DNA of 43,936 bases from Desulfovirgula sp. (GTDB lineage Bacteria > Bacillota > Desulfotomaculia > Desulfotomaculales > Desulfovirgulaceae), in assembly GCA_020725525.1 (NCBI GenBank), contig DYEX01000065.1, positions 1-43,936 on the forward strand, in the 5' to 3' direction. Position numbers and translations under genes: made by a program. Of the stretch, positions 1-43,936 are shown one piece after another. How positions within the stretch are numbered: the stretch's first letter is position 1; each line of letters starts with the position of its first letter. The notes beneath the pieces are model-generated. The model did no database searches and was not told the DNA's origin. It saw only the letters and a program-made list of their open reading frames with translations.

Positions 1-53
1 CATGTCTTCGTCACCGTAAGGCCAATTAACTGATACTGTTGGGAGGTTAATCC
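1..53. other. left edge, end of an unseen upstream gene or leader
   Basis: No gene can be assigned here. All three forward frames hit a stop before the ferredoxin start, so an upstream gene could end in this stretch. The last bases carry GGGAGG seven bases before the start of the next gene. Known relatives of the next two genes often follow an aldehyde oxidoreductase gene, but nothing in these 53 bases proves that. Confidence 0.3.
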
Positions 54-563
54 ATGAGCAAGTATTACCTGTACCAGGACGAGAAGAGATGCATTTCCTG
101 CCGCAGTTGTGAAGTGCAGTGCAAGGTCAACAAGGGTCTTGATGTAGGGCCAAAACCGAACCAGGTGGTGGTGGTAGGCCCGGTTGAGATAGATAGTCAG
201 CCGAAGGCAACCAATGTTTTTATCGCCTGCTTCCACTGCGAGGATCCCTGGTGTGTACCGGCCTGTCCTACCGGGGCCGTGCAGAAACGTGCCAGGGACG
301 GGATTGTTTTCATTGACCAGGAGTTGTGTGTGGGGTGCAAGAGCTGCATCATGGCCTGCCCGTGGGGGGCGCCCCAATGGGATGCTAAGAAAGGTAAGGC
401 CGTGAAATGCGATTATTGTATGGACCGGATTGACGCGGGGCTCAAGCCGGCATGCGTTACCGCCTGTCCCACCAGCAGCCTTCTCTTTGGCCTGGCCGCA
501 CGCATGCCGGACATAAAACGGGTCCGCTATGCCCGCCAGATTGTTGCGGTGGGGCATAGTTAA
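54..563 (+). CDS. four-cluster [4Fe-4S] ferredoxin-type electron-transfer subunit
   Basis: 169-residue polyferredoxin of the DmsB/HycB/AorA type, expected to pass electrons in the cytoplasm between a catalytic partner and the flavoprotein encoded next. Sixteen cysteines fall into four groups: CISCRSCEVQC near residue 13, CFHCEDPWCVPAC near 60, CVGCKSCIMAC near 93, and CDYC...CVTAC from about 122 to 138. This is the ligand pattern for four [4Fe-4S] clusters, and the length is normal. The ATG has GGGAGG upstream at good spacing. The next gene starts 16 bases after the stop, so the two are probably co-transcribed. In aldehyde:ferredoxin oxidoreductase operons an equivalent subunit links the tungsten enzyme to an NAD-binding flavoprotein; whether such an enzyme lies to the left is not visible. 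The electron-transfer role is secure, the partner is not. Confidence 0.88.
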   Translation: MSKYYLYQDEKRCISCRSCEVQCKVNKGLDVGPKPNQVVVVGPVEIDSQPKATNVFIACFHCEDPWCVPACPTGAVQKRARDGIVFIDQELCVGCKSCIMACPWGAPQWDAKKGKAVKCDYCMDRIDAGLKPACVTACPTSSLLFGLAARMPDIKRVRYARQIVAVGHS

Positions 564-579
564 AAGGGGTAGGGTTATC

Positions 580-3393
580 ATGGCAAAAAATGTTTGTAGC
601 GTTAAGAAGGCAGAGGAAATCATAAAATCCTATTTAAATACAACGTCAAATAGACTTTGCGGCCAGTGCCGTTCCCATCTGAACACAGCTTTAAATCTGC
701 TGGGCGGGATACGGGGCGGGAAGGCCCGCATTGGCGACCTGGAGGGCCTGTTGACCCTGGTCAACAGGTTGCACCTTACGTGCCACTGCGGTCAGGGGAA
801 GCGTGTGGCGCCGGAAGTTATGGCCATTTTACGGGAAAACAGGGACGATTTCATAGTTCACATTGAGAACCGGGTATGTCCCGCTTCCGAGTGTTCCCAC
901 CTGGTGCTTGCACCCTGTCAGGCGGCCTGCCCGGCAGGTATCGATATCCCAAATTATGTTGCACTGGTAGGACAGGGCAAGTATACCGAAGCTTTGCAAC
1001 TAATATTAGAAGATGTTCCCTTGCCCGGTGTTCTGGGGCGTATTTGCGAACATCCCTGTGAGCGTGCCTGTCGCAGGGGTGAGGTTGACGCACCCATATC
1101 CATCTGTGCTCTGAAAAGGCTGGCCTACGACCAGGTCCGGGAGATCCGGGAAAAGGTAAACCTTTTTTCGCCGCGGCCCGTAAGAAAATCAGAAAAGAAA
1201 GTTGCAGTGGTCGGCTCGGGTCCTGCAGGCCTTTCCTGCGCCTATTTTCTGGCGAAAAAGGGTTATGGTGTGACCATATTTGAAGCCATGCCCGAGCCGG
1301 GGGGAATGCTCGCGTACGGCATTCCCCCATACCGGCTTCCCCGGGAAGTTCTATGGGATGAAATAGCCCGCATCCAGGCCATGGGTGTGGAGATCAGGCT
1401 GAACAGCCCTATTACCGGGGAATACGGTATTGAGGCTTTGATGAACGACGGTTACGCGGCGGTATTTTTAGGTACGGGGGCCTGGAAAGGTTCCATTCCC
1501 ATCCCCAACCATGAGGGATATAAAGGTGTGATGGACGGGGTGACCTTTCTCAGGTTAGTAAACCAGAGTTTGCTGATGGGAACCGGCGAACAGGATGCAG
1601 AGGTCCGCGGTAAGAAAGTGGTTGTGGTGGGCGGCGGCAACGTGGCCATTGACGCCGCACGGGTTGCCCTGCGTCTGGGAGCCCATGAGGTAAGGATTAT
1701 TTATCGGCGAACACGTCAGGAAATGCCTGCGCTGGATGAAGAAATAGAAGCGGCTGAAATGGAAGGAGTGCTCCTGGACTATCTTATCTCTCCCATCGGG
1801 CTGGGAGGCAAAGACGGGTGTGTTCAATATATTGAGTGCATACGCAATACTTTGAGTGAGCCCGATGCAACCGGTCGTTGCTGGCCGGTCCCCGTCAAGA
1901 ATTCAGAGTTCAAAATGGAAGCCGACATGGTTATTTTTGCCGTGGGCCAGAAGCCTGATCTCTCATTTATCAATCAGGGCTCGGGGTCACCGGAGGTTCT
2001 GGTCTCCCGGGATCGTATTGTCGTTAACCCGGATACCATGGAAACATCCCGGCCGGGGGTTTTTGCGGGGGGCGATGTTGTTACCGGGCCCGCAAGTGCC
2101 ATTAAGGCCATTGCTGCCGGAAAACGCGCGGCTGCCGCCATTGATGCCTATTTACGTGGAGAAAAACCTTCAGCCGCCATAAAGTATCCCGTTAAAAGGA
2201 AAGTTGCTACACTTATGCATGTTAGCGCTGAAGAGAAAAGCCGCCCCCGGACCCATTCGTTTGCAGATGTGTACTTAATCGAAAAACAGCATACTTTTGA
2301 GGAGATCATGAAAGGTATTAGCCCTGAAGCCGCTGCGGCGGAAGCAAGCAGGTGCCTGCGGTGCGACCTTTGCATTGCCTGCGGGAAATGTGTTGATACC
2401 TGCCGCAAAGTGGGGGCAGAAGCCATTCAACTGGGTTACGTTGATGGTAGCAGGGGATCTACAACTGACTTTACACGCCCGGGCGATAAGTGTACAGGGT
2501 GTGGCAGTTGTTCCGTCAATTGTCCTACCGGGGCCATAACTCTGAGTGATGAAGACGGCTATAGGGAGATACGCATGTGCGGGGCACTGATGAGCCGGCT
2601 GGATCTGGTTACCTGCCGGATTTGCGGGCAGGCCTTTGCTACGGTAAGGCATCTTGACTCTGTGAATGAACGTTTGGGGAACTGCCCAGGCCAGGCACAT
2701 AGCAACAAGGACATATGTTCAGCCTGCTTACGCCGGGTGATAGCCCAAAAGATTTTCGGCAGGGAATTCCAAACTGTTGATTGGACAGCACTGGTCTCCA
2801 TTCAATTGGATCAAGAAGCTCTAAAACCGGAAAAAGATACGGGAGATGTCTTCTGGACGTCCCGGGAAGAACAGGGGGTTATGGAACGGCTGCGGCCCCA
2901 GATGCAAAAGATTCAGGACCTGGTCGGTGAACTCTCCACAGTCGTTCATGGTCCGGGCCGGCTCTCTATGGAAGCGGGTCGTATAGTGAAGATGATTAGC
3001 GATATGGCTGAACAGGTCAACCTGCTGGCCCTCAACGCTTCAATTGAGGCCGTCAGGGTTGGTGGCCAGGGAAACGAAATTTCCGCATTGTTGAATGAGG
3101 TGCATGAACTGGCCGCACAGTCCGCCCGTGCGGCAACGGAGATCGGTGTTTTCATTCACAAGGTACGGCAGGAGATTTCCTCCAGCGTTGGCGGGGAGAA
3201 CGATACCGGTAACGGCAGTTTTGCCATAGGAGAAGGTGTCCTGCTTGCCGTTGAAACGAGAAAGCACTTCAATGCCATTGTGCAACATGTAGAGCACGTT
3301 GTCCGCCAGGTGGGCAGGGTGGCCCGCATCGCCGGCGAATTAAGTGCGGCCAGAGAGGAGAACACTGTCCCGGTCGAGGAAAAGTCGGCCTAG
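580..3393 (+). CDS. NAD(P)H/FAD/Fe-S oxidoreductase (GltD-like) fused to a chemoreceptor signalling segment
   Basis: 937 residues from the ATG at 580, preceded by AAAAGGGG; the upstream in-frame TTG at 529 lies inside the previous gene. Order: a NuoF-type Fe-S domain (residues about 11-95, CGQC and CHCG, with His where NuoF has the third Cys); the GltD/DPYD-type Fe-S helical domain (CQAAC about 113-117, CEHPCERAC about 156-164); an FAD-binding fold (VGSGPAGLSC near 211); an NAD(P)-binding fold (VVGGGNVAIDAA near 358); and two ferredoxin clusters (CLRCDLCIACGKC near 592, CTGCGSCSVNC near 638). A further Cys-rich stretch lies at about 678-720. From residue about 768 to the end it changes completely to a methyl-accepting-chemotaxis signalling helix ([10 protein letters not shown]...[10 protein letters not shown]), matching the next gene closely. 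The enzyme part resembles the NADH-binding subunit of aldehyde oxidoreductases and glutamate synthase small subunits. The fusion is the oddity; its tip residues are degenerate. Confidence 0.85.
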   Translation: MAKNVCSVKKAEEIIKSYLNTTSNRLCGQCRSHLNTALNLLGGIRGGKARIGDLEGLLTLVNRLHLTCHCGQGKRVAPEVMAILRENRDDFIVHIENRVCPASECSHLVLAPCQAACPAGIDIPNYVALVGQGKYTEALQLILEDVPLPGVLGRICEHPCERACRRGEVDAPISICALKRLAYDQVREIREKVNLFSPRPVRKSEKKVAVVGSGPAGLSCAYFLAKKGYGVTIFEAMPEPGGMLAYGIPPYRLPREVLWDEIARIQAMGVEIRLNSPITGEYGIEALMNDGYAAVFLGTGAWKGSIPIPNHEGYKGVMDGVTFLRLVNQSLLMGTGEQDAEVRGKKVVVVGGGNVAIDAARVALRLGAHEVRIIYRRTRQEMPALDEEIEAAEMEGVLLDYLISPIGLGGKDGCVQYIECIRNTLSEPDATGRCWPVPVKNSEFKMEADMVIFAVGQKPDLSFINQGSGSPEVLVSRDRIVVNPDTMETSRPGVFAGGDVVTGPASAIKAIAAGKRAAAAIDAYLRGEKPSAAIKYPVKRKVATLMHVSAEEKSRPRTHSFADVYLIEKQHTFEEIMKGISPEAAAAEASRCLRCDLCIACGKCVDTCRKVGAEAIQLGYVDGSRGSTTDFTRPGDKCTGCGSCSVNCPTGAITLSDEDGYREIRMCGALMSRLDLVTCRICGQAFATVRHLDSVNERLGNCPGQAHSNKDICSACLRRVIAQKIFGREFQTVDWTALVSIQLDQEALKPEKDTGDVFWTSREEQGVMERLRPQMQKIQDLVGELSTVVHGPGRLSMEAGRIVKMISDMAEQVNLLALNASIEAVRVGGQGNEISALLNEVHELAAQSARAATEIGVFIHKVRQEISSSVGGENDTGNGSFAIGEGVLLAVETRKHFNAIVQHVEHVVRQVGRVARIAGELSAAREENTVPVEEKSA

Positions 3394-3404
3394 TGAACGG
3401 AATG

Positions 3405-3435
3405 CCCGGAGTGTTTTGGAACCCTGCACTCCGGG
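3405..3435 (+). terminator. strong hairpin between oxidoreductase and chemoreceptor genes
   Basis: CCCGGAGTG (3405-3413) pairs perfectly with CACTCCGGG (3427-3435) across a 13-base loop, just after the oxidoreductase stop. It is followed by a C run and an A run rather than a T run. It may be a processing or pausing hairpin rather than a classical intrinsic terminator. Confidence 0.45.
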
Positions 3436-3482
3436 TGTCCCCCCCCAAAAAAACATACTGCGGTAATACGGCGAGGCGATAA

Positions 3483-5372
3483 ATGCATATGAAGGCTTTA
3501 TTTACCAGCATCAAGTTCCGTATTTTGCTCCCTTTGCTGGTATTGCCGGCTGTGGGCTTTGGGTTGTTGGCGTTTTACAACTACAGCCAGACCAAAAGCA
3601 TGATTATCCAGCAGGAAAAACAGCACTTTCAGTCCATACAGGCCTTTGTGGAAAACGACCTGGCTGAAACCACCCGGAGCATTCGACTGGGTATAGAAAG
3701 TGTGGTCAACAATCCCCAGGTGCAGGAAGCATTCGCGGCCAGGGACCGGGAAAAGCTGAAAGCACTCACTGCCCCCATCTGGGAACAAATTAAAGACGAT
3801 GGAATTGAACAGTTCCAGTTCCACCTTCCCCCGGCCACCGCCTTTTTACGCCTGCATATGCCTGACAAATTTGGGGATGACCTTTCTTCCTTCCGGGCTA
3901 CGGTGGTGGAGGCCAACCGGAGCAAAAAGCCGGTGGCCGGCCTGGAAGAGGGGCGGGGCGGTTACGGCTTTCGCGTGGTGGTCCCGGTGTTCTACCAGGG
4001 CCGGCATGTGGGCAGTGCCGAGTACGGCCAGGGTTTTAACCAGGCTCTATTAACCAAATGGAAGGAGCAGCTGGGGGCGGATTTTTTTGTTTACCGGCGC
4101 GGGGACAGGGGTATCTCCCTGGTGGATAGCGGCAACCTGCTGGCCGCTACGGCGGACAAAGATACATATCCTGTGGACGAGGGCTTAATTAAAGCCTGCC
4201 TGGAACAAGGGAAGACGCAGGTAACATACATAAACGACGGCCGCCAGGCGGTTCAGTTGCTTCCCTTGAAGGATTACTCCGGCGCTACCATTGCCTATGC
4301 CAAGGTAGTTTTAAGCCGGGAAGGCGTGTTATCCAAACTCAGTGCTACCATGGTTAACCTGTTTGTCGTTTTTCTGGTTACCGGTGCGTTGGTTTTGGGC
4401 ATTATCTACATGCTCCTCCAGCGTTCCTTATACCCGATTACCAGACTGGTGGGAGAAATGGCGCGCGTGGGCGAGGGGGATCTTACGGTTTCTCCCGTAT
4501 GCTCTTCCCGTGATGAAGTGGGCCGCCTTACAAGCAGTTTTTGCAGCATGATCGAAAGCATTCGCTCTCTGGTCAGCCAGGCCATTTCCACCGCCCGCCA
4601 CCTCTCCGCCGCGGGACAGGATTTGTCGCTTTCCATTCAGCAGGTTTCCGCGGGAGCCCAGCAGACTGCCAGTATAGCCGATAGCCTGGCACAGGTTGCT
4701 ACCCAGTTGAATCATGGGGTTCAGGAGCTGGAAAAGGCTGCAGGGGACGCATCCCTGACGGCCCGGGGAGGCGGGGAGGCCATGGAAAGGCTGCGTTTCC
4801 AGATGGAGAAAATTCAGGACCTGGTCAGCGAGCTCTCTACCGTCGTTCACGGTTTGGGCCGGCGTTCGCAGCAAGTAGGCCGGATAGTTGAAATGATTAC
4901 CGACATAGCCGAACAGACCAACCTGCTGGCCCTCAATGCCTCTATTGAAGCAGCACGGGCCGGAGTGCACGGGAAGGGGTTTGCCGTGGTGGCGGATGAG
5001 GTGCGTAAACTGGCCGAGCAGTCCGCCCGGGCGGCAACGGAGATCGGCGTTTTTATTCGCGAAGTACAACAGGAGACTGCCCGCGGGGTTAATGACATGG
5101 AAAAAAGTGTTCAAAGCATGCGGGAAGGTGTCCAGATAGCCGTCGAAACCGGGAAACATTTTAGTGCCATCGTACAGCAGGTAGAACACATTGCCCGGCA
5201 GGTGGACCGGGTGGCCCGGGCCACCGGTGAAGTGAGTGCAGCCAGCCAGGAGGTGGCCGCTGCCGCCAGCGAACAGTCAGGGACGGTGGAAAGGATAGCC
5301 CGGGCCGCCGGTGAGCTCTCTTCCATGGCCGAAGAGCTGGAGGCACAGGTGAGCCGCTTCAAGTTGAATTAA
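3483..5372 (+). CDS. methyl-accepting chemotaxis protein with periplasmic Cache-type sensor
   Basis: 629-residue transmembrane chemoreceptor. TM1 spans about residues 12-30. The extracellular sensor (about 35-285) carries the FGDDLSSFR and [13 protein letters not shown] pattern typical of double-Cache receptors, which bind small ligands outside the cell. TM2 is near 287-307. A HAMP domain follows (about 308-360, [13 protein letters not shown]...RDEVGRL), then a long cytoplasmic helical hairpin. The tip [15 protein letters not shown]...[17 protein letters not shown] (about 480-515) matches the CheA/CheW-binding consensus. The start is ATG 3483 or ATG 3489; the ribosome site (GGCGAGG) is mediocre. 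It follows the oxidoreductase-receptor fusion and shares about 150 residues with it at both protein and DNA level. This copy has the canonical tip, so it is the functional one. Confidence 0.95.
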
Positions 5373-5539
5373 CCCGGGTCTACTTCATCAAAAGAAAGAG
5401 TAGTTACCCGCGTAAATTCACCCCGTTTCTTTTCTTCCGGGGTGGCCGGCTGCTCCAGAAGGTCTTCATTTCCCGGCGCAAACAGTGGTTCCTTTTTCCC
5501 GGGCCTTTTCACCCCTGGTGTTTTGTTCCCGGCCGGCAT
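5369..5539 (-). CDS. small conserved-looking protein of unknown function (56 aa)
   Basis: A short reverse-strand frame runs from ATG (5537-5539) to a TAA at 5369-5371, overlapping the end of the chemoreceptor gene by four bases in convergent orientation. AAAGGTGG lies ten bases upstream of the ATG. An in-frame ATG at 5546-5548 is too close to that site. The product begins [11 protein letters not shown], is rich in Lys, Pro and Glu, and ends [15 protein letters not shown], an acidic tail without membrane segment or signal. I do not recognise the family. The good ribosome site, protein-like composition and lack of another gene in this gap support it as real. Confidence 0.5.
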
Positions 5540-5632
5540 GATTACCATTCCACCTTTCGTTCTAACAAGTTTAAACTGTAGACACTACTTATGTTTTTAA
5601 AATCTCTCAGTGAATTGTTGCATATTCATTGT

Positions 5633-6496
5633 TCATTTACCCAGGCGCCGGGCGGTAGCCAGCAACTGTTCAGCCCGGCGCACAATGGGTAGTTCTACCA
5701 TTCTCCCCTCCACCTGAATGACGCCGCTGCCGGCGGCCTGGGCCCGGGCAAAGGCCTCTACCACCTTCTCCGCCCAGGCGATTTCCTCAGCGCCGGGGGT
5801 GAAGACCTCATTCACCGGTGCCACCTGGGCCGGGTGGATCACCAGTTTGCCCTGGAAGCCCAGTTTACGGGCACGGCGGGCGTCTTCCACCAGGAAGGAA
5901 ATGTCCCTGAAGTCGGGGTTTACGGTATCCAGTGGCGGAGCTATGCCTGCTGCCCGGGAAGCCACCACCAGCTGGCAACGGGCGAAAAATAATTCATCGC
6001 CGTCCCGCGAATAGGGCACACCGATATCCATGGTAAAATCGTTGCCCCCAAAGGCCAGGCAGCTTACCCGGGGAGCGGCGGCAATCTCCTCCGCCCGGGC
6101 GATACCCCGGGCACTTTCCACAAAGGGGATTAATTTAATCTTTCCTACCGGCAAATTGTGTTGCCGTTCTAAAAGGGAAAGCAACCAGTCTACCCGGCGC
6201 ACTTCTTCCCCCGATTCGGCCTTGGCCAGCATGAGCCCCTCTACGGGCAAATCCACCACCATTTGCAGATCCTGCAGGATATGGGGCGAGCCGGCACCGT
6301 TTATGCGCACAAAAACGGGGATGGGGCGGGGAATGCTCAAGGTCTGCCGGACCTGTTGGCGGGCTTTTTCCTTCTGGGCCTCGGCTACAGCATCTTCCAG
6401 GTCCAGAATAACCGCATCGGCCCCGGCTGCAAAGGCCTTCTCTCCCTTGCGTGGATCGTCACCAGGAGTGAAAAGAAGTGTGCGCAGTGAAAACAT
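5633..6496 (-). CDS. CitE-like CoA-ester lyase (HpcH/HpaI aldolase superfamily)
   Basis: 287-residue TIM-barrel enzyme of the citrate lyase beta-subunit/malyl-CoA/citramalyl-CoA lyase family. Motifs: the N-terminal RTLLFTPGDDPRKGEKA, the metal and substrate segment DAVILDLEDAV (about 27-37), the conserved Arg in VFVRING (about 62), GLMLAKAES (about 92), the Mg-binding Glu in LIPFVESARG (about 127), FGGNDFTMDIG (about 149), and GFQGKLVIHPAQ near 215. No citrate lyase alpha, gamma or ligase genes are adjacent, so it is unlikely to be the citrate lyase subunit. A stand-alone (S)-citramalyl-CoA or malyl-CoA lyase is more likely. It is transcribed alone on the minus strand. The ATG has AAGGA about 13 bases upstream, slightly far. 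Confidence 0.88.
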   Translation of the reverse strand: MFSLRTLLFTPGDDPRKGEKAFAAGADAVILDLEDAVAEAQKEKARQQVRQTLSIPRPIPVFVRINGAGSPHILQDLQMVVDLPVEGLMLAKAESGEEVRRVDWLLSLLERQHNLPVGKIKLIPFVESARGIARAEEIAAAPRVSCLAFGGNDFTMDIGVPYSRDGDELFFARCQLVVASRAAGIAPPLDTVNPDFRDISFLVEDARRARKLGFQGKLVIHPAQVAPVNEVFTPGAEEIAWAEKVVEAFARAQAAGSGVIQVEGRMVELPIVRRAEQLLATARRLGK

Positions 6497-6554
6497 TCTG
6501 AAAGCACCATCCTTATTGAAATTATTCCCGGGGCTTTTCGCAAAACCTTTTCAT

Positions 6555-6582
6555 CCTGCTACTTGCCAGCAGGCTCTTTTTT
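6555..6582 (+). terminator. intrinsic terminator-like hairpin with T run, no upstream gene on its strand
   Basis: CCTGCT (6555-6560) pairs with AGCAGG (6568-6573) and is followed by CTCTTTTTT. It points in the + direction although the gene to its left lies on the minus strand. It could stop read-through, or act as an attenuator in the leader of the gene at 6717. Confidence 0.5.
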
Positions 6583-6716
6583 ATGGGACAATGGTGCTGT
6601 GGAGTAGTTTGGCGGTATGTTGCTTTTGCCCGGGTACTATTGCCTTTATTCTTTCCGTACCGGTTTTAATCCTGCCGGTTTAAGGTTTGGTTAAACGGTT
6701 GGTGGAGGTGTGGGTT

Positions 6717-7202
6717 ATGCGGGAAATTGCCTTGCCGGATTTCATTGGCGAATCGGAGCATGGGATGATTGTTATGGTTTCGGCGCTGGAGGATGAGCTT
6801 GAGCCCCTTTTCAAGCGCTTCCACCGGGGCGAAAAGGTCCCCTACCAGTTTGGCTGGCAACTGGTGTCCATCGATGGTCAGCATTATCTGGTCACCCTGG
6901 ATTTAAACTGGGATGGAGGACATGAAGTGGCCATCGGTTTTACCCCGGAAATGTGGGATATTCTGCCCGCTGTGCGTCATAAAGACCTCACTGTCGTCAC
7001 CGACTGGGACCTGGTTGGCCAGGAGACAAAAATTTCCCCCTCCAAAGCCCTGGTTATCCGCCAGGCCTACCGGGGGTTCGATGTGTTGATCAGGCAGGTG
7101 GCCCAGGTAGTCCCACCTCTGCAGGGGTCCCACCCGGGGGAGGAACTGGAAAAATTGCAGGAAATTCTGGCCGGATGCGTGGATCCAGGTCAGCTCCATT
7201 GA
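6717..7202 (+). CDS. hypothetical protein, 161 aa
   Basis: I do not recognise this family. The start is the ATG at 6717, preceded by GGTGGAGGTG; an in-frame TTG at 6687 has no ribosome site. The soluble product has no signal peptide or membrane segment. Its N-terminal half alternates hydrophobic strands with acidic stretches (SALEDELEPLFKRF, VTLDLNWDGGHEVAIGF). The middle has WDILPAVRHKDLTVVTDWDL, and the C-terminus is helical. The gene is followed after 65 bases by the DUF421 gene in the same orientation, so the two are likely one unit. Confidence 0.7.
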   Translation: MREIALPDFIGESEHGMIVMVSALEDELEPLFKRFHRGEKVPYQFGWQLVSIDGQHYLVTLDLNWDGGHEVAIGFTPEMWDILPAVRHKDLTVVTDWDLVGQETKISPSKALVIRQAYRGFDVLIRQVAQVVPPLQGSHPGEELEKLQEILAGCVDPGQLH

Positions 7203-7218
7203 ATTGACTTTCAAAGAA

Positions 7219-7267
7219 TAACCCGGCCTCCCCCGGGGCCAAACTAGAGGAGCGGGAGGCCGGGTTA
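7219..7267 (+). promoter_or_regulatory. perfect 14-bp inverted repeat masking the ribosome site of the DUF421 gene
   Basis: TAACCCGGCCTCCC (7219-7232) is perfectly complementary to 7254-7267, and the right arm abuts the ATG at 7268. The right arm contains GGGAGG, the only well-spaced Shine-Dalgarno sequence. In RNA this stem would hide the ribosome site and hold the start codon at its base. There is no T run after it, so it is a better candidate for translational control or coupling than for termination. Confidence 0.6.
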
Positions 7268-7939
7268 ATGCTGTTATCAATTTACCGCACGGTGTTAATA
7301 TATTTTATTGTACTGCTGGTAGTTCGCCTGATGGGCAAGCGGGAAATCGGTCAGTTTTCCCCCTTTGATTTTGTGGTGGCCATAATAATTGCCGAACTGG
7401 CGGCCATTCCCATGGAGTCTACCGACATTCCCCTGTGGAGGGGGATAATTCCCCTGGTTACCCTGGGAGTTTTGGAGGTGTTGCTCAGTTACCTGGCCCT
7501 GCACAGTCCCTTCCTGCGCCGGTTGCTGGATGGTGAACCCCAGGTGGTAATTCGTAACGGGCGCGTGGTTAAGGACGAACTACGCCGGGCACGCTATAAC
7601 TTAAACGACCTTTTGGCCCAGCTCAGGGAGAAGGGAATCATTAATGTATGCGATGTGGAGTTTGGTGTGCTGGAAACTTCGGGCAAGCTGAGCGTTATTC
7701 CTAAATCCCAGAAACGTCCCGTTACTCCCGAAGATCTGGGTTTATCTACGCATTACGAGGGCCTGCCTACCGTGCTGGTGATGGATGGCCGGGTAATGAA
7801 GGATAACTTGCTTTTAGTCGGCCTCGATGAGGCGTGGTTAAAGGAACGCCTGGCCGCGGCTGGCCTGGAACCCAGGCGTGTTTTTCTGGCTACCCTGGGC
7901 ACCGACGGCCGGCTGTTTATTAATGAGGATAGGATTTGA
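7268..7939 (+). CDS. DUF421 (YetF/YdfS-type) inner-membrane protein
   Basis: 223 residues. The N-terminus has three hydrophobic segments (about 4-20, 33-48, 58-78) with the family signature VRLMGKREIGQFSPFDFVVAI. A cytoplasmic alpha/beta domain follows: VVIRNGRVVKDELRRARYNLNDLLAQLR (about 90-118), a strand near VEFGVLETSGKLSVIPK, and a second half beginning at GLPTVLVMDGRVMKDNL. The length and two-part cytoplasmic domain match YetF proteins, common in spore formers and of uncertain function. It follows the hypothetical gene at 6717. Its ribosome site is buried in an inverted repeat, described separately. Confidence 0.9.
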   Translation: MLLSIYRTVLIYFIVLLVVRLMGKREIGQFSPFDFVVAIIIAELAAIPMESTDIPLWRGIIPLVTLGVLEVLLSYLALHSPFLRRLLDGEPQVVIRNGRVVKDELRRARYNLNDLLAQLREKGIINVCDVEFGVLETSGKLSVIPKSQKRPVTPEDLGLSTHYEGLPTVLVMDGRVMKDNLLLVGLDEAWLKERLAAAGLEPRRVFLATLGTDGRLFINEDRI

Positions 7940-7995
7940 GGATAAGATAAAAGCAGGATAAATTAAAAGTGACCTCCTGCTGAGGAGGCATTAAT

Positions 7996-8059
7996 ATGGC
8001 AGGTACCGGCAGGGTTTTCTCATTTTACGGGCTTTTTTTAGCCCAGGTTGTGTTATAAT
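7996..8059 (+). promoter_or_regulatory. extended -10 promoter with a possible 20-codon leader ORF
   Basis: TGTTATAAT (8051-8059) is an extended -10 element upstream of the coiled-coil gene. No good -35 is visible. It lies about 85 bases before that start, leaving a leader that holds the inverted pair GGGGCAA...TTGCCCC. The same stretch contains a tiny frame, ATG 7996 to TAA 8058 (20 residues), with GAGGAGG seven bases upstream. That frame may be chance. Confidence 0.4.
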
Positions 8060-8147
8060 ATTCCAAAGGTGGCCGGTTGCAAAAAGCAGGGGGCAAGAAA
8101 AATTTTGCCATTTTGCCCCGGTTCTTGAAAAAGGAGGGGCAACAATA

Positions 8148-8867
8148 ATGGACAACGAACAATTCCAGGGACTGGTGCTGGAACAGCTGAAGGTCCTGGC
8201 GGAAGGACAACTGGCACTGCAACACGATGTAAAAGACTTGCGCCAGGAAGTCACGATTTTGAAGCAAGATGTGAGCGGTTTGAAGCAGGACGTCAGTGTT
8301 TTAAAGCAAGATGTGAGCGGTTTGAAGCAGGACGTCAGTGTTTTAAAGCAAGATGTAAGCGGTTTGAAGCAGGACGTCAGTGCTTTAAAACGAGATGTAA
8401 GCGACTTGAAGGAGGACGTCACTACTTTAAAGCAAGATGTAAACGGTTTGAAGCAAGACGTCAGTACATTAAAGCAAGATGTAAGCGGCTTGAAGGAGGA
8501 CGTCACTATTTTAAAACAAGAAGTAGGCGGTTTAAAGCAGGACGTCAGTGCTTTAAAACAAGATGTAAGCGGCTTGAAGCAAGATGTGGATACCTTAAAA
8601 CAAGATGCAAACTCTTTAAAGCAAGATGTAAATGCCCTCCACCAGGGACAACGGGAACTTCAAGAAAACGTGAGCGCTTTACAAGGGTCTTACCTGCGTC
8701 TTGAAACGCGTCTGGAAAACGAAGTTGTCGAGAAGCTTCGCGCCCTGTGTGACGCCCGTAAGGCTCAAAACGATGTTAACGAAAGAATGTTCGCTGCCCT
8801 CGAACGTATAGAAGCCAAAATCGATGTGCTCCAGATGGAGACAGCCCACCTGCGGCGAGTTAAGTAG
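8148..8867 (+). CDS. heptad-repeat coiled-coil protein
   Basis: 239 residues, ATG preceded by AAAGGAGGGG. Residues about 1-30 are helical. Residues 31-163 are 19 consecutive seven-residue repeats with consensus LKQDVSG/LKQDVSx, and degenerate heptads continue towards about residue 185. The C-terminal third (LRLETRLENEVVEKLR...ALERIEAKIDVLQMETAHLRR) is also helical but less regular. Val and Leu occupy the two core positions, the pattern of a parallel two-stranded coil. There is no signal peptide, membrane segment or enzymatic domain. Function unknown; a scaffold, spacer or cytoskeletal rod is plausible. The near-identical units make the gene prone to length variation. It is transcribed alone, with its own promoter and terminator. 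Confidence 0.85.
   Translation: MDNEQFQGLVLEQLKVLAEGQLALQHDVKDLRQEVTILKQDVSGLKQDVSVLKQDVSGLKQDVSVLKQDVSGLKQDVSALKRDVSDLKEDVTTLKQDVNGLKQDVSTLKQDVSGLKEDVTILKQEVGGLKQDVSALKQDVSGLKQDVDTLKQDANSLKQDVNALHQGQRELQENVSALQGSYLRLETRLENEVVEKLRALCDARKAQNDVNERMFAALERIEAKIDVLQMETAHLRRVK
8238..8636 (+). repeat. tandem 21-bp coding repeat, 19 units, partly 42-bp higher order
   Basis: Each unit encodes one heptad. Units alternate between types starting TTGAAGCAGGACGTCAGT and TTTAAAGCAAGATGTGAGC, so the first part reads as near-identical 42-bp double units. Later units diverge, as expected if slippage or unequal crossover keeps homogenising the 5' part. Confidence 0.85.
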
Positions 8868-8887
8868 TTAGTAGTTATTACGGATTT

Positions 8888-8935
8888 AGAACAGAACTTC
8901 CGTTGTTAATGAGGTTCAGTTCTAGCTTTATTTTT
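8888..8935 (+). terminator. intrinsic terminator of the coiled-coil gene
   Basis: AGAACAGAAC (8888-8897) pairs with GTTCAGTTCT (8914-8923) with one mismatch, followed by a T-rich tail to 8935, about 20 bases after the stop codon. Confidence 0.7.
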
Positions 8936-8963
8936 ACAGAAAAGAAGGAATATGCATTATAAA
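8933..8963 (+). promoter_or_regulatory. putative sigmaA promoter for comEA
   Basis: TTTACA (8933-8938) and TATAAA (8958-8963) are separated by 19 bases (18 if TTATAA is used). The -35 overlaps the T run of the preceding terminator. The start codon of comEA lies about 38 bases downstream. Confidence 0.4.
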
Positions 8964-9001
8964 GTAGAATTAACTGGTAAAAATAAGGCGGGGCGGAACA
9001 A

Positions 9002-9661
9002 ATGTTTGAAATTACAAGACGTCACCAGCTAATTATTTTGATCGTTGCCGCCATACTGATTTTTGGCGGAGGCTATCGCTATGCTTTGTGGCAGCAGCGG
9101 GCCAGTGCTGAAAGCAAACCGGCATTGGAGCAGATTAGCCCCTCCGACAATCCTGATGCAAAAGAATTGGTGGTGCATATCACCGGAGCGGTGGAAAAAC
9201 CGGGAGTTTACCGTCTTTCCGCCGGTGCGAGGGTCGAGGATGCCATCAAAATGGCCGCTGCCCGTCCTGAAGCAGATCTCGATTTGTTAAATCTGGCCGC
9301 TCCTCTGGCCGACGGGCAAAAACTGGTTGTACCTCTAAAACAGCCCGGCTTAACCGGTGGTGTTGCACCTGTCCAGAATATGCCCGGTTCTGCTCCCGTC
9401 AATGTTAACTTCCGCAATAATCCCTTTGCCCAACCGTCCGGCAGTTCGGTATCTGCGCCGGCAGGTTCGCTGGTGAACATCAACACCGCCGACCAGAGGG
9501 AGCTGGAAAGCCTGCCCGGTATCGGGCCTTCCCTGGCCCACCGGATCATACAATACCGGGAAACCAACGGCCCCTTTAAAGTACCGGAGGACATCAAAAA
9601 TGTTTCCGGTATCGGGGATAAAAGGTTTGAACAGCTCAAGGATTGCATAACGGTATATTAG
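9002..9661 (+). CDS. comEA: ComEA, DNA-binding competence protein
   Basis: 219 residues. One N-terminal membrane anchor (about 9-26) puts the rest outside the membrane. An SLBB-type domain follows (about 52-112, [18 protein letters not shown]...GQKLVVP), then a Gly/Pro/Asn-rich linker, then a C-terminal tandem helix-hairpin-helix DNA-binding domain (about 155-219) with [26 protein letters not shown] and [13 protein letters not shown]. This is the standard ComEA architecture. The protein binds incoming double-stranded DNA at the cell surface during transformation. comEC is about 1.7 kb downstream but separated by other genes, unlike the usual comEA-comEC operon. The ribosome site (AAGGCGG) is moderate. 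Confidence 0.95.
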
Positions 9662-9752
9662 CCAGTTTGAAGTCTTCCCTGTCCACCGTGTTCTGTCCCA
9701 GAAGGTTTACGGTCCCGTTATCTATTGTAAGGAACAAATGGAGGAAACGTCA

Positions 9753-10466
9753 ATGTTTGTCCCCCTGGTGAACCCATTTCCTCAAATCAGTAACAGGCAG
9801 GCCGGTTTCCCCATAGGGACTCTTAATACTCCCCGGCAGTCCTTTGCCCTGCTGCTGGCAACTGCCCTGGAATCGTCCGCCGGAAATGGGAGGGCGGAGA
9901 GGGGCAAGCAATTGGACAGGCCCAAAATTACGGAGTTGCTTTTGCCATTCTTTCTGCTGACGGCGGGTAGCAGTGAACTTTTGACATCCCTGTGGATGAT
10001 TTTTAACACATTGCTTCCCCAACAGGGACATGGGCAAAGGAATTTTTCTTCCGGCAGGAACAACGGTGCACCGGCTAAAGCCGGTGGGCTCGATGCCCTG
10101 ATCAACGATGTGGCTAATAAGTACGGTTTAGAACCGGCGTTGCTCAAGGCGGTGGTCAAGGTTGAATCGGGGTTCAATCCCTTCGCCCTTTCTCCTGCCG
10201 GGGCGCAGGGGTTGATGCAGCTCATGCCCGCCACGGCTGCTGCTCTGGGAGTGCGGAACCCGTGGGACCCCCGGGAAAACCTGGAGGGGGGCGCCCGTTA
10301 TTTGAAATCCCTGCTGGAGCGCTTCGGAGGCAATGTCAAACTGGCCCTGGCGGCCTATAACGCCGGCCCGGGTGCGGTGCAGCGTTACGGCGGCGTTCCT
10401 CCCTACCGCGAAACGCAGCAATACCTGCAGCGGGTAGCCGCTGCAAGACATGAGTTTTTGGTGTGA
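9753..10466 (+). CDS. lytic transglycosylase (SLT domain)
   Basis: 237 residues from ATG 9753, which has GGAGG eight bases upstream; an in-frame ATG at 9738 is itself part of that site and is less likely. Residues about 1-115 are low complexity with a hydrophobic stretch (about 62-90), no clean signal peptide. The SLT-type lysozyme fold occupies about 116-237: the catalytic Glu in [10 protein letters not shown] (residue 138), [16 protein letters not shown], and [18 protein letters not shown]. It cleaves the glycan strand of peptidoglycan. Clostridial relatives act in sporulation or cell-envelope remodelling; its position between competence genes and a spore-protein gene does not settle which. 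A terminator follows directly. Confidence 0.9.
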
Positions 10467-10472
10467 AAAAGC

Positions 10473-10508
10473 AACCCGGCATTTCAGCAGCCGGGTTCAA
10501 ACGTTTTT
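10473..10508 (+). terminator. intrinsic terminator after the lytic transglycosylase
   Basis: AACCCGGC (10473-10480) pairs with GCCGGGTT (10490-10497), loop nine bases, followed six bases later by a run of five T. It begins seven bases after the stop codon. Confidence 0.6.
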
Positions 10509-10547
10509 AAGTGTCACATAGGGACCGTCGCAAAACCAAAGACGGCA

Positions 10548-10582
10548 CGGGCGGCGATCCCTTAAAGAGCGACCGCCGCCCG
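10548..10582 (-). terminator. hairpin downstream of the SASP gene
   Basis: CGGGCGGCG (10548-10556) and CGCCGCCCG (10574-10582) form a perfect 9-bp stem. On the minus strand it is followed by a moderately T-rich stretch (TTTGGTTTTG). It lies 35 bases beyond the SASP stop and could also serve the plus strand. Confidence 0.5.
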
Positions 10583-10616
10583 GTTTGTTACGCTATATTT
10601 TAGGTTTGACCGCCAC

Positions 10617-10859
10617 CTAAAAGTCATCCTGAAGGTTCAAACGGGCTTTGCGATTCCCTTCTACAGCCAGCGCCTCTTCTCCGGCCTTCACCAGCTTGCG
10701 CACCATGTTGCCGCCAATTTTGCCTGCTTCTCGCACGGTCAACTCATCCCCGGCATTGGCCAGATCATCCTCCAGGCCCAGTTCCCTGGTCGTCTCCCAC
10801 TTAAGCCTATCCAGTTGCCTTTCCGTACGCAGCTTGTCGTTATCTTTCTTGAGACCCAT
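10617..10859 (-). CDS. alpha/beta-type small acid-soluble spore protein (SASP)
   Basis: 80 residues from the ATG at 10859, which has AGGGGTGAT upstream; a longer frame extends to 10937 without a ribosome site. The sequence has the SASP pattern: a charged N-terminal helix (LDRLKWETTRELGL), then ELTVREAGKIGGNMVRKLVKAGE (about 40-62), matching the conserved C-terminal DNA-binding helix and the region that contains the germination-protease site. These proteins coat and protect spore DNA and supply amino acids at germination. The gene is monocistronic, with a sigmaG-like promoter just upstream and a hairpin downstream. It is direct evidence that the organism forms endospores. Confidence 0.9.
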   Translation of the reverse strand: MGLKKDNDKLRTERQLDRLKWETTRELGLEDDLANAGDELTVREAGKIGGNMVRKLVKAGEEALAVEGNRKARLNLQDDF

Positions 10860-10876
10860 TAGATCACCCCTGAGAT

Positions 10877-10908
10877 TAGGATGCCTCGATCGTCTGATTG
10901 CGTATACA
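10877..10908 (-). promoter_or_regulatory. sigmaG-like forespore promoter of the SASP gene
   Basis: On the minus strand GTATA (10903-10907) fits the sigmaG -35 pattern GnATR, and CATCCTA (10877-10883) fits the -10 pattern CATnnTA. The 19-base spacer is about one base longer than usual. The -10 is about 17 bases before the start codon, giving a very short leader that includes the ribosome site. SASP genes are classical sigmaG targets. Confidence 0.4.
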
Positions 10909-11007
10909 AGAAAAATTTTAAATCCTGCTATTGACACATCTGGTAGTGTGTTTTAATATGGTATTAACAAAAAATTAACATAATCTTAACAAAGGGGGTT
11001 GGTGCCG

Positions 11008-11229
11008 ATGGTCACGTCCGGGATTAATTTTAAAAAGCTAAAAGAGAAAAGGGATTTGAGCTATCTGGTTGGGTGGTACTGCCCCCTGGAAAGAAACAGG
11101 CAACGGTACAGGGAGGAACCGCCGGGAAGGGAGTTTAGGGAGAAATCGATATCCCGGTTGACTCTCTCACTGGCCCTGAACAGGCCGCCGTTGAATTGGC
11201 AGCAAAGGGAGCTAATCGCCGGTTTTTAA
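11008..11229 (+). CDS. small hypothetical protein, 73 aa
   Basis: Unrecognised. The ATG at 11008 has AAAGGGGG nine bases upstream; in-frame GTG 11002 and TTG 10999 are too close to that site. The product is basic, with MVTSGINFKKLKEKRDLSYLVGW at its start, a charged centre rich in Arg and Glu (about 30-46), and a hydrophobic end (LTLSLALNRPPLNWQQRELIAGF). No membrane segment or Cys motif. It is divergent from the SASP gene across about 150 bases. The good ribosome site is the main reason to believe it. Confidence 0.5.
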   Translation: MVTSGINFKKLKEKRDLSYLVGWYCPLERNRQRYREEPPGREFREKSISRLTLSLALNRPPLNWQQRELIAGF

Positions 11230-11326
11230 AACTGGCTTTTTTATTTGGCCTAAAAGGCCTACCCTTTAGCTGGAGAGGAATATGGGTTAACGGGGTGAAA
11301 TTTGTATTATCAGTATAACTTTCGGG

Positions 11327-13789
11327 GTGTCTTCCTTGGTTAACAGGCCTTTAGTATACTTAACCCTGGCTTTTGCAGCCGGCATTTTCCTGGCGGGCAG
11401 CTGGAAATTGTCCCCCAACACGGCCCTATTCATTTGTGGTGCCCTGTTTTTCGCAGCCGTGCTGGGGTATTTTTTTCACTGGTCTTTTAACCGGTGGGTT
11501 ATATTAAGCCTGTTCCTGGCCCTGGGTCTTGCCCGGGCCACCCTGGACGCTTCCAGCATCAACCCGGCCCTGTACCAGTACACCGGCCATTGGGTAACCG
11601 TGGAAGGAATTGTAACCCGGGAGGCGGATGTCCGTTCGGACCGGGTTTACTACTGGCTGGATGTGCAGAGGATTACCCTGGGATGGGAGGCCCGGGAGCT
11701 CCAGGCGCTGGTGCTTGTGCGGGCCGCCGCCCCGGGGCCCGTTTACTCCTACGGGGATCGTCTGCGCCTGCATGGTTTGCTGACTCGCCCTCCGGATGCA
11801 GGCAATCCCGGGGAATTTGACTATCGCGCTTACCTGACCCGCCGGGGTGCCGGTGCGGTCCTTATGGTGCGGGATCCCGCTTCCATTCAGAAGCTTGGGG
11901 TGGGCGGGCACCCGGTGGTGCGGGCGGTTCTGCGGGTTAAGGAAAAACTCCTCACGGTCAGCCGGGCTACCCTGCCGCCGGATAAAGCAGCCCTTTTAAA
12001 CGGCATTGTCTTTGGCAGCCAGGGGCAGATAGACCGGAAGACCTGGCAGCTTTTCAGTGAATCCGGCGTGGTTCACATCCTGAGCGTCAGCGGCCTGCAC
12101 GTGGGTCTCGTTCTGGCCGGGGTGCTGGCCCTGGTCAGGTTGCTGCGCGTGCCCCTTTCCCTTACCGCGTCTATCGGTACCGCGATATTGCTTCTTTACG
12201 CTACCCTGTGTGGTTTGGGCCCGGCGGTGACCCGTTCCACCCTCATGGCCCTCATGTTTCTCTGGGCCCACCACCTGGGCCGGGCAAGGGACTGGCCTAC
12301 CACCCTGGCCGCGGCGGCCCTGGTCAGCCTCATGGCCAGGCCCCTCTCCCTTTACGACATTGGCTTTCAGCTTTCCTTTACTGCCACCTGGGGCATCCTT
12401 TACCTGGGACCGGTGCTGGACGGGCTGTTGAAAAATGTCATCCGGCATACGTGGTTAAGGGCAGCCCTCTGGGTTTCCCTGGCCGCCCAGCTGGCCACCC
12501 TGCCCCTGATAGCCTGGTACTACAATTTGATTTCTCTGGTATCCTTATTGACCAATCTGGCGGCAGTGCCCCTCACCGGGTTGATCCTTGCCCTGGGCAC
12601 GGTGTCTGCCCTCCTGGGCCTGGTTGTTCCTTCCCTGGCGGGCTTTATTAATATCAGCACCTCCTTGCTTCTGGATCTTTTCATGGGCCTGGTTTCCTTC
12701 TGCCGGGCCTTGCCCGGTTCGGTAATCTATGTTCCCACGCCGCCTTTTTTCCTGGTGGTGGCCTGGTATCTTCTCTTGTTTTGGGGAGTTTTGCCTGTCT
12801 CAAAAGACGGCCGGGCCGCCTTGCGCCAGTTTTTCAGCCGCCATCACCGCTTATTGCCGGTGGCTTTCCTGGGCGGAGGACTTTTGTTAGCTATTTTTCT
12901 GTTCAAAAGTCCCGGCGAAAACCAGCTGGTGCTCCATTTTATCGATGTGGGCCAGGGAGACAGCATTCTCGTCCAGACTCCCGGCGGCAGAAACATGCTG
13001 GTGGATGCCGGGGGCTGGCCGGGGGAACTGGACTCGGGGGAAGGAGCCGGGGAGAAGGTGGTGGTGCCGTACCTGCGCCGGCTGGGTGTCAGGCGCCTGG
13101 ATGTGCTGGTGATCACCCATCCCCACGAGGATCACGCCGGAGGAATGAAGGCGGTGATCGAAGCCTTTCCGGTTGATCTGGTCCTGGTGTCACCGGTGGG
13201 CGGAACGGGGAATTCTTCCGTATCTGCCGGGGCTCATTCCCGGTCTCCCGACAAAGTCCCTTTAACCTATAGCACTCTTATAGCCGGACTGGCCGCCCGG
13301 GGTGTGCCTGTGAAGACAACGGGGGCAGGGGACCGCCTGCACCTGGACCCGGCTCTGGATATCCAGGTACTGGGGCCGCCCCGGCCGCTGCTTTCCGGCA
13401 CCCGGTCTGATTTGAATAACGCCTCGCTGGTGTTGTGTCTTCGTTACGGAGAAGAAGTGCTGTTGCTTACCGGGGATATTGAGGTGGAAGCCCAGCAGGC
13501 CCTCATGGATACGGGCGTTAATCTGGGGTGTACCGTGCTCAAAATACCCCATCACGGCAGCCGTTACCTCCTACCTTCTTTCCTGGAAAAAACACACCCG
13601 GATGTAGCGGTGATTTCCGTGGGACGGCATAACAATTTCGGGCATCCCGCCCCGGAAACGCTGGAACACCTGGCCCGGATGCCGGTGCGGGTTTACCGCA
13701 CCGATCTGGATGGGGCGGTTATCTTGAGGACCGACGGCAAACACATCTTTGTCAGGACAGGCCGCCAGCGCCGGGCGGCATCTCTCTGA
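11327..13789 (+). CDS. comEC: ComEC/Rec2 DNA-uptake channel with metallo-beta-lactamase domain
   Basis: 820 residues, full length. N-terminal membrane helices and an OB-like DUF4131 region (about 1-190, GYFFHWS..., GDRLRLHGLL, GNPGEFDYRAYLTRRG) are followed by the multi-helix competence domain (about 215-500, SGVVHILSVSGLHVGL, GAAVTRS-like segment LCGLGPAVTRSTLMAL, YDIGFQLSF). The C-terminal metallo-beta-lactamase domain (about 535-820) has VGQGDSILVQTPGG, the metal motif THPHEDHAGG (His598, His600, Asp602, His603), LLLTGDIE and KIPHHGSRY. It carries single-stranded DNA across the membrane during transformation, and the extra domain probably degrades the other strand. The start is GTG 11327 (weak CGGGG site) or TTG 11336. 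It is the last recognisable backbone gene before the accessory region. Confidence 0.95.
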   Translation: MSSLVNRPLVYLTLAFAAGIFLAGSWKLSPNTALFICGALFFAAVLGYFFHWSFNRWVILSLFLALGLARATLDASSINPALYQYTGHWVTVEGIVTREADVRSDRVYYWLDVQRITLGWEARELQALVLVRAAAPGPVYSYGDRLRLHGLLTRPPDAGNPGEFDYRAYLTRRGAGAVLMVRDPASIQKLGVGGHPVVRAVLRVKEKLLTVSRATLPPDKAALLNGIVFGSQGQIDRKTWQLFSESGVVHILSVSGLHVGLVLAGVLALVRLLRVPLSLTASIGTAILLLYATLCGLGPAVTRSTLMALMFLWAHHLGRARDWPTTLAAAALVSLMARPLSLYDIGFQLSFTATWGILYLGPVLDGLLKNVIRHTWLRAALWVSLAAQLATLPLIAWYYNLISLVSLLTNLAAVPLTGLILALGTVSALLGLVVPSLAGFINISTSLLLDLFMGLVSFCRALPGSVIYVPTPPFFLVVAWYLLLFWGVLPVSKDGRAALRQFFSRHHRLLPVAFLGGGLLLAIFLFKSPGENQLVLHFIDVGQGDSILVQTPGGRNMLVDAGGWPGELDSGEGAGEKVVVPYLRRLGVRRLDVLVITHPHEDHAGGMKAVIEAFPVDLVLVSPVGGTGNSSVSAGAHSRSPDKVPLTYSTLIAGLAARGVPVKTTGAGDRLHLDPALDIQVLGPPRPLLSGTRSDLNNASLVLCLRYGEEVLLLTGDIEVEAQQALMDTGVNLGCTVLKIPHHGSRYLLPSFLEKTHPDVAVISVGRHNNFGHPAPETLEHLARMPVRVYRTDLDGAVILRTDGKHIFVRTGRQRRAASL

Positions 13790-14004
13790 ACCCCCCCTGC
13801 AGCGGTATTACCCTTCTACCCGGGACATCGAGACAATGACCGCTCTGGCCGTAGCAGAGTGTAACAATACGGACCTGCTTCCGCCACGGTACTACAAAAA
13901 ATTACTCAAGAGCTGTAACAGCCAAACACTGGAAGACCAGAAAAGCGCCCGCGCAAGGAGCAGGAGAGCGCTTTGATTTTTCTCGAGAAGGTGATGGCAA
14001 TGCA
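13790..14004 (+). other. gap after comEC with a weak open frame
   Basis: A frame from 13749 to 13976 overlaps the end of comEC and codes for up to 75 residues ending in a basic tail (QKSARARSRRAL). Its internal ATG at 13836 would give 46 residues. Neither start has a ribosome site and I do not recognise the sequence. It may be a remnant of a gene cut when the neighbouring accessory block arrived. No terminator is evident. Confidence 0.25.
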
Positions 14005-14082
14005 TGGAAACCTTAGCATCTTCCGAGTTATAATATACTCGGGAGGATTGTCATGAAAAAAGTGACGGTAAATATAACCTGA
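14005..14082 (+). promoter_or_regulatory. promoter of the nurA-herA block with palindrome around the -10, and a 9-codon leader ORF
   Basis: TGGAAA (14005-14010) and a perfect TATAAT (14029-14034) are 18 bases apart. The -10 sits inside the inverted repeat CCGAGT (14023-14028) / ACTCGG (14037-14042), a natural position for a repressor operator. Just downstream a tiny frame, ATG 14053 to TGA 14082 (9 residues), has GGGAGG seven bases before it. The first large gene starts about 60 bases further on. Confidence 0.5.
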
Positions 14083-14142
14083 CGAGGTTATTATTATTGC
14101 CCGGCTTGAAGGAGATATTTAATAGGTTACCAAATTTACTGG

Positions 14143-16005
14143 ATGGTGGGTTTTGTGTCGCGCATTTCCGAGATTTACCGGGGCTACAGGGACGCATTGC
14201 GCGAATCCCAGGCACGGTACGAAGAGCTTTACATGGCACGGGTTGGTGCCGTACGGGAATTTTACCGCACATGGTTTCACAACCTGATAATCACCTATCC
14301 GGGACGCTGGAAAAAACAGGTATACATTGACAGGATTAGGCGTGACGCGGAGGCCTTTTTTGGACGCCGCGAGATAGATTTTTGCGCTGTAGATGGGAGC
14401 TGTTTTAAGGACCCCTTTACCGACTTCATGGTTTTTTTCGGGGCATCCTACGGTGTTAAAGGCCGTCTTTCCCTAACGGGATCACCGCCACACCTAAAAT
14501 ACGAGCGATGGTCCATGGATCAGGACGTAAGCATGGTGGCTTACGTACCGGTACCGCTTGCACACATTAACGAGGCAATAGGTGGAAATCCAGAGGATCA
14601 ATTCCTTATTTCGGAAGAAGATAAAATTAACCTCGCAAACATCCATACAAAAATTATGCAGCTGGCCGAAGTTTATTTAGCTTACCATATTGCCTCAGCC
14701 TCAACAATGGAATATCCCCGCCTCATTATACTTGATCATTCCCTTTCCAGCATTTTTTCCAGCGTGGAGAGAGGTACGCGAACAATCGGTCTTATTGGAT
14801 ACCAGCTGGGGCAGCGGCGACTAAACATGCGCGACGTGGTTGTCGCCCTCTCACGTCCGTACTCCCGTGAACTTGGCGTTCCGTCAGCAAAGCATTTCAG
14901 CCTCCGGCGGCGGCTCATTGCTGAACTCACCTGGAACAAGGGACGCCCGGTTGATCTTTCCGAGTTCAGCCGGCGGGAAAATGTAGACTTAGCGGAGGTT
15001 CGCCGCGCTGCGGAGGCTTTAGCCGGCCTCGGCAAGGTAGCAATCAATCCTCCAGTGGCCACTTTTAAGGCCCCGGACAGGCTTTCCGTAGCAGGTGGTT
15101 TCGACCCTGAACTGGCCTGGTATGATGCACTGCGGCTTTTTGAAGATATCTGCTACCGCCTGTTCCTCAAAAAAGACCAGTCGGCGCTTATATATACGGT
15201 GCGAGATAAAGATGGCGAACGCCGCCGGTGGATGAGCCCCGACGACCTCGATTTTCTAATCGCGGTGGGTATGCGGGGCCTTGTTGAGCGGTGCTGGGCA
15301 AAGAGAATTTTGCTCGTTGGGATTGCCAAGGACTCGTCAACACGATTCTTAAGCCGGCATTATCTGGGCGTATTGCGACACGTGGGTGCTTACCCGCAAG
15401 TGGACGTTGGCCTTTTACCGTGGACCGACCGCGTTTTCCTGGAAGCCTTGGCCCAATCGGAACCCACTATTGCAGCGCCGTGGGGCAGCGTGGAATTCGA
15501 CGGCGTATTTATGACACTGCACCTTGAAGAAGATCCTTATTCAGGTAAACCGGAAGTGCGAGGTATGCGGGGATGGGTGGTATTACCACCTGAGCGCCTG
15601 TTCTTACGCTCTCTGGCTCAGTTTTATTTAGTACGCAAACCCGGCACTACCCGCATGGGGCACGTAATTTTTGTAGACCGGCTGGCATACCCCCAGTTTG
15701 ACGGAAAGGCGTTTGGTACTGTAGAAATCAAGAATAGAGAACTTGGGACCATAAAGCCACTGGTTTATTTAAATAATGAGGTAGGCAATCAGATGCAGGA
15801 ATTGATGATGTTTTTCTTAGATGTGCTAACCAGGAATCTCTACCCGGAGGTAATTGGTTACCCGGATCCCTTGCACAAGGCGGACTGGGGTGCAAAGACC
15901 CTCGAGCGGCGAGCACGCGACCTCATCAGGAGCAGCGAGATGGCCTTTCGCATACGGCCAATTAGCCGTCTTCTTCGCACCACAAGAGATGAAGCCGGAA
16001 GATAG
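14143..16005 (+). CDS. nurA: NurA-family nuclease, enlarged, partner of HerA
   Basis: 620 residues, long for NurA (roughly 300-450). NurA is a 5'-3' exonuclease/endonuclease that works in a ring with HerA. Motif I is AVDGS (Asp84), a Glu follows at 176 (LAEVYLAY), motif III is LIILDHSL (Asp198), the Lys/Asp motif is GIAKDSSTRFLS (Lys396, Asp397), and the C-terminal motif is GYPDPLHKADWGAK (572-585), with Asp581 where many relatives have His. Between motif III and the Lys motif lies an insertion (about 230-345) whose segment LRRRLIAELTWNKGRPVDLSEF...VRRAAEALAGLGKV looks like a winged-helix DNA-binding fold. The start is ATG 14143 without a ribosome site or GTG 14155 with a weak one. herA starts 12 bases after the stop, so the two form one unit. 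Codon use is more A+T-rich than in comEC, suggesting transfer. Confidence 0.75.
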   Translation: MVGFVSRISEIYRGYRDALRESQARYEELYMARVGAVREFYRTWFHNLIITYPGRWKKQVYIDRIRRDAEAFFGRREIDFCAVDGSCFKDPFTDFMVFFGASYGVKGRLSLTGSPPHLKYERWSMDQDVSMVAYVPVPLAHINEAIGGNPEDQFLISEEDKINLANIHTKIMQLAEVYLAYHIASASTMEYPRLIILDHSLSSIFSSVERGTRTIGLIGYQLGQRRLNMRDVVVALSRPYSRELGVPSAKHFSLRRRLIAELTWNKGRPVDLSEFSRRENVDLAEVRRAAEALAGLGKVAINPPVATFKAPDRLSVAGGFDPELAWYDALRLFEDICYRLFLKKDQSALIYTVRDKDGERRRWMSPDDLDFLIAVGMRGLVERCWAKRILLVGIAKDSSTRFLSRHYLGVLRHVGAYPQVDVGLLPWTDRVFLEALAQSEPTIAAPWGSVEFDGVFMTLHLEEDPYSGKPEVRGMRGWVVLPPERLFLRSLAQFYLVRKPGTTRMGHVIFVDRLAYPQFDGKAFGTVEIKNRELGTIKPLVYLNNEVGNQMQELMMFFLDVLTRNLYPEVIGYPDPLHKADWGAKTLERRARDLIRSSEMAFRIRPISRLLRTTRDEAGR

Positions 16006-16017
16006 GAGGTTTGGATA

Positions 16018-17928
16018 ATGGCCAAACAGGTGGTGGTTAACGGCTCCATATGGGTGCCCAACCGGGCGGGCAGGTTAATGCGCATGCAGGAAGATGAACT
16101 TTCTCGTTACCAGTTTGAGATCTGGTTTGAATACACGCGACGGGCGATGAATGAAATAAGAGAAGGGGCTATGCTTGCCGTGCGCAATTTTTCTTCGGAT
16201 GCCCGGGTCGCGCGCTATAGTGTCCTCGAAGTAACGGGCTTAAAGCCAATTCACTACGCGCTAGGAGAAGAACCCCGTGGTTTTCCTGGGTTCGTAATGG
16301 AAGCGGCCAGAAGCGCTTCGCAGGACTGGATAGAGCAGGACAGCGATTCTTATGAGGATACCACGATCATCCGCTGTACCGCCATTCCAACCAACCTGGA
16401 AATCGTGGAATATCTTGATGGACGCATGGAGTTTCAAAATGAAAGCAATATTCCCATGATTGGGGAAGAAGCACGCCTTCTCTCTACAGAAGTTACCGAG
16501 CAGGTGGTAAACCGTGATCTTGATCTGGAAAATGAGGACTTAATGCTATTGGGTACCCTCACACGGGATGAAAACGTCAGGGTTTTCCTTCGCTTTGAGG
16601 AGTTCGTAAAGGTGCACTTCGGGATCTTCGGGTTTACGGGTGCCGGTAAATCAAACCTCCTCAGCACACTTATCAGTAAAATTTTGTCTAAAGAGAGCGA
16701 ACCTATCAAGGTCGTCCTCTTCGATTTAATGAGCGAGTATACGGGCCTCTTGATTGATCAGCTTCTCCGGGTCGAGCAGGCTTACCTGGTCTGCCTTGGC
16801 AAAAATACGCTTCCGGAACCAGTATTTCGTTATATCAACGGTGATACCGGACGCCCCTCCAGGGAGGACGCGGCGCGGCTATTTGCCCGCTATGCACTTT
16901 TACCAAAAGCACTTAAGCCCTATCAAAAAAAGATGGAAGCCGTCCTGGCCGCACTGATGGACGCGGGGAAGGTCAGGGTGTTTTCGCATGAAGAAAATAT
17001 GTCGGTTTATGAGTTATTTTTCGGGGATCATGAACGAGCACCGCATCGCAGGAAAAAACGATTAGACGCTTTATTTAACCAACGAAGAGAACTCATCAAG
17101 CAAGTCGTGAAGGAAAGTGGTTTATCCGACAAATGGAAACAGGTAATCACGGCATCCCTGGCTCAAAAACTTAAAAACTCGCTCGAAGAGGCACTGAAGA
17201 AAAAGGAGCACAGCAAATTTAAAGAGGGTGACTTTGCTGGTGTTCTTGAGTTTCTCGAGAAAACAATAGCACGGGCCGGTGCAACGCTTCAGTGCGGCAT
17301 TTCAGATAATGAGATCCTGCGCATTCTCAATGACGAAAACAAACCTGCCCTTTTTATAATCAACTCTCACGACCCACACGAGCTGCGCAACTTTGCTCAC
17401 CGTCTCGGCGAAAAAGCTTACGAGAACCGGCGCCAGACGGGCCGCATCTTTCCCCTGGTTTCCTTCATTTTTGATGAAGCTGACGAGTTCGTACGCCAGG
17501 AAAGCAGCGGGGAGCACGAAAGCTACAAGCGGGCGCGGGAAATCGCCCACACGCTGGCACGGCGCGGGCGGAAGTTCGGCCTGGGGCTCGGCCTGGCTAC
17601 CCAGCGCATTCGTTACCTGGATACAAGCATCATGGCCCAGCCCCACACATACCTGGTAAGCAAGCTGCCGCGAAAAACCGACCGTGAAGGAGTAGCTGAA
17701 GCCTTTGGTATCCCTGAGGAAATGTTCCGGCAAACCTTTACATTCACGGCCGGCAACTGGCTCCTGCTAAGCCATGATGCAGCAGGCCTAAAAGCCGTGC
17801 CTGTTCCGATAAAAACAGAAGATGCCAACGAGAGAATAGCTAAGTTCCTCGATAGTTTTTCGCTAACGACAGCCTCACCTGGTTTCGCTCGAGAATACCA
17901 GCCAAAACAATCAAGATTTTTTGCTTAA
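16018..17928 (+). CDS. herA: HerA-type hexameric DNA translocase (DUF87/FtsK-HerA ATPase)
   Basis: 636 residues. The N-terminal region (about 1-190) would form the HerA/ATP-synthase-type barrel. The motor core has Walker A GFTGAGKSN (205-213), FDLMSEYTGLL (about 235-245, typical of HerA), Walker B with FIFDEADEF (Asp486, Glu487), and the sensor/Arg-finger region HTLARRGRKFGLGLGLATQR (about 510-530). A charged helical insert occupies about 300-430. HerA forms a hexamer that pumps DNA into the NurA nuclease; in archaea the pair resects DNA ends, and in bacteria HerA-type motors often belong to phage-defence loci. GGAGG lies upstream of the ATG, 12 bases after nurA. The 3' end overlaps the convergent TGT-like gene by 18 bases. 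Confidence 0.9.
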   Translation: MAKQVVVNGSIWVPNRAGRLMRMQEDELSRYQFEIWFEYTRRAMNEIREGAMLAVRNFSSDARVARYSVLEVTGLKPIHYALGEEPRGFPGFVMEAARSASQDWIEQDSDSYEDTTIIRCTAIPTNLEIVEYLDGRMEFQNESNIPMIGEEARLLSTEVTEQVVNRDLDLENEDLMLLGTLTRDENVRVFLRFEEFVKVHFGIFGFTGAGKSNLLSTLISKILSKESEPIKVVLFDLMSEYTGLLIDQLLRVEQAYLVCLGKNTLPEPVFRYINGDTGRPSREDAARLFARYALLPKALKPYQKKMEAVLAALMDAGKVRVFSHEENMSVYELFFGDHERAPHRRKKRLDALFNQRRELIKQVVKESGLSDKWKQVITASLAQKLKNSLEEALKKKEHSKFKEGDFAGVLEFLEKTIARAGATLQCGISDNEILRILNDENKPALFIINSHDPHELRNFAHRLGEKAYENRRQTGRIFPLVSFIFDEADEFVRQESSGEHESYKRAREIAHTLARRGRKFGLGLGLATQRIRYLDTSIMAQPHTYLVSKLPRKTDREGVAEAFGIPEEMFRQTFTFTAGNWLLLSHDAAGLKAVPVPIKTEDANERIAKFLDSFSLTTASPGFAREYQPKQSRFFA

Positions 17929-19197
17929 GCAATACGTGGTCTCGAGGTGAGACAGGTGGTTGGTATAAAAGTTGTGCAGGGATTGAAGGACGGTGGCCAC
18001 CTCCTTTACGCCCTGCCTGTTCTCAAGGAATTCCTCCGGTGCATGCCGGCGACAAACAGGGCAGCCGCAAGCGGGCGGCAATTGCATCTTCTTGTAGATG
18101 CCAGTGGCAGGGTCGTAAATTTGACGATTCCTTGCCTTCACCATGTGCAGGTTTGAGTCAAAGGAGGTGAATCCGTATCTGTAGAGAAAGACTGCCTTTT
18201 TATCTGCGGCGCCAAAAGCGTGCAGTGGACGTTCCTTTACCCCAAGTGCTGCAAGGGCCCTAGCAAAAGAAGAAGCTAAGAGATCTAAAAACTCGTAGTT
18301 GGTTACCGGCACAAGTGAACCAACGGCAAAACCTCCAAAGCGCAGGCCAGTCTCCAACTCGGCACGAAGCAGGTACTTGATTTGCAAAGCGAAGGTGCGC
18401 GTGTAGAACGCTGCTACCATATCCCTGGATATTATCGTCTTACCTATAAGCCCTGGTGGTGGCCCCAGCGGGTGAATGACGGCAAATAAAAGGGGTTTCG
18501 GTTCCGGTGTGCGGGCGTAAAATTCCAGGGCCGTGCGTGCGCAGGTTAAATTGAACAGGACACGCCGCGATTTAACCCAGTATGGGAGATCAAAATGCAT
18601 AACGCGGTCGAGGGTAACAACTATATCGGGTTTCAGTTGAAGCTGTGTGCGCAAATGCAGGCGCTGGGCAAGGCGGGCAAGCCGGACAAAACTTACTTTA
18701 TCCCATTCATCTTCTTGGCTTTCCAACCTGACAACGGCAAGCATTAGGCGCGCAAAGCGGCGAATAGCCGGGAACGGGGACTTCAACAAGCGCACCAGTT
18801 TTTCAGATTGGCCAAAACTAAACCCACCTGAATCAAGCATCAGCAGCCCGCGATGCGGAAAAGTCCTATCGAGGATAATATAGGGGTGGTAACACTTGTA
18901 CTGAGGCAGGTTCGATTGCAGTACCTTTCTCCCTACGTGGCGGAAAAGGCTGTCCATGTGGCCGCGGAGACCGAGCCGGCACATTTCCCTTATGATGGCA
19001 GTGTCAGCGCAATATACATCATATGTACTTATCAAAAGGTTTAGATCACACCAATCGTCCGGAAAATACATTAGCTTCCGCCACTGGTTACCTGATGGGC
19101 TGTACACAGCGAAAATAGTCGGGTTAGGAAGAAAACATGCCCCATTGGGGCTGGTGAAGCTCCACCCCTTGCCTTGGCAGCAAACTGATATTTTCAT
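17911..19197 (-). CDS. tRNA-guanine transglycosylase paralogue, candidate DNA 7-deazaguanine transglycosylase (DpdA-like)
   Basis: 428-residue member of the TGT superfamily, which swaps a guanine base for a 7-deazaguanine. Catalytic features match the Zymomonas enzyme: the substrate Asp and Ser in LLMLDSGGFSFG (Asp122, Ser123; Asp102/Ser103), Asp197 in VTLDRV (Asp156), FGGFAVGS (288-294; GGLAVG), the nucleophile in FTSFDSNL (Asp347; Asp280), and zinc ligands CGCPVC (Cys377, 379, 382) with His408 in LQSLHNFY. The usual Gln in the preQ-binding loop is replaced (FAVIHPLG). The N-terminal 100 residues do not look like bacterial Tgt. A housekeeping tgt normally sits beside queA or yajC/secDF; here the neighbours are HerA-NurA and an ArcS-like protein. 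DNA-acting DpdA enzymes are divergent TGTs, so I favour a DNA substrate, but tRNA cannot be excluded. GGAGG lies five bases before the ATG. Confidence 0.8.
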   Translation of the reverse strand: MKISVCCQGKGWSFTSPNGACFLPNPTIFAVYSPSGNQWRKLMYFPDDWCDLNLLISTYDVYCADTAIIREMCRLGLRGHMDSLFRHVGRKVLQSNLPQYKCYHPYIILDRTFPHRGLLMLDSGGFSFGQSEKLVRLLKSPFPAIRRFARLMLAVVRLESQEDEWDKVSFVRLARLAQRLHLRTQLQLKPDIVVTLDRVMHFDLPYWVKSRRVLFNLTCARTALEFYARTPEPKPLLFAVIHPLGPPPGLIGKTIISRDMVAAFYTRTFALQIKYLLRAELETGLRFGGFAVGSLVPVTNYEFLDLLASSFARALAALGVKERPLHAFGAADKKAVFLYRYGFTSFDSNLHMVKARNRQIYDPATGIYKKMQLPPACGCPVCRRHAPEEFLENRQGVKEVATVLQSLHNFYTNHLSHLETTYCLSKKS

Positions 19198-19238
19198 ACA
19201 AACCTCCGTTACTGGTGTTAAAAGGTGATGGAAAGGCG

Positions 19239-19808
19239 GTGACCTCTAATAAAGAACACATGCGTTTCTCTCTTAATCCTCTTGATCTACTACGCAATCC
19301 TGGCGTGGAAAAGCTGATAAAGGAAATCCTGGATACTTACGTTCCAAAGGGAGAATTTCTCCTCATACTTCCCTGTTCTGCCCGGAAACCTTATGGTACT
19401 AGCCCAAGCCAGCGTCTTTACTGGCAGGCCGCAAGACAGGTTATAATAGAGGAAGGTATTCTTGAACGGGCCTCGCTTTCTGGTATCTATGGTATTGTGC
19501 CAGCATGTTTTGAAGACCGGGTGGCCAGCTACGACTTTAATCTCAATCGCTCTCGCTTCACCCGGGGTATGCACAGGGAAATTATGGAATTACTTGTCGA
19601 AAGAATTTGTTGTTTTCTTACCCGCTATGGTAGTTGTTTTCAAGCAGTAATTTCTTACGGGCGTGAACGTTATTGGGAAACAATGCAAATGGCAGCTCAC
19701 CGCTTGCAGATTGATAATTTATGGGTACTCCCCCGTAAAGGAGCATCATTAAGAAAAGAGGGTCTGGATGAACTCCAAAAGCTTTTAAACCGGTTAACCG
19801 GCAAATAG
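19239..19808 (+). CDS. stand-alone ArcS-like core protein (archaeosine-synthase PC-x3-KPY motif)
   Basis: 189 residues from GTG 19239, with AGGTGATG upstream; GTG 19215 and ATG 19260 are alternatives. The segment LLILPCSARKPYGTSPSQ (41-58) fits the ArcS signature PC-x3-KPY-x2-S-x2-H except for Gln58 in place of His. It is followed by SGIYGIVPACFEDRVASYDF (81-100), resembling the GVVP...YD block that follows in archaeal ArcS/TgtA-type proteins. ArcS converts preQ0 in tRNA to archaeosine through a lysine adduct. Short versions of this core, without TGT and PUA domains, occur in some viruses that carry deazaguanines in DNA (from memory). It is divergent from the TGT-like gene with only 41 bases between starts, so the two probably act on the same modified base. 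The chemistry in this organism is not known. Confidence 0.7.
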   Translation: MTSNKEHMRFSLNPLDLLRNPGVEKLIKEILDTYVPKGEFLLILPCSARKPYGTSPSQRLYWQAARQVIIEEGILERASLSGIYGIVPACFEDRVASYDFNLNRSRFTRGMHREIMELLVERICCFLTRYGSCFQAVISYGRERYWETMQMAAHRLQIDNLWVLPRKGASLRKEGLDELQKLLNRLTGK

Positions 19809-20245
19809 TGATCGCCGCGTTTTTTCGTGCCACTGCAGCCTCTTAGACAGGTACTTTTATCTCCTCGATCAGGCAACTGCATGGGATCATCCGCGTCACC
19901 AGGCACCCGCAAGGGCAGGAAAGGGAAAGTCTTTGCCCAGGCAGGCGTATTTTTCCGCTAATACCGGCGTGTAGAATATTTGCTGCATGGCGGTCACTTC
20001 CAGCAAATATTCTACCTGTTCCACAGACAAAAGAAAATGGGTCAATCGCTGGTCACCACATTCTGGTGTATGGACAGGCCGACTGACCTGAAATACCAAA
20101 ACAATATGCGAAGCAGTCGGGTATAAGAAACTGTTGCAGATTGTTCAATCTGCGAAAATAGCCGGGGTTGGACTAAATTAAAATGAGGATTGACACTAAC
20201 CTGAAGCCAAACCGTTTTTAATATTTTAAAAAGGGGGAATAGCCA
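19809..20245. other. 437-base gap between the ArcS-like gene and the GTPase gene
   Basis: No supported gene. A minus-strand frame (TTG at 20099 to TGA at 19896, 67 residues) reads like protein in part (THFLLSVEQVEYLLEV) but has no ribosome site; it may be a decayed gene. A perfect TTGACA occurs at 20190-20195, but no matching -10 stands 16-19 bases away. AAAAAGGGGG just before 20246 is the ribosome site of the GTPase gene. Confidence 0.4.
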
Positions 20246-21223
20246 GTGCCTGCCAACCTGACCCCCCAGTATCACGCCGCGGAAGAAGCCTTTCGCAACG
20301 CCACCACCGTTGAGGAAAAAATTGCCGCCCTGGAAGAAATGCTGGCCGTAATCCCCAAGCACAAGGGTACGGAGAAACTGCAGGCCGACATTAAACGGCG
20401 GCTGGCCCGTTTGCGGGAAGAAGGTCAAAAGAAAACCACCCTCGGCCGGCACGACCCCTTCCATATTGAAAAGCAGGGAGCCGGGCAGGTGGCCCTGGTG
20501 GGTTATCCCAATAGCGGCAAATCAGCCCTGGTTGGGGCTCTAACCAGAGCCAGGGTGAAGGTGGCGGATTATCCTTTTACCACTACCATTCCTTTTAGCG
20601 GCATGATGCCTTACGAGGAAATTTATGTCCAGCTGGTTGACACCCCGCCCCTTACCGCCGAAGGGTTTCCCCCCGGGCTGGCCGGTTTGCTGCGCAACGC
20701 CGATGCCCTGTTGCTGGTGATTGACAGCTGCGCCGGTGACTGTTTAGATCAATTGGAAAATTCCCTGCGCCTGCTGAACGAACGCAAAATCATCCGCAGC
20801 GAGATTCCCCCCGGGGTTAGGGCCGTACCGCCGCACCGCTTGATTATAGCTGCTAACAAAGCGGAACAGCCCGAGGGGAGGGAAAATCTTTTATTGCTGC
20901 AAGAGTTGCTGCCGCCTGACCTGGAAATATTACCGGTTTCTGCCGCAGCAGGTCTTAACCTGGAACAGCTCAAAACCAGGCTGTTTTCAGCCCTGGAGGT
21001 TATTCGCGTTTTTACCAGGTCCCCGGGCAAAGAACCGGACCTCACCCGCCCCTTTATTCTGCCCCGCGGCAGCAATATTCTGGATCTGGCCGGGAACATC
21101 CACAAGGATTTTTTGAAAACCTTGCGTGGAGCACGCATCTGGGGGTCGGCCCGTTTCCCCGGACAGAGTGTGCCGAAGGAATACGTCCTGCAGGACAAAG
21201 ACATCGTGGAGTTGCTGGTCTAA
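20246..21223 (+). CDS. DRG/Obg-like GTPase with C-terminal TGS domain
   Basis: 325 residues from GTG 20246. The N-terminal helical stretch (TPQYHAAEEAFRNATTVEEKIAALEEML...HKGTEKLQADIKRRL) is typical of DRG-type ribosome-associated GTPases. The P-loop is VGYPNSGKSALV (about 86-97) and the switch segment DYPFTTTIPFSG (about 109-120). Two motifs deviate: G3 reads DTPPL (about 132) instead of DxxG, and G4 reads NKAE (about 204) instead of NKxD. The TGS domain (about 258-325, RPFILPRGSNILDLAGNIHKDF) is intact. Family members bind ribosomes or translation factors. The deviations leave its hydrolysis rate and nucleotide specificity open. It stands alone between the modification block and a decayed gene. 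Confidence 0.85.
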   Translation: MPANLTPQYHAAEEAFRNATTVEEKIAALEEMLAVIPKHKGTEKLQADIKRRLARLREEGQKKTTLGRHDPFHIEKQGAGQVALVGYPNSGKSALVGALTRARVKVADYPFTTTIPFSGMMPYEEIYVQLVDTPPLTAEGFPPGLAGLLRNADALLLVIDSCAGDCLDQLENSLRLLNERKIIRSEIPPGVRAVPPHRLIIAANKAEQPEGRENLLLLQELLPPDLEILPVSAAAGLNLEQLKTRLFSALEVIRVFTRSPGKEPDLTRPFILPRGSNILDLAGNIHKDFLKTLRGARIWGSARFPGQSVPKEYVLQDKDIVELLV

Positions 21224-21280
21224 AAAGCCAACACCGGTAAAACCCCACGCTGGCCACGATTTACACTAAGGAGGGAAAAA

Positions 21281-21639
21281 ATGTCCTGAATAAAACTGGC
21301 CATTGTTCAATTCCCCAGGGATATAACAGATCTTGAACAGAACATCGTGCAAATGTATAAGTTTTTGGATGAAATTACCGCGGACGTAGATGTGGTTTTG
21401 CTGCCGGAGGACTGGCTGGGAGCAACAGTGATTGACTGGGATGATTGGGCCGGGAGGTGCAGGGGGAAAGTTTTGTGGCCTATCCCGACGGATATACCCT
21501 GTTATCCTGTGGTCGGAAACCGGGGGTATATTACTTCGACCTGGATCTGTCCCGGGTGAACAAGGTCCGCCAGAGATGGCCATACCTGGAGGACGTGCGG
21601 TCAAACGGGGAGAGTATTTACCGGAAGTATTACAGTGAA
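21281..21639 (+). pseudogene. decayed carbon-nitrogen hydrolase (nitrilase superfamily)
   Basis: A strong ribosome site (AAGGAGGG) precedes ATG 21281, but the third codon is TGA. Past it the same frame reads IKLAIVQFPRDITDLEQNI...VDVVLLPEDW, the start of a nitrilase/amidohydrolase with the catalytic Glu. At about 21440 the frame shifts, and another frame continues with GESFVAYPDGYTLLSCG...GVYYFDLDLSRVNKVRQRWPYLED, the C-terminal end of the same family. The central part with the catalytic Lys and Cys, well over 100 residues, is missing. So there is a nonsense mutation, a large internal deletion and a frameshift. The true end is uncertain. Confidence 0.8.
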
Positions 21640-21875
21640 TGCCTCCATGGGCATAACCCTTCCTGTACCGCTTCTGGCCCGTGGGCAGGCGGATGGGTAC
21701 CAGGATGCCCCTGTTTCACAGTTCCCGAACAAAAAGCAACAGCGCGTGACAATGTTCCTTGTATTGACTGTAAAGGCTTTCGTGTCCAAAATAAGGCTTG
21801 AAAGGAGGGCGCTAAGGCCGTGAAAATCGATCAAGACAACCCGGGAGGGGCAAAAAAAAAGCGGCGGACGGGTTT

Positions 21876-21922
21876 AAAAAATGCCCGGACTTTAGAGTCT
21901 CCGGGTCTTATCTTTCCGGGCA
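21876..21922 (-). terminator. intrinsic terminator downstream of vapC
   Basis: On the minus strand, TGCCCGG (plus 21916-21922) pairs with CCGGGCA (plus 21882-21888), enclosing a smaller hairpin, and is followed at once by TTTTTT. It lies 20 bases past the vapC stop. Confidence 0.6.
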
Positions 21923-21941
21923 CGCGGCGGCTAAAAATCGG

Positions 21942-22358
21942 TCAAATTTCTCCTCGGGCCAGCAGGTCTTCCTGGGTGCGCAGCCCGTACTGGGTGAAGT
22001 GCCGGTCGTAAGTGAAAGCCAGGTCGAAGGAGAGGCGGGTCATGAGGGCGAAGCTGGTGGCGTCGGTATAGGAAAAATCCTTGTCGGCGTATTTTTCTAA
22101 GATACGGCGGGCCTCTTTTTCGTCTTCTTCCGAAACCCTCTCCACGGGCCAGGTATTGGCCAGCAGCCATTCTCTGGCTTTTGCCGGGTATGCCCTGGCC
22201 GCAAGGAGGTTGTACGTCTCGGCGACGATGAAGTTGGTGAGGACCAGTTCGGCCCCCTTCTCGGTGAAATAGCGGAGAGCCCGGACCGCTTCAGGATGCC
22301 GCTGGTCGTTCCGCAGGATCAGGGCTGCTATCGCACTGGAATCTACCAGCACCCTCAC
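21942..22358 (-). CDS. vapC: VapC-type PIN-domain toxin
   Basis: 138-residue PIN-domain ribonuclease. Acidic residues expected in the metal site are present: Asp6 (VLVDSSAI), Glu47 (FIVAETYN), Asp99 (FSYTDATSFALM) and Asp118 (FTYDRHF). VapC toxins usually cut initiator tRNA or rRNA and are held inactive by VapB. It starts with GTG, overlapping the stop of the antitoxin gene by four bases (GTGA), the standard translational coupling in such pairs. The antitoxin is encoded first. A terminator follows. The pair probably autoregulates through the antitoxin's DNA-binding domain. Confidence 0.88.
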   Translation of the reverse strand: MRVLVDSSAIAALILRNDQRHPEAVRALRYFTEKGAELVLTNFIVAETYNLLAARAYPAKAREWLLANTWPVERVSEEDEKEARRILEKYADKDFSYTDATSFALMTRLSFDLAFTYDRHFTQYGLRTQEDLLARGEI

Positions 22359-22609
22359 AGCTCATCCCCCAGGTATTTGTGCTTATCGACGGAAACATCT
22401 TCTCTCCCTTCCTTATCCTCCGCGGAACCCACCAGCCGCCAGATGCCGTCGTCAAAGCTGGCGCGGGGGTAGACGGGCGCCTTGCGCAGGATCACGCTGT
22501 TCCCCCGGACCTCGCACACGAGGTAATCGCCGACGTCAGCCTGCACGGCCCTTCGGACCGGAAGGGGAAGCGTTATCTGTCCTTTGGAGCGAATTCGTAT
22601 AAGGTTCAT
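22355..22609 (-). CDS. vapB: VapB/MazE-type antitoxin with AbrB-like DNA-binding domain
   Basis: 84 residues. The N-terminus (about 1-45, IRIRSKGQITLPLPVRRAVQADVGDYL) is a swapped-hairpin AbrB/SpoVT-type domain that binds its own promoter. The C-terminus (about 50-84, acidic, SFDDGIWRLVGSAEDKEG) would wrap around the PIN toxin. GGAGTGA lies about ten bases upstream of the ATG. It is first in the vapBC operon. The pair sits at the right edge of the accessory region, as such modules often do. Confidence 0.85.
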   Translation of the reverse strand: MNLIRIRSKGQITLPLPVRRAVQADVGDYLVCEVRGNSVILRKAPVYPRASFDDGIWRLVGSAEDKEGREDVSVDKHKYLGDEL

Positions 22610-22887
22610 GGTTTTAGCTCACTCCATTCTAACTTTCTTACTTAGTCTTACTCTCCTTTTCCATTTTAACAGCCAGCCGGGGACACGTCAACCGGGCGGA
22701 GGTGTTGAATGCCGGTGTTTTACCGGCGGTACCCCCGGCCGTAACGCGGTGTAATGCGCAGGCGCCGGGGTTTGTATTACCACCCGGCTCCACCTTAAAC
22801 ACTGGCTTACTTCTTTCCATGACGCCTTTTGGCAGCGCCAATTCCCCAAGCGCTCCTGCGTCTGTTCCAGGCCTAACTCCCTTAGTA
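22610..22887 (+). ncRNA. unassigned GC-rich stretch ending in a strong terminator, candidate small RNA
   Basis: No gene is supported. A clean hairpin, GCCGGT-GTTTT-ACCGGC (22711-22727), is followed by more GC-rich, foldable sequence and then by the terminator at 22888. No plus-strand gene lies between 21639 and here, so the terminator must serve something unannotated: a small RNA, a leader, or the remnant of an element. Long frames stay open on both strands (22702-23055 plus, 22638-22940 minus) but neither has a ribosome site. I see no clear promoter. Confidence 0.3.
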
Positions 22888-22937
22888 TTTCCCCGGAAAT
22901 ACAGAGTTCTTCCCGGGGAAATTTTCTTTTTATTTTT
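22888..22937 (+). terminator. strong intrinsic terminator without an assigned gene
   Basis: TTTCCCCGG (22888-22896) pairs with CCGGGGAAA (22913-22921), immediately followed by TTTTCTTTTTATTTTT. This is among the most canonical terminators in the window, yet it has no annotated gene upstream on its strand. Confidence 0.75.
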
Positions 22938-23254
22938 CAAATATGCTACTATAACATTAATAACATTCTCCCCGAACTTAATCTTTCTTCAGTTGGTACT
23001 TGTTCTGGGTCATAAACGATGTACGCAGAACAGTAATCAAAAGTACACAAGGTAAAAGCATGTAAAAAGGGTATTGCCTTAACGCTCTCGAATAAAGCCT
23101 TATGACTTCACTAAAGCAGGAGGGGTAGCTTCCAGAGGTGTCAGCAGTGCCTTAACGAAAATATATCAGAATGTCTCTACAAGACGGTAGAATGAAATGT
23201 ACAGCATCCTGTGTAAAATGTGTGTTTCTGCCGAACGGGACGGGGTGAGAAGGC
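22938..23254. other. A+T-richer leader upstream of the sensor kinase gene
   Basis: No gene seen. The stretch is richer in A and T than its neighbours and probably contains the promoter of the two-component genes, but no convincing -35/-10 pair stands out. GGGGTGAGAAGG just before 23255 serves as the ribosome site. Confidence 0.35.
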
Positions 23255-24391
23255 TTGTTTGACATTTCAGCTTTAGACAGGGTAATTAAAGATACTCTTG
23301 CCGCCATGGAAAATGGAAGGAGCCAGATTTTCGAGATCGCGGAGGCCACGCAGATTGAATGCAACCGCATCCAGCAAGAGTTGCAGCAGGTGATGGAGGA
23401 ACTGAGGAAGACCATCGACCAGGTGGATGATCTGGAAATAAGGGAGAAAAAGGCGCGCATTCACCTCATGGAAGTGAGCAGGGATTTCAAGCGCTACCGG
23501 GAGGAAGATATCAAAAGCGCCTACGAAACCGCCCAAAATTTACAACTCCGTTTACGCGACCTGCGCAATCAGGAAAAAATGCTCCGCTTCCGCCGGGATC
23601 AGCTGGAAATAAACTTAAGGCACATGAAAACCAGCCTGGCCAAAGTGGAAAGCACCCTTGCCCACCTGAGCACGGCCATTAACTACCTCAGCAACAACCT
23701 GCAGCAGGTGTCGCTGAAAATAGGGGAACTGCAGCAGCTCCACGATCTCGGGGTCAGCATCATCAGGGCCCAGGAAGAGGAACGCAAGCGCGTCGCCCGG
23801 GAAATACATGACGGACCCGCGCAAATGATGGCCAACATCGTCATGCGGGCAGAATTTTGTCTTAAACTGTTAGAAATCGATCCCGCCAGGTTGAAGGAAG
23901 AGCTCAATGCCCTGCGGGAGCTCGTCCGGCAAAGCCTGCAGGACGTGCGTAAAATCATCTTTGACCTGCGGCCGATGGTACTGGACGACTTGGGGCTGGT
24001 GGCGGCCTTAAAGCGTTATGTGGCCGATTTTCGGGAGCAGTACGGAATAGCCGCCGAATTTTCCTTTTTTGGACAGGACCGGCGACTCCCCGTTTCTACG
24101 GAGGTAACGTTATTCCGGATTGTCCAGGAGTGCCTGAATAACGTGCGCAAGCACGCGGAAGCCCGCAGCGTGCTGATTAAAATGGAGGTCCTGCCGGAGA
24201 GGGTAAACCTTTTGGTCAGGGATGACGGGAAAGGCTTTGATCTTGAGGAAGTAAAAAATAGCAGCCGCCCGGAAGGTTACGGGCTGATCAATATCCGCGA
24301 AAGGGCGCAGCTTCTAAACGGTTCTGTACAAATCAACACGGCTCCGGGCAGGGGGACTGCGGTATATGTAACGGTTCCGCTGCAGGAATAG
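23255..24391 (+). CDS. DegS-like cytoplasmic sensor histidine kinase
   Basis: 378 residues, TTG start. No membrane segment. The N-terminal half (about 1-165) is a long coiled coil (VMEELRKTIDQVDDLEIREKK..., YETAQNLQLRLRDLRNQEK) as in the DegS sensor domain. The HisKA_3 dimerisation helix has the phosphorylated His185 in EEERKRVAREIHDGPAQ. The ATPase domain (about 280-378) has ECLNNVRKHAEA (N box), VRDDGKGFDL and GYGLINIRERA. It would phosphorylate the response regulator encoded 63 bases downstream. In Bacillus, DegS responds to cytoplasmic or DNA-supercoiling signals through this kind of domain. Its placement just before a Flp pilus operon suggests it controls those genes. Confidence 0.92.
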   Translation: MFDISALDRVIKDTLAAMENGRSQIFEIAEATQIECNRIQQELQQVMEELRKTIDQVDDLEIREKKARIHLMEVSRDFKRYREEDIKSAYETAQNLQLRLRDLRNQEKMLRFRRDQLEINLRHMKTSLAKVESTLAHLSTAINYLSNNLQQVSLKIGELQQLHDLGVSIIRAQEEERKRVAREIHDGPAQMMANIVMRAEFCLKLLEIDPARLKEELNALRELVRQSLQDVRKIIFDLRPMVLDDLGLVAALKRYVADFREQYGIAAEFSFFGQDRRLPVSTEVTLFRIVQECLNNVRKHAEARSVLIKMEVLPERVNLLVRDDGKGFDLEEVKNSSRPEGYGLINIRERAQLLNGSVQINTAPGRGTAVYVTVPLQE

Positions 24392-24454
24392 CTGGAAGTG
24401 TTTTTCTAATTTATATTTTGTTCTTATAATCCTTATAGTAGAAAAGGAGTGGGG

Positions 24455-25096
24455 GTGCACTTGGCGATCAAGGTTGTTATTGCGGATGACCACCCTTTGA
24501 TCAGGGAGGGCTTGCGCAGGATTCTTTCGCTGGCGCCGGACGTGGTTATCGCCGGGGAAGCGGAAAGCGGGGAGCAGGCCGTAGAATTGACTCGCCGGAC
24601 GGGGGCGGACGTTGTACTCCTCGACGTCAATATGCCCGGCATGAACGGTATTACCGCCTGCAAGTTGATTAAAGCGGAAATGCCCGACACCAAAGTTATC
24701 GCTTTGACCATCCACGACCAGGAAGAATATATATTTGAGCTGATCCGGGCCGGGGTCTCGGCCTATCTGTTAAAGGACGTGAGCCCGGACAAATTGCTGG
24801 AAGCCATTTTGGGTGTAACCCGCGGGGAATCCTTTATTTCGCCCCGGCTGGCGGCGAAAGTTTTTCAGGAATTCAACCGCCGGACGGGGAAAGCGGGAAA
24901 TATCCTGACCAACCGGGAGCTGGAAATTCTCCAGCTGCTCGCCCAGGGGGAAAGCAACAAAAGCATCGCCCAAAAACTTTTCATCAGCGAAAAGACGGTG
25001 AAAAACCACCTGACCAATATCTTTCAAAAGTTAAACGTTAATGATCGAACGCAGGCGGTGCTTTACGCCATCAAAAACAAGCTGGTGCAGGTGTGA
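24455..25096 (+). CDS. DegU/NarL-family response regulator
   Basis: 213 residues from GTG 24455, five bases after AAAAGGAG; GTG 24449 and TTG 24461 are also in frame. The receiver domain (about 4-120) has the acidic pair Asp11/Asp12, the phospho-acceptor Asp57 (VVLLDVNMPG), and YLLKDVSP with the conserved Lys. The C-terminal LuxR-type helix-turn-helix (about 148-210) reads LTNRELEILQLLAQGESNKSIAQKLFISEKTVKNHL. It pairs with the kinase upstream. A TATAAT at 24425-24430 may give it a second promoter. Likely target: the Flp/Tad operon just downstream, where an inverted repeat precedes a promoter-like sequence. Confidence 0.92.
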   Translation: MHLAIKVVIADDHPLIREGLRRILSLAPDVVIAGEAESGEQAVELTRRTGADVVLLDVNMPGMNGITACKLIKAEMPDTKVIALTIHDQEEYIFELIRAGVSAYLLKDVSPDKLLEAILGVTRGESFISPRLAAKVFQEFNRRTGKAGNILTNRELEILQLLAQGESNKSIAQKLFISEKTVKNHLTNIFQKLNVNDRTQAVLYAIKNKLVQV

Positions 25097-25119
25097 AGGG
25101 GCATTTCGCTCTTTTTTTT
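25096..25119 (+). terminator. terminator of the two-component operon
   Basis: AAGGGGC (25096-25102) pairs with GCTCTTT (25108-25114) through five Watson-Crick and two G-U pairs, and runs into a stretch of nine T. It begins at the last base of the stop codon. Confidence 0.5.
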
Positions 25120-25125
25120 TGGGAC

Positions 25126-25152
25126 TTTGGTCCTATGGAAATTAAGACCAAA
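25126..25152 (+). promoter_or_regulatory. inverted repeat upstream of the pilus promoter, candidate activator site
   Basis: TTTGGTC (25126-25132) and GACCAAA (25146-25152) form a perfect 7-bp dyad with a 13-base centre. It ends nine bases before the putative -35 of the pilin operon, a position suited to an activator such as the adjacent LuxR-type regulator. It could instead be a second hairpin of the upstream terminator. Confidence 0.4.
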
Positions 25153-25160
25153 ATCACAAC

Positions 25161-25190
25161 TTGAAATGAGACGCCTGTGCGATGTGTAAA
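25161..25190 (+). promoter_or_regulatory. putative sigmaA promoter of the flp/tad operon
   Basis: TTGAAA (25161-25166) and TGTAAA (25185-25190) with an 18-base spacer. The -10 is weak, which fits a promoter that needs an activator. The pilin gene starts about 50 bases downstream. Confidence 0.35.
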
Positions 25191-25240
25191 AAGTCTAACG
25201 GTGGTAGAATCAGAAGAAAAAGAAAGGATGGTGTTTTTGC

Positions 25241-25420
25241 ATGCGGAATTTAGTGACCCGTCTGGTGAAGGAAGAGAGCGGGCAGGGGATGGCCGAGTAC
25301 GGGCTGATCCTGGCACTGGTGGCCATTGCGGCCATTACGGCCTTAACGGCTTTGTCGGGCGGTATCGACAAAATCTTGAGCAAAGTTGGCAAAACACTTG
25401 AGGACTCTGCTGCCGACTAA
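25241..25420 (+). CDS. flp: Flp-type pilin precursor
   Basis: 59-residue type IVb pilin subunit. A short basic leader ends with EESG, followed by QGMAEYGLILALVAIAAI. Cleavage after Gly14 would put Glu and Tyr at +5 and +6, the Flp signature. The mature part is about 45 residues: one hydrophobic helix, then GGIDKILSKVGKTLEDSAAD. A prepilin peptidase gene follows 33 bases later and would process it. AAAGGATGGTG lies about ten bases before the ATG. It is the first gene of the tad operon and the main structural subunit of the adhesive pilus. Confidence 0.93.
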   Translation: MRNLVTRLVKEESGQGMAEYGLILALVAIAAITALTALSGGIDKILSKVGKTLEDSAAD

Positions 25421-25453
25421 GGCGGTTCGGGCGGCTAACTATGCCGGAGCACA

Positions 25454-25984
25454 ATGATGGTTTCTTTTGACATTCTCGTGATCGCACTTACGGCCATCTG
25501 CCTGTACACGGATCTGCGCTGGAACAAAATATACAATAAAGTGTTGTTGCCCTTTGCCCTCATCGGCGTCATCATGCAGCTATATTTCCATGGTCTTAAG
25601 GGCCTGGCGGAGGGGATGGCCGGTTTTTTGACCGGCCTGTTGCTTCTCTTGATCCCCTTTGCCGTACGCCAGATGGGAGCGGGAGATGTCAAGCTGCTGG
25701 CCACGATCGGGATGATCAAGGGGCCGCAATTTACCCTTTTCGTTTTTGGGGGCGCGGCGCTGGCCGGCGGCCTGATGTCCTGTGTTTTGCTGATCAGGCA
25801 GGAGCGCCTGCTTTCCTCCCTGCGGGCGATCGGATGCGCTGCCCTCCTTCGCCTTGCCCGGGTTCCCGCCCCGTACGCCTTAACTCCCCTGGAACAGGCC
25901 GCGCCGGGTGACGCGATTCCCTTCGGGGCCGCCATTTTTGCAGGCGTTTTTGCGGCCTATCTGTTTCCGTTTATTTTGAGGTGA
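25454..25984 (+). CDS. tadV: Flp prepilin peptidase (TadV/CpaA, A24 aspartic protease)
   Basis: 176 residues, about five membrane helices. The two catalytic aspartates are visible: YTDLRWNKIYN (Asp20) and MGAGDVKLLATIG (Asp77, the GxGD motif). It lacks the N-terminal methylase domain of PilD, as expected for the short Flp-type peptidases. It removes the leader from Flp and from the TadE-type pseudopilin. CGGAG lies just before the ATG. The stop overlaps the ribosome site of the next gene, indicating translational coupling. Confidence 0.9.
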   Translation: MMVSFDILVIALTAICLYTDLRWNKIYNKVLLPFALIGVIMQLYFHGLKGLAEGMAGFLTGLLLLLIPFAVRQMGAGDVKLLATIGMIKGPQFTLFVFGGAALAGGLMSCVLLIRQERLLSSLRAIGCAALLRLARVPAPYALTPLEQAAPGDAIPFGAAIFAGVFAAYLFPFILR

Positions 25985-25992
25985 GCTGCCGG

Positions 25993-26382
25993 ATGTGGAA
26001 AAGGATTATCCGCTCTCAAAAAGGACAGGCCATGGTGGAACTGGCCCTGTTGCTTCCGGTGTTGCTGTTGATTTTAGGGGGAATTATTGAATTCGGGCGC
26101 ATTTTCCATGCTTATCTGGTGATCACCGGTGCCAGCCGCGAGGGTGCCCGGGTCGCCGTGGTGGGGGAAACTTACGATGGGGTGCGCGAGAAGGTAATCG
26201 CTTCTGCACCGTCGCTGGACGCCAATTCCCTGGATGTTTTGCTGGAACCCGAGAGTTACGGGCGGGGGGACATGCTCACAGTGACGGTGACTTATCCCGT
26301 GGACCTGGTCATTCCCCTGATCAGTGCGTTGCTGCCGGACCCCTTCACCATTAAAGCCGCTACCACGATGCGGGTGGAATGA
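25993..26382 (+). CDS. tadE: TadE-like pseudopilin
   Basis: 129 residues from ATG 25993, with GAGGTGA upstream; GTG 25981 also lies in frame. The start SQKGQAMVELALLLPVLLLILGGIIEFGRIFHAYL gives a class-III prepilin-like leader, the conserved Glu, and one membrane helix. ASREGARVAVV follows, as in the TadE domain. The rest is a small extracytoplasmic beta domain ending YPVDLVIPL...AATTMRVE. TadE-type pseudopilins help assemble Flp pili at the membrane. Confidence 0.9.
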   Translation: MWKRIIRSQKGQAMVELALLLPVLLLILGGIIEFGRIFHAYLVITGASREGARVAVVGETYDGVREKVIASAPSLDANSLDVLLEPESYGRGDMLTVTVTYPVDLVIPLISALLPDPFTIKAATTMRVE

Positions 26383-26395
26383 AAGGAGCCTGCCG

Positions 26396-27331
26396 ATGAT
26401 TAAAAAAGCTCTTTCCCGGCTGGCGGCGGATGAAAGGGGCGGCGCTTTCGTTCTGGTTTCCCTGATGATGCTGGGCCTGCTCGGGTTTGCCGCCCTGGTC
26501 ACTGATTTCGGCCTGTATACCTTAAACAAGCAGCGCCTGATTAACGCCGTGGACGCCGCGGCGCTGGCAGGAGCCGCGGAACTGTCTCCAGCCGGGAACG
26601 GCGACGAAGCGGTCGCCAAAAGCTGCGCCGAGCAATACGCGCTGCAAAACGGGGCCGATCCCGCAGGGCTGACGGTTTCTATTTCCACCAGCCCGTCCGG
26701 GCTGAAGGTGGTTGAGGTAACCGCCGGGAAAGAAGTGGACTTCATCCTGGCCCGGCTGCTGGGGTATACATCCGGAAAAGTGCAGGCCGCCGCTTCCGCC
26801 GCCGTGGCGGGAGTTACCTCCTGCCGGGGGGTTGCCCCCTTGCTGGTGCCCAAACAGAACTTTCAATTTGGAAAAAGGTACACTTTAAAATACGGAGATC
26901 CCGCCTTTCCCGGAAATTTCGGCGCCCTGGCCCTGGGCGGCACCGGGGCGAGCACTTACCGGCAGAACTTGATTTATGGATACAGCGGTGAGATCGCGGT
27001 AGGAGACATGGTCACGACCGAGCCGGGCAACATGAGCGGTCCTACCGAGGGTATCAACGAGCGGCTGGCCCGCTGCAAAAACAACTGCACGGTGGACCAT
27101 TTTGAGCCGGGCTGCCCGAAAATCCTGATTATTCCCGTTTACAATCCCAGCGGTACGCTCCACGGGAGAAGCCAGGTAAAAGTAGAGGGTTTTGCCGCCT
27201 TTTTGGTGGACCGGGCCGATTCAGAAAAAGACGAAATACACGGGTATTTTATTTGCACCACGGTGGAAGGAGAGGCGGATTTTTCCCGGCCTCCGGATAC
27301 CGGCCTTTATGCGGTGAGGTTGCTGGAGTAG
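26396..27331 (+). CDS. tadG: TadG-like pilus assembly protein
   Basis: 311 residues from ATG 26396, seven bases after AAAGGAG. The N-terminus RLAADERGGAFVLVSLMMLGLLGFAALVTDFGLYTLNKQRLINAVDAAALAGA is the TadG/Tad-domain signature: one membrane helix, then a helix that packs outside. A Cys-containing extracytoplasmic domain follows (SCRGVAPLLVP, RCKNNCTVDHFEPGCPKI, FICTT) that may form disulfides. It is shorter than typical TadG and has no von Willebrand A domain that I can see. Third in the operon after the peptidase; it probably anchors or caps the pilus. Confidence 0.82.
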   Translation: MIKKALSRLAADERGGAFVLVSLMMLGLLGFAALVTDFGLYTLNKQRLINAVDAAALAGAAELSPAGNGDEAVAKSCAEQYALQNGADPAGLTVSISTSPSGLKVVEVTAGKEVDFILARLLGYTSGKVQAAASAAVAGVTSCRGVAPLLVPKQNFQFGKRYTLKYGDPAFPGNFGALALGGTGASTYRQNLIYGYSGEIAVGDMVTTEPGNMSGPTEGINERLARCKNNCTVDHFEPGCPKILIIPVYNPSGTLHGRSQVKVEGFAAFLVDRADSEKDEIHGYFICTTVEGEADFSRPPDTGLYAVRLLE

Positions 27332-27367
27332 CCCGGGCAGTGAACAGCGTGAAGGGGGGCTTTTCGC

Positions 27368-28093
27368 TTGTTGCGCGGGAAAGTTAACCTGTTCCTTATC
27401 CTGGCCGTGGTTTTTGGCCTTGTGGCAGCGTATGGAGTTTATACCTATCTTCAGCAGTTAAAGGCCACCTACCGGAGCACCGGTGATTTTCGACCGGTGG
27501 TCCTGGCCCGGGAAAAAATCCCGCCCCAGACAAAGATTACGGAAAATATGCTGGAGGTCAAGGAGATACCGTCTTCTTACATCCATAAGGAAGCGCTTGT
27601 GAAGCGGGAAGAAGTGGTGGGCAAAATTACCACCACCGTAATCTATCCCGGGGAGCAGATTTTGAAGACGAAAATAGCCGGACCCAAAGATCCTTCCCAG
27701 GGGTTGGCCTTTCTGGTCAGTCCCGGCAAAAGGGCGGCCACCATTGCCGTCAACGATGTTTCCGGCGTCGCCGGGCTCTTACGGCCCGGGGACAGGGTGG
27801 ACGTGGCGGGTACGGTGGACGTGCCTTCAGGAGGCGCCAGGGAAACTGTTACTTCCCTGCTCATTCAAAATGTAAATGTTTTGGCCGTCAACCAGTCCGC
27901 GGACCCGAACCCGGTCAAAAACAACAATAAGTCCGTGCAGATGCAAACGGTTACTCTGGAGGTTACCCCGCAACAGGCACAGACGCTGATCCTGGCCGCC
28001 GAAAGGGGGTCCGTTCGCCTGCTGCTGCGTTCACCCGGTGATGGAGCGGAAGTGGCCCTCCCGTCTGCCCGGCTGGGAAATCTCGTACGCTAG
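27368..28093 (+). CDS. cpaB: CpaB/RcpC-type Flp pilus assembly protein (SAF domain)
   Basis: 241 residues, TTG start after GAAGGGGGGC. One N-terminal membrane segment (about 7-25) is followed by a SAF domain (about 42-106, PVVLAREKIPPQTKITENMLEVKEIP ... GEQILKTKI) and the RcpC domain (about 120-235, GKRAATIAVNDVSGVAGLLRPGDRVDV, VTLEVTPQQAQTLILAAERGSVRLLLR). In Gram-negative bacteria CpaB works with the outer-membrane secretin; here, without a secretin gene in the operon, it probably stabilises the pilus in the cell wall. Confidence 0.92.
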   Translation: MLRGKVNLFLILAVVFGLVAAYGVYTYLQQLKATYRSTGDFRPVVLAREKIPPQTKITENMLEVKEIPSSYIHKEALVKREEVVGKITTTVIYPGEQILKTKIAGPKDPSQGLAFLVSPGKRAATIAVNDVSGVAGLLRPGDRVDVAGTVDVPSGGARETVTSLLIQNVNVLAVNQSADPNPVKNNNKSVQMQTVTLEVTPQQAQTLILAAERGSVRLLLRSPGDGAEVALPSARLGNLVR

Positions 28094-28120
28094 CTTTCCT
28101 GATTCGGGAGGTGAGTTAAT

Positions 28121-29398
28121 TTGGAGACGACCAGAGTTTTAATTGCCGACGACATTGCCGGCACCAGGGAGGACATTAAACGCCTTCTTTACTTCGAGGA
28201 AGATATCAAAGTAGTGGGGGAAGCCGCCGACGGGGAGGAAGCCCTGCGCCTCACCGAAACCCTGCAGCCGGATGTGGTTTTGATGGATATCAACATGCCC
28301 AGGATGGACGGTATCCAGGCGACGGAGCTGATCTCAATGCAGTTTCCGGAAGTTGCCGTGGTGATCATTTCCATCCAGGGGGAACAGGAATACCTGCGCA
28401 AGGCCATGGCTGCGGGGGCGCGTGATTACCTGGTCAAGCCCTTTAACAGCAGCGAGCTGGCCGAAACAATCCGCAGGGCAGGTGCTTTTCATAAGAAAAG
28501 GCAGGTTCATTTTAGCGGCGGGCAGGTTGCCGGCGCCCCCCCGCAACCGGCCCGCATCCCCGGCAAAGTGGTCACTCTTTTCAGCACCAAAGGCGGCGTA
28601 GGGCGCACTACCCTGGCCTGCAACCTGGCCGTCGCCCTGGCCCAGGGGACGGGCCAAAAGGTGGTTCTGGTTGATCTGGATCTGGCGGGCGGGGACGCGG
28701 CGGTGCTCCTGAATATGCCCACCAAAGGAACCGTCACCGAAGTAATTCAGGAACCTGATTACACGGACCCCTCCCTTCTGGAGAGCTATCTTGCCCCCCA
28801 CTTTTCGGGGATCAATGCTCTGCTGTCCCCAGCCGACCCGGAGCAGGCAGAAACGGTTACGGGAGCACAGGTGACGGCAATTTTGCAAACTTTAAAGAAA
28901 AGTTATGACTACGTGGTGGTGGATACTTGCGCTTACTTAAATGAGGTGGTTGTTGGCACCCTGGAAGCCGCCGATCAGGTTCTCGTCCTGGTTACCCAGG
29001 ATCTGCCGGCCTTGAAACACGCGCGCCTGAACATCGATATTCTCGAACGCTTGAACTTTCATAACAAAATAAAGCTCGTTATGAACAAGACCCGCCCGGA
29101 TGTGCTCAAACCAAGCGAGCTCGAAAAAAGCTTGAATTTTTCCCTCTGGCACGCCGTGCCTGACGAAGAGAAAATCGTCCTGCCCTCCATCAACAGGGGA
29201 ATGCCCTTCGTTCTGGCCGAGGCGGGGAGCGCCATCAGCCAGAGCATATTTGAGCTGGCCGGGTTGCTGTCGCGCGGGGAGGAAGAAGCGGCCGGAAAAG
29301 GCAGGATTGTTCCGGAAAGCCGCGCCGATTATCGTGAGCGGAAGTCGCTGTTGGGCAAGTTTTTCAAAACATCCGCGAAAGCCGTTTCGTTAAGATAG
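28121..29398 (+). CDS. tadZ: TadZ/CpaE-type protein: receiver domain plus ParA/MinD-like ATPase
   Basis: 425 residues from TTG 28121, preceded by GGGAGGTGAG. The receiver domain (about 3-120) is intact: Asp10/Asp11, phospho-acceptor Asp56 (VVLMDINMP), VIISIQG and YLVKPFN with the Lys. Many TadZ/CpaE receivers are degenerate, so this one may really be phosphorylated. The ParA-like ATPase (about 147-385) has the deviant P-loop STKGGVGRTT, with Arg at the position of the usual second Lys, then VLVDLDLAGGDAAVLL and VVVDTCAYLNE. TadZ localises the pilus machine at the pole. No histidine kinase is encoded beside it, so the DegS-like kinase upstream is a possible partner. Confidence 0.9.
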   Translation: METTRVLIADDIAGTREDIKRLLYFEEDIKVVGEAADGEEALRLTETLQPDVVLMDINMPRMDGIQATELISMQFPEVAVVIISIQGEQEYLRKAMAAGARDYLVKPFNSSELAETIRRAGAFHKKRQVHFSGGQVAGAPPQPARIPGKVVTLFSTKGGVGRTTLACNLAVALAQGTGQKVVLVDLDLAGGDAAVLLNMPTKGTVTEVIQEPDYTDPSLLESYLAPHFSGINALLSPADPEQAETVTGAQVTAILQTLKKSYDYVVVDTCAYLNEVVVGTLEAADQVLVLVTQDLPALKHARLNIDILERLNFHNKIKLVMNKTRPDVLKPSELEKSLNFSLWHAVPDEEKIVLPSINRGMPFVLAEAGSAISQSIFELAGLLSRGEEEAAGKGRIVPESRADYRERKSLLGKFFKTSAKAVSLR

Positions 29399-29414
29399 GA
29401 GAGAGGTGATTGGG

Positions 29415-30794
29415 GTGTCCCTTTTTGCGAGGTTTGAGCAGAAGAACAGGAGAACTTTTGAACCCGGCGGAGCTGTACAGGCAAATAAAAGCATTCAGCC
29501 TCCCAGGCAGGCTTATTCCGCTCCCCCCAAAGACCCCTTCCAGGACCTTAAAATCGACCTGCACAAGAAAGTTATTGCCGAACTGGCGGAACTGCCCCAG
29601 GAGAAAAGAGACCGCCGCGAACCGGTGGCCGAAAGGATCGGGGACCTGGTCGGCAGATTGATTGATGAATCCGGGCGGCACGTCTCCCGTTCCGACCGCC
29701 AGCGGATCATCAATGAGATTATCGATGAAGCGATTGGTTTTGGCCCGATCACCTCCCTGTTGAAAGACCCGGAAGTTACGGAAATTATGGTCAACGGGCC
29801 GCATCAGGTCTACGTGGAGCGGGGGGGCAGGCTGGAGCTCACTCCCATTACTTTCCGGGACGACCAGCACGTAATGCACGTGATTGAAAAAATCGTGGCC
29901 CCTCTGGGGCGAAGAATAGACGAGAGCTCCCCCATGGTCGACGCCCGGTTGCCGGACGGCTCCCGGGTCAACGCCATTATTCCTCCCCTGGCCTTGAACG
30001 GGCCTACCATTACCATCCGTAAATTTTTTCAGGATCCGCTCACGGTGGAAAATCTGCTGTCGCTGGGCACCCTTACGGAAGAAATGGCCCTTTTCCTGGA
30101 AGCGTGTGTGCGTGCGCGCCTGAACATGATTGTCTCCGGAGGCACGGGAAGCGGGAAGACAAGCATGCTGAATATTCTCTCCTCTTTTATCCCGGCCGAT
30201 GAGCGGATCATTACCATTGAGGACGCGGCCGAATTGCAGCTGCGCCAGGAGCATGTCGTCACCCTGGAAAGCCGTCCCGCAAATATGGAAGGGCGGGGGG
30301 AGGTAACCATCCGGGACCTGGTGCGCAACGCTTTGCGGATGCGCCCGGACCGCATCATCGTGGGTGAGGTGCGCAGCGGCGAAGCGCTGGACATGCTGCA
30401 GGCCATGAACACGGGGCATGACGGCTCTTTGACCACCGGGCACGCCAATTCCCCCCGGGACATTCTTTCGCGCCTGGAAACCATGGTGCTGATGGCGGGG
30501 GTGGACTTGCCCGTGCGTGCCATCAGGGAACAGATTTCCTCGGCCCTCGATGTGATCGTGCACATGGCGCGCCTTAAGGACGGGTCCCGAAAAGTCACCC
30601 ACATTACGGAAGTACAGGGGATGGAAGGGGACGTGATCGTCCTCCAGGATCTTTTTCTTTTCGAGCAGACGGGCGTGGACGGCAACGGAAAAATACTCGG
30701 CCGGTTCCGGGCCACCGGGATCAGGCCAAAATTTATAGACCGCCTGGAAGTGTGCGGGATCGAGCTGCCGCCGAATATTTTCTGGCTGCGCTAA
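29415..30794 (+). CDS. tadA: TadA/CpaF pilus assembly ATPase
   Basis: 459 residues from GTG 29415 after GAGAGGTGAT; GTG 29406 is also possible. The N-terminal helical domain (about 45-130, KVIAELAELPQEKRDRREPVAERIGDLV) precedes the secretion ATPase core with Walker A SGGTGSGKTSMLN (about 240), the Asp box ITIEDAAELQL, Walker B-type DRIIVGEVRSGEALDMLQAMNTGHDG, and the His box TTGHANSPRDILSRLE. It is a hexameric cytoplasmic motor that powers pilin assembly with TadB and TadC. The C-terminal extension after residue 400 is family-typical. Confidence 0.95.
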   Translation: MSLFARFEQKNRRTFEPGGAVQANKSIQPPRQAYSAPPKDPFQDLKIDLHKKVIAELAELPQEKRDRREPVAERIGDLVGRLIDESGRHVSRSDRQRIINEIIDEAIGFGPITSLLKDPEVTEIMVNGPHQVYVERGGRLELTPITFRDDQHVMHVIEKIVAPLGRRIDESSPMVDARLPDGSRVNAIIPPLALNGPTITIRKFFQDPLTVENLLSLGTLTEEMALFLEACVRARLNMIVSGGTGSGKTSMLNILSSFIPADERIITIEDAAELQLRQEHVVTLESRPANMEGRGEVTIRDLVRNALRMRPDRIIVGEVRSGEALDMLQAMNTGHDGSLTTGHANSPRDILSRLETMVLMAGVDLPVRAIREQISSALDVIVHMARLKDGSRKVTHITEVQGMEGDVIVLQDLFLFEQTGVDGNGKILGRFRATGIRPKFIDRLEVCGIELPPNIFWLR

Positions 30795-30807
30795 AGGAGT
30801 GGGTGGC

Positions 30808-31782
30808 GTGGATTTAAAGGTTATTGCCCTTTTTACTTTTCTGGCCGTAGCGTTGCTTGCGCCGGGGCTGCAGCAACTCATCCTGGCCCGGAAGAAGTTT
30901 ATCACCGACCGGCTAAAAGAACTGGCCGGGCGGGGAGGCCCGGACGGAAACGGCCGGATGGAAAAGATTAATCAAGACCTGCGCCATAACTTCTTTAAAT
31001 CGCTGCTCGCCCACGCGGGCCGGTTGTCCCCGCGGGTGTTGAGTATGGCCGCGGACAGGCGGCTGGCCGAAGCTGATCTGCCTTTCAAAGGAGAAGAATT
31101 TGTCGCCCTGGCCGCGTTTTGCGCGGCCGGGGGAGGTGTTATCGCTGTTGCGCTGACCGGGCGCCCGGAGCTGGCCGTGATGGCTGCGCTGGCCGCCGGG
31201 GCGGCGCCTTTCTGGCTGGTAAAGGCAATCGCCAGAAGACGGGTGATGCTTTTTAACGGTCAGATTGCCGATACTCTTTTAATCATGGCCAACTCTTTGC
31301 GCGCCGGCTTTAGTTTTATGCAGGCCATCGAAGTGGTCCAGCGGGAGATGCCGCCGCCCATCGGGCGGGAATTTGGACGCACTTTTCGGGAGTTGAGCCT
31401 GGGCACGCCGGTGGAGGAGGCGTTGACCAGCCTGGTCAAAAGAGTGAAAAGCGAAGACCTGTCCCTGGTGGTTACCGCCGTGCTCATCCAGCGGCAGGTG
31501 GGAGGGAACCTGGCCGAGGTGCTGGATAAGATTGCCCGGACCATCCAGGAAAGGGTGCGTATTCAGGGGGAAATCCGTGCTCTGACCGCCCAGGGACGCC
31601 TTTCCGGAACAATCATCAGTGTGTTGCCCGTATTCCTGGTTGTTGTCATGCTGCTCATCAATCCCGGGTATATCAGTGTCCTGTTTACCCATCCCACCGG
31701 GCGAATGATGCTGGGCGCGGCGGTGCTGGCCGAGCTGTTGGGATGGATTTTAATTAAAAGGATCGTCCGCATAAGCGTTTGA
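30808..31782 (+). CDS. tadB: TadB, pilus assembly membrane platform protein
   Basis: 324 residues from GTG 30808, eight bases after AAAGGAG. Membrane helix near the N-terminus, a basic cytoplasmic region, two helices at about 95-135, then the type II secretion F domain (about 150-275: IADTLLIMANSLRAGFSFMQAIEVVQREMPPPIGREF, LVVTAVLIQRQVGGNLAEVLDKIARTIQERVRI) and C-terminal helices (about 270-324). With TadC it forms the inner-membrane platform turned by TadA. The genes on both sides are its functional partners. Confidence 0.93.
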   Translation: MDLKVIALFTFLAVALLAPGLQQLILARKKFITDRLKELAGRGGPDGNGRMEKINQDLRHNFFKSLLAHAGRLSPRVLSMAADRRLAEADLPFKGEEFVALAAFCAAGGGVIAVALTGRPELAVMAALAAGAAPFWLVKAIARRRVMLFNGQIADTLLIMANSLRAGFSFMQAIEVVQREMPPPIGREFGRTFRELSLGTPVEEALTSLVKRVKSEDLSLVVTAVLIQRQVGGNLAEVLDKIARTIQERVRIQGEIRALTAQGRLSGTIISVLPVFLVVVMLLINPGYISVLFTHPTGRMMLGAAVLAELLGWILIKRIVRISV

Positions 31783-31802
31783 CAGGAAGGGGTTGTTTAT
31801 TG

Positions 31803-32720
31803 ATGATCCTTTCAGCGGCCGCGTTTTTTCTGGCTATTGCATTTTTTCTTCTGGGCCTTTACCAAGCCCTTTGGGGGGAGCGCTTGCAAATTTCCCAAAG
31901 GGTGGAGGAAGTGTTGGGAGCTCCCGCCTTATCTTTCCGGGAACAGGAATTAAAGGCGCCCTTTTTGCAAAGGGTGGTCCGGCCGGTTTTAAGAAAGATG
32001 ATTGGCCTGGCCGGTGTTTTCATCCCGGCCGAGAAAACTGCCGTTCTGGAAGAGAAACTGAACCGAGCGGGGAGGCCGGGCGGTTTGAGCGCCGGCGAGT
32101 ACGCCTTGCTCAAGTACTTTACCGCCGGAGCGGCCGGGGTATTTTCCTTTTTCTTTTCCGGAACGGTCCACCTGGAGCCGGTTCAAACCTGCCTGTTGTC
32201 CTTCCTGGGCGTTTTGCTGGGCTGGCACCTGCCGAACTTTTATCTTGAGGCCCGGATCCGGGACCGCGCCGAACTGATCAGAAAAGAGCTTCCGGATGTG
32301 CTGGACCTGTTGACCGTAAGCGTGGAAGCGGGGCTGGGCTTTGACGGCGCCCTTTTGAAGGTGGCGGAGAAAAAGAAAGGCCTGCTGGCCAAAGAGTTTT
32401 CGCAAATACTGCGGGAAATAAACATGGGCAAGCCGCGGCGTGAAGCCCTCCGGGATGCAGCCGAAAGGCTGGGGGTGGACGAGTTTTCCTCCTTTGCCGG
32501 CTCCATCATTGTCGCCGACCGGTTGGGGATCAGTATTGGCAACGTGCTGCGCGCGCAGTCGGCACAAATGAGAAACAAGAGGCGCCAGCGGGCCGAAGAA
32601 AGAGCGATGAAGGCGCCGGTGAAAATGCTTTTCCCCATGGTGTTTTTTATATTTCCCGCCGTATTCCTGGTTCTCCTGGGGCCGGCGGTGATCAAAATCA
32701 GTAAGGTTTTTACCAGGTGA
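31803..32720 (+). CDS. tadC: TadC, pilus assembly membrane platform protein
   Basis: 305 residues from ATG 31803 (TTG 31800 is equally placed after GGAAGGGG). An N-terminal helix, a linker, two helices at about 100-140, the F domain (about 155-270: LIRKELPDVLDLLTVSVEAGLGFDGALLKVAEKKKG, SFAGSIIVADRLGISIGNVLRAQSAQMRNKRRQRAEE) and a C-terminal helix ending LLGPAVIKI. Paralogous to TadB and paired with it in the platform. The arginine-rich stretch before the last helix is typical. Confidence 0.93.
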   Translation: MILSAAAFFLAIAFFLLGLYQALWGERLQISQRVEEVLGAPALSFREQELKAPFLQRVVRPVLRKMIGLAGVFIPAEKTAVLEEKLNRAGRPGGLSAGEYALLKYFTAGAAGVFSFFFSGTVHLEPVQTCLLSFLGVLLGWHLPNFYLEARIRDRAELIRKELPDVLDLLTVSVEAGLGFDGALLKVAEKKKGLLAKEFSQILREINMGKPRREALRDAAERLGVDEFSSFAGSIIVADRLGISIGNVLRAQSAQMRNKRRQRAEERAMKAPVKMLFPMVFFIFPAVFLVLLGPAVIKISKVFTR

Positions 32721-32732
32721 GGTTTTACAGGG

Positions 32733-33128
32733 ATGCGTTTGATTAATTTAACCCGCAACGCATTGCTGGCCCAGAATGTGCGGGTGGCGGCAAACTTCTG
32801 GTCACGGTTGAAGGGGCTTATGGGCAGGCGGAAGATGGAACCCGGCGAGGCTCTTGTTCTGGAAAAATGCCGGGCCGTCCACACCTGCTTTCTGCGTTTC
32901 CATATTGATGTGGCTTTCCTGGATGAAAAAGGGACGGTGCTCAAAACCCTGGTCAATCTGCCTCCTTACCGGTTCACCATGCCGGTGCCCGGGGCGCGCC
33001 GGGTGGTTGAGCTGCCCGCGGGCGTTCTCTTGAAAACCGGCACAGTACCGGGAGACACACTCAGTTTTTCTGAAAAAGAGGTGATTCGCAATGAAAAACA
33101 CGGGGCGCAGAATTTCCATTGCCACTAA
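32733..33128 (+). CDS. DUF192 family protein
   Basis: 131 residues, AGGTGAGG before the ATG. The DUF192 fold spans about 10-115: FWSRLKGLMGRRKMEPGEALVLEKCRAVHTCFLRFHIDVAFLDEKGTVLKTL, then PGARRVVELPAGVL and GDTLSF. The function of the family is unknown; proteins of this size are frequent neighbours of tad genes in Firmicutes. It starts 12 bases after tadC, so it belongs to the operon. Its 3' end overlaps the next gene by 38 bases in a different frame, an unusually long overlap. Confidence 0.88.
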   Translation: MRLINLTRNALLAQNVRVAANFWSRLKGLMGRRKMEPGEALVLEKCRAVHTCFLRFHIDVAFLDEKGTVLKTLVNLPPYRFTMPVPGARRVVELPAGVLLKTGTVPGDTLSFSEKEVIRNEKHGAQNFHCH

Positions 33129-33999
33129 AATAAGCATTTACTTTGGCCTGTTAATTTCTTTTCTAATCATTACGGTGGGTTGTTCTACTTACATCCGTAT
33201 CCAGCAAATCATGGAGCTTCAAATAAAGGAGAAAGGCGAGGCCGTTGCCTCCGCTGTTACCGCCCTGGCGGCCGAGCGGCTGCAGGCCGGCGACCCGCAG
33301 CTATTAAACAAGCTCTTTTCCGACCTGAAGGCAAATGAAGATATCGGGGAAGCGGCCATCGTTAATTCCGGCGGGAAAATAGTTGCTCATACCAATACCC
33401 TTTTGATTGGCAGAACTGTTTCCGGGGGCTCTCCGGAAGGAATCTTTCAAAAAAGCGTTTCCCCCGGTCCGGTGATCAGCGCTCCGGTAAGAACTGCCGA
33501 AGGCAGTTTGCTGGGCTACTTTTACATCCAGATGGATCAGGAACGAACAAAAAAATACATGCGCAACCTGGCCCTGACCATGGTTTTTGTTTTGCTGGCG
33601 GCGTTGTATGCTGGGATCATGCTGGCACACATCATCAGCAAACGTGTTTTACGCCTGCCCATTAATGATTTAATGGAAGCCACCCGGCATATCGCCACCG
33701 GCAATTTCGCCTATAAAGTCCCGGTACGCAAGCAGGACGAGCTGGGCAACCTGGCCCAGGCGTTTAACACCATGACCGTCTACCTGACCAATCTTTTCCG
33801 GACGGTCCAGCTGAGCACCATGGAGATGGCCAAAAACAGCCAGCTTATTTTGGCCCGCACGGAAAGCTACTGTTCCACCGCCGGGAAAGATCAAAAAGAG
33901 ATGGCGGATCTGGCGGAAATAAACAATGCAGCCCGCCGGCTGGCCCGGGTGGTAGACAGGTTGAACAGCCTTTCTCTGCAATTTAAGATTACAAATTGA
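33091..33999 (+). CDS. membrane HAMP-domain protein without an output domain
   Basis: 302 residues, ATG after AGAGGTGAT, inside the end of the DUF192 gene. TM1 (about 14-33), a short extracytoplasmic single-Cache-like sensor (about 35-150, DIGEAAIVNSGGKIVAHTN, SAPVRTAEGSLLGYFYIQM), TM2 (about 152-176), then a HAMP domain (about 180-235, RLPINDLMEATRHIATGNFAYKVP...DELGNLAQAFNTM). After it come only about 65 helical residues ending KITN, with no kinase, cyclase, GGDEF or chemotaxis domain. It may signal by protein contact, for example to TadZ or a separate kinase. Last gene of the tad operon. Confidence 0.85.
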   Translation: MKNTGRRISIATKISIYFGLLISFLIITVGCSTYIRIQQIMELQIKEKGEAVASAVTALAAERLQAGDPQLLNKLFSDLKANEDIGEAAIVNSGGKIVAHTNTLLIGRTVSGGSPEGIFQKSVSPGPVISAPVRTAEGSLLGYFYIQMDQERTKKYMRNLALTMVFVLLAALYAGIMLAHIISKRVLRLPINDLMEATRHIATGNFAYKVPVRKQDELGNLAQAFNTMTVYLTNLFRTVQLSTMEMAKNSQLILARTESYCSTAGKDQKEMADLAEINNAARRLARVVDRLNSLSLQFKITN

Positions 34000-34145
34000 T
34001 GGCTGCCGGCGATTTAACCTGGCAAATACTGAATTAAAGGACATTACCGCCAGTTACAAGGTTTTTAGGTAAAAGTTGCATTAATTTTCCCCGCCGGGAG
34101 ATGATAATGGCCAGAGCAACTGGAAAAACAGGAGGGAAATTTGCT

Positions 34146-35057
34146 ATGTATAACCTGGTAATTATCGGGATGGGCCCGGCAGGGTTAACGGCGGCCGTAT
34201 ATGCGGCTCGCAAAAAGCTGTCTACCCTCTTAATTGGAAAACAGTACGGAGGCCAGATGGCCTGGGCTTCGGGAGTAGAAAACTATATCGGTTTTCAATA
34301 TATTACCGGTTCCGAATTGCTTTCCAAGTTTGAAGACCATGTAAAACAATACCCCGTTGAGCGGGTCGAAGCCGAAGTAGTTAAACTAACCCGGGAGAAC
34401 GGTCATTTTGTCACCCGTACTGCCGGCGGTGAGGAGTTTCACTCCCGGACGGTGATTGTGGCTTCAGGCAAAAAACCCCGCCGGCTCAATGTTCCCGGGG
34501 AAAGGGAGTTGACCGGACGGGGAGTCAGTTATTGTGCCGTTTGCGATGCCCCCCTTTTTGCCGGTATGGACGTGGCTGTAGTGGGCGGCGGCAACTCGGC
34601 TCTTACGGCAGCATACGATTTGATCAAAATAGCCAAACAGGTCTACGTTGTCTCCCTGGTGGAATGGACGGCCGACCCCATTCTCGTCGATAAAGTGAAA
34701 AACGCGCCGAATCTGACCAGACTGGTGGGTTACGAAACGTTGCATATCGGGGGAAGCGAAAGGGTGACGGGCATTACCTTGCGCTCCCTGGACGGGCAAA
34801 AAGAAGAGAAAAAAATACCCGTGCAGGGGGTATTTATCGAAATTGGCACCGTACCCAACACGGACTTTGTCGAAGGTCTGCTGGAGCTGAACGAAAAGGG
34901 GGAGATCAAGGTCGACTGCGACTGCAGCACCTCCGTACCCGGTGCCTTTGCAGCCGGGGATGTGAGCAGCATTCCGGAAAAACAGATTATCGTTGCCGCC
35001 GGGGAAGGGGCCAAAGCCGCCCTGGGGGCATACCGTTATTTGCTCAACCAAAAGTAA
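34146..35057 (+). CDS. thioredoxin-reductase-like FAD/NAD(P) oxidoreductase
   Basis: 303 residues from ATG 34146, after AGGAGG; the frame extends upstream to 34101 with poorer context. FAD-binding motif IIGMGPAGLTAA (about 6-17), GGQM...ENYIGF (about 35-50), redox-active cysteines in SYCAVCDAP (Cys130, Cys133), NAD(P)-binding VAVVGGGNSALTAA (about 144-157), and the C-terminal FAD motif GAFAAGDVS. The size and motifs fit thioredoxin reductase or the AhpF C-terminal part; the GGQM segment and VGYE region are somewhat AhpF-like. No thioredoxin or AhpC gene is adjacent, so its partner is unknown. It is separated from the tad operon by about 145 bases. Confidence 0.88.
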   Translation: MYNLVIIGMGPAGLTAAVYAARKKLSTLLIGKQYGGQMAWASGVENYIGFQYITGSELLSKFEDHVKQYPVERVEAEVVKLTRENGHFVTRTAGGEEFHSRTVIVASGKKPRRLNVPGERELTGRGVSYCAVCDAPLFAGMDVAVVGGGNSALTAAYDLIKIAKQVYVVSLVEWTADPILVDKVKNAPNLTRLVGYETLHIGGSERVTGITLRSLDGQKEEKKIPVQGVFIEIGTVPNTDFVEGLLELNEKGEIKVDCDCSTSVPGAFAAGDVSSIPEKQIIVAAGEGAKAALGAYRYLLNQK

Positions 35058-35183
35058 AAATGTTAGTTAGCGTCCTGTCCGCCGGTGGCAAGCCGTAAAG
35101 CGCCAATGGCCGTTGGGCTGGCCCCTTCCGGGGCAAAAGCCTGCGCCGTTCCCGTTGTGCCTCATAGGATGGCTTTTACGGTT

Positions 35184-36542
35184 TTAATTGGTCAGGCTCT
35201 GGATGGGGGCGGGGATGCGGCCTCCCCGGCGCACAAAGTTGTCCGCGGAAAAGGGATGCACCGCCATTACGGGCGCTTCTCCCAAAAGCCCGCCAAAGGT
35301 GACTTTATCCCCCACCTTTTTGCCCGGGGCGGGAATGATTCTGACGGCGGTGGTTTTATTGTTGATCACACCAATGGCCACCTCGTCGGCAATAATGGCG
35401 GCGATGGTTTCCGCACTGGTATCTCCGGGGACGGCAATCATGTCCAGGCCCACCGAACAGACGCAGGTCATGGCCTCCAGCTTGTCCAGGGAAAGGGCTC
35501 CTTCCTCCGCAGCCCGGATCATTCCCGCGTCTTCGCTCACCGGGATAAAGGCTCCCGATAACCCGCCTACGTAGGAAGAGGCCATGGCCCCTCCTTTTTT
35601 CACCGCATCGTTTAACAGGGCCAGGGCGGCGGTGGTGCCGTGGGTGCCGCAGCGTTCCAGGCCCATGGCTTCCAGGATCTCTGCCACGCTGTCTCCCACT
35701 GCCGGGGTGGGGGCCAGGGACAGGTCTACAATGCCAAAAGGCACACCCAGCCGTTCTGCTGCCAGCCGGCCAACCAGCTCCCCCATCCGGGTAATTTTAA
35801 AAGCCGTCTTTTTAACCGTTTCCGCCAGTGTTCCGAAATCCGCATTGCCCACCCGGGCAACGGCGTTTTTAACCACTCCCGGTCCGGATACCCCTACATT
35901 GATGGTACATTCGGGTTCCCCGATTCCATGAAAGGCGCCGGCCATAAACGGGTTGTCTTCGGGGACGTTGCTGAAGACCACCAGTTTGGCACAGCCCAAA
36001 CCGCCCTGTTCCGCCGTCCGCGCGGCGGTTTCTTTAATCACCCGGCCCATCAGGTAAACGGCGTCCATATTAATGCCCGCCCTGGTGGTAGCCACGTTTA
36101 CCGAGGCGCAGACCCTTTCGGTCCCGGCCAGGGCGGCGGGGATGGAAGTGATCAATGCCCGGTCCCCGTAGGTAAAGCCTTTGTGTACCAGGGCGGAAAA
36201 GCCGCCGATAAAGTTTACCCCTACGGCGGCCGCGGCGGCATCCAGGGTAAGGGCGTATTCCACACAATCTTCCTGACGGTTGCATTCGGCAACCAGAGAA
36301 ATGGGGGTGACGGAGATCCGTTTGTGTACGATGGGAATGCCGTATTCCCGGCTGATTTCTTCCCCGACCGCAACCAGCCTGCTGGCCAGGCGGGTGATTT
36401 TATCGTAAATTTTCCGGCATGCCACCTTGGGTTCCGGGTCCGCGCAGTCCCGCAGGCTGATGCCCATGGTAATGGTGCGGATGTCCAGGTTTTCCTCCTG
36501 GACCATCTTGATGGTTTCCATGATTTCTGCCAGGGTAAGCAT
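35184..36542 (-). CDS. UPF0210/PFL-family protein
   Basis: 452 residues, standard length for this conserved family of unknown biochemical function. N-terminus [30 protein letters not shown]; the core is rich in Gly/Ala turns such as [13 protein letters not shown] (about 155), [28 protein letters not shown] and [15 protein letters not shown]; the C-terminus [21 protein letters not shown]. Structural homologues resemble glycyl-radical-like barrels, but no catalytic activity is established. The ACT-domain gene directly upstream is its near-universal partner. AAGGAG lies 11 bases before the ATG. Confidence 0.93.
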
Positions 36543-36576
36543 GGTATTTGTTTCTCCTTCGTTTTCCTGGTTTAAG

Positions 36577-36870
36577 TTAGATTCTATGCATGAAGCGGAA
36601 GGCGTCCTCGTGCTGGGCGTCGATGCGCACCCCCAGTTCGGACCCTTTTGCCGCCAGGCGTTCTTTTAAAGTGCTCAGGTCGATACGACTTTTTTCCATG
36701 TCGGCAATCATGATCATGGCCAGAAATTCCTGTAATATGGTCTGGCTGATGTCCAGGATGTTGATGTTGTTTTCGGCCAGAACCTGGGCCACCCCGGCGA
36801 TAATGCCCACCCGGTCGGGCCCCAGGACGGTGACAATTATACGGTTTTTCTTTTGTTCCTGTGCAGTCAT
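36577..36870 (-). CDS. ACT-domain protein (UPF0237)
   Basis: 97 residues, essentially one ACT domain with the ligand-binding loop: [35 protein letters not shown] (about 10-45) and a second half [28 protein letters not shown] domains bind amino acids or other small ligands and control partner proteins. Encoded 34 bases before the UPF0210 gene, the usual pair, so it probably regulates that protein. The operon is divergent from the liv transporter. Confidence 0.93.
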
Positions 36871-37057
36871 GTGCCCTTCTTCCTTTCTATGAGGTCAAAT
36901 AACTATTCGTTTTAAAAGGGTGGAACTCCTGCTGGTAAAGTGGCCTTTAAAATATGCCGCCGGCCTGCAGGCCAGTTGAACAACTTCCCGCGCAACATGT
37001 TGATGTTTGTATAGTTTTTTAAACAGAGACGAAATCAAGTTTTGTCTGAAAAAATGA
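36871..37057. other. upstream half of the divergent intergenic region
   Basis: No gene. It must contain the minus-strand promoter for the ACT/UPF0210 operon (ribosome site AAGGAAGAAGGG just left of 36895), but no clear -35/-10 pair is recognisable. Confidence 0.35.
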
Positions 37058-37087
37058 TTGACACCCGGCTTTGGGCAAGTGTAAAAT
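37058..37087 (+). promoter_or_regulatory. strong sigmaA promoter P1 of the liv operon
   Basis: A perfect TTGACA (37058-37063) and TAAAAT (37082-37087) with an 18-base spacer. Transcription would start at about 37094, immediately before the structured leader. Confidence 0.65.
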
Positions 37088-37096
37088 GGGGAAAAC

Positions 37097-37204
37097 GAGG
37101 AAAAATTGTTTTCTCAGGGCCGGGTAATGGCGCCCGGCCGGGTGGATCGGGGAAAGATCCGAAAAGCCTTCTAAGTAAGGGGGTGCGGGATCTTTTTTGT
37201 TTTT
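37097..37204 (+). promoter_or_regulatory. attenuator/riboswitch-like leader with terminator
   Basis: Three hairpins follow P1: 37097-37115 (GAG-AAAA with TTTT-CTC), 37118-37139 (GGCCGGG with CCCGGCC, loop eight bases), and GGATC/GATCC (37144-37148 with 37156-37160). The last shares its right arm with a terminator stem: AAAGATCC (37153-37160) with GGATCTTT (37188-37195), followed by TTTTTTGTTTTT. The two folds exclude each other, as in transcription attenuators. There is no T-box UGGN motif, no leader peptide rich in branched-chain amino acids, and no riboswitch class I recognise. Confidence 0.5.
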
Positions 37205-37273
37205 GGTAAGGACCAAGGTGTCTAAAAATACGGACAAAAAAATCTTTTTCTTTGTCGATTTTTTGAAAAGGAT

Positions 37274-37302
37274 TTGACCCCTTGAAGTCGAAATGCTTTT
37301 AT
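37274..37302 (+). promoter_or_regulatory. possible second promoter P2 of the liv operon
   Basis: TTGACC (37274-37279) and TTTTAT (37297-37302), spacer 17 bases. It lies downstream of the leader terminator, so it would give transcription that escapes attenuation. A second A+T-rich dyad (AAAAAATC/GATTTTTT, about 37238-37265) lies just upstream. Confidence 0.35.
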
Positions 37303-37418
37303 GCAAGGAATATTCAGAAAATGGGGGGTGAAAGCGCCACAGGGGGTACATAGCGAGTTAACGGGGGTAGGCGGAAGGGTATTGGAGAGTAAGAGTAAAA
37401 GAAAAAGGAGGAGGACAG

Positions 37419-38624
37419 TTGAAAAAGAACAAAATAGCCCTGATTTTCTTGAGTGTGTTGCTAATGCTCGCGCTGGTTACCGGGTGTGGTGGTCAAACCG
37501 GCAGTTCAAGCGGTGGGGAAAACAAAGGCGGGGGGTCGGATGATACCATTAAGATTGGTTTTATGGGCGCTTTGACCGGTAACGAGGCCAGTTACGGTAT
37601 AGAAACCTTGAAAGGCATGAAAATGGCCGCCGAGGATTTAAACAAAGAAGGCGGCGTGCTGGGCAAAAGGATTGAAATCGTGGAGTCGGACCACGGCAGC
37701 AAGCTCAGCGAGGCGGCCAGTGTAGTCCAGAAATTGATCAGCAAGGACCGGGTGGTGGCCATTGTAGGCGATCCTACTACCGGCAAGACCAAGCTGGCGG
37801 CACCCATCTGCCAGCAAAATAAAGTGGTTCTCCTTTCAGCCGGTGCTGTGGGCCCCGGCGTGGTGGAAATTGGCGACTATATTTTCCGGGATACCCTTTT
37901 GGATGCCGTGGCTGCTCCGGCGGTAACCGAGTATCTGGTTAACAAGCTGGGATGGAAGAAAGTAGCCATCGTTACTTCCACCAACAACGACTACAGTGTT
38001 GGCCTGACCAAGATCTTTGAAGAGGCACTGGCCAGGCATAACGCCCAGGTGGTTGATAAGGAGAGCATCCAGGACGGGGACCAGGATTTCAGCGCCCAGG
38101 TGACCCGGATCAAGCAGGCCAGGCCCGACGGGATTATCTTTACCGGTTATTACACCGAGGGCGGCCTGTTTATGAAGGAAGTGCGCAAGCAGGGCCTGGA
38201 CCTGAAGATGGCCGGGGGCGACGGTCTGCTTTCCCCGGTGCTCTGGAAGCTGGGCGGCGATGCGGTTGAGGGCAGCATGGTGTACACCGGTTTTGCCGCC
38301 GACCCGGCCAATGCCGCTCCCCAGACCAAGGAGTTCATCCAGAAATATCAGGCGGCCAATGACAATAAACTGCCCGATATGTTCTCCGCCCAGGGTTACG
38401 ATGCAGTGATGTTGCTGGCCAAGGCCATGAAAGAAGCCAACAGCACCGATCCCTCTAAATTTAAAGATGCTTTGGCGAAGACCAGGGATTATCCCGGTGT
38501 TTCCGGTTCATTGACCTTCCTGCCCAACCGGGAGCCAGTTAAGAGCCCGGTGTACTTACTGGAAGTTAAAAACCAGCAGTTCAGCATCAAGGCAGTCCTG
38601 CCCACGGAGGCGCCCAAGGTCTGA
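37419..38624 (+). CDS. livK: branched-chain amino acid ABC transporter, substrate-binding lipoprotein
   Basis: 401 residues, TTG start with AAGGAGGAGG. Lipoprotein signal peptide with lipobox LVTGC (Cys23), then a Gly/Ser-rich linker. The periplasmic-binding-protein fold type I follows: DTIKIGFMGALTGNEASYGIETLKGMKMAAEDLNKEGGVLGK, VVAIVGDPTTGKT, KKVAIVTSTNNDYSVGLT, DGIIFTGYYTEGG, and FSAQGYDAVMLLAKAM. It captures Leu/Ile/Val or a related amino acid (or another small acid; the family is broad) outside the membrane and hands it to LivHM. First gene of the liv operon, behind a long leader with a possible attenuator. Confidence 0.95.
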   Translation: MKKNKIALIFLSVLLMLALVTGCGGQTGSSSGGENKGGGSDDTIKIGFMGALTGNEASYGIETLKGMKMAAEDLNKEGGVLGKRIEIVESDHGSKLSEAASVVQKLISKDRVVAIVGDPTTGKTKLAAPICQQNKVVLLSAGAVGPGVVEIGDYIFRDTLLDAVAAPAVTEYLVNKLGWKKVAIVTSTNNDYSVGLTKIFEEALARHNAQVVDKESIQDGDQDFSAQVTRIKQARPDGIIFTGYYTEGGLFMKEVRKQGLDLKMAGGDGLLSPVLWKLGGDAVEGSMVYTGFAADPANAAPQTKEFIQKYQAANDNKLPDMFSAQGYDAVMLLAKAMKEANSTDPSKFKDALAKTRDYPGVSGSLTFLPNREPVKSPVYLLEVKNQQFSIKAVLPTEAPKV

Positions 38625-38690
38625 TCCTTTTTCCGGTGGAACCGGGTGGCTGGCCCGGTTTCACCAGAAATTCTTTTTATGGAGGGAGCC

Positions 38691-39563
38691 ATGTTACTGC
38701 AGCAAATTATTAACGGTCTCACTCTCGGGGCCACTTACGCCTTAATTGCCCTGGGTTACACCATGGTCTACGGCATCATCCAGTTGATTAACTTTGCCCA
38801 CGGCGACATTTACATGATCGGCGCCTTTATCGGGGTGGCGGCAGTAGCCCTCTTCCACCAGAATTTTTTCCTCACCCTGGCTACCGCCATGCTCGCCTGT
38901 GTGGTCCTGGGGGTGACCATCGAGCGGGTAGCCTATCGTCCTTTGCGCCGTGCTCCCCGTTTGAATCTTCTCATTACCACCATTGGTGTTTCCATCTTTC
39001 TGGAAACATTTATGACCGTCCTCAAGGGTCCCCAGCCGACCGGTTTTCCCACCGTGTTGGAAAATGTGACCCTGCGGGTGGGCACCCTGGAGTTTTCCAG
39101 CATTCAGCTGGTTATCTTGCTGGTTTCTGTAGCCCTGATGGTGGGATTGCAGTTTATCGTCAAGTACACCAAAATCGGCAAGGCCATGCGGGCGGCCTCC
39201 GAGGATTACGATACGGCCAGCCTGATGGGCATCAACATCAACCGGGTGATTTCCTTCACCTTTGCCATCGGGTCTGCCCTGGCCGCGGCGGGTGGAGTGC
39301 TGGTAGGGATTTATTTTAACTCCGTATCTCCCTATATGGGTGTAACTGCCGGTCTGAAAGCCTTTGTGGCGGCGGTGCTGGGTGGTATCGGCAATATCCC
39401 CGGTGCCATGCTGGGCGGCCTTCTTTTAGGTCTGGCGGAGGTCTTTGGCGTGGCTGCCGGCTTTTCTACCTATAAGGATGCCATTGCCTTTACCCTGCTG
39501 ATCGTCATTTTGCTGGTCAGGCCCACCGGTCTTTTGGGGCGGCCCATCCAGAGGAAGGTGTAG
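38691..39563 (+). CDS. livH: branched-chain amino acid ABC transporter permease LivH
   Basis: 290 residues from ATG 38691 after GGAGGGAG; an in-frame GTG at 38646 has no ribosome site. About eight membrane helices. Family motifs: LGATYALIALGYTMVYGIIQLINFAHGDIYMIGAF at the start, ERVAYRPLRRAPRLNLLITTIGVSIFLE in the middle, and the ABC-contacting loop IGKAMRAASEDYDTASLMGININRVISFTFAIGSALAAAGGVL. The end GLLGRPIQRKV is typical. It forms the membrane channel with LivM. Confidence 0.95.
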   Translation: MLLQQIINGLTLGATYALIALGYTMVYGIIQLINFAHGDIYMIGAFIGVAAVALFHQNFFLTLATAMLACVVLGVTIERVAYRPLRRAPRLNLLITTIGVSIFLETFMTVLKGPQPTGFPTVLENVTLRVGTLEFSSIQLVILLVSVALMVGLQFIVKYTKIGKAMRAASEDYDTASLMGININRVISFTFAIGSALAAAGGVLVGIYFNSVSPYMGVTAGLKAFVAAVLGGIGNIPGAMLGGLLLGLAEVFGVAAGFSTYKDAIAFTLLIVILLVRPTGLLGRPIQRKV

Positions 39564-39566
39564 ATT

Positions 39567-40451
39567 ATGGAACAGTGGCTATCCAGTGTGATTGATCCTT
39601 ATTACCAGCAAGTGCTCATGCTGGTGGGCATTTATATCATTGCGGCTTTAGGTCTGAACCTGATTACCGGATTGTGCGGTCAGCTTACCTTTGGACATGC
39701 GGCTTTCTTAAGCATTGGTGCTTATACGGCGGCCATTTTGACCAGAGATTTTCACCTGCCTTTTATATTAAGCCTGGTCTTGGGCGGACTGATGGCTGCT
39801 TTATTCGGTATACTGCTGGGTATTCCCGTGCTTAGGCTTACCGGTGACTACCTGGGTATTGCCACCCTGGGCTTTGGCGAAATTGTACGGGTGGCCTTTA
39901 CAAATATGAAAATAACCGGGGGGGCCATTGGACTGGCGGCCATTCCCCGTGCATCCAATTTGATAAACGTGACCTTTTTCGTGATCCTGGCCGTGGCGGC
40001 CGTGGTCTTGCTTGAGAATTCCCGTTTTGGCCGTGCGTTGAAGGCCATACGGGAGGATGAGATTGCCGCCGAGGCCATGGGCATTAACGCCATGTGGTAT
40101 AAGATTCAGGCTTTCGGCATCGGCTGTTTTCTGGCCGGGATCAGCGGGGGCTTTTATGCCCACCTGCTGCAGTACTTAAACCCAAACGACTTTGGTTTCT
40201 TGAAGTCCTTTGAAATTTTGAACTTCGTAGTGCTGGGCGGTCTGGGAAGCATACCTGGTACCATTGTTGGTACAACCGTGCTCACACTGGCTCCGGAGTT
40301 TTTGCGGTTTGTCCAGGAATACCGGATGATGATTTATGGTTTGCTTCTGGTATTGATGATGATCTTCCGGCCCCACGGCTTGCTGGGTGGAGTTAATTTC
40401 CGCCGCCTGTTGCGGCGCAGAAAACAAAAAGCGACTGCCCTGAGCAGTTAA
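39567..40451 (+). CDS. livM: branched-chain amino acid ABC transporter permease LivM
   Basis: 294 residues, three bases after livH, with AGGAAGGTG inside the end of livH. Motifs: [101 protein letters not shown], and a C-terminal [11 protein letters not shown]. Shorter than enterobacterial LivM because it lacks the N-terminal extension, as in most Firmicutes. Partner of LivH. Confidence 0.95.
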
Positions 40452-40493
40452 AAAAACGTCGGACAATTGTTCGACCTGTTGGCGGGAGGAAGT

Positions 40494-41258
40494 ATGGCAG
40501 CAATCCTGGAGTTAAAAGGTTTAAGCATCCGGTTCGGCGGCCTTTGTGCCGTGGATGATGTGGACATGTCCATAGAAGAAGGGGAAATCCGGGCCCTGAT
40601 CGGCCCCAACGGGGCGGGAAAAAGCACCATTTTCAACCTGGTCACCGGCATCTACCGCCCTACGGGGGGTGAAATCATTTTTCGCGGTGAAAAAATAAAC
40701 GGCCTCCCCCCCCACGAGATAACCGTCCGGGGCATCGCCCGTACTTTTCAAAACATCCGTCTTTTCGGCAATCTGACGGTGCTGGAAAATGTACAGATCG
40801 GCCGGCATTGCCGGAGCAGGGCGGGCGTATGGGGGGCCCTTTTGCCCTTTGGCCGCGTGCGGGCGGAAGAAACAAGTATTACCGCGCGGGCACGGGAATT
40901 GCTGGAATTCATGGGCCTGGATGCCAAGAAGGAGGAGCTGGCCAGGAATCTGTCCTACGGTGAGCAAAGGCGGCTGGAAATTGCCCGGGCCCTGGCCACC
41001 GATCCCAAAATAATTTTGCTGGATGAGCCGGCAGCCGGGATGAATCCGCAGGAAAAACAGGACCTGTCCGGGCTGGTCCGGCGTATCCGGGATATGGGCA
41101 TTACCATTTTCCTGGTGGAGCATGATATGAAGTTTGTCATGAGCCTGGCCGACCGGGTGGCGGTACTGGATTACGGCAGAAAGATAGCCGATGGGACTCC
41201 CGCCGAAGTACAGCAAGATCCGGCGGTAATTGAGGCCTACCTGGGGAAGGATGTGTGA
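40494..41258 (+). CDS. livG: branched-chain amino acid ABC transporter ATPase LivG
   Basis: 254 residues from ATG 40494, after CGGGAGGAAG. Walker [12 protein letters not shown] (about 36-46), Q-loop [19 protein letters not shown], signature [19 protein letters not shown] (about 155), Walker [15 protein letters not shown]-loop [20 protein letters not shown]. The RTFQN-RLF Q-loop and the late AYLGKDV end are LivG-typical. It dimerises with LivF to drive uptake. The stop overlaps the start of livF by four bases. Confidence 0.95.
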
Positions 41259-41965
41259 AGGTGCTGGAGGTCAAAGAGGTCAGCGTTGCCTATGGGGTAA
41301 TTGAGGCCCTGAAGGGCATATCCTTTTCGGTGGAGGAAGGGGAGATTGTGGCCCTGATTGGTGCCAACGGGGCCGGTAAGACGACCACCCTGCGCACTAT
41401 TTCGGGCCTTTTGCGGGCCCAAAAAGGTCAGATCACCTACAAAGGCCGCGATATTACCAAATTGCCTCCCTACAAAATTGTGGAGCTGGGTCTGACCCAG
41501 GTGCCCGAGGGCAGGCGGGTATTCAGCCGCATGACGGTGCTGGAAAACCTGGAGATGGGGGCGTATGTGGTGCGCAGCCGCTCCGAGTTAAAGGCAGGGC
41601 TGGAACGGGTTTTCGAGCGTTTTCCCCGCCTGGCCGAGCGCAAGAACCAGCTTGCCGGTACTTTAAGCGGTGGAGAACAGCAGATGCTGGCCATGGGCCG
41701 GGCACTGATGTCCCGGCCGGAGCTTTTACTGTTAGATGAGCCTTCCATGGGTCTGGCACCGCTTTTGGTGCGGGAAGTGTTTTCCATTATTCAAGAGATT
41801 AATAAGGCGGGTACAACCATTCTTCTGGTGGAACAAAATGCCCACATGGCCCTCTCCATTGCCCACAGGGCCTATGTGCTGCAAACGGGGGAAATATCCC
41901 TGGAGGGTCCGGCGGCGGAGCTTATGCAGAAACCGGAGGTCAAGAGGGCCTATCTGGGTGAATGA
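41255..41965 (+). CDS. livF: branched-chain amino acid ABC transporter ATPase LivF
   Basis: 236 residues, GTG at 41255 overlapping the livG stop (GTGA); GTG 41261 is also possible. Walker A GANGAGKTTTL, the LivF-typical LTQVPEGRRVFSRMTVLENLEMGAYV, signature LSGGEQQMLAMGRALMSRP, Walker B LLLLDEPSMGLAPLL, H-loop LLVEQNAHMALSIAHRAYVL, and the end KPEVKRAYLGE. Completes the five-gene transporter. The next gene, a sigma54 activator, starts 15 bases later, so it is probably read through. Confidence 0.95.
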   Translation: MKVLEVKEVSVAYGVIEALKGISFSVEEGEIVALIGANGAGKTTTLRTISGLLRAQKGQITYKGRDITKLPPYKIVELGLTQVPEGRRVFSRMTVLENLEMGAYVVRSRSELKAGLERVFERFPRLAERKNQLAGTLSGGEQQMLAMGRALMSRPELLLLDEPSMGLAPLLVREVFSIIQEINKAGTTILLVEQNAHMALSIAHRAYVLQTGEISLEGPAAELMQKPEVKRAYLGE

Positions 41966-41980
41966 TGGGGAGAATGACCG

Positions 41981-43594
41981 ATGTATGTGGAAAAAAAGCT
42001 TTTGGTACGGGATTTTCTGATCGTGCCTGCTCCGGAAAATGACCTGACTGAATTTGCTCTCCATGGGGAGGAAATCCTGGACCAACACATTTTAAGCGTT
42101 ATCCCGGCTTTGCGGGAGAAAAATATCGCTGTTTTGGACGAAAACGGAACAGTAGCAGGTTTACTGATTATGGAACGGGTAGTGGAGCGCCTGGTTGATT
42201 TTATCCGGGAAACAGAGGCTGCCCTCAACGCCGTTCTCGGGGTTACCGATGATGTGATCTGTATGATCGATAATCAAGAAAACGTTACCGGGTGGAATCG
42301 CAAGGCCGAATTGCTGTACGGCATTAAGTGCCAGGACATCCTGGGGCGTTCCATCCATGACTTTTTTACCAACCTGGTGGTTACCCGGGTGCGCCGGGAA
42401 GACCATGAGGTATATGCGGAATACCACCAGCCCTGCCAGGATACCCATGTGCTGATTAATTCCGTCCCCATTCGGCGGGACGGGCGGGTTATTGGCGCTG
42501 TTTCCGCCGAGAAGGATGTTACGGAGGTAATCCAGCTCAACCGTGCCCTGTCCCGGGCCAGCTATCAGGTTAAATGCCTGAAAGAAGCTATCCAGAAAAA
42601 CGAGATTAAGAGGGTGGATCCCTTTGCCAGGCTTTACGGTCACCATCCCCGCCTGAAAGCGGTGGTGGATGTTGTCCGGCGGGCTGCCCCTACCGATGCC
42701 ACCGTGCTGATCCGGGGGGAGAGTGGTACGGGTAAGGAGGTTCTGGCCAGGGCCATCCACGAGGCCAGCGACCGGGCGGGTAAGCCCTTCGTGGTGGTCA
42801 ATTGCGGTGCCATCCCGGCGGAGCTCTTTGAAAGCGAAATTTTCGGCTATGAGCAGGGTGCCTTTACCGGGGCCGGTCCCCGTGGTAAGCCGGGCCTGCT
42901 GGAAATGGCCAATGAGGGAACGGTTTTTCTCGACGAAATCGGCGAGCTGCCCCCCAACCTGCAGGTTAAGCTGCTGCGGGTGTTGCAGGAAAGGGTATTT
43001 TACCGGGTGGGTGGTTCCCGGCTGGTCAGCGTGAATATCCGCATTATTGCCGCCACCAACCGCCAACTGGAGGAGATGGTTTCCTGTGGGGAATTCAGGG
43101 AAGATCTGTATTACCGTTTAAATGTAATCAGCGTCGAGATGCCTCCCCTGAGGGAGAGGCGTTCCGATATTCCCGAACTGCTCTACCACTTTTTGCAGGA
43201 ATACTGCCAGCTTTACGGCAAGGAAATCAGCAAAGTGGAACCGGGGGTGGTGGCCGCACTGATCTCCTATCCATGGCCCGGGAATGTGCGGGAATTAAAG
43301 AACACCGTAGAGAGAATGGTGGTGCTGGCCGAGTCCGGGGTAATTACGGAGAGGGATCTGCCCAAGTACCTGCAGGAACACGCCCTGGGTTTCAGTGCCG
43401 TCCGGGAATCTCCTCCCGATTTAACCGTGGCCGCAAAAGAAACCGAGAAGGAGATCATTCTCAAGGCACTAAAAGAGGCGGGAGGTAACCGGACCGTTAC
43501 CGCCCGTCTTCTGGGTGTGCCCCGGAGTACTCTTTATTACAAAATGAATCGTTTGGGTATATTAAGTACCAAAAAACGGTTGCGCAAGAATTAA
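41981..43594 (+). CDS. PAS-domain sigma54-dependent transcriptional activator
   Basis: 537 residues. N-terminal region (about 1-75) resembling a CBS/receiver-less sensor, a PAS domain (about 78-190, ETEAALNAVLGVTDDVICMIDNQENVTGWNRKAELLYG), the AAA+ core (about 210-450) with Walker A GESGTGKE, GYEQGAFTGAG (the GAFTGA loop that contacts sigma54), Walker B GTVFLDEIGELPP, NVRELKN, and a C-terminal Fis-type helix-turn-helix (about 490-530, ALKEAGGNRTVTARLLGVPRSTLYYKM). It lies 15 bases after livF and may respond to a metabolite of the transported amino acid. I found no -24/-12 promoter upstream of livK, so its targets are probably elsewhere. Confidence 0.93.
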   Translation: MYVEKKLLVRDFLIVPAPENDLTEFALHGEEILDQHILSVIPALREKNIAVLDENGTVAGLLIMERVVERLVDFIRETEAALNAVLGVTDDVICMIDNQENVTGWNRKAELLYGIKCQDILGRSIHDFFTNLVVTRVRREDHEVYAEYHQPCQDTHVLINSVPIRRDGRVIGAVSAEKDVTEVIQLNRALSRASYQVKCLKEAIQKNEIKRVDPFARLYGHHPRLKAVVDVVRRAAPTDATVLIRGESGTGKEVLARAIHEASDRAGKPFVVVNCGAIPAELFESEIFGYEQGAFTGAGPRGKPGLLEMANEGTVFLDEIGELPPNLQVKLLRVLQERVFYRVGGSRLVSVNIRIIAATNRQLEEMVSCGEFREDLYYRLNVISVEMPPLRERRSDIPELLYHFLQEYCQLYGKEISKVEPGVVAALISYPWPGNVRELKNTVERMVVLAESGVITERDLPKYLQEHALGFSAVRESPPDLTVAAKETEKEIILKALKEAGGNRTVTARLLGVPRSTLYYKMNRLGILSTKKRLRKN

Positions 43595-43604
43595 TATTCC
43601 CTGG

Positions 43605-43936
43605 TCAGAATTGCTTCCCGCCCCTTACGGGAGGGAGGTTGTATTTGGCAATTTTGCGGTAGATGGTCGCCCGGCTTATGCCCAGAGCCCGCGCGGCTTT
43701 TGTTTTGCCCTGTTCGTTCCAGCCGAAATGCTCCAGGGCGCTGATGATGGCCTCCTTTTCCATCTGCTCTAAAGTCGGCCAGCGGTCTTCCCGGGCGGGG
43801 ATTTCTGCTATCCGGTGACCGCCCTCCTGTACCGCACGGGGCAGGCTGCCGGTATCGATCAGGTCGCCTTCTTCCAGGTTTACGGCATATTCCACGGCGT
43901 TGATCAGTTCCCGCACATTTCCCGGCCAGCTATAGG
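43605..43936 (-). CDS. sigma54-dependent activator, C-terminal end (cut by window edge)
   Basis: Only the last 110 or so codons are inside the window; the reading frame continues past 43936. It begins YSWPGNVRELINAVEYAVNLEEGDLI, the end of the AAA+ domain, and closes with a Fis-type helix-turn-helix (about the last 45 residues, MEKEAIISALEHFGWNEQGKTKAARALGISRATIYRKIAKY). It is convergent with the previous activator, ten bases between the stops, with no terminator in between. The sensor domain is not visible, so its signal cannot be judged. Confidence 0.9.
   Translation of the reverse strand, partial: YSWPGNVRELINAVEYAVNLEEGDLIDTGSLPRAVQEGGHRIAEIPAREDRWPTLEQMEKEAIISALEHFGWNEQGKTKAARALGISRATIYRKIAKYNLPPVRGGKQF

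Follow-up and report, generated by a model that had tools for sequence, protein, structure and literature searches.

A HerA-NurA pair beside a TGT paralogue and an ArcS-core protein: a candidate compact deazaguanine-based DNA discrimination system in Desulfovirgula sp.

Gene content of the locus

The window, i.e. the whole stretch of 43,936 nucleotides that was analysed, stems from the genome of Desulfovirgula sp. (G000) and contains four neighbouring genes on an inserted island. The features are given below, with coordinates as positions in the window.

13780..20195, no strand: island, about 6.4 kb, inserted between comEC and the gene for a GTPase, delimited by short junctions in congeners and GC contrast
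14143..16005, plus strand: NurA-family nuclease, 620 aa, homologous end to end with the NurA of locus L018, invariant D84, D198, K396 and H578
16018..17928, plus strand: HerA hexameric DNA translocase, 636 aa, PDLC01055 and DUF87, Walker A and B motifs
17911..19197, minus strand: TGT paralogue with affinity to archaeosine TGT, 428 aa, PF01702, TIGR00432 and 1iq8, catalytic Asp pair and Zn site
19072..19259, no strand: possible control region of the divergent TGT and DUF5591 genes, corresponding to the gap if the inner starts apply
19215..19808, plus strand: DUF5591 (ArcS core) protein with PC-x3-KPY, 197 aa, PF17884 and NF040592
19918..20196, no strand: end of a repeat element at the right island edge, about 280 bp, repeated in congeners, among them G003, at about 82% identity

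All four open reading frames of the initial annotation are present at these coordinates and intact. Its picture of adjacent genes stands but was incomplete on strand, as the TGT gene lies opposite to the other three: NurA and HerA are read forward, TGT in reverse and DUF5591 forward. HerA and TGT are convergent, with their 3' ends overlapping by 18 bp, and TGT and DUF5591 are divergent; the set in the window is thus not a single operon. The conserved start of NurA may instead be the GTG at 14155. The starts of TGT and DUF5591 are uncertain, with M43 at 19071 and the ATG at 19260, respectively, as possible alternatives. A promoter-like site was looked for in the control region between these inner starts, and none was found.

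The window NurA alone matches PF09376 with an E-value of 0.19, below the Pfam cut-off, whereas its end-to-end homologue in L018, which is 39% identical, matches at 5.1e-7. The NurA-like motifs are D84-GS, LD198xS, AK396DS and H578, whose numbered residues are invariant in five aligned relatives; a search of the NurA profile against solved structures gave no match. HerA matches PADLOC PDLC01055 (2.1e-89) and Pfam DUF87 (2e-16), with GAGKS as Walker A and FDEAD as Walker B. The locus therefore has the parts of a HerA-NurA complex, i.e. an adjoining HerA with Walker motifs and a NurA with catalytic residues, the NurA taken alone being under the Pfam cut-off.

The TGT paralogue matches PF01702 (2.1e-8) and TIGR00432 (2e-7), and its closest solved relative is the archaeosine TGT 1iq8 (E 4e-7). 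In agreement with the earlier claim of intact base-exchange residues, the catalytic Asp pair is kept (the DSGGF and SFDS aspartates, in D122-SGGF and SFD347S), as are the zinc residues of the CxCxxC...H site (C377-x-C-x2-C382 and LH408N). It matched none of the DpdA models of PADLOC and NCBIfam and matched the arcTGT model instead. Pfam detects the catalytic region only, with no PUA or other tRNA-binding domain. The DUF5591 protein matches PF17884 (2.1e-11) and ArcS NF040592 (3.5e-11) and carries the motif P53CSARKPY60; it gave no match to DpdC in PADLOC, and in a profile comparison it is only weakly linked to the DUF6884/DpdC-like proteins (hhalign, 34% probability at E 4e-4). The archaeosine tRNA pathway comprises an arcTGT with PUA domain and a full-length ArcS; here we found a 428-aa TGT and only a 197-aa ArcS core. 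AlphaFold models of NurA (from four sequences, pLDDT 48) and of the TGT alone (pLDDT 36) were too poor for fold searches.

The island and its insertion site

In three of the five congeners (G004, G002 and G005), the same comEC and GTPase flanks are joined by 88, 82 and 84 bp. The other two carry different inserts at this junction: about 1.9 kb with an IS607-type MerR-resolvase protein and a second ORF in G001, and about 10 kb with unrelated genes in G003. The second ORF of G001 had no Pfam match. Furthermore, the island genes have a GC content of 0.45-0.52 compared to 0.57-0.60 in the flanks, and the repeat of about 280 bp at the right edge is often found at contig ends in congeners. Together, the short congener junctions, the other inserts, the right-edge repeat and the lower GC content indicate that the block was acquired, in an insertion hot spot. 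The island contains the four genes only. The junction as such (window 13780-20195; L045, L046) is a hot spot for insertions. Downstream of the island, on the minus strand at 21942-22609, an AbrB-like protein (22355-22609) and a 138-aa protein resembling PIN-domain toxins look like a toxin-antitoxin pair.

Conservation and recurrence of the gene set

G022, a member of another family of the same order, retains all four genes, split over two contigs: one (C245) carries NurA and the start of HerA, the other (C177) the end of HerA, the TGT in reverse and DUF5591. Between the window and G022, dN/dS is 0.07 for NurA, 0.05-0.10 for HerA, 0.11 for TGT and 0.16 for DUF5591; we conclude that all four genes are maintained by purifying selection, and pseudogenes were ruled out on this basis. 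NurA of the window kind occurs in 3 of the 113 genomes of the class. DUF5591 occurs in two, precisely those that have all four genes (G000 and G022), and in the class it is found only beside this NurA-HerA; the hypergeometric P for co-presence alone is 5e-4. Outside the class, the 14 control genomes included only three with DUF5591, each of them an archaeon. Among 60 relatives, only G022 has a TGT of the window type, and a scan of genome contigs with the single window TGT sequence gave no match. Fewer than 1450 genomes were searched overall.

The initial annotation had made its proposal depend on the families being found together elsewhere, and we observed that they recur in independent loci (G022, L018, L051, L052 and L016), which supports its interpretation in part. 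Three loci (L016, L017 and L018) were detected when genome contigs were scanned with an alignment of two NurA sequences. L018, from a Desulfurobacteriaceae MAG (Aquificota), contains DUF6884, NurA, HerA and TGT in one tight run, and a search of its phylum added two genomes, G361 and G423 (L051 and L052), with the same four-gene operon. The genes abut or overlap in all three operons; in L052 (G423), the TGT is cut by the contig end. In PADLOC, the TGTs of L018 and L051 match DpdA (1e-9 and 8e-11) and the DUF6884 protein of L018 matches DpdC (2e-7). DUF6884 is a distant relative of YaaA (PMC11701544) and is listed for dpdC by the authors of GATOR-GC (PMC11888242). Chance neighbourhood of the four genes was ruled out by the recurrence in other genomes.

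In L016, from a Desulfotomaculum MAG, NurA runs into a truncated TGT that is followed by DUF6884; HerA is missing, so that this arrangement is a deletion or a misassembly. Directly upstream of this NurA (L016 1-1464) lies the C-terminal part of a DruE-like (Druantia) protein, a fragment that suggests a defence island in this region.

When comparing the window TGT to those of L018 and L051, neither a MAFFT alignment of the divergent TGTs nor hhalign gave a usable match, so that they may not be sister proteins; each TGT was assigned from its own profile matches. In the NurA tree, the window groups with G022 and, weakly, with L017, and the L018 clade stands apart. The TGT partnership therefore either arose several times or disappeared in some lineages. 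We conclude from the repeated linkage that one HerA-NurA subfamily travels with a TGT and a preQ0-converting enzyme, of either the arcTGT/ArcS or the DpdA/DpdC type.

Viral, phage and plasmid collections contained no close relative of the window NurA, HerA or TGT; the only TGT matches were weak ones to a Haladaptatus plasmid and to known dpdA plasmids. On the former (L015 2278-5542), genes for DUF6884, a DpdA-like TGT and an ATP-binding protein stand in a row, with two more TGT-annotated genes nearby.

HerA-NurA without a TGT partner

The same HerA-NurA subfamily also occurs without a TGT partner. This is the case in the genus of G257 and G582, where only a canonical TGT is present, in G350 and in a Patescibacterium (L017) that has NurA-HerA only, beside helicase genes. 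In G582, HerA-NurA adjoins CRISPR repeats and csm genes; in G257 (L013 8469-16148), it adjoins queC and a queE-like radical-SAM gene, a neighbourhood that may be due to chance. G207 and G562 have degraded copies, the former near csm-type genes, the latter near a gene that looks CRISPR-associated. At L059 (8309-16652), L062 and L061, HerA-NurA of this subfamily neighbours type III csm genes (RAMP, Csm2) and CRISPR repeats; some genomes carry it in degraded form.

Proposed function and alternative explanations

We infer from the gene content that DNA is the substrate, and likewise the product, the protection by a mark and the role in defence. QueC is present in G000 and in the hosts of L016 and L018, and the TGT-less Patescibacterium has a partial and weak QueC match only. 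G000 encodes another, canonical TGT for queuosine, so that the one in the window is not the housekeeping copy. In the proposed mechanism, the cell's own QueC pathway would supply preQ0, and the TGT paralogue would replace guanine in DNA with preQ0 or one of its derivatives. The DUF5591 protein would then act on the nitrile and yield either an amide or amidine or, by the chemistry of archaeal ArcS, a lysine adduct. HerA as a hexamer and NurA as a dimer would form a translocating nuclease that degrades unmarked DNA, with free ends, e.g. of injected phage DNA, as the easiest target, and the mark would block or slow this nuclease on the cell's own DNA. Phage DpdA with Gat-QueC has been shown to put archaeosine into DNA, and phage ArcS homologues have been proposed to be amidotransferases or amidohydrolases (PMC6884629). 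In the presence of ATP, the HerA-NurA of T. kodakarensis degrades dsDNA on both strands; its authors favour an antiviral role (PMC12977600).

On balance, we favour the reading that the island is a compact restriction-modification-like system, in which the TGT and the converter mark DNA and HerA-NurA degrades unmarked or linear DNA. The two island enzymes probably put an unusual deazaguanine into DNA. As the combination recurs in unrelated bacteria, partly with different enzymes, it probably represents a new, compact way to discriminate own from foreign DNA. Several observations point against this reading: the TGT is closer to the tRNA-acting archaeosine TGT, has no DpdA match in PADLOC or NCBIfam and is not co-directional with HerA-NurA, and HerA-NurA of the same subfamily exists without TGT, both in the type III CRISPR context and in the Patescibacterium. 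The island also has no DpdB-like ATPase and no sensor for the status of the mark. A more specific version, which we put forward tentatively as a possibility, is that an archaeal tRNA pair (arcTGT and ArcS core) was turned to bacterial DNA and forms with HerA-NurA a minimal four-gene deazaguanine system for self/non-self recognition; ArcS-type and DpdC-type converters would be interchangeable, and the translocating nuclease would read the mark directly, be it deoxyarchaeosine or a lysine adduct.

HerA-NurA of the same subfamily beside csm genes in the genus of G582, and without TGT in G350 and G257, could also mean that two separate cassettes share the island. HerA-NurA would then be a stand-alone or CRISPR-type III-linked effector and TGT/DUF5591 an independent DNA modification, both accumulating at insertion sites; the convergence of the two pairs in the window and the other inserts at the comEC-GTPase junction fit this explanation. 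However, the association recurs across different enzymes, gene orders and hosts, it forms one tight four-gene operon in L018, L051 and L052, and the class has DUF5591 only beside this NurA-HerA, so that we regard separate cassettes as rather unlikely. We give still less credence to a TGT/DUF5591 pair that modifies tRNA, with an archaeosine-like or another deazaguanine, next to a HerA-NurA that repairs or defends independently. Although both enzymes are closest to archaeal tRNA enzymes and the zinc site is kept in the TGT, the genome already contains a canonical TGT, Pfam shows no PUA or tRNA-binding domain, the linkage to a DNA translocase and nuclease recurs, and the equivalents in other loci match the DNA enzymes DpdA and DpdC.

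Lastly, the first description of HerA-NurA concerned end processing in archaea, and a base mark could conceivably stall translocation. HerA-NurA might thus be a resection machine for DNA repair, with a Chi-like mark that halts degradation at breaks of host DNA rather than serving defence. We consider this highly improbable, since a patchy, island-borne distribution, in 3 of 113 genomes of the class, does not match housekeeping repair, which was rejected on this basis, and since the T. kodakarensis complex makes no 3' overhangs (PMC12977600).

If the favoured reading is true, deazaguanine-based discrimination of DNA would shrink from a Dpd island of up to 11 genes to four genes, HerA-NurA would serve in defence not only with CRISPR type III but also in a second context, and ArcS-type chemistry would extend from archaeal tRNA to bacterial DNA. 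The four-gene set is small enough to be transferred into a laboratory strain for direct testing.

Comparison with known systems

The initial annotation knew of no described HerA-NurA/TGT/ArcS set, and we likewise found none, nor any description of HerA-NurA with a TGT, in the literature searched, which was mostly without subscription papers. The Dpd system consists of DpdA-C and dpdD-K (PMC11888242). Dpd islands (dpdA-K, e.g. of Salmonella Montevideo) resemble the window in coupling a TGT paralogue and a preQ0 converter, there of the YaaA/DUF6884 type, to a DNA-restricting module, and in drawing preQ0 from the cell's pathway. They differ in that the island lacks DpdB and dpdD-K (no PADLOC match), with HerA-NurA as the would-be restriction module, and in that the converter is an ArcS core (DUF5591) instead of DpdC and the TGT is arcTGT-like.

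BRC (BREX-Related Capture, described in 2026) comprises HerA, PglZ, DUF6079, a STAND ATPase and DUF4007, with TGT and GNAT as optional members (PMC12839542). Like our island, it unites a HerA translocase and a TGT (plus GNAT) for which DNA marking has been proposed (PMC12839542), whereas it has no NurA and no DpdC/ArcS-type converter, and the island has HerA but not PglZ, DUF6079, STAND ATPase or DUF4007. Elsewhere in G000 (contig C93; L008 2822-10776 and L050 1587-2798), we observed a BRC-like locus with HerA, PglZ, a large DUF6079-like protein, a small ATPase, a DUF4007-like protein, a DpdA-like TGT and GNAT, where the DUF6079 and DUF4007 labels derive from the order and size of the genes and not from a family match. 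The cell may thus carry two HerA/TGT systems.

A HerA motor that feeds a partner nuclease is also found in HerA-Sir2, HerA-DUF4297 and the nurA-csm6-herA of Pyrobaculum, and the window HerA falls within PADLOC's model of type III-coevolved HerA; these systems, however, have no base-modification enzymes. The deazaguanine pathways of phages and viruses (DpdA with Gat-QueC or ArcS; PMC6884629) share the action of a TGT and an ArcS-type or amidotransferase converter on DNA, but are phage-borne, serve self-protection and have no nuclease partner. The island thus lies outside the definitions of Dpd and BRC but, if the inference holds, follows the same principle as Dpd.
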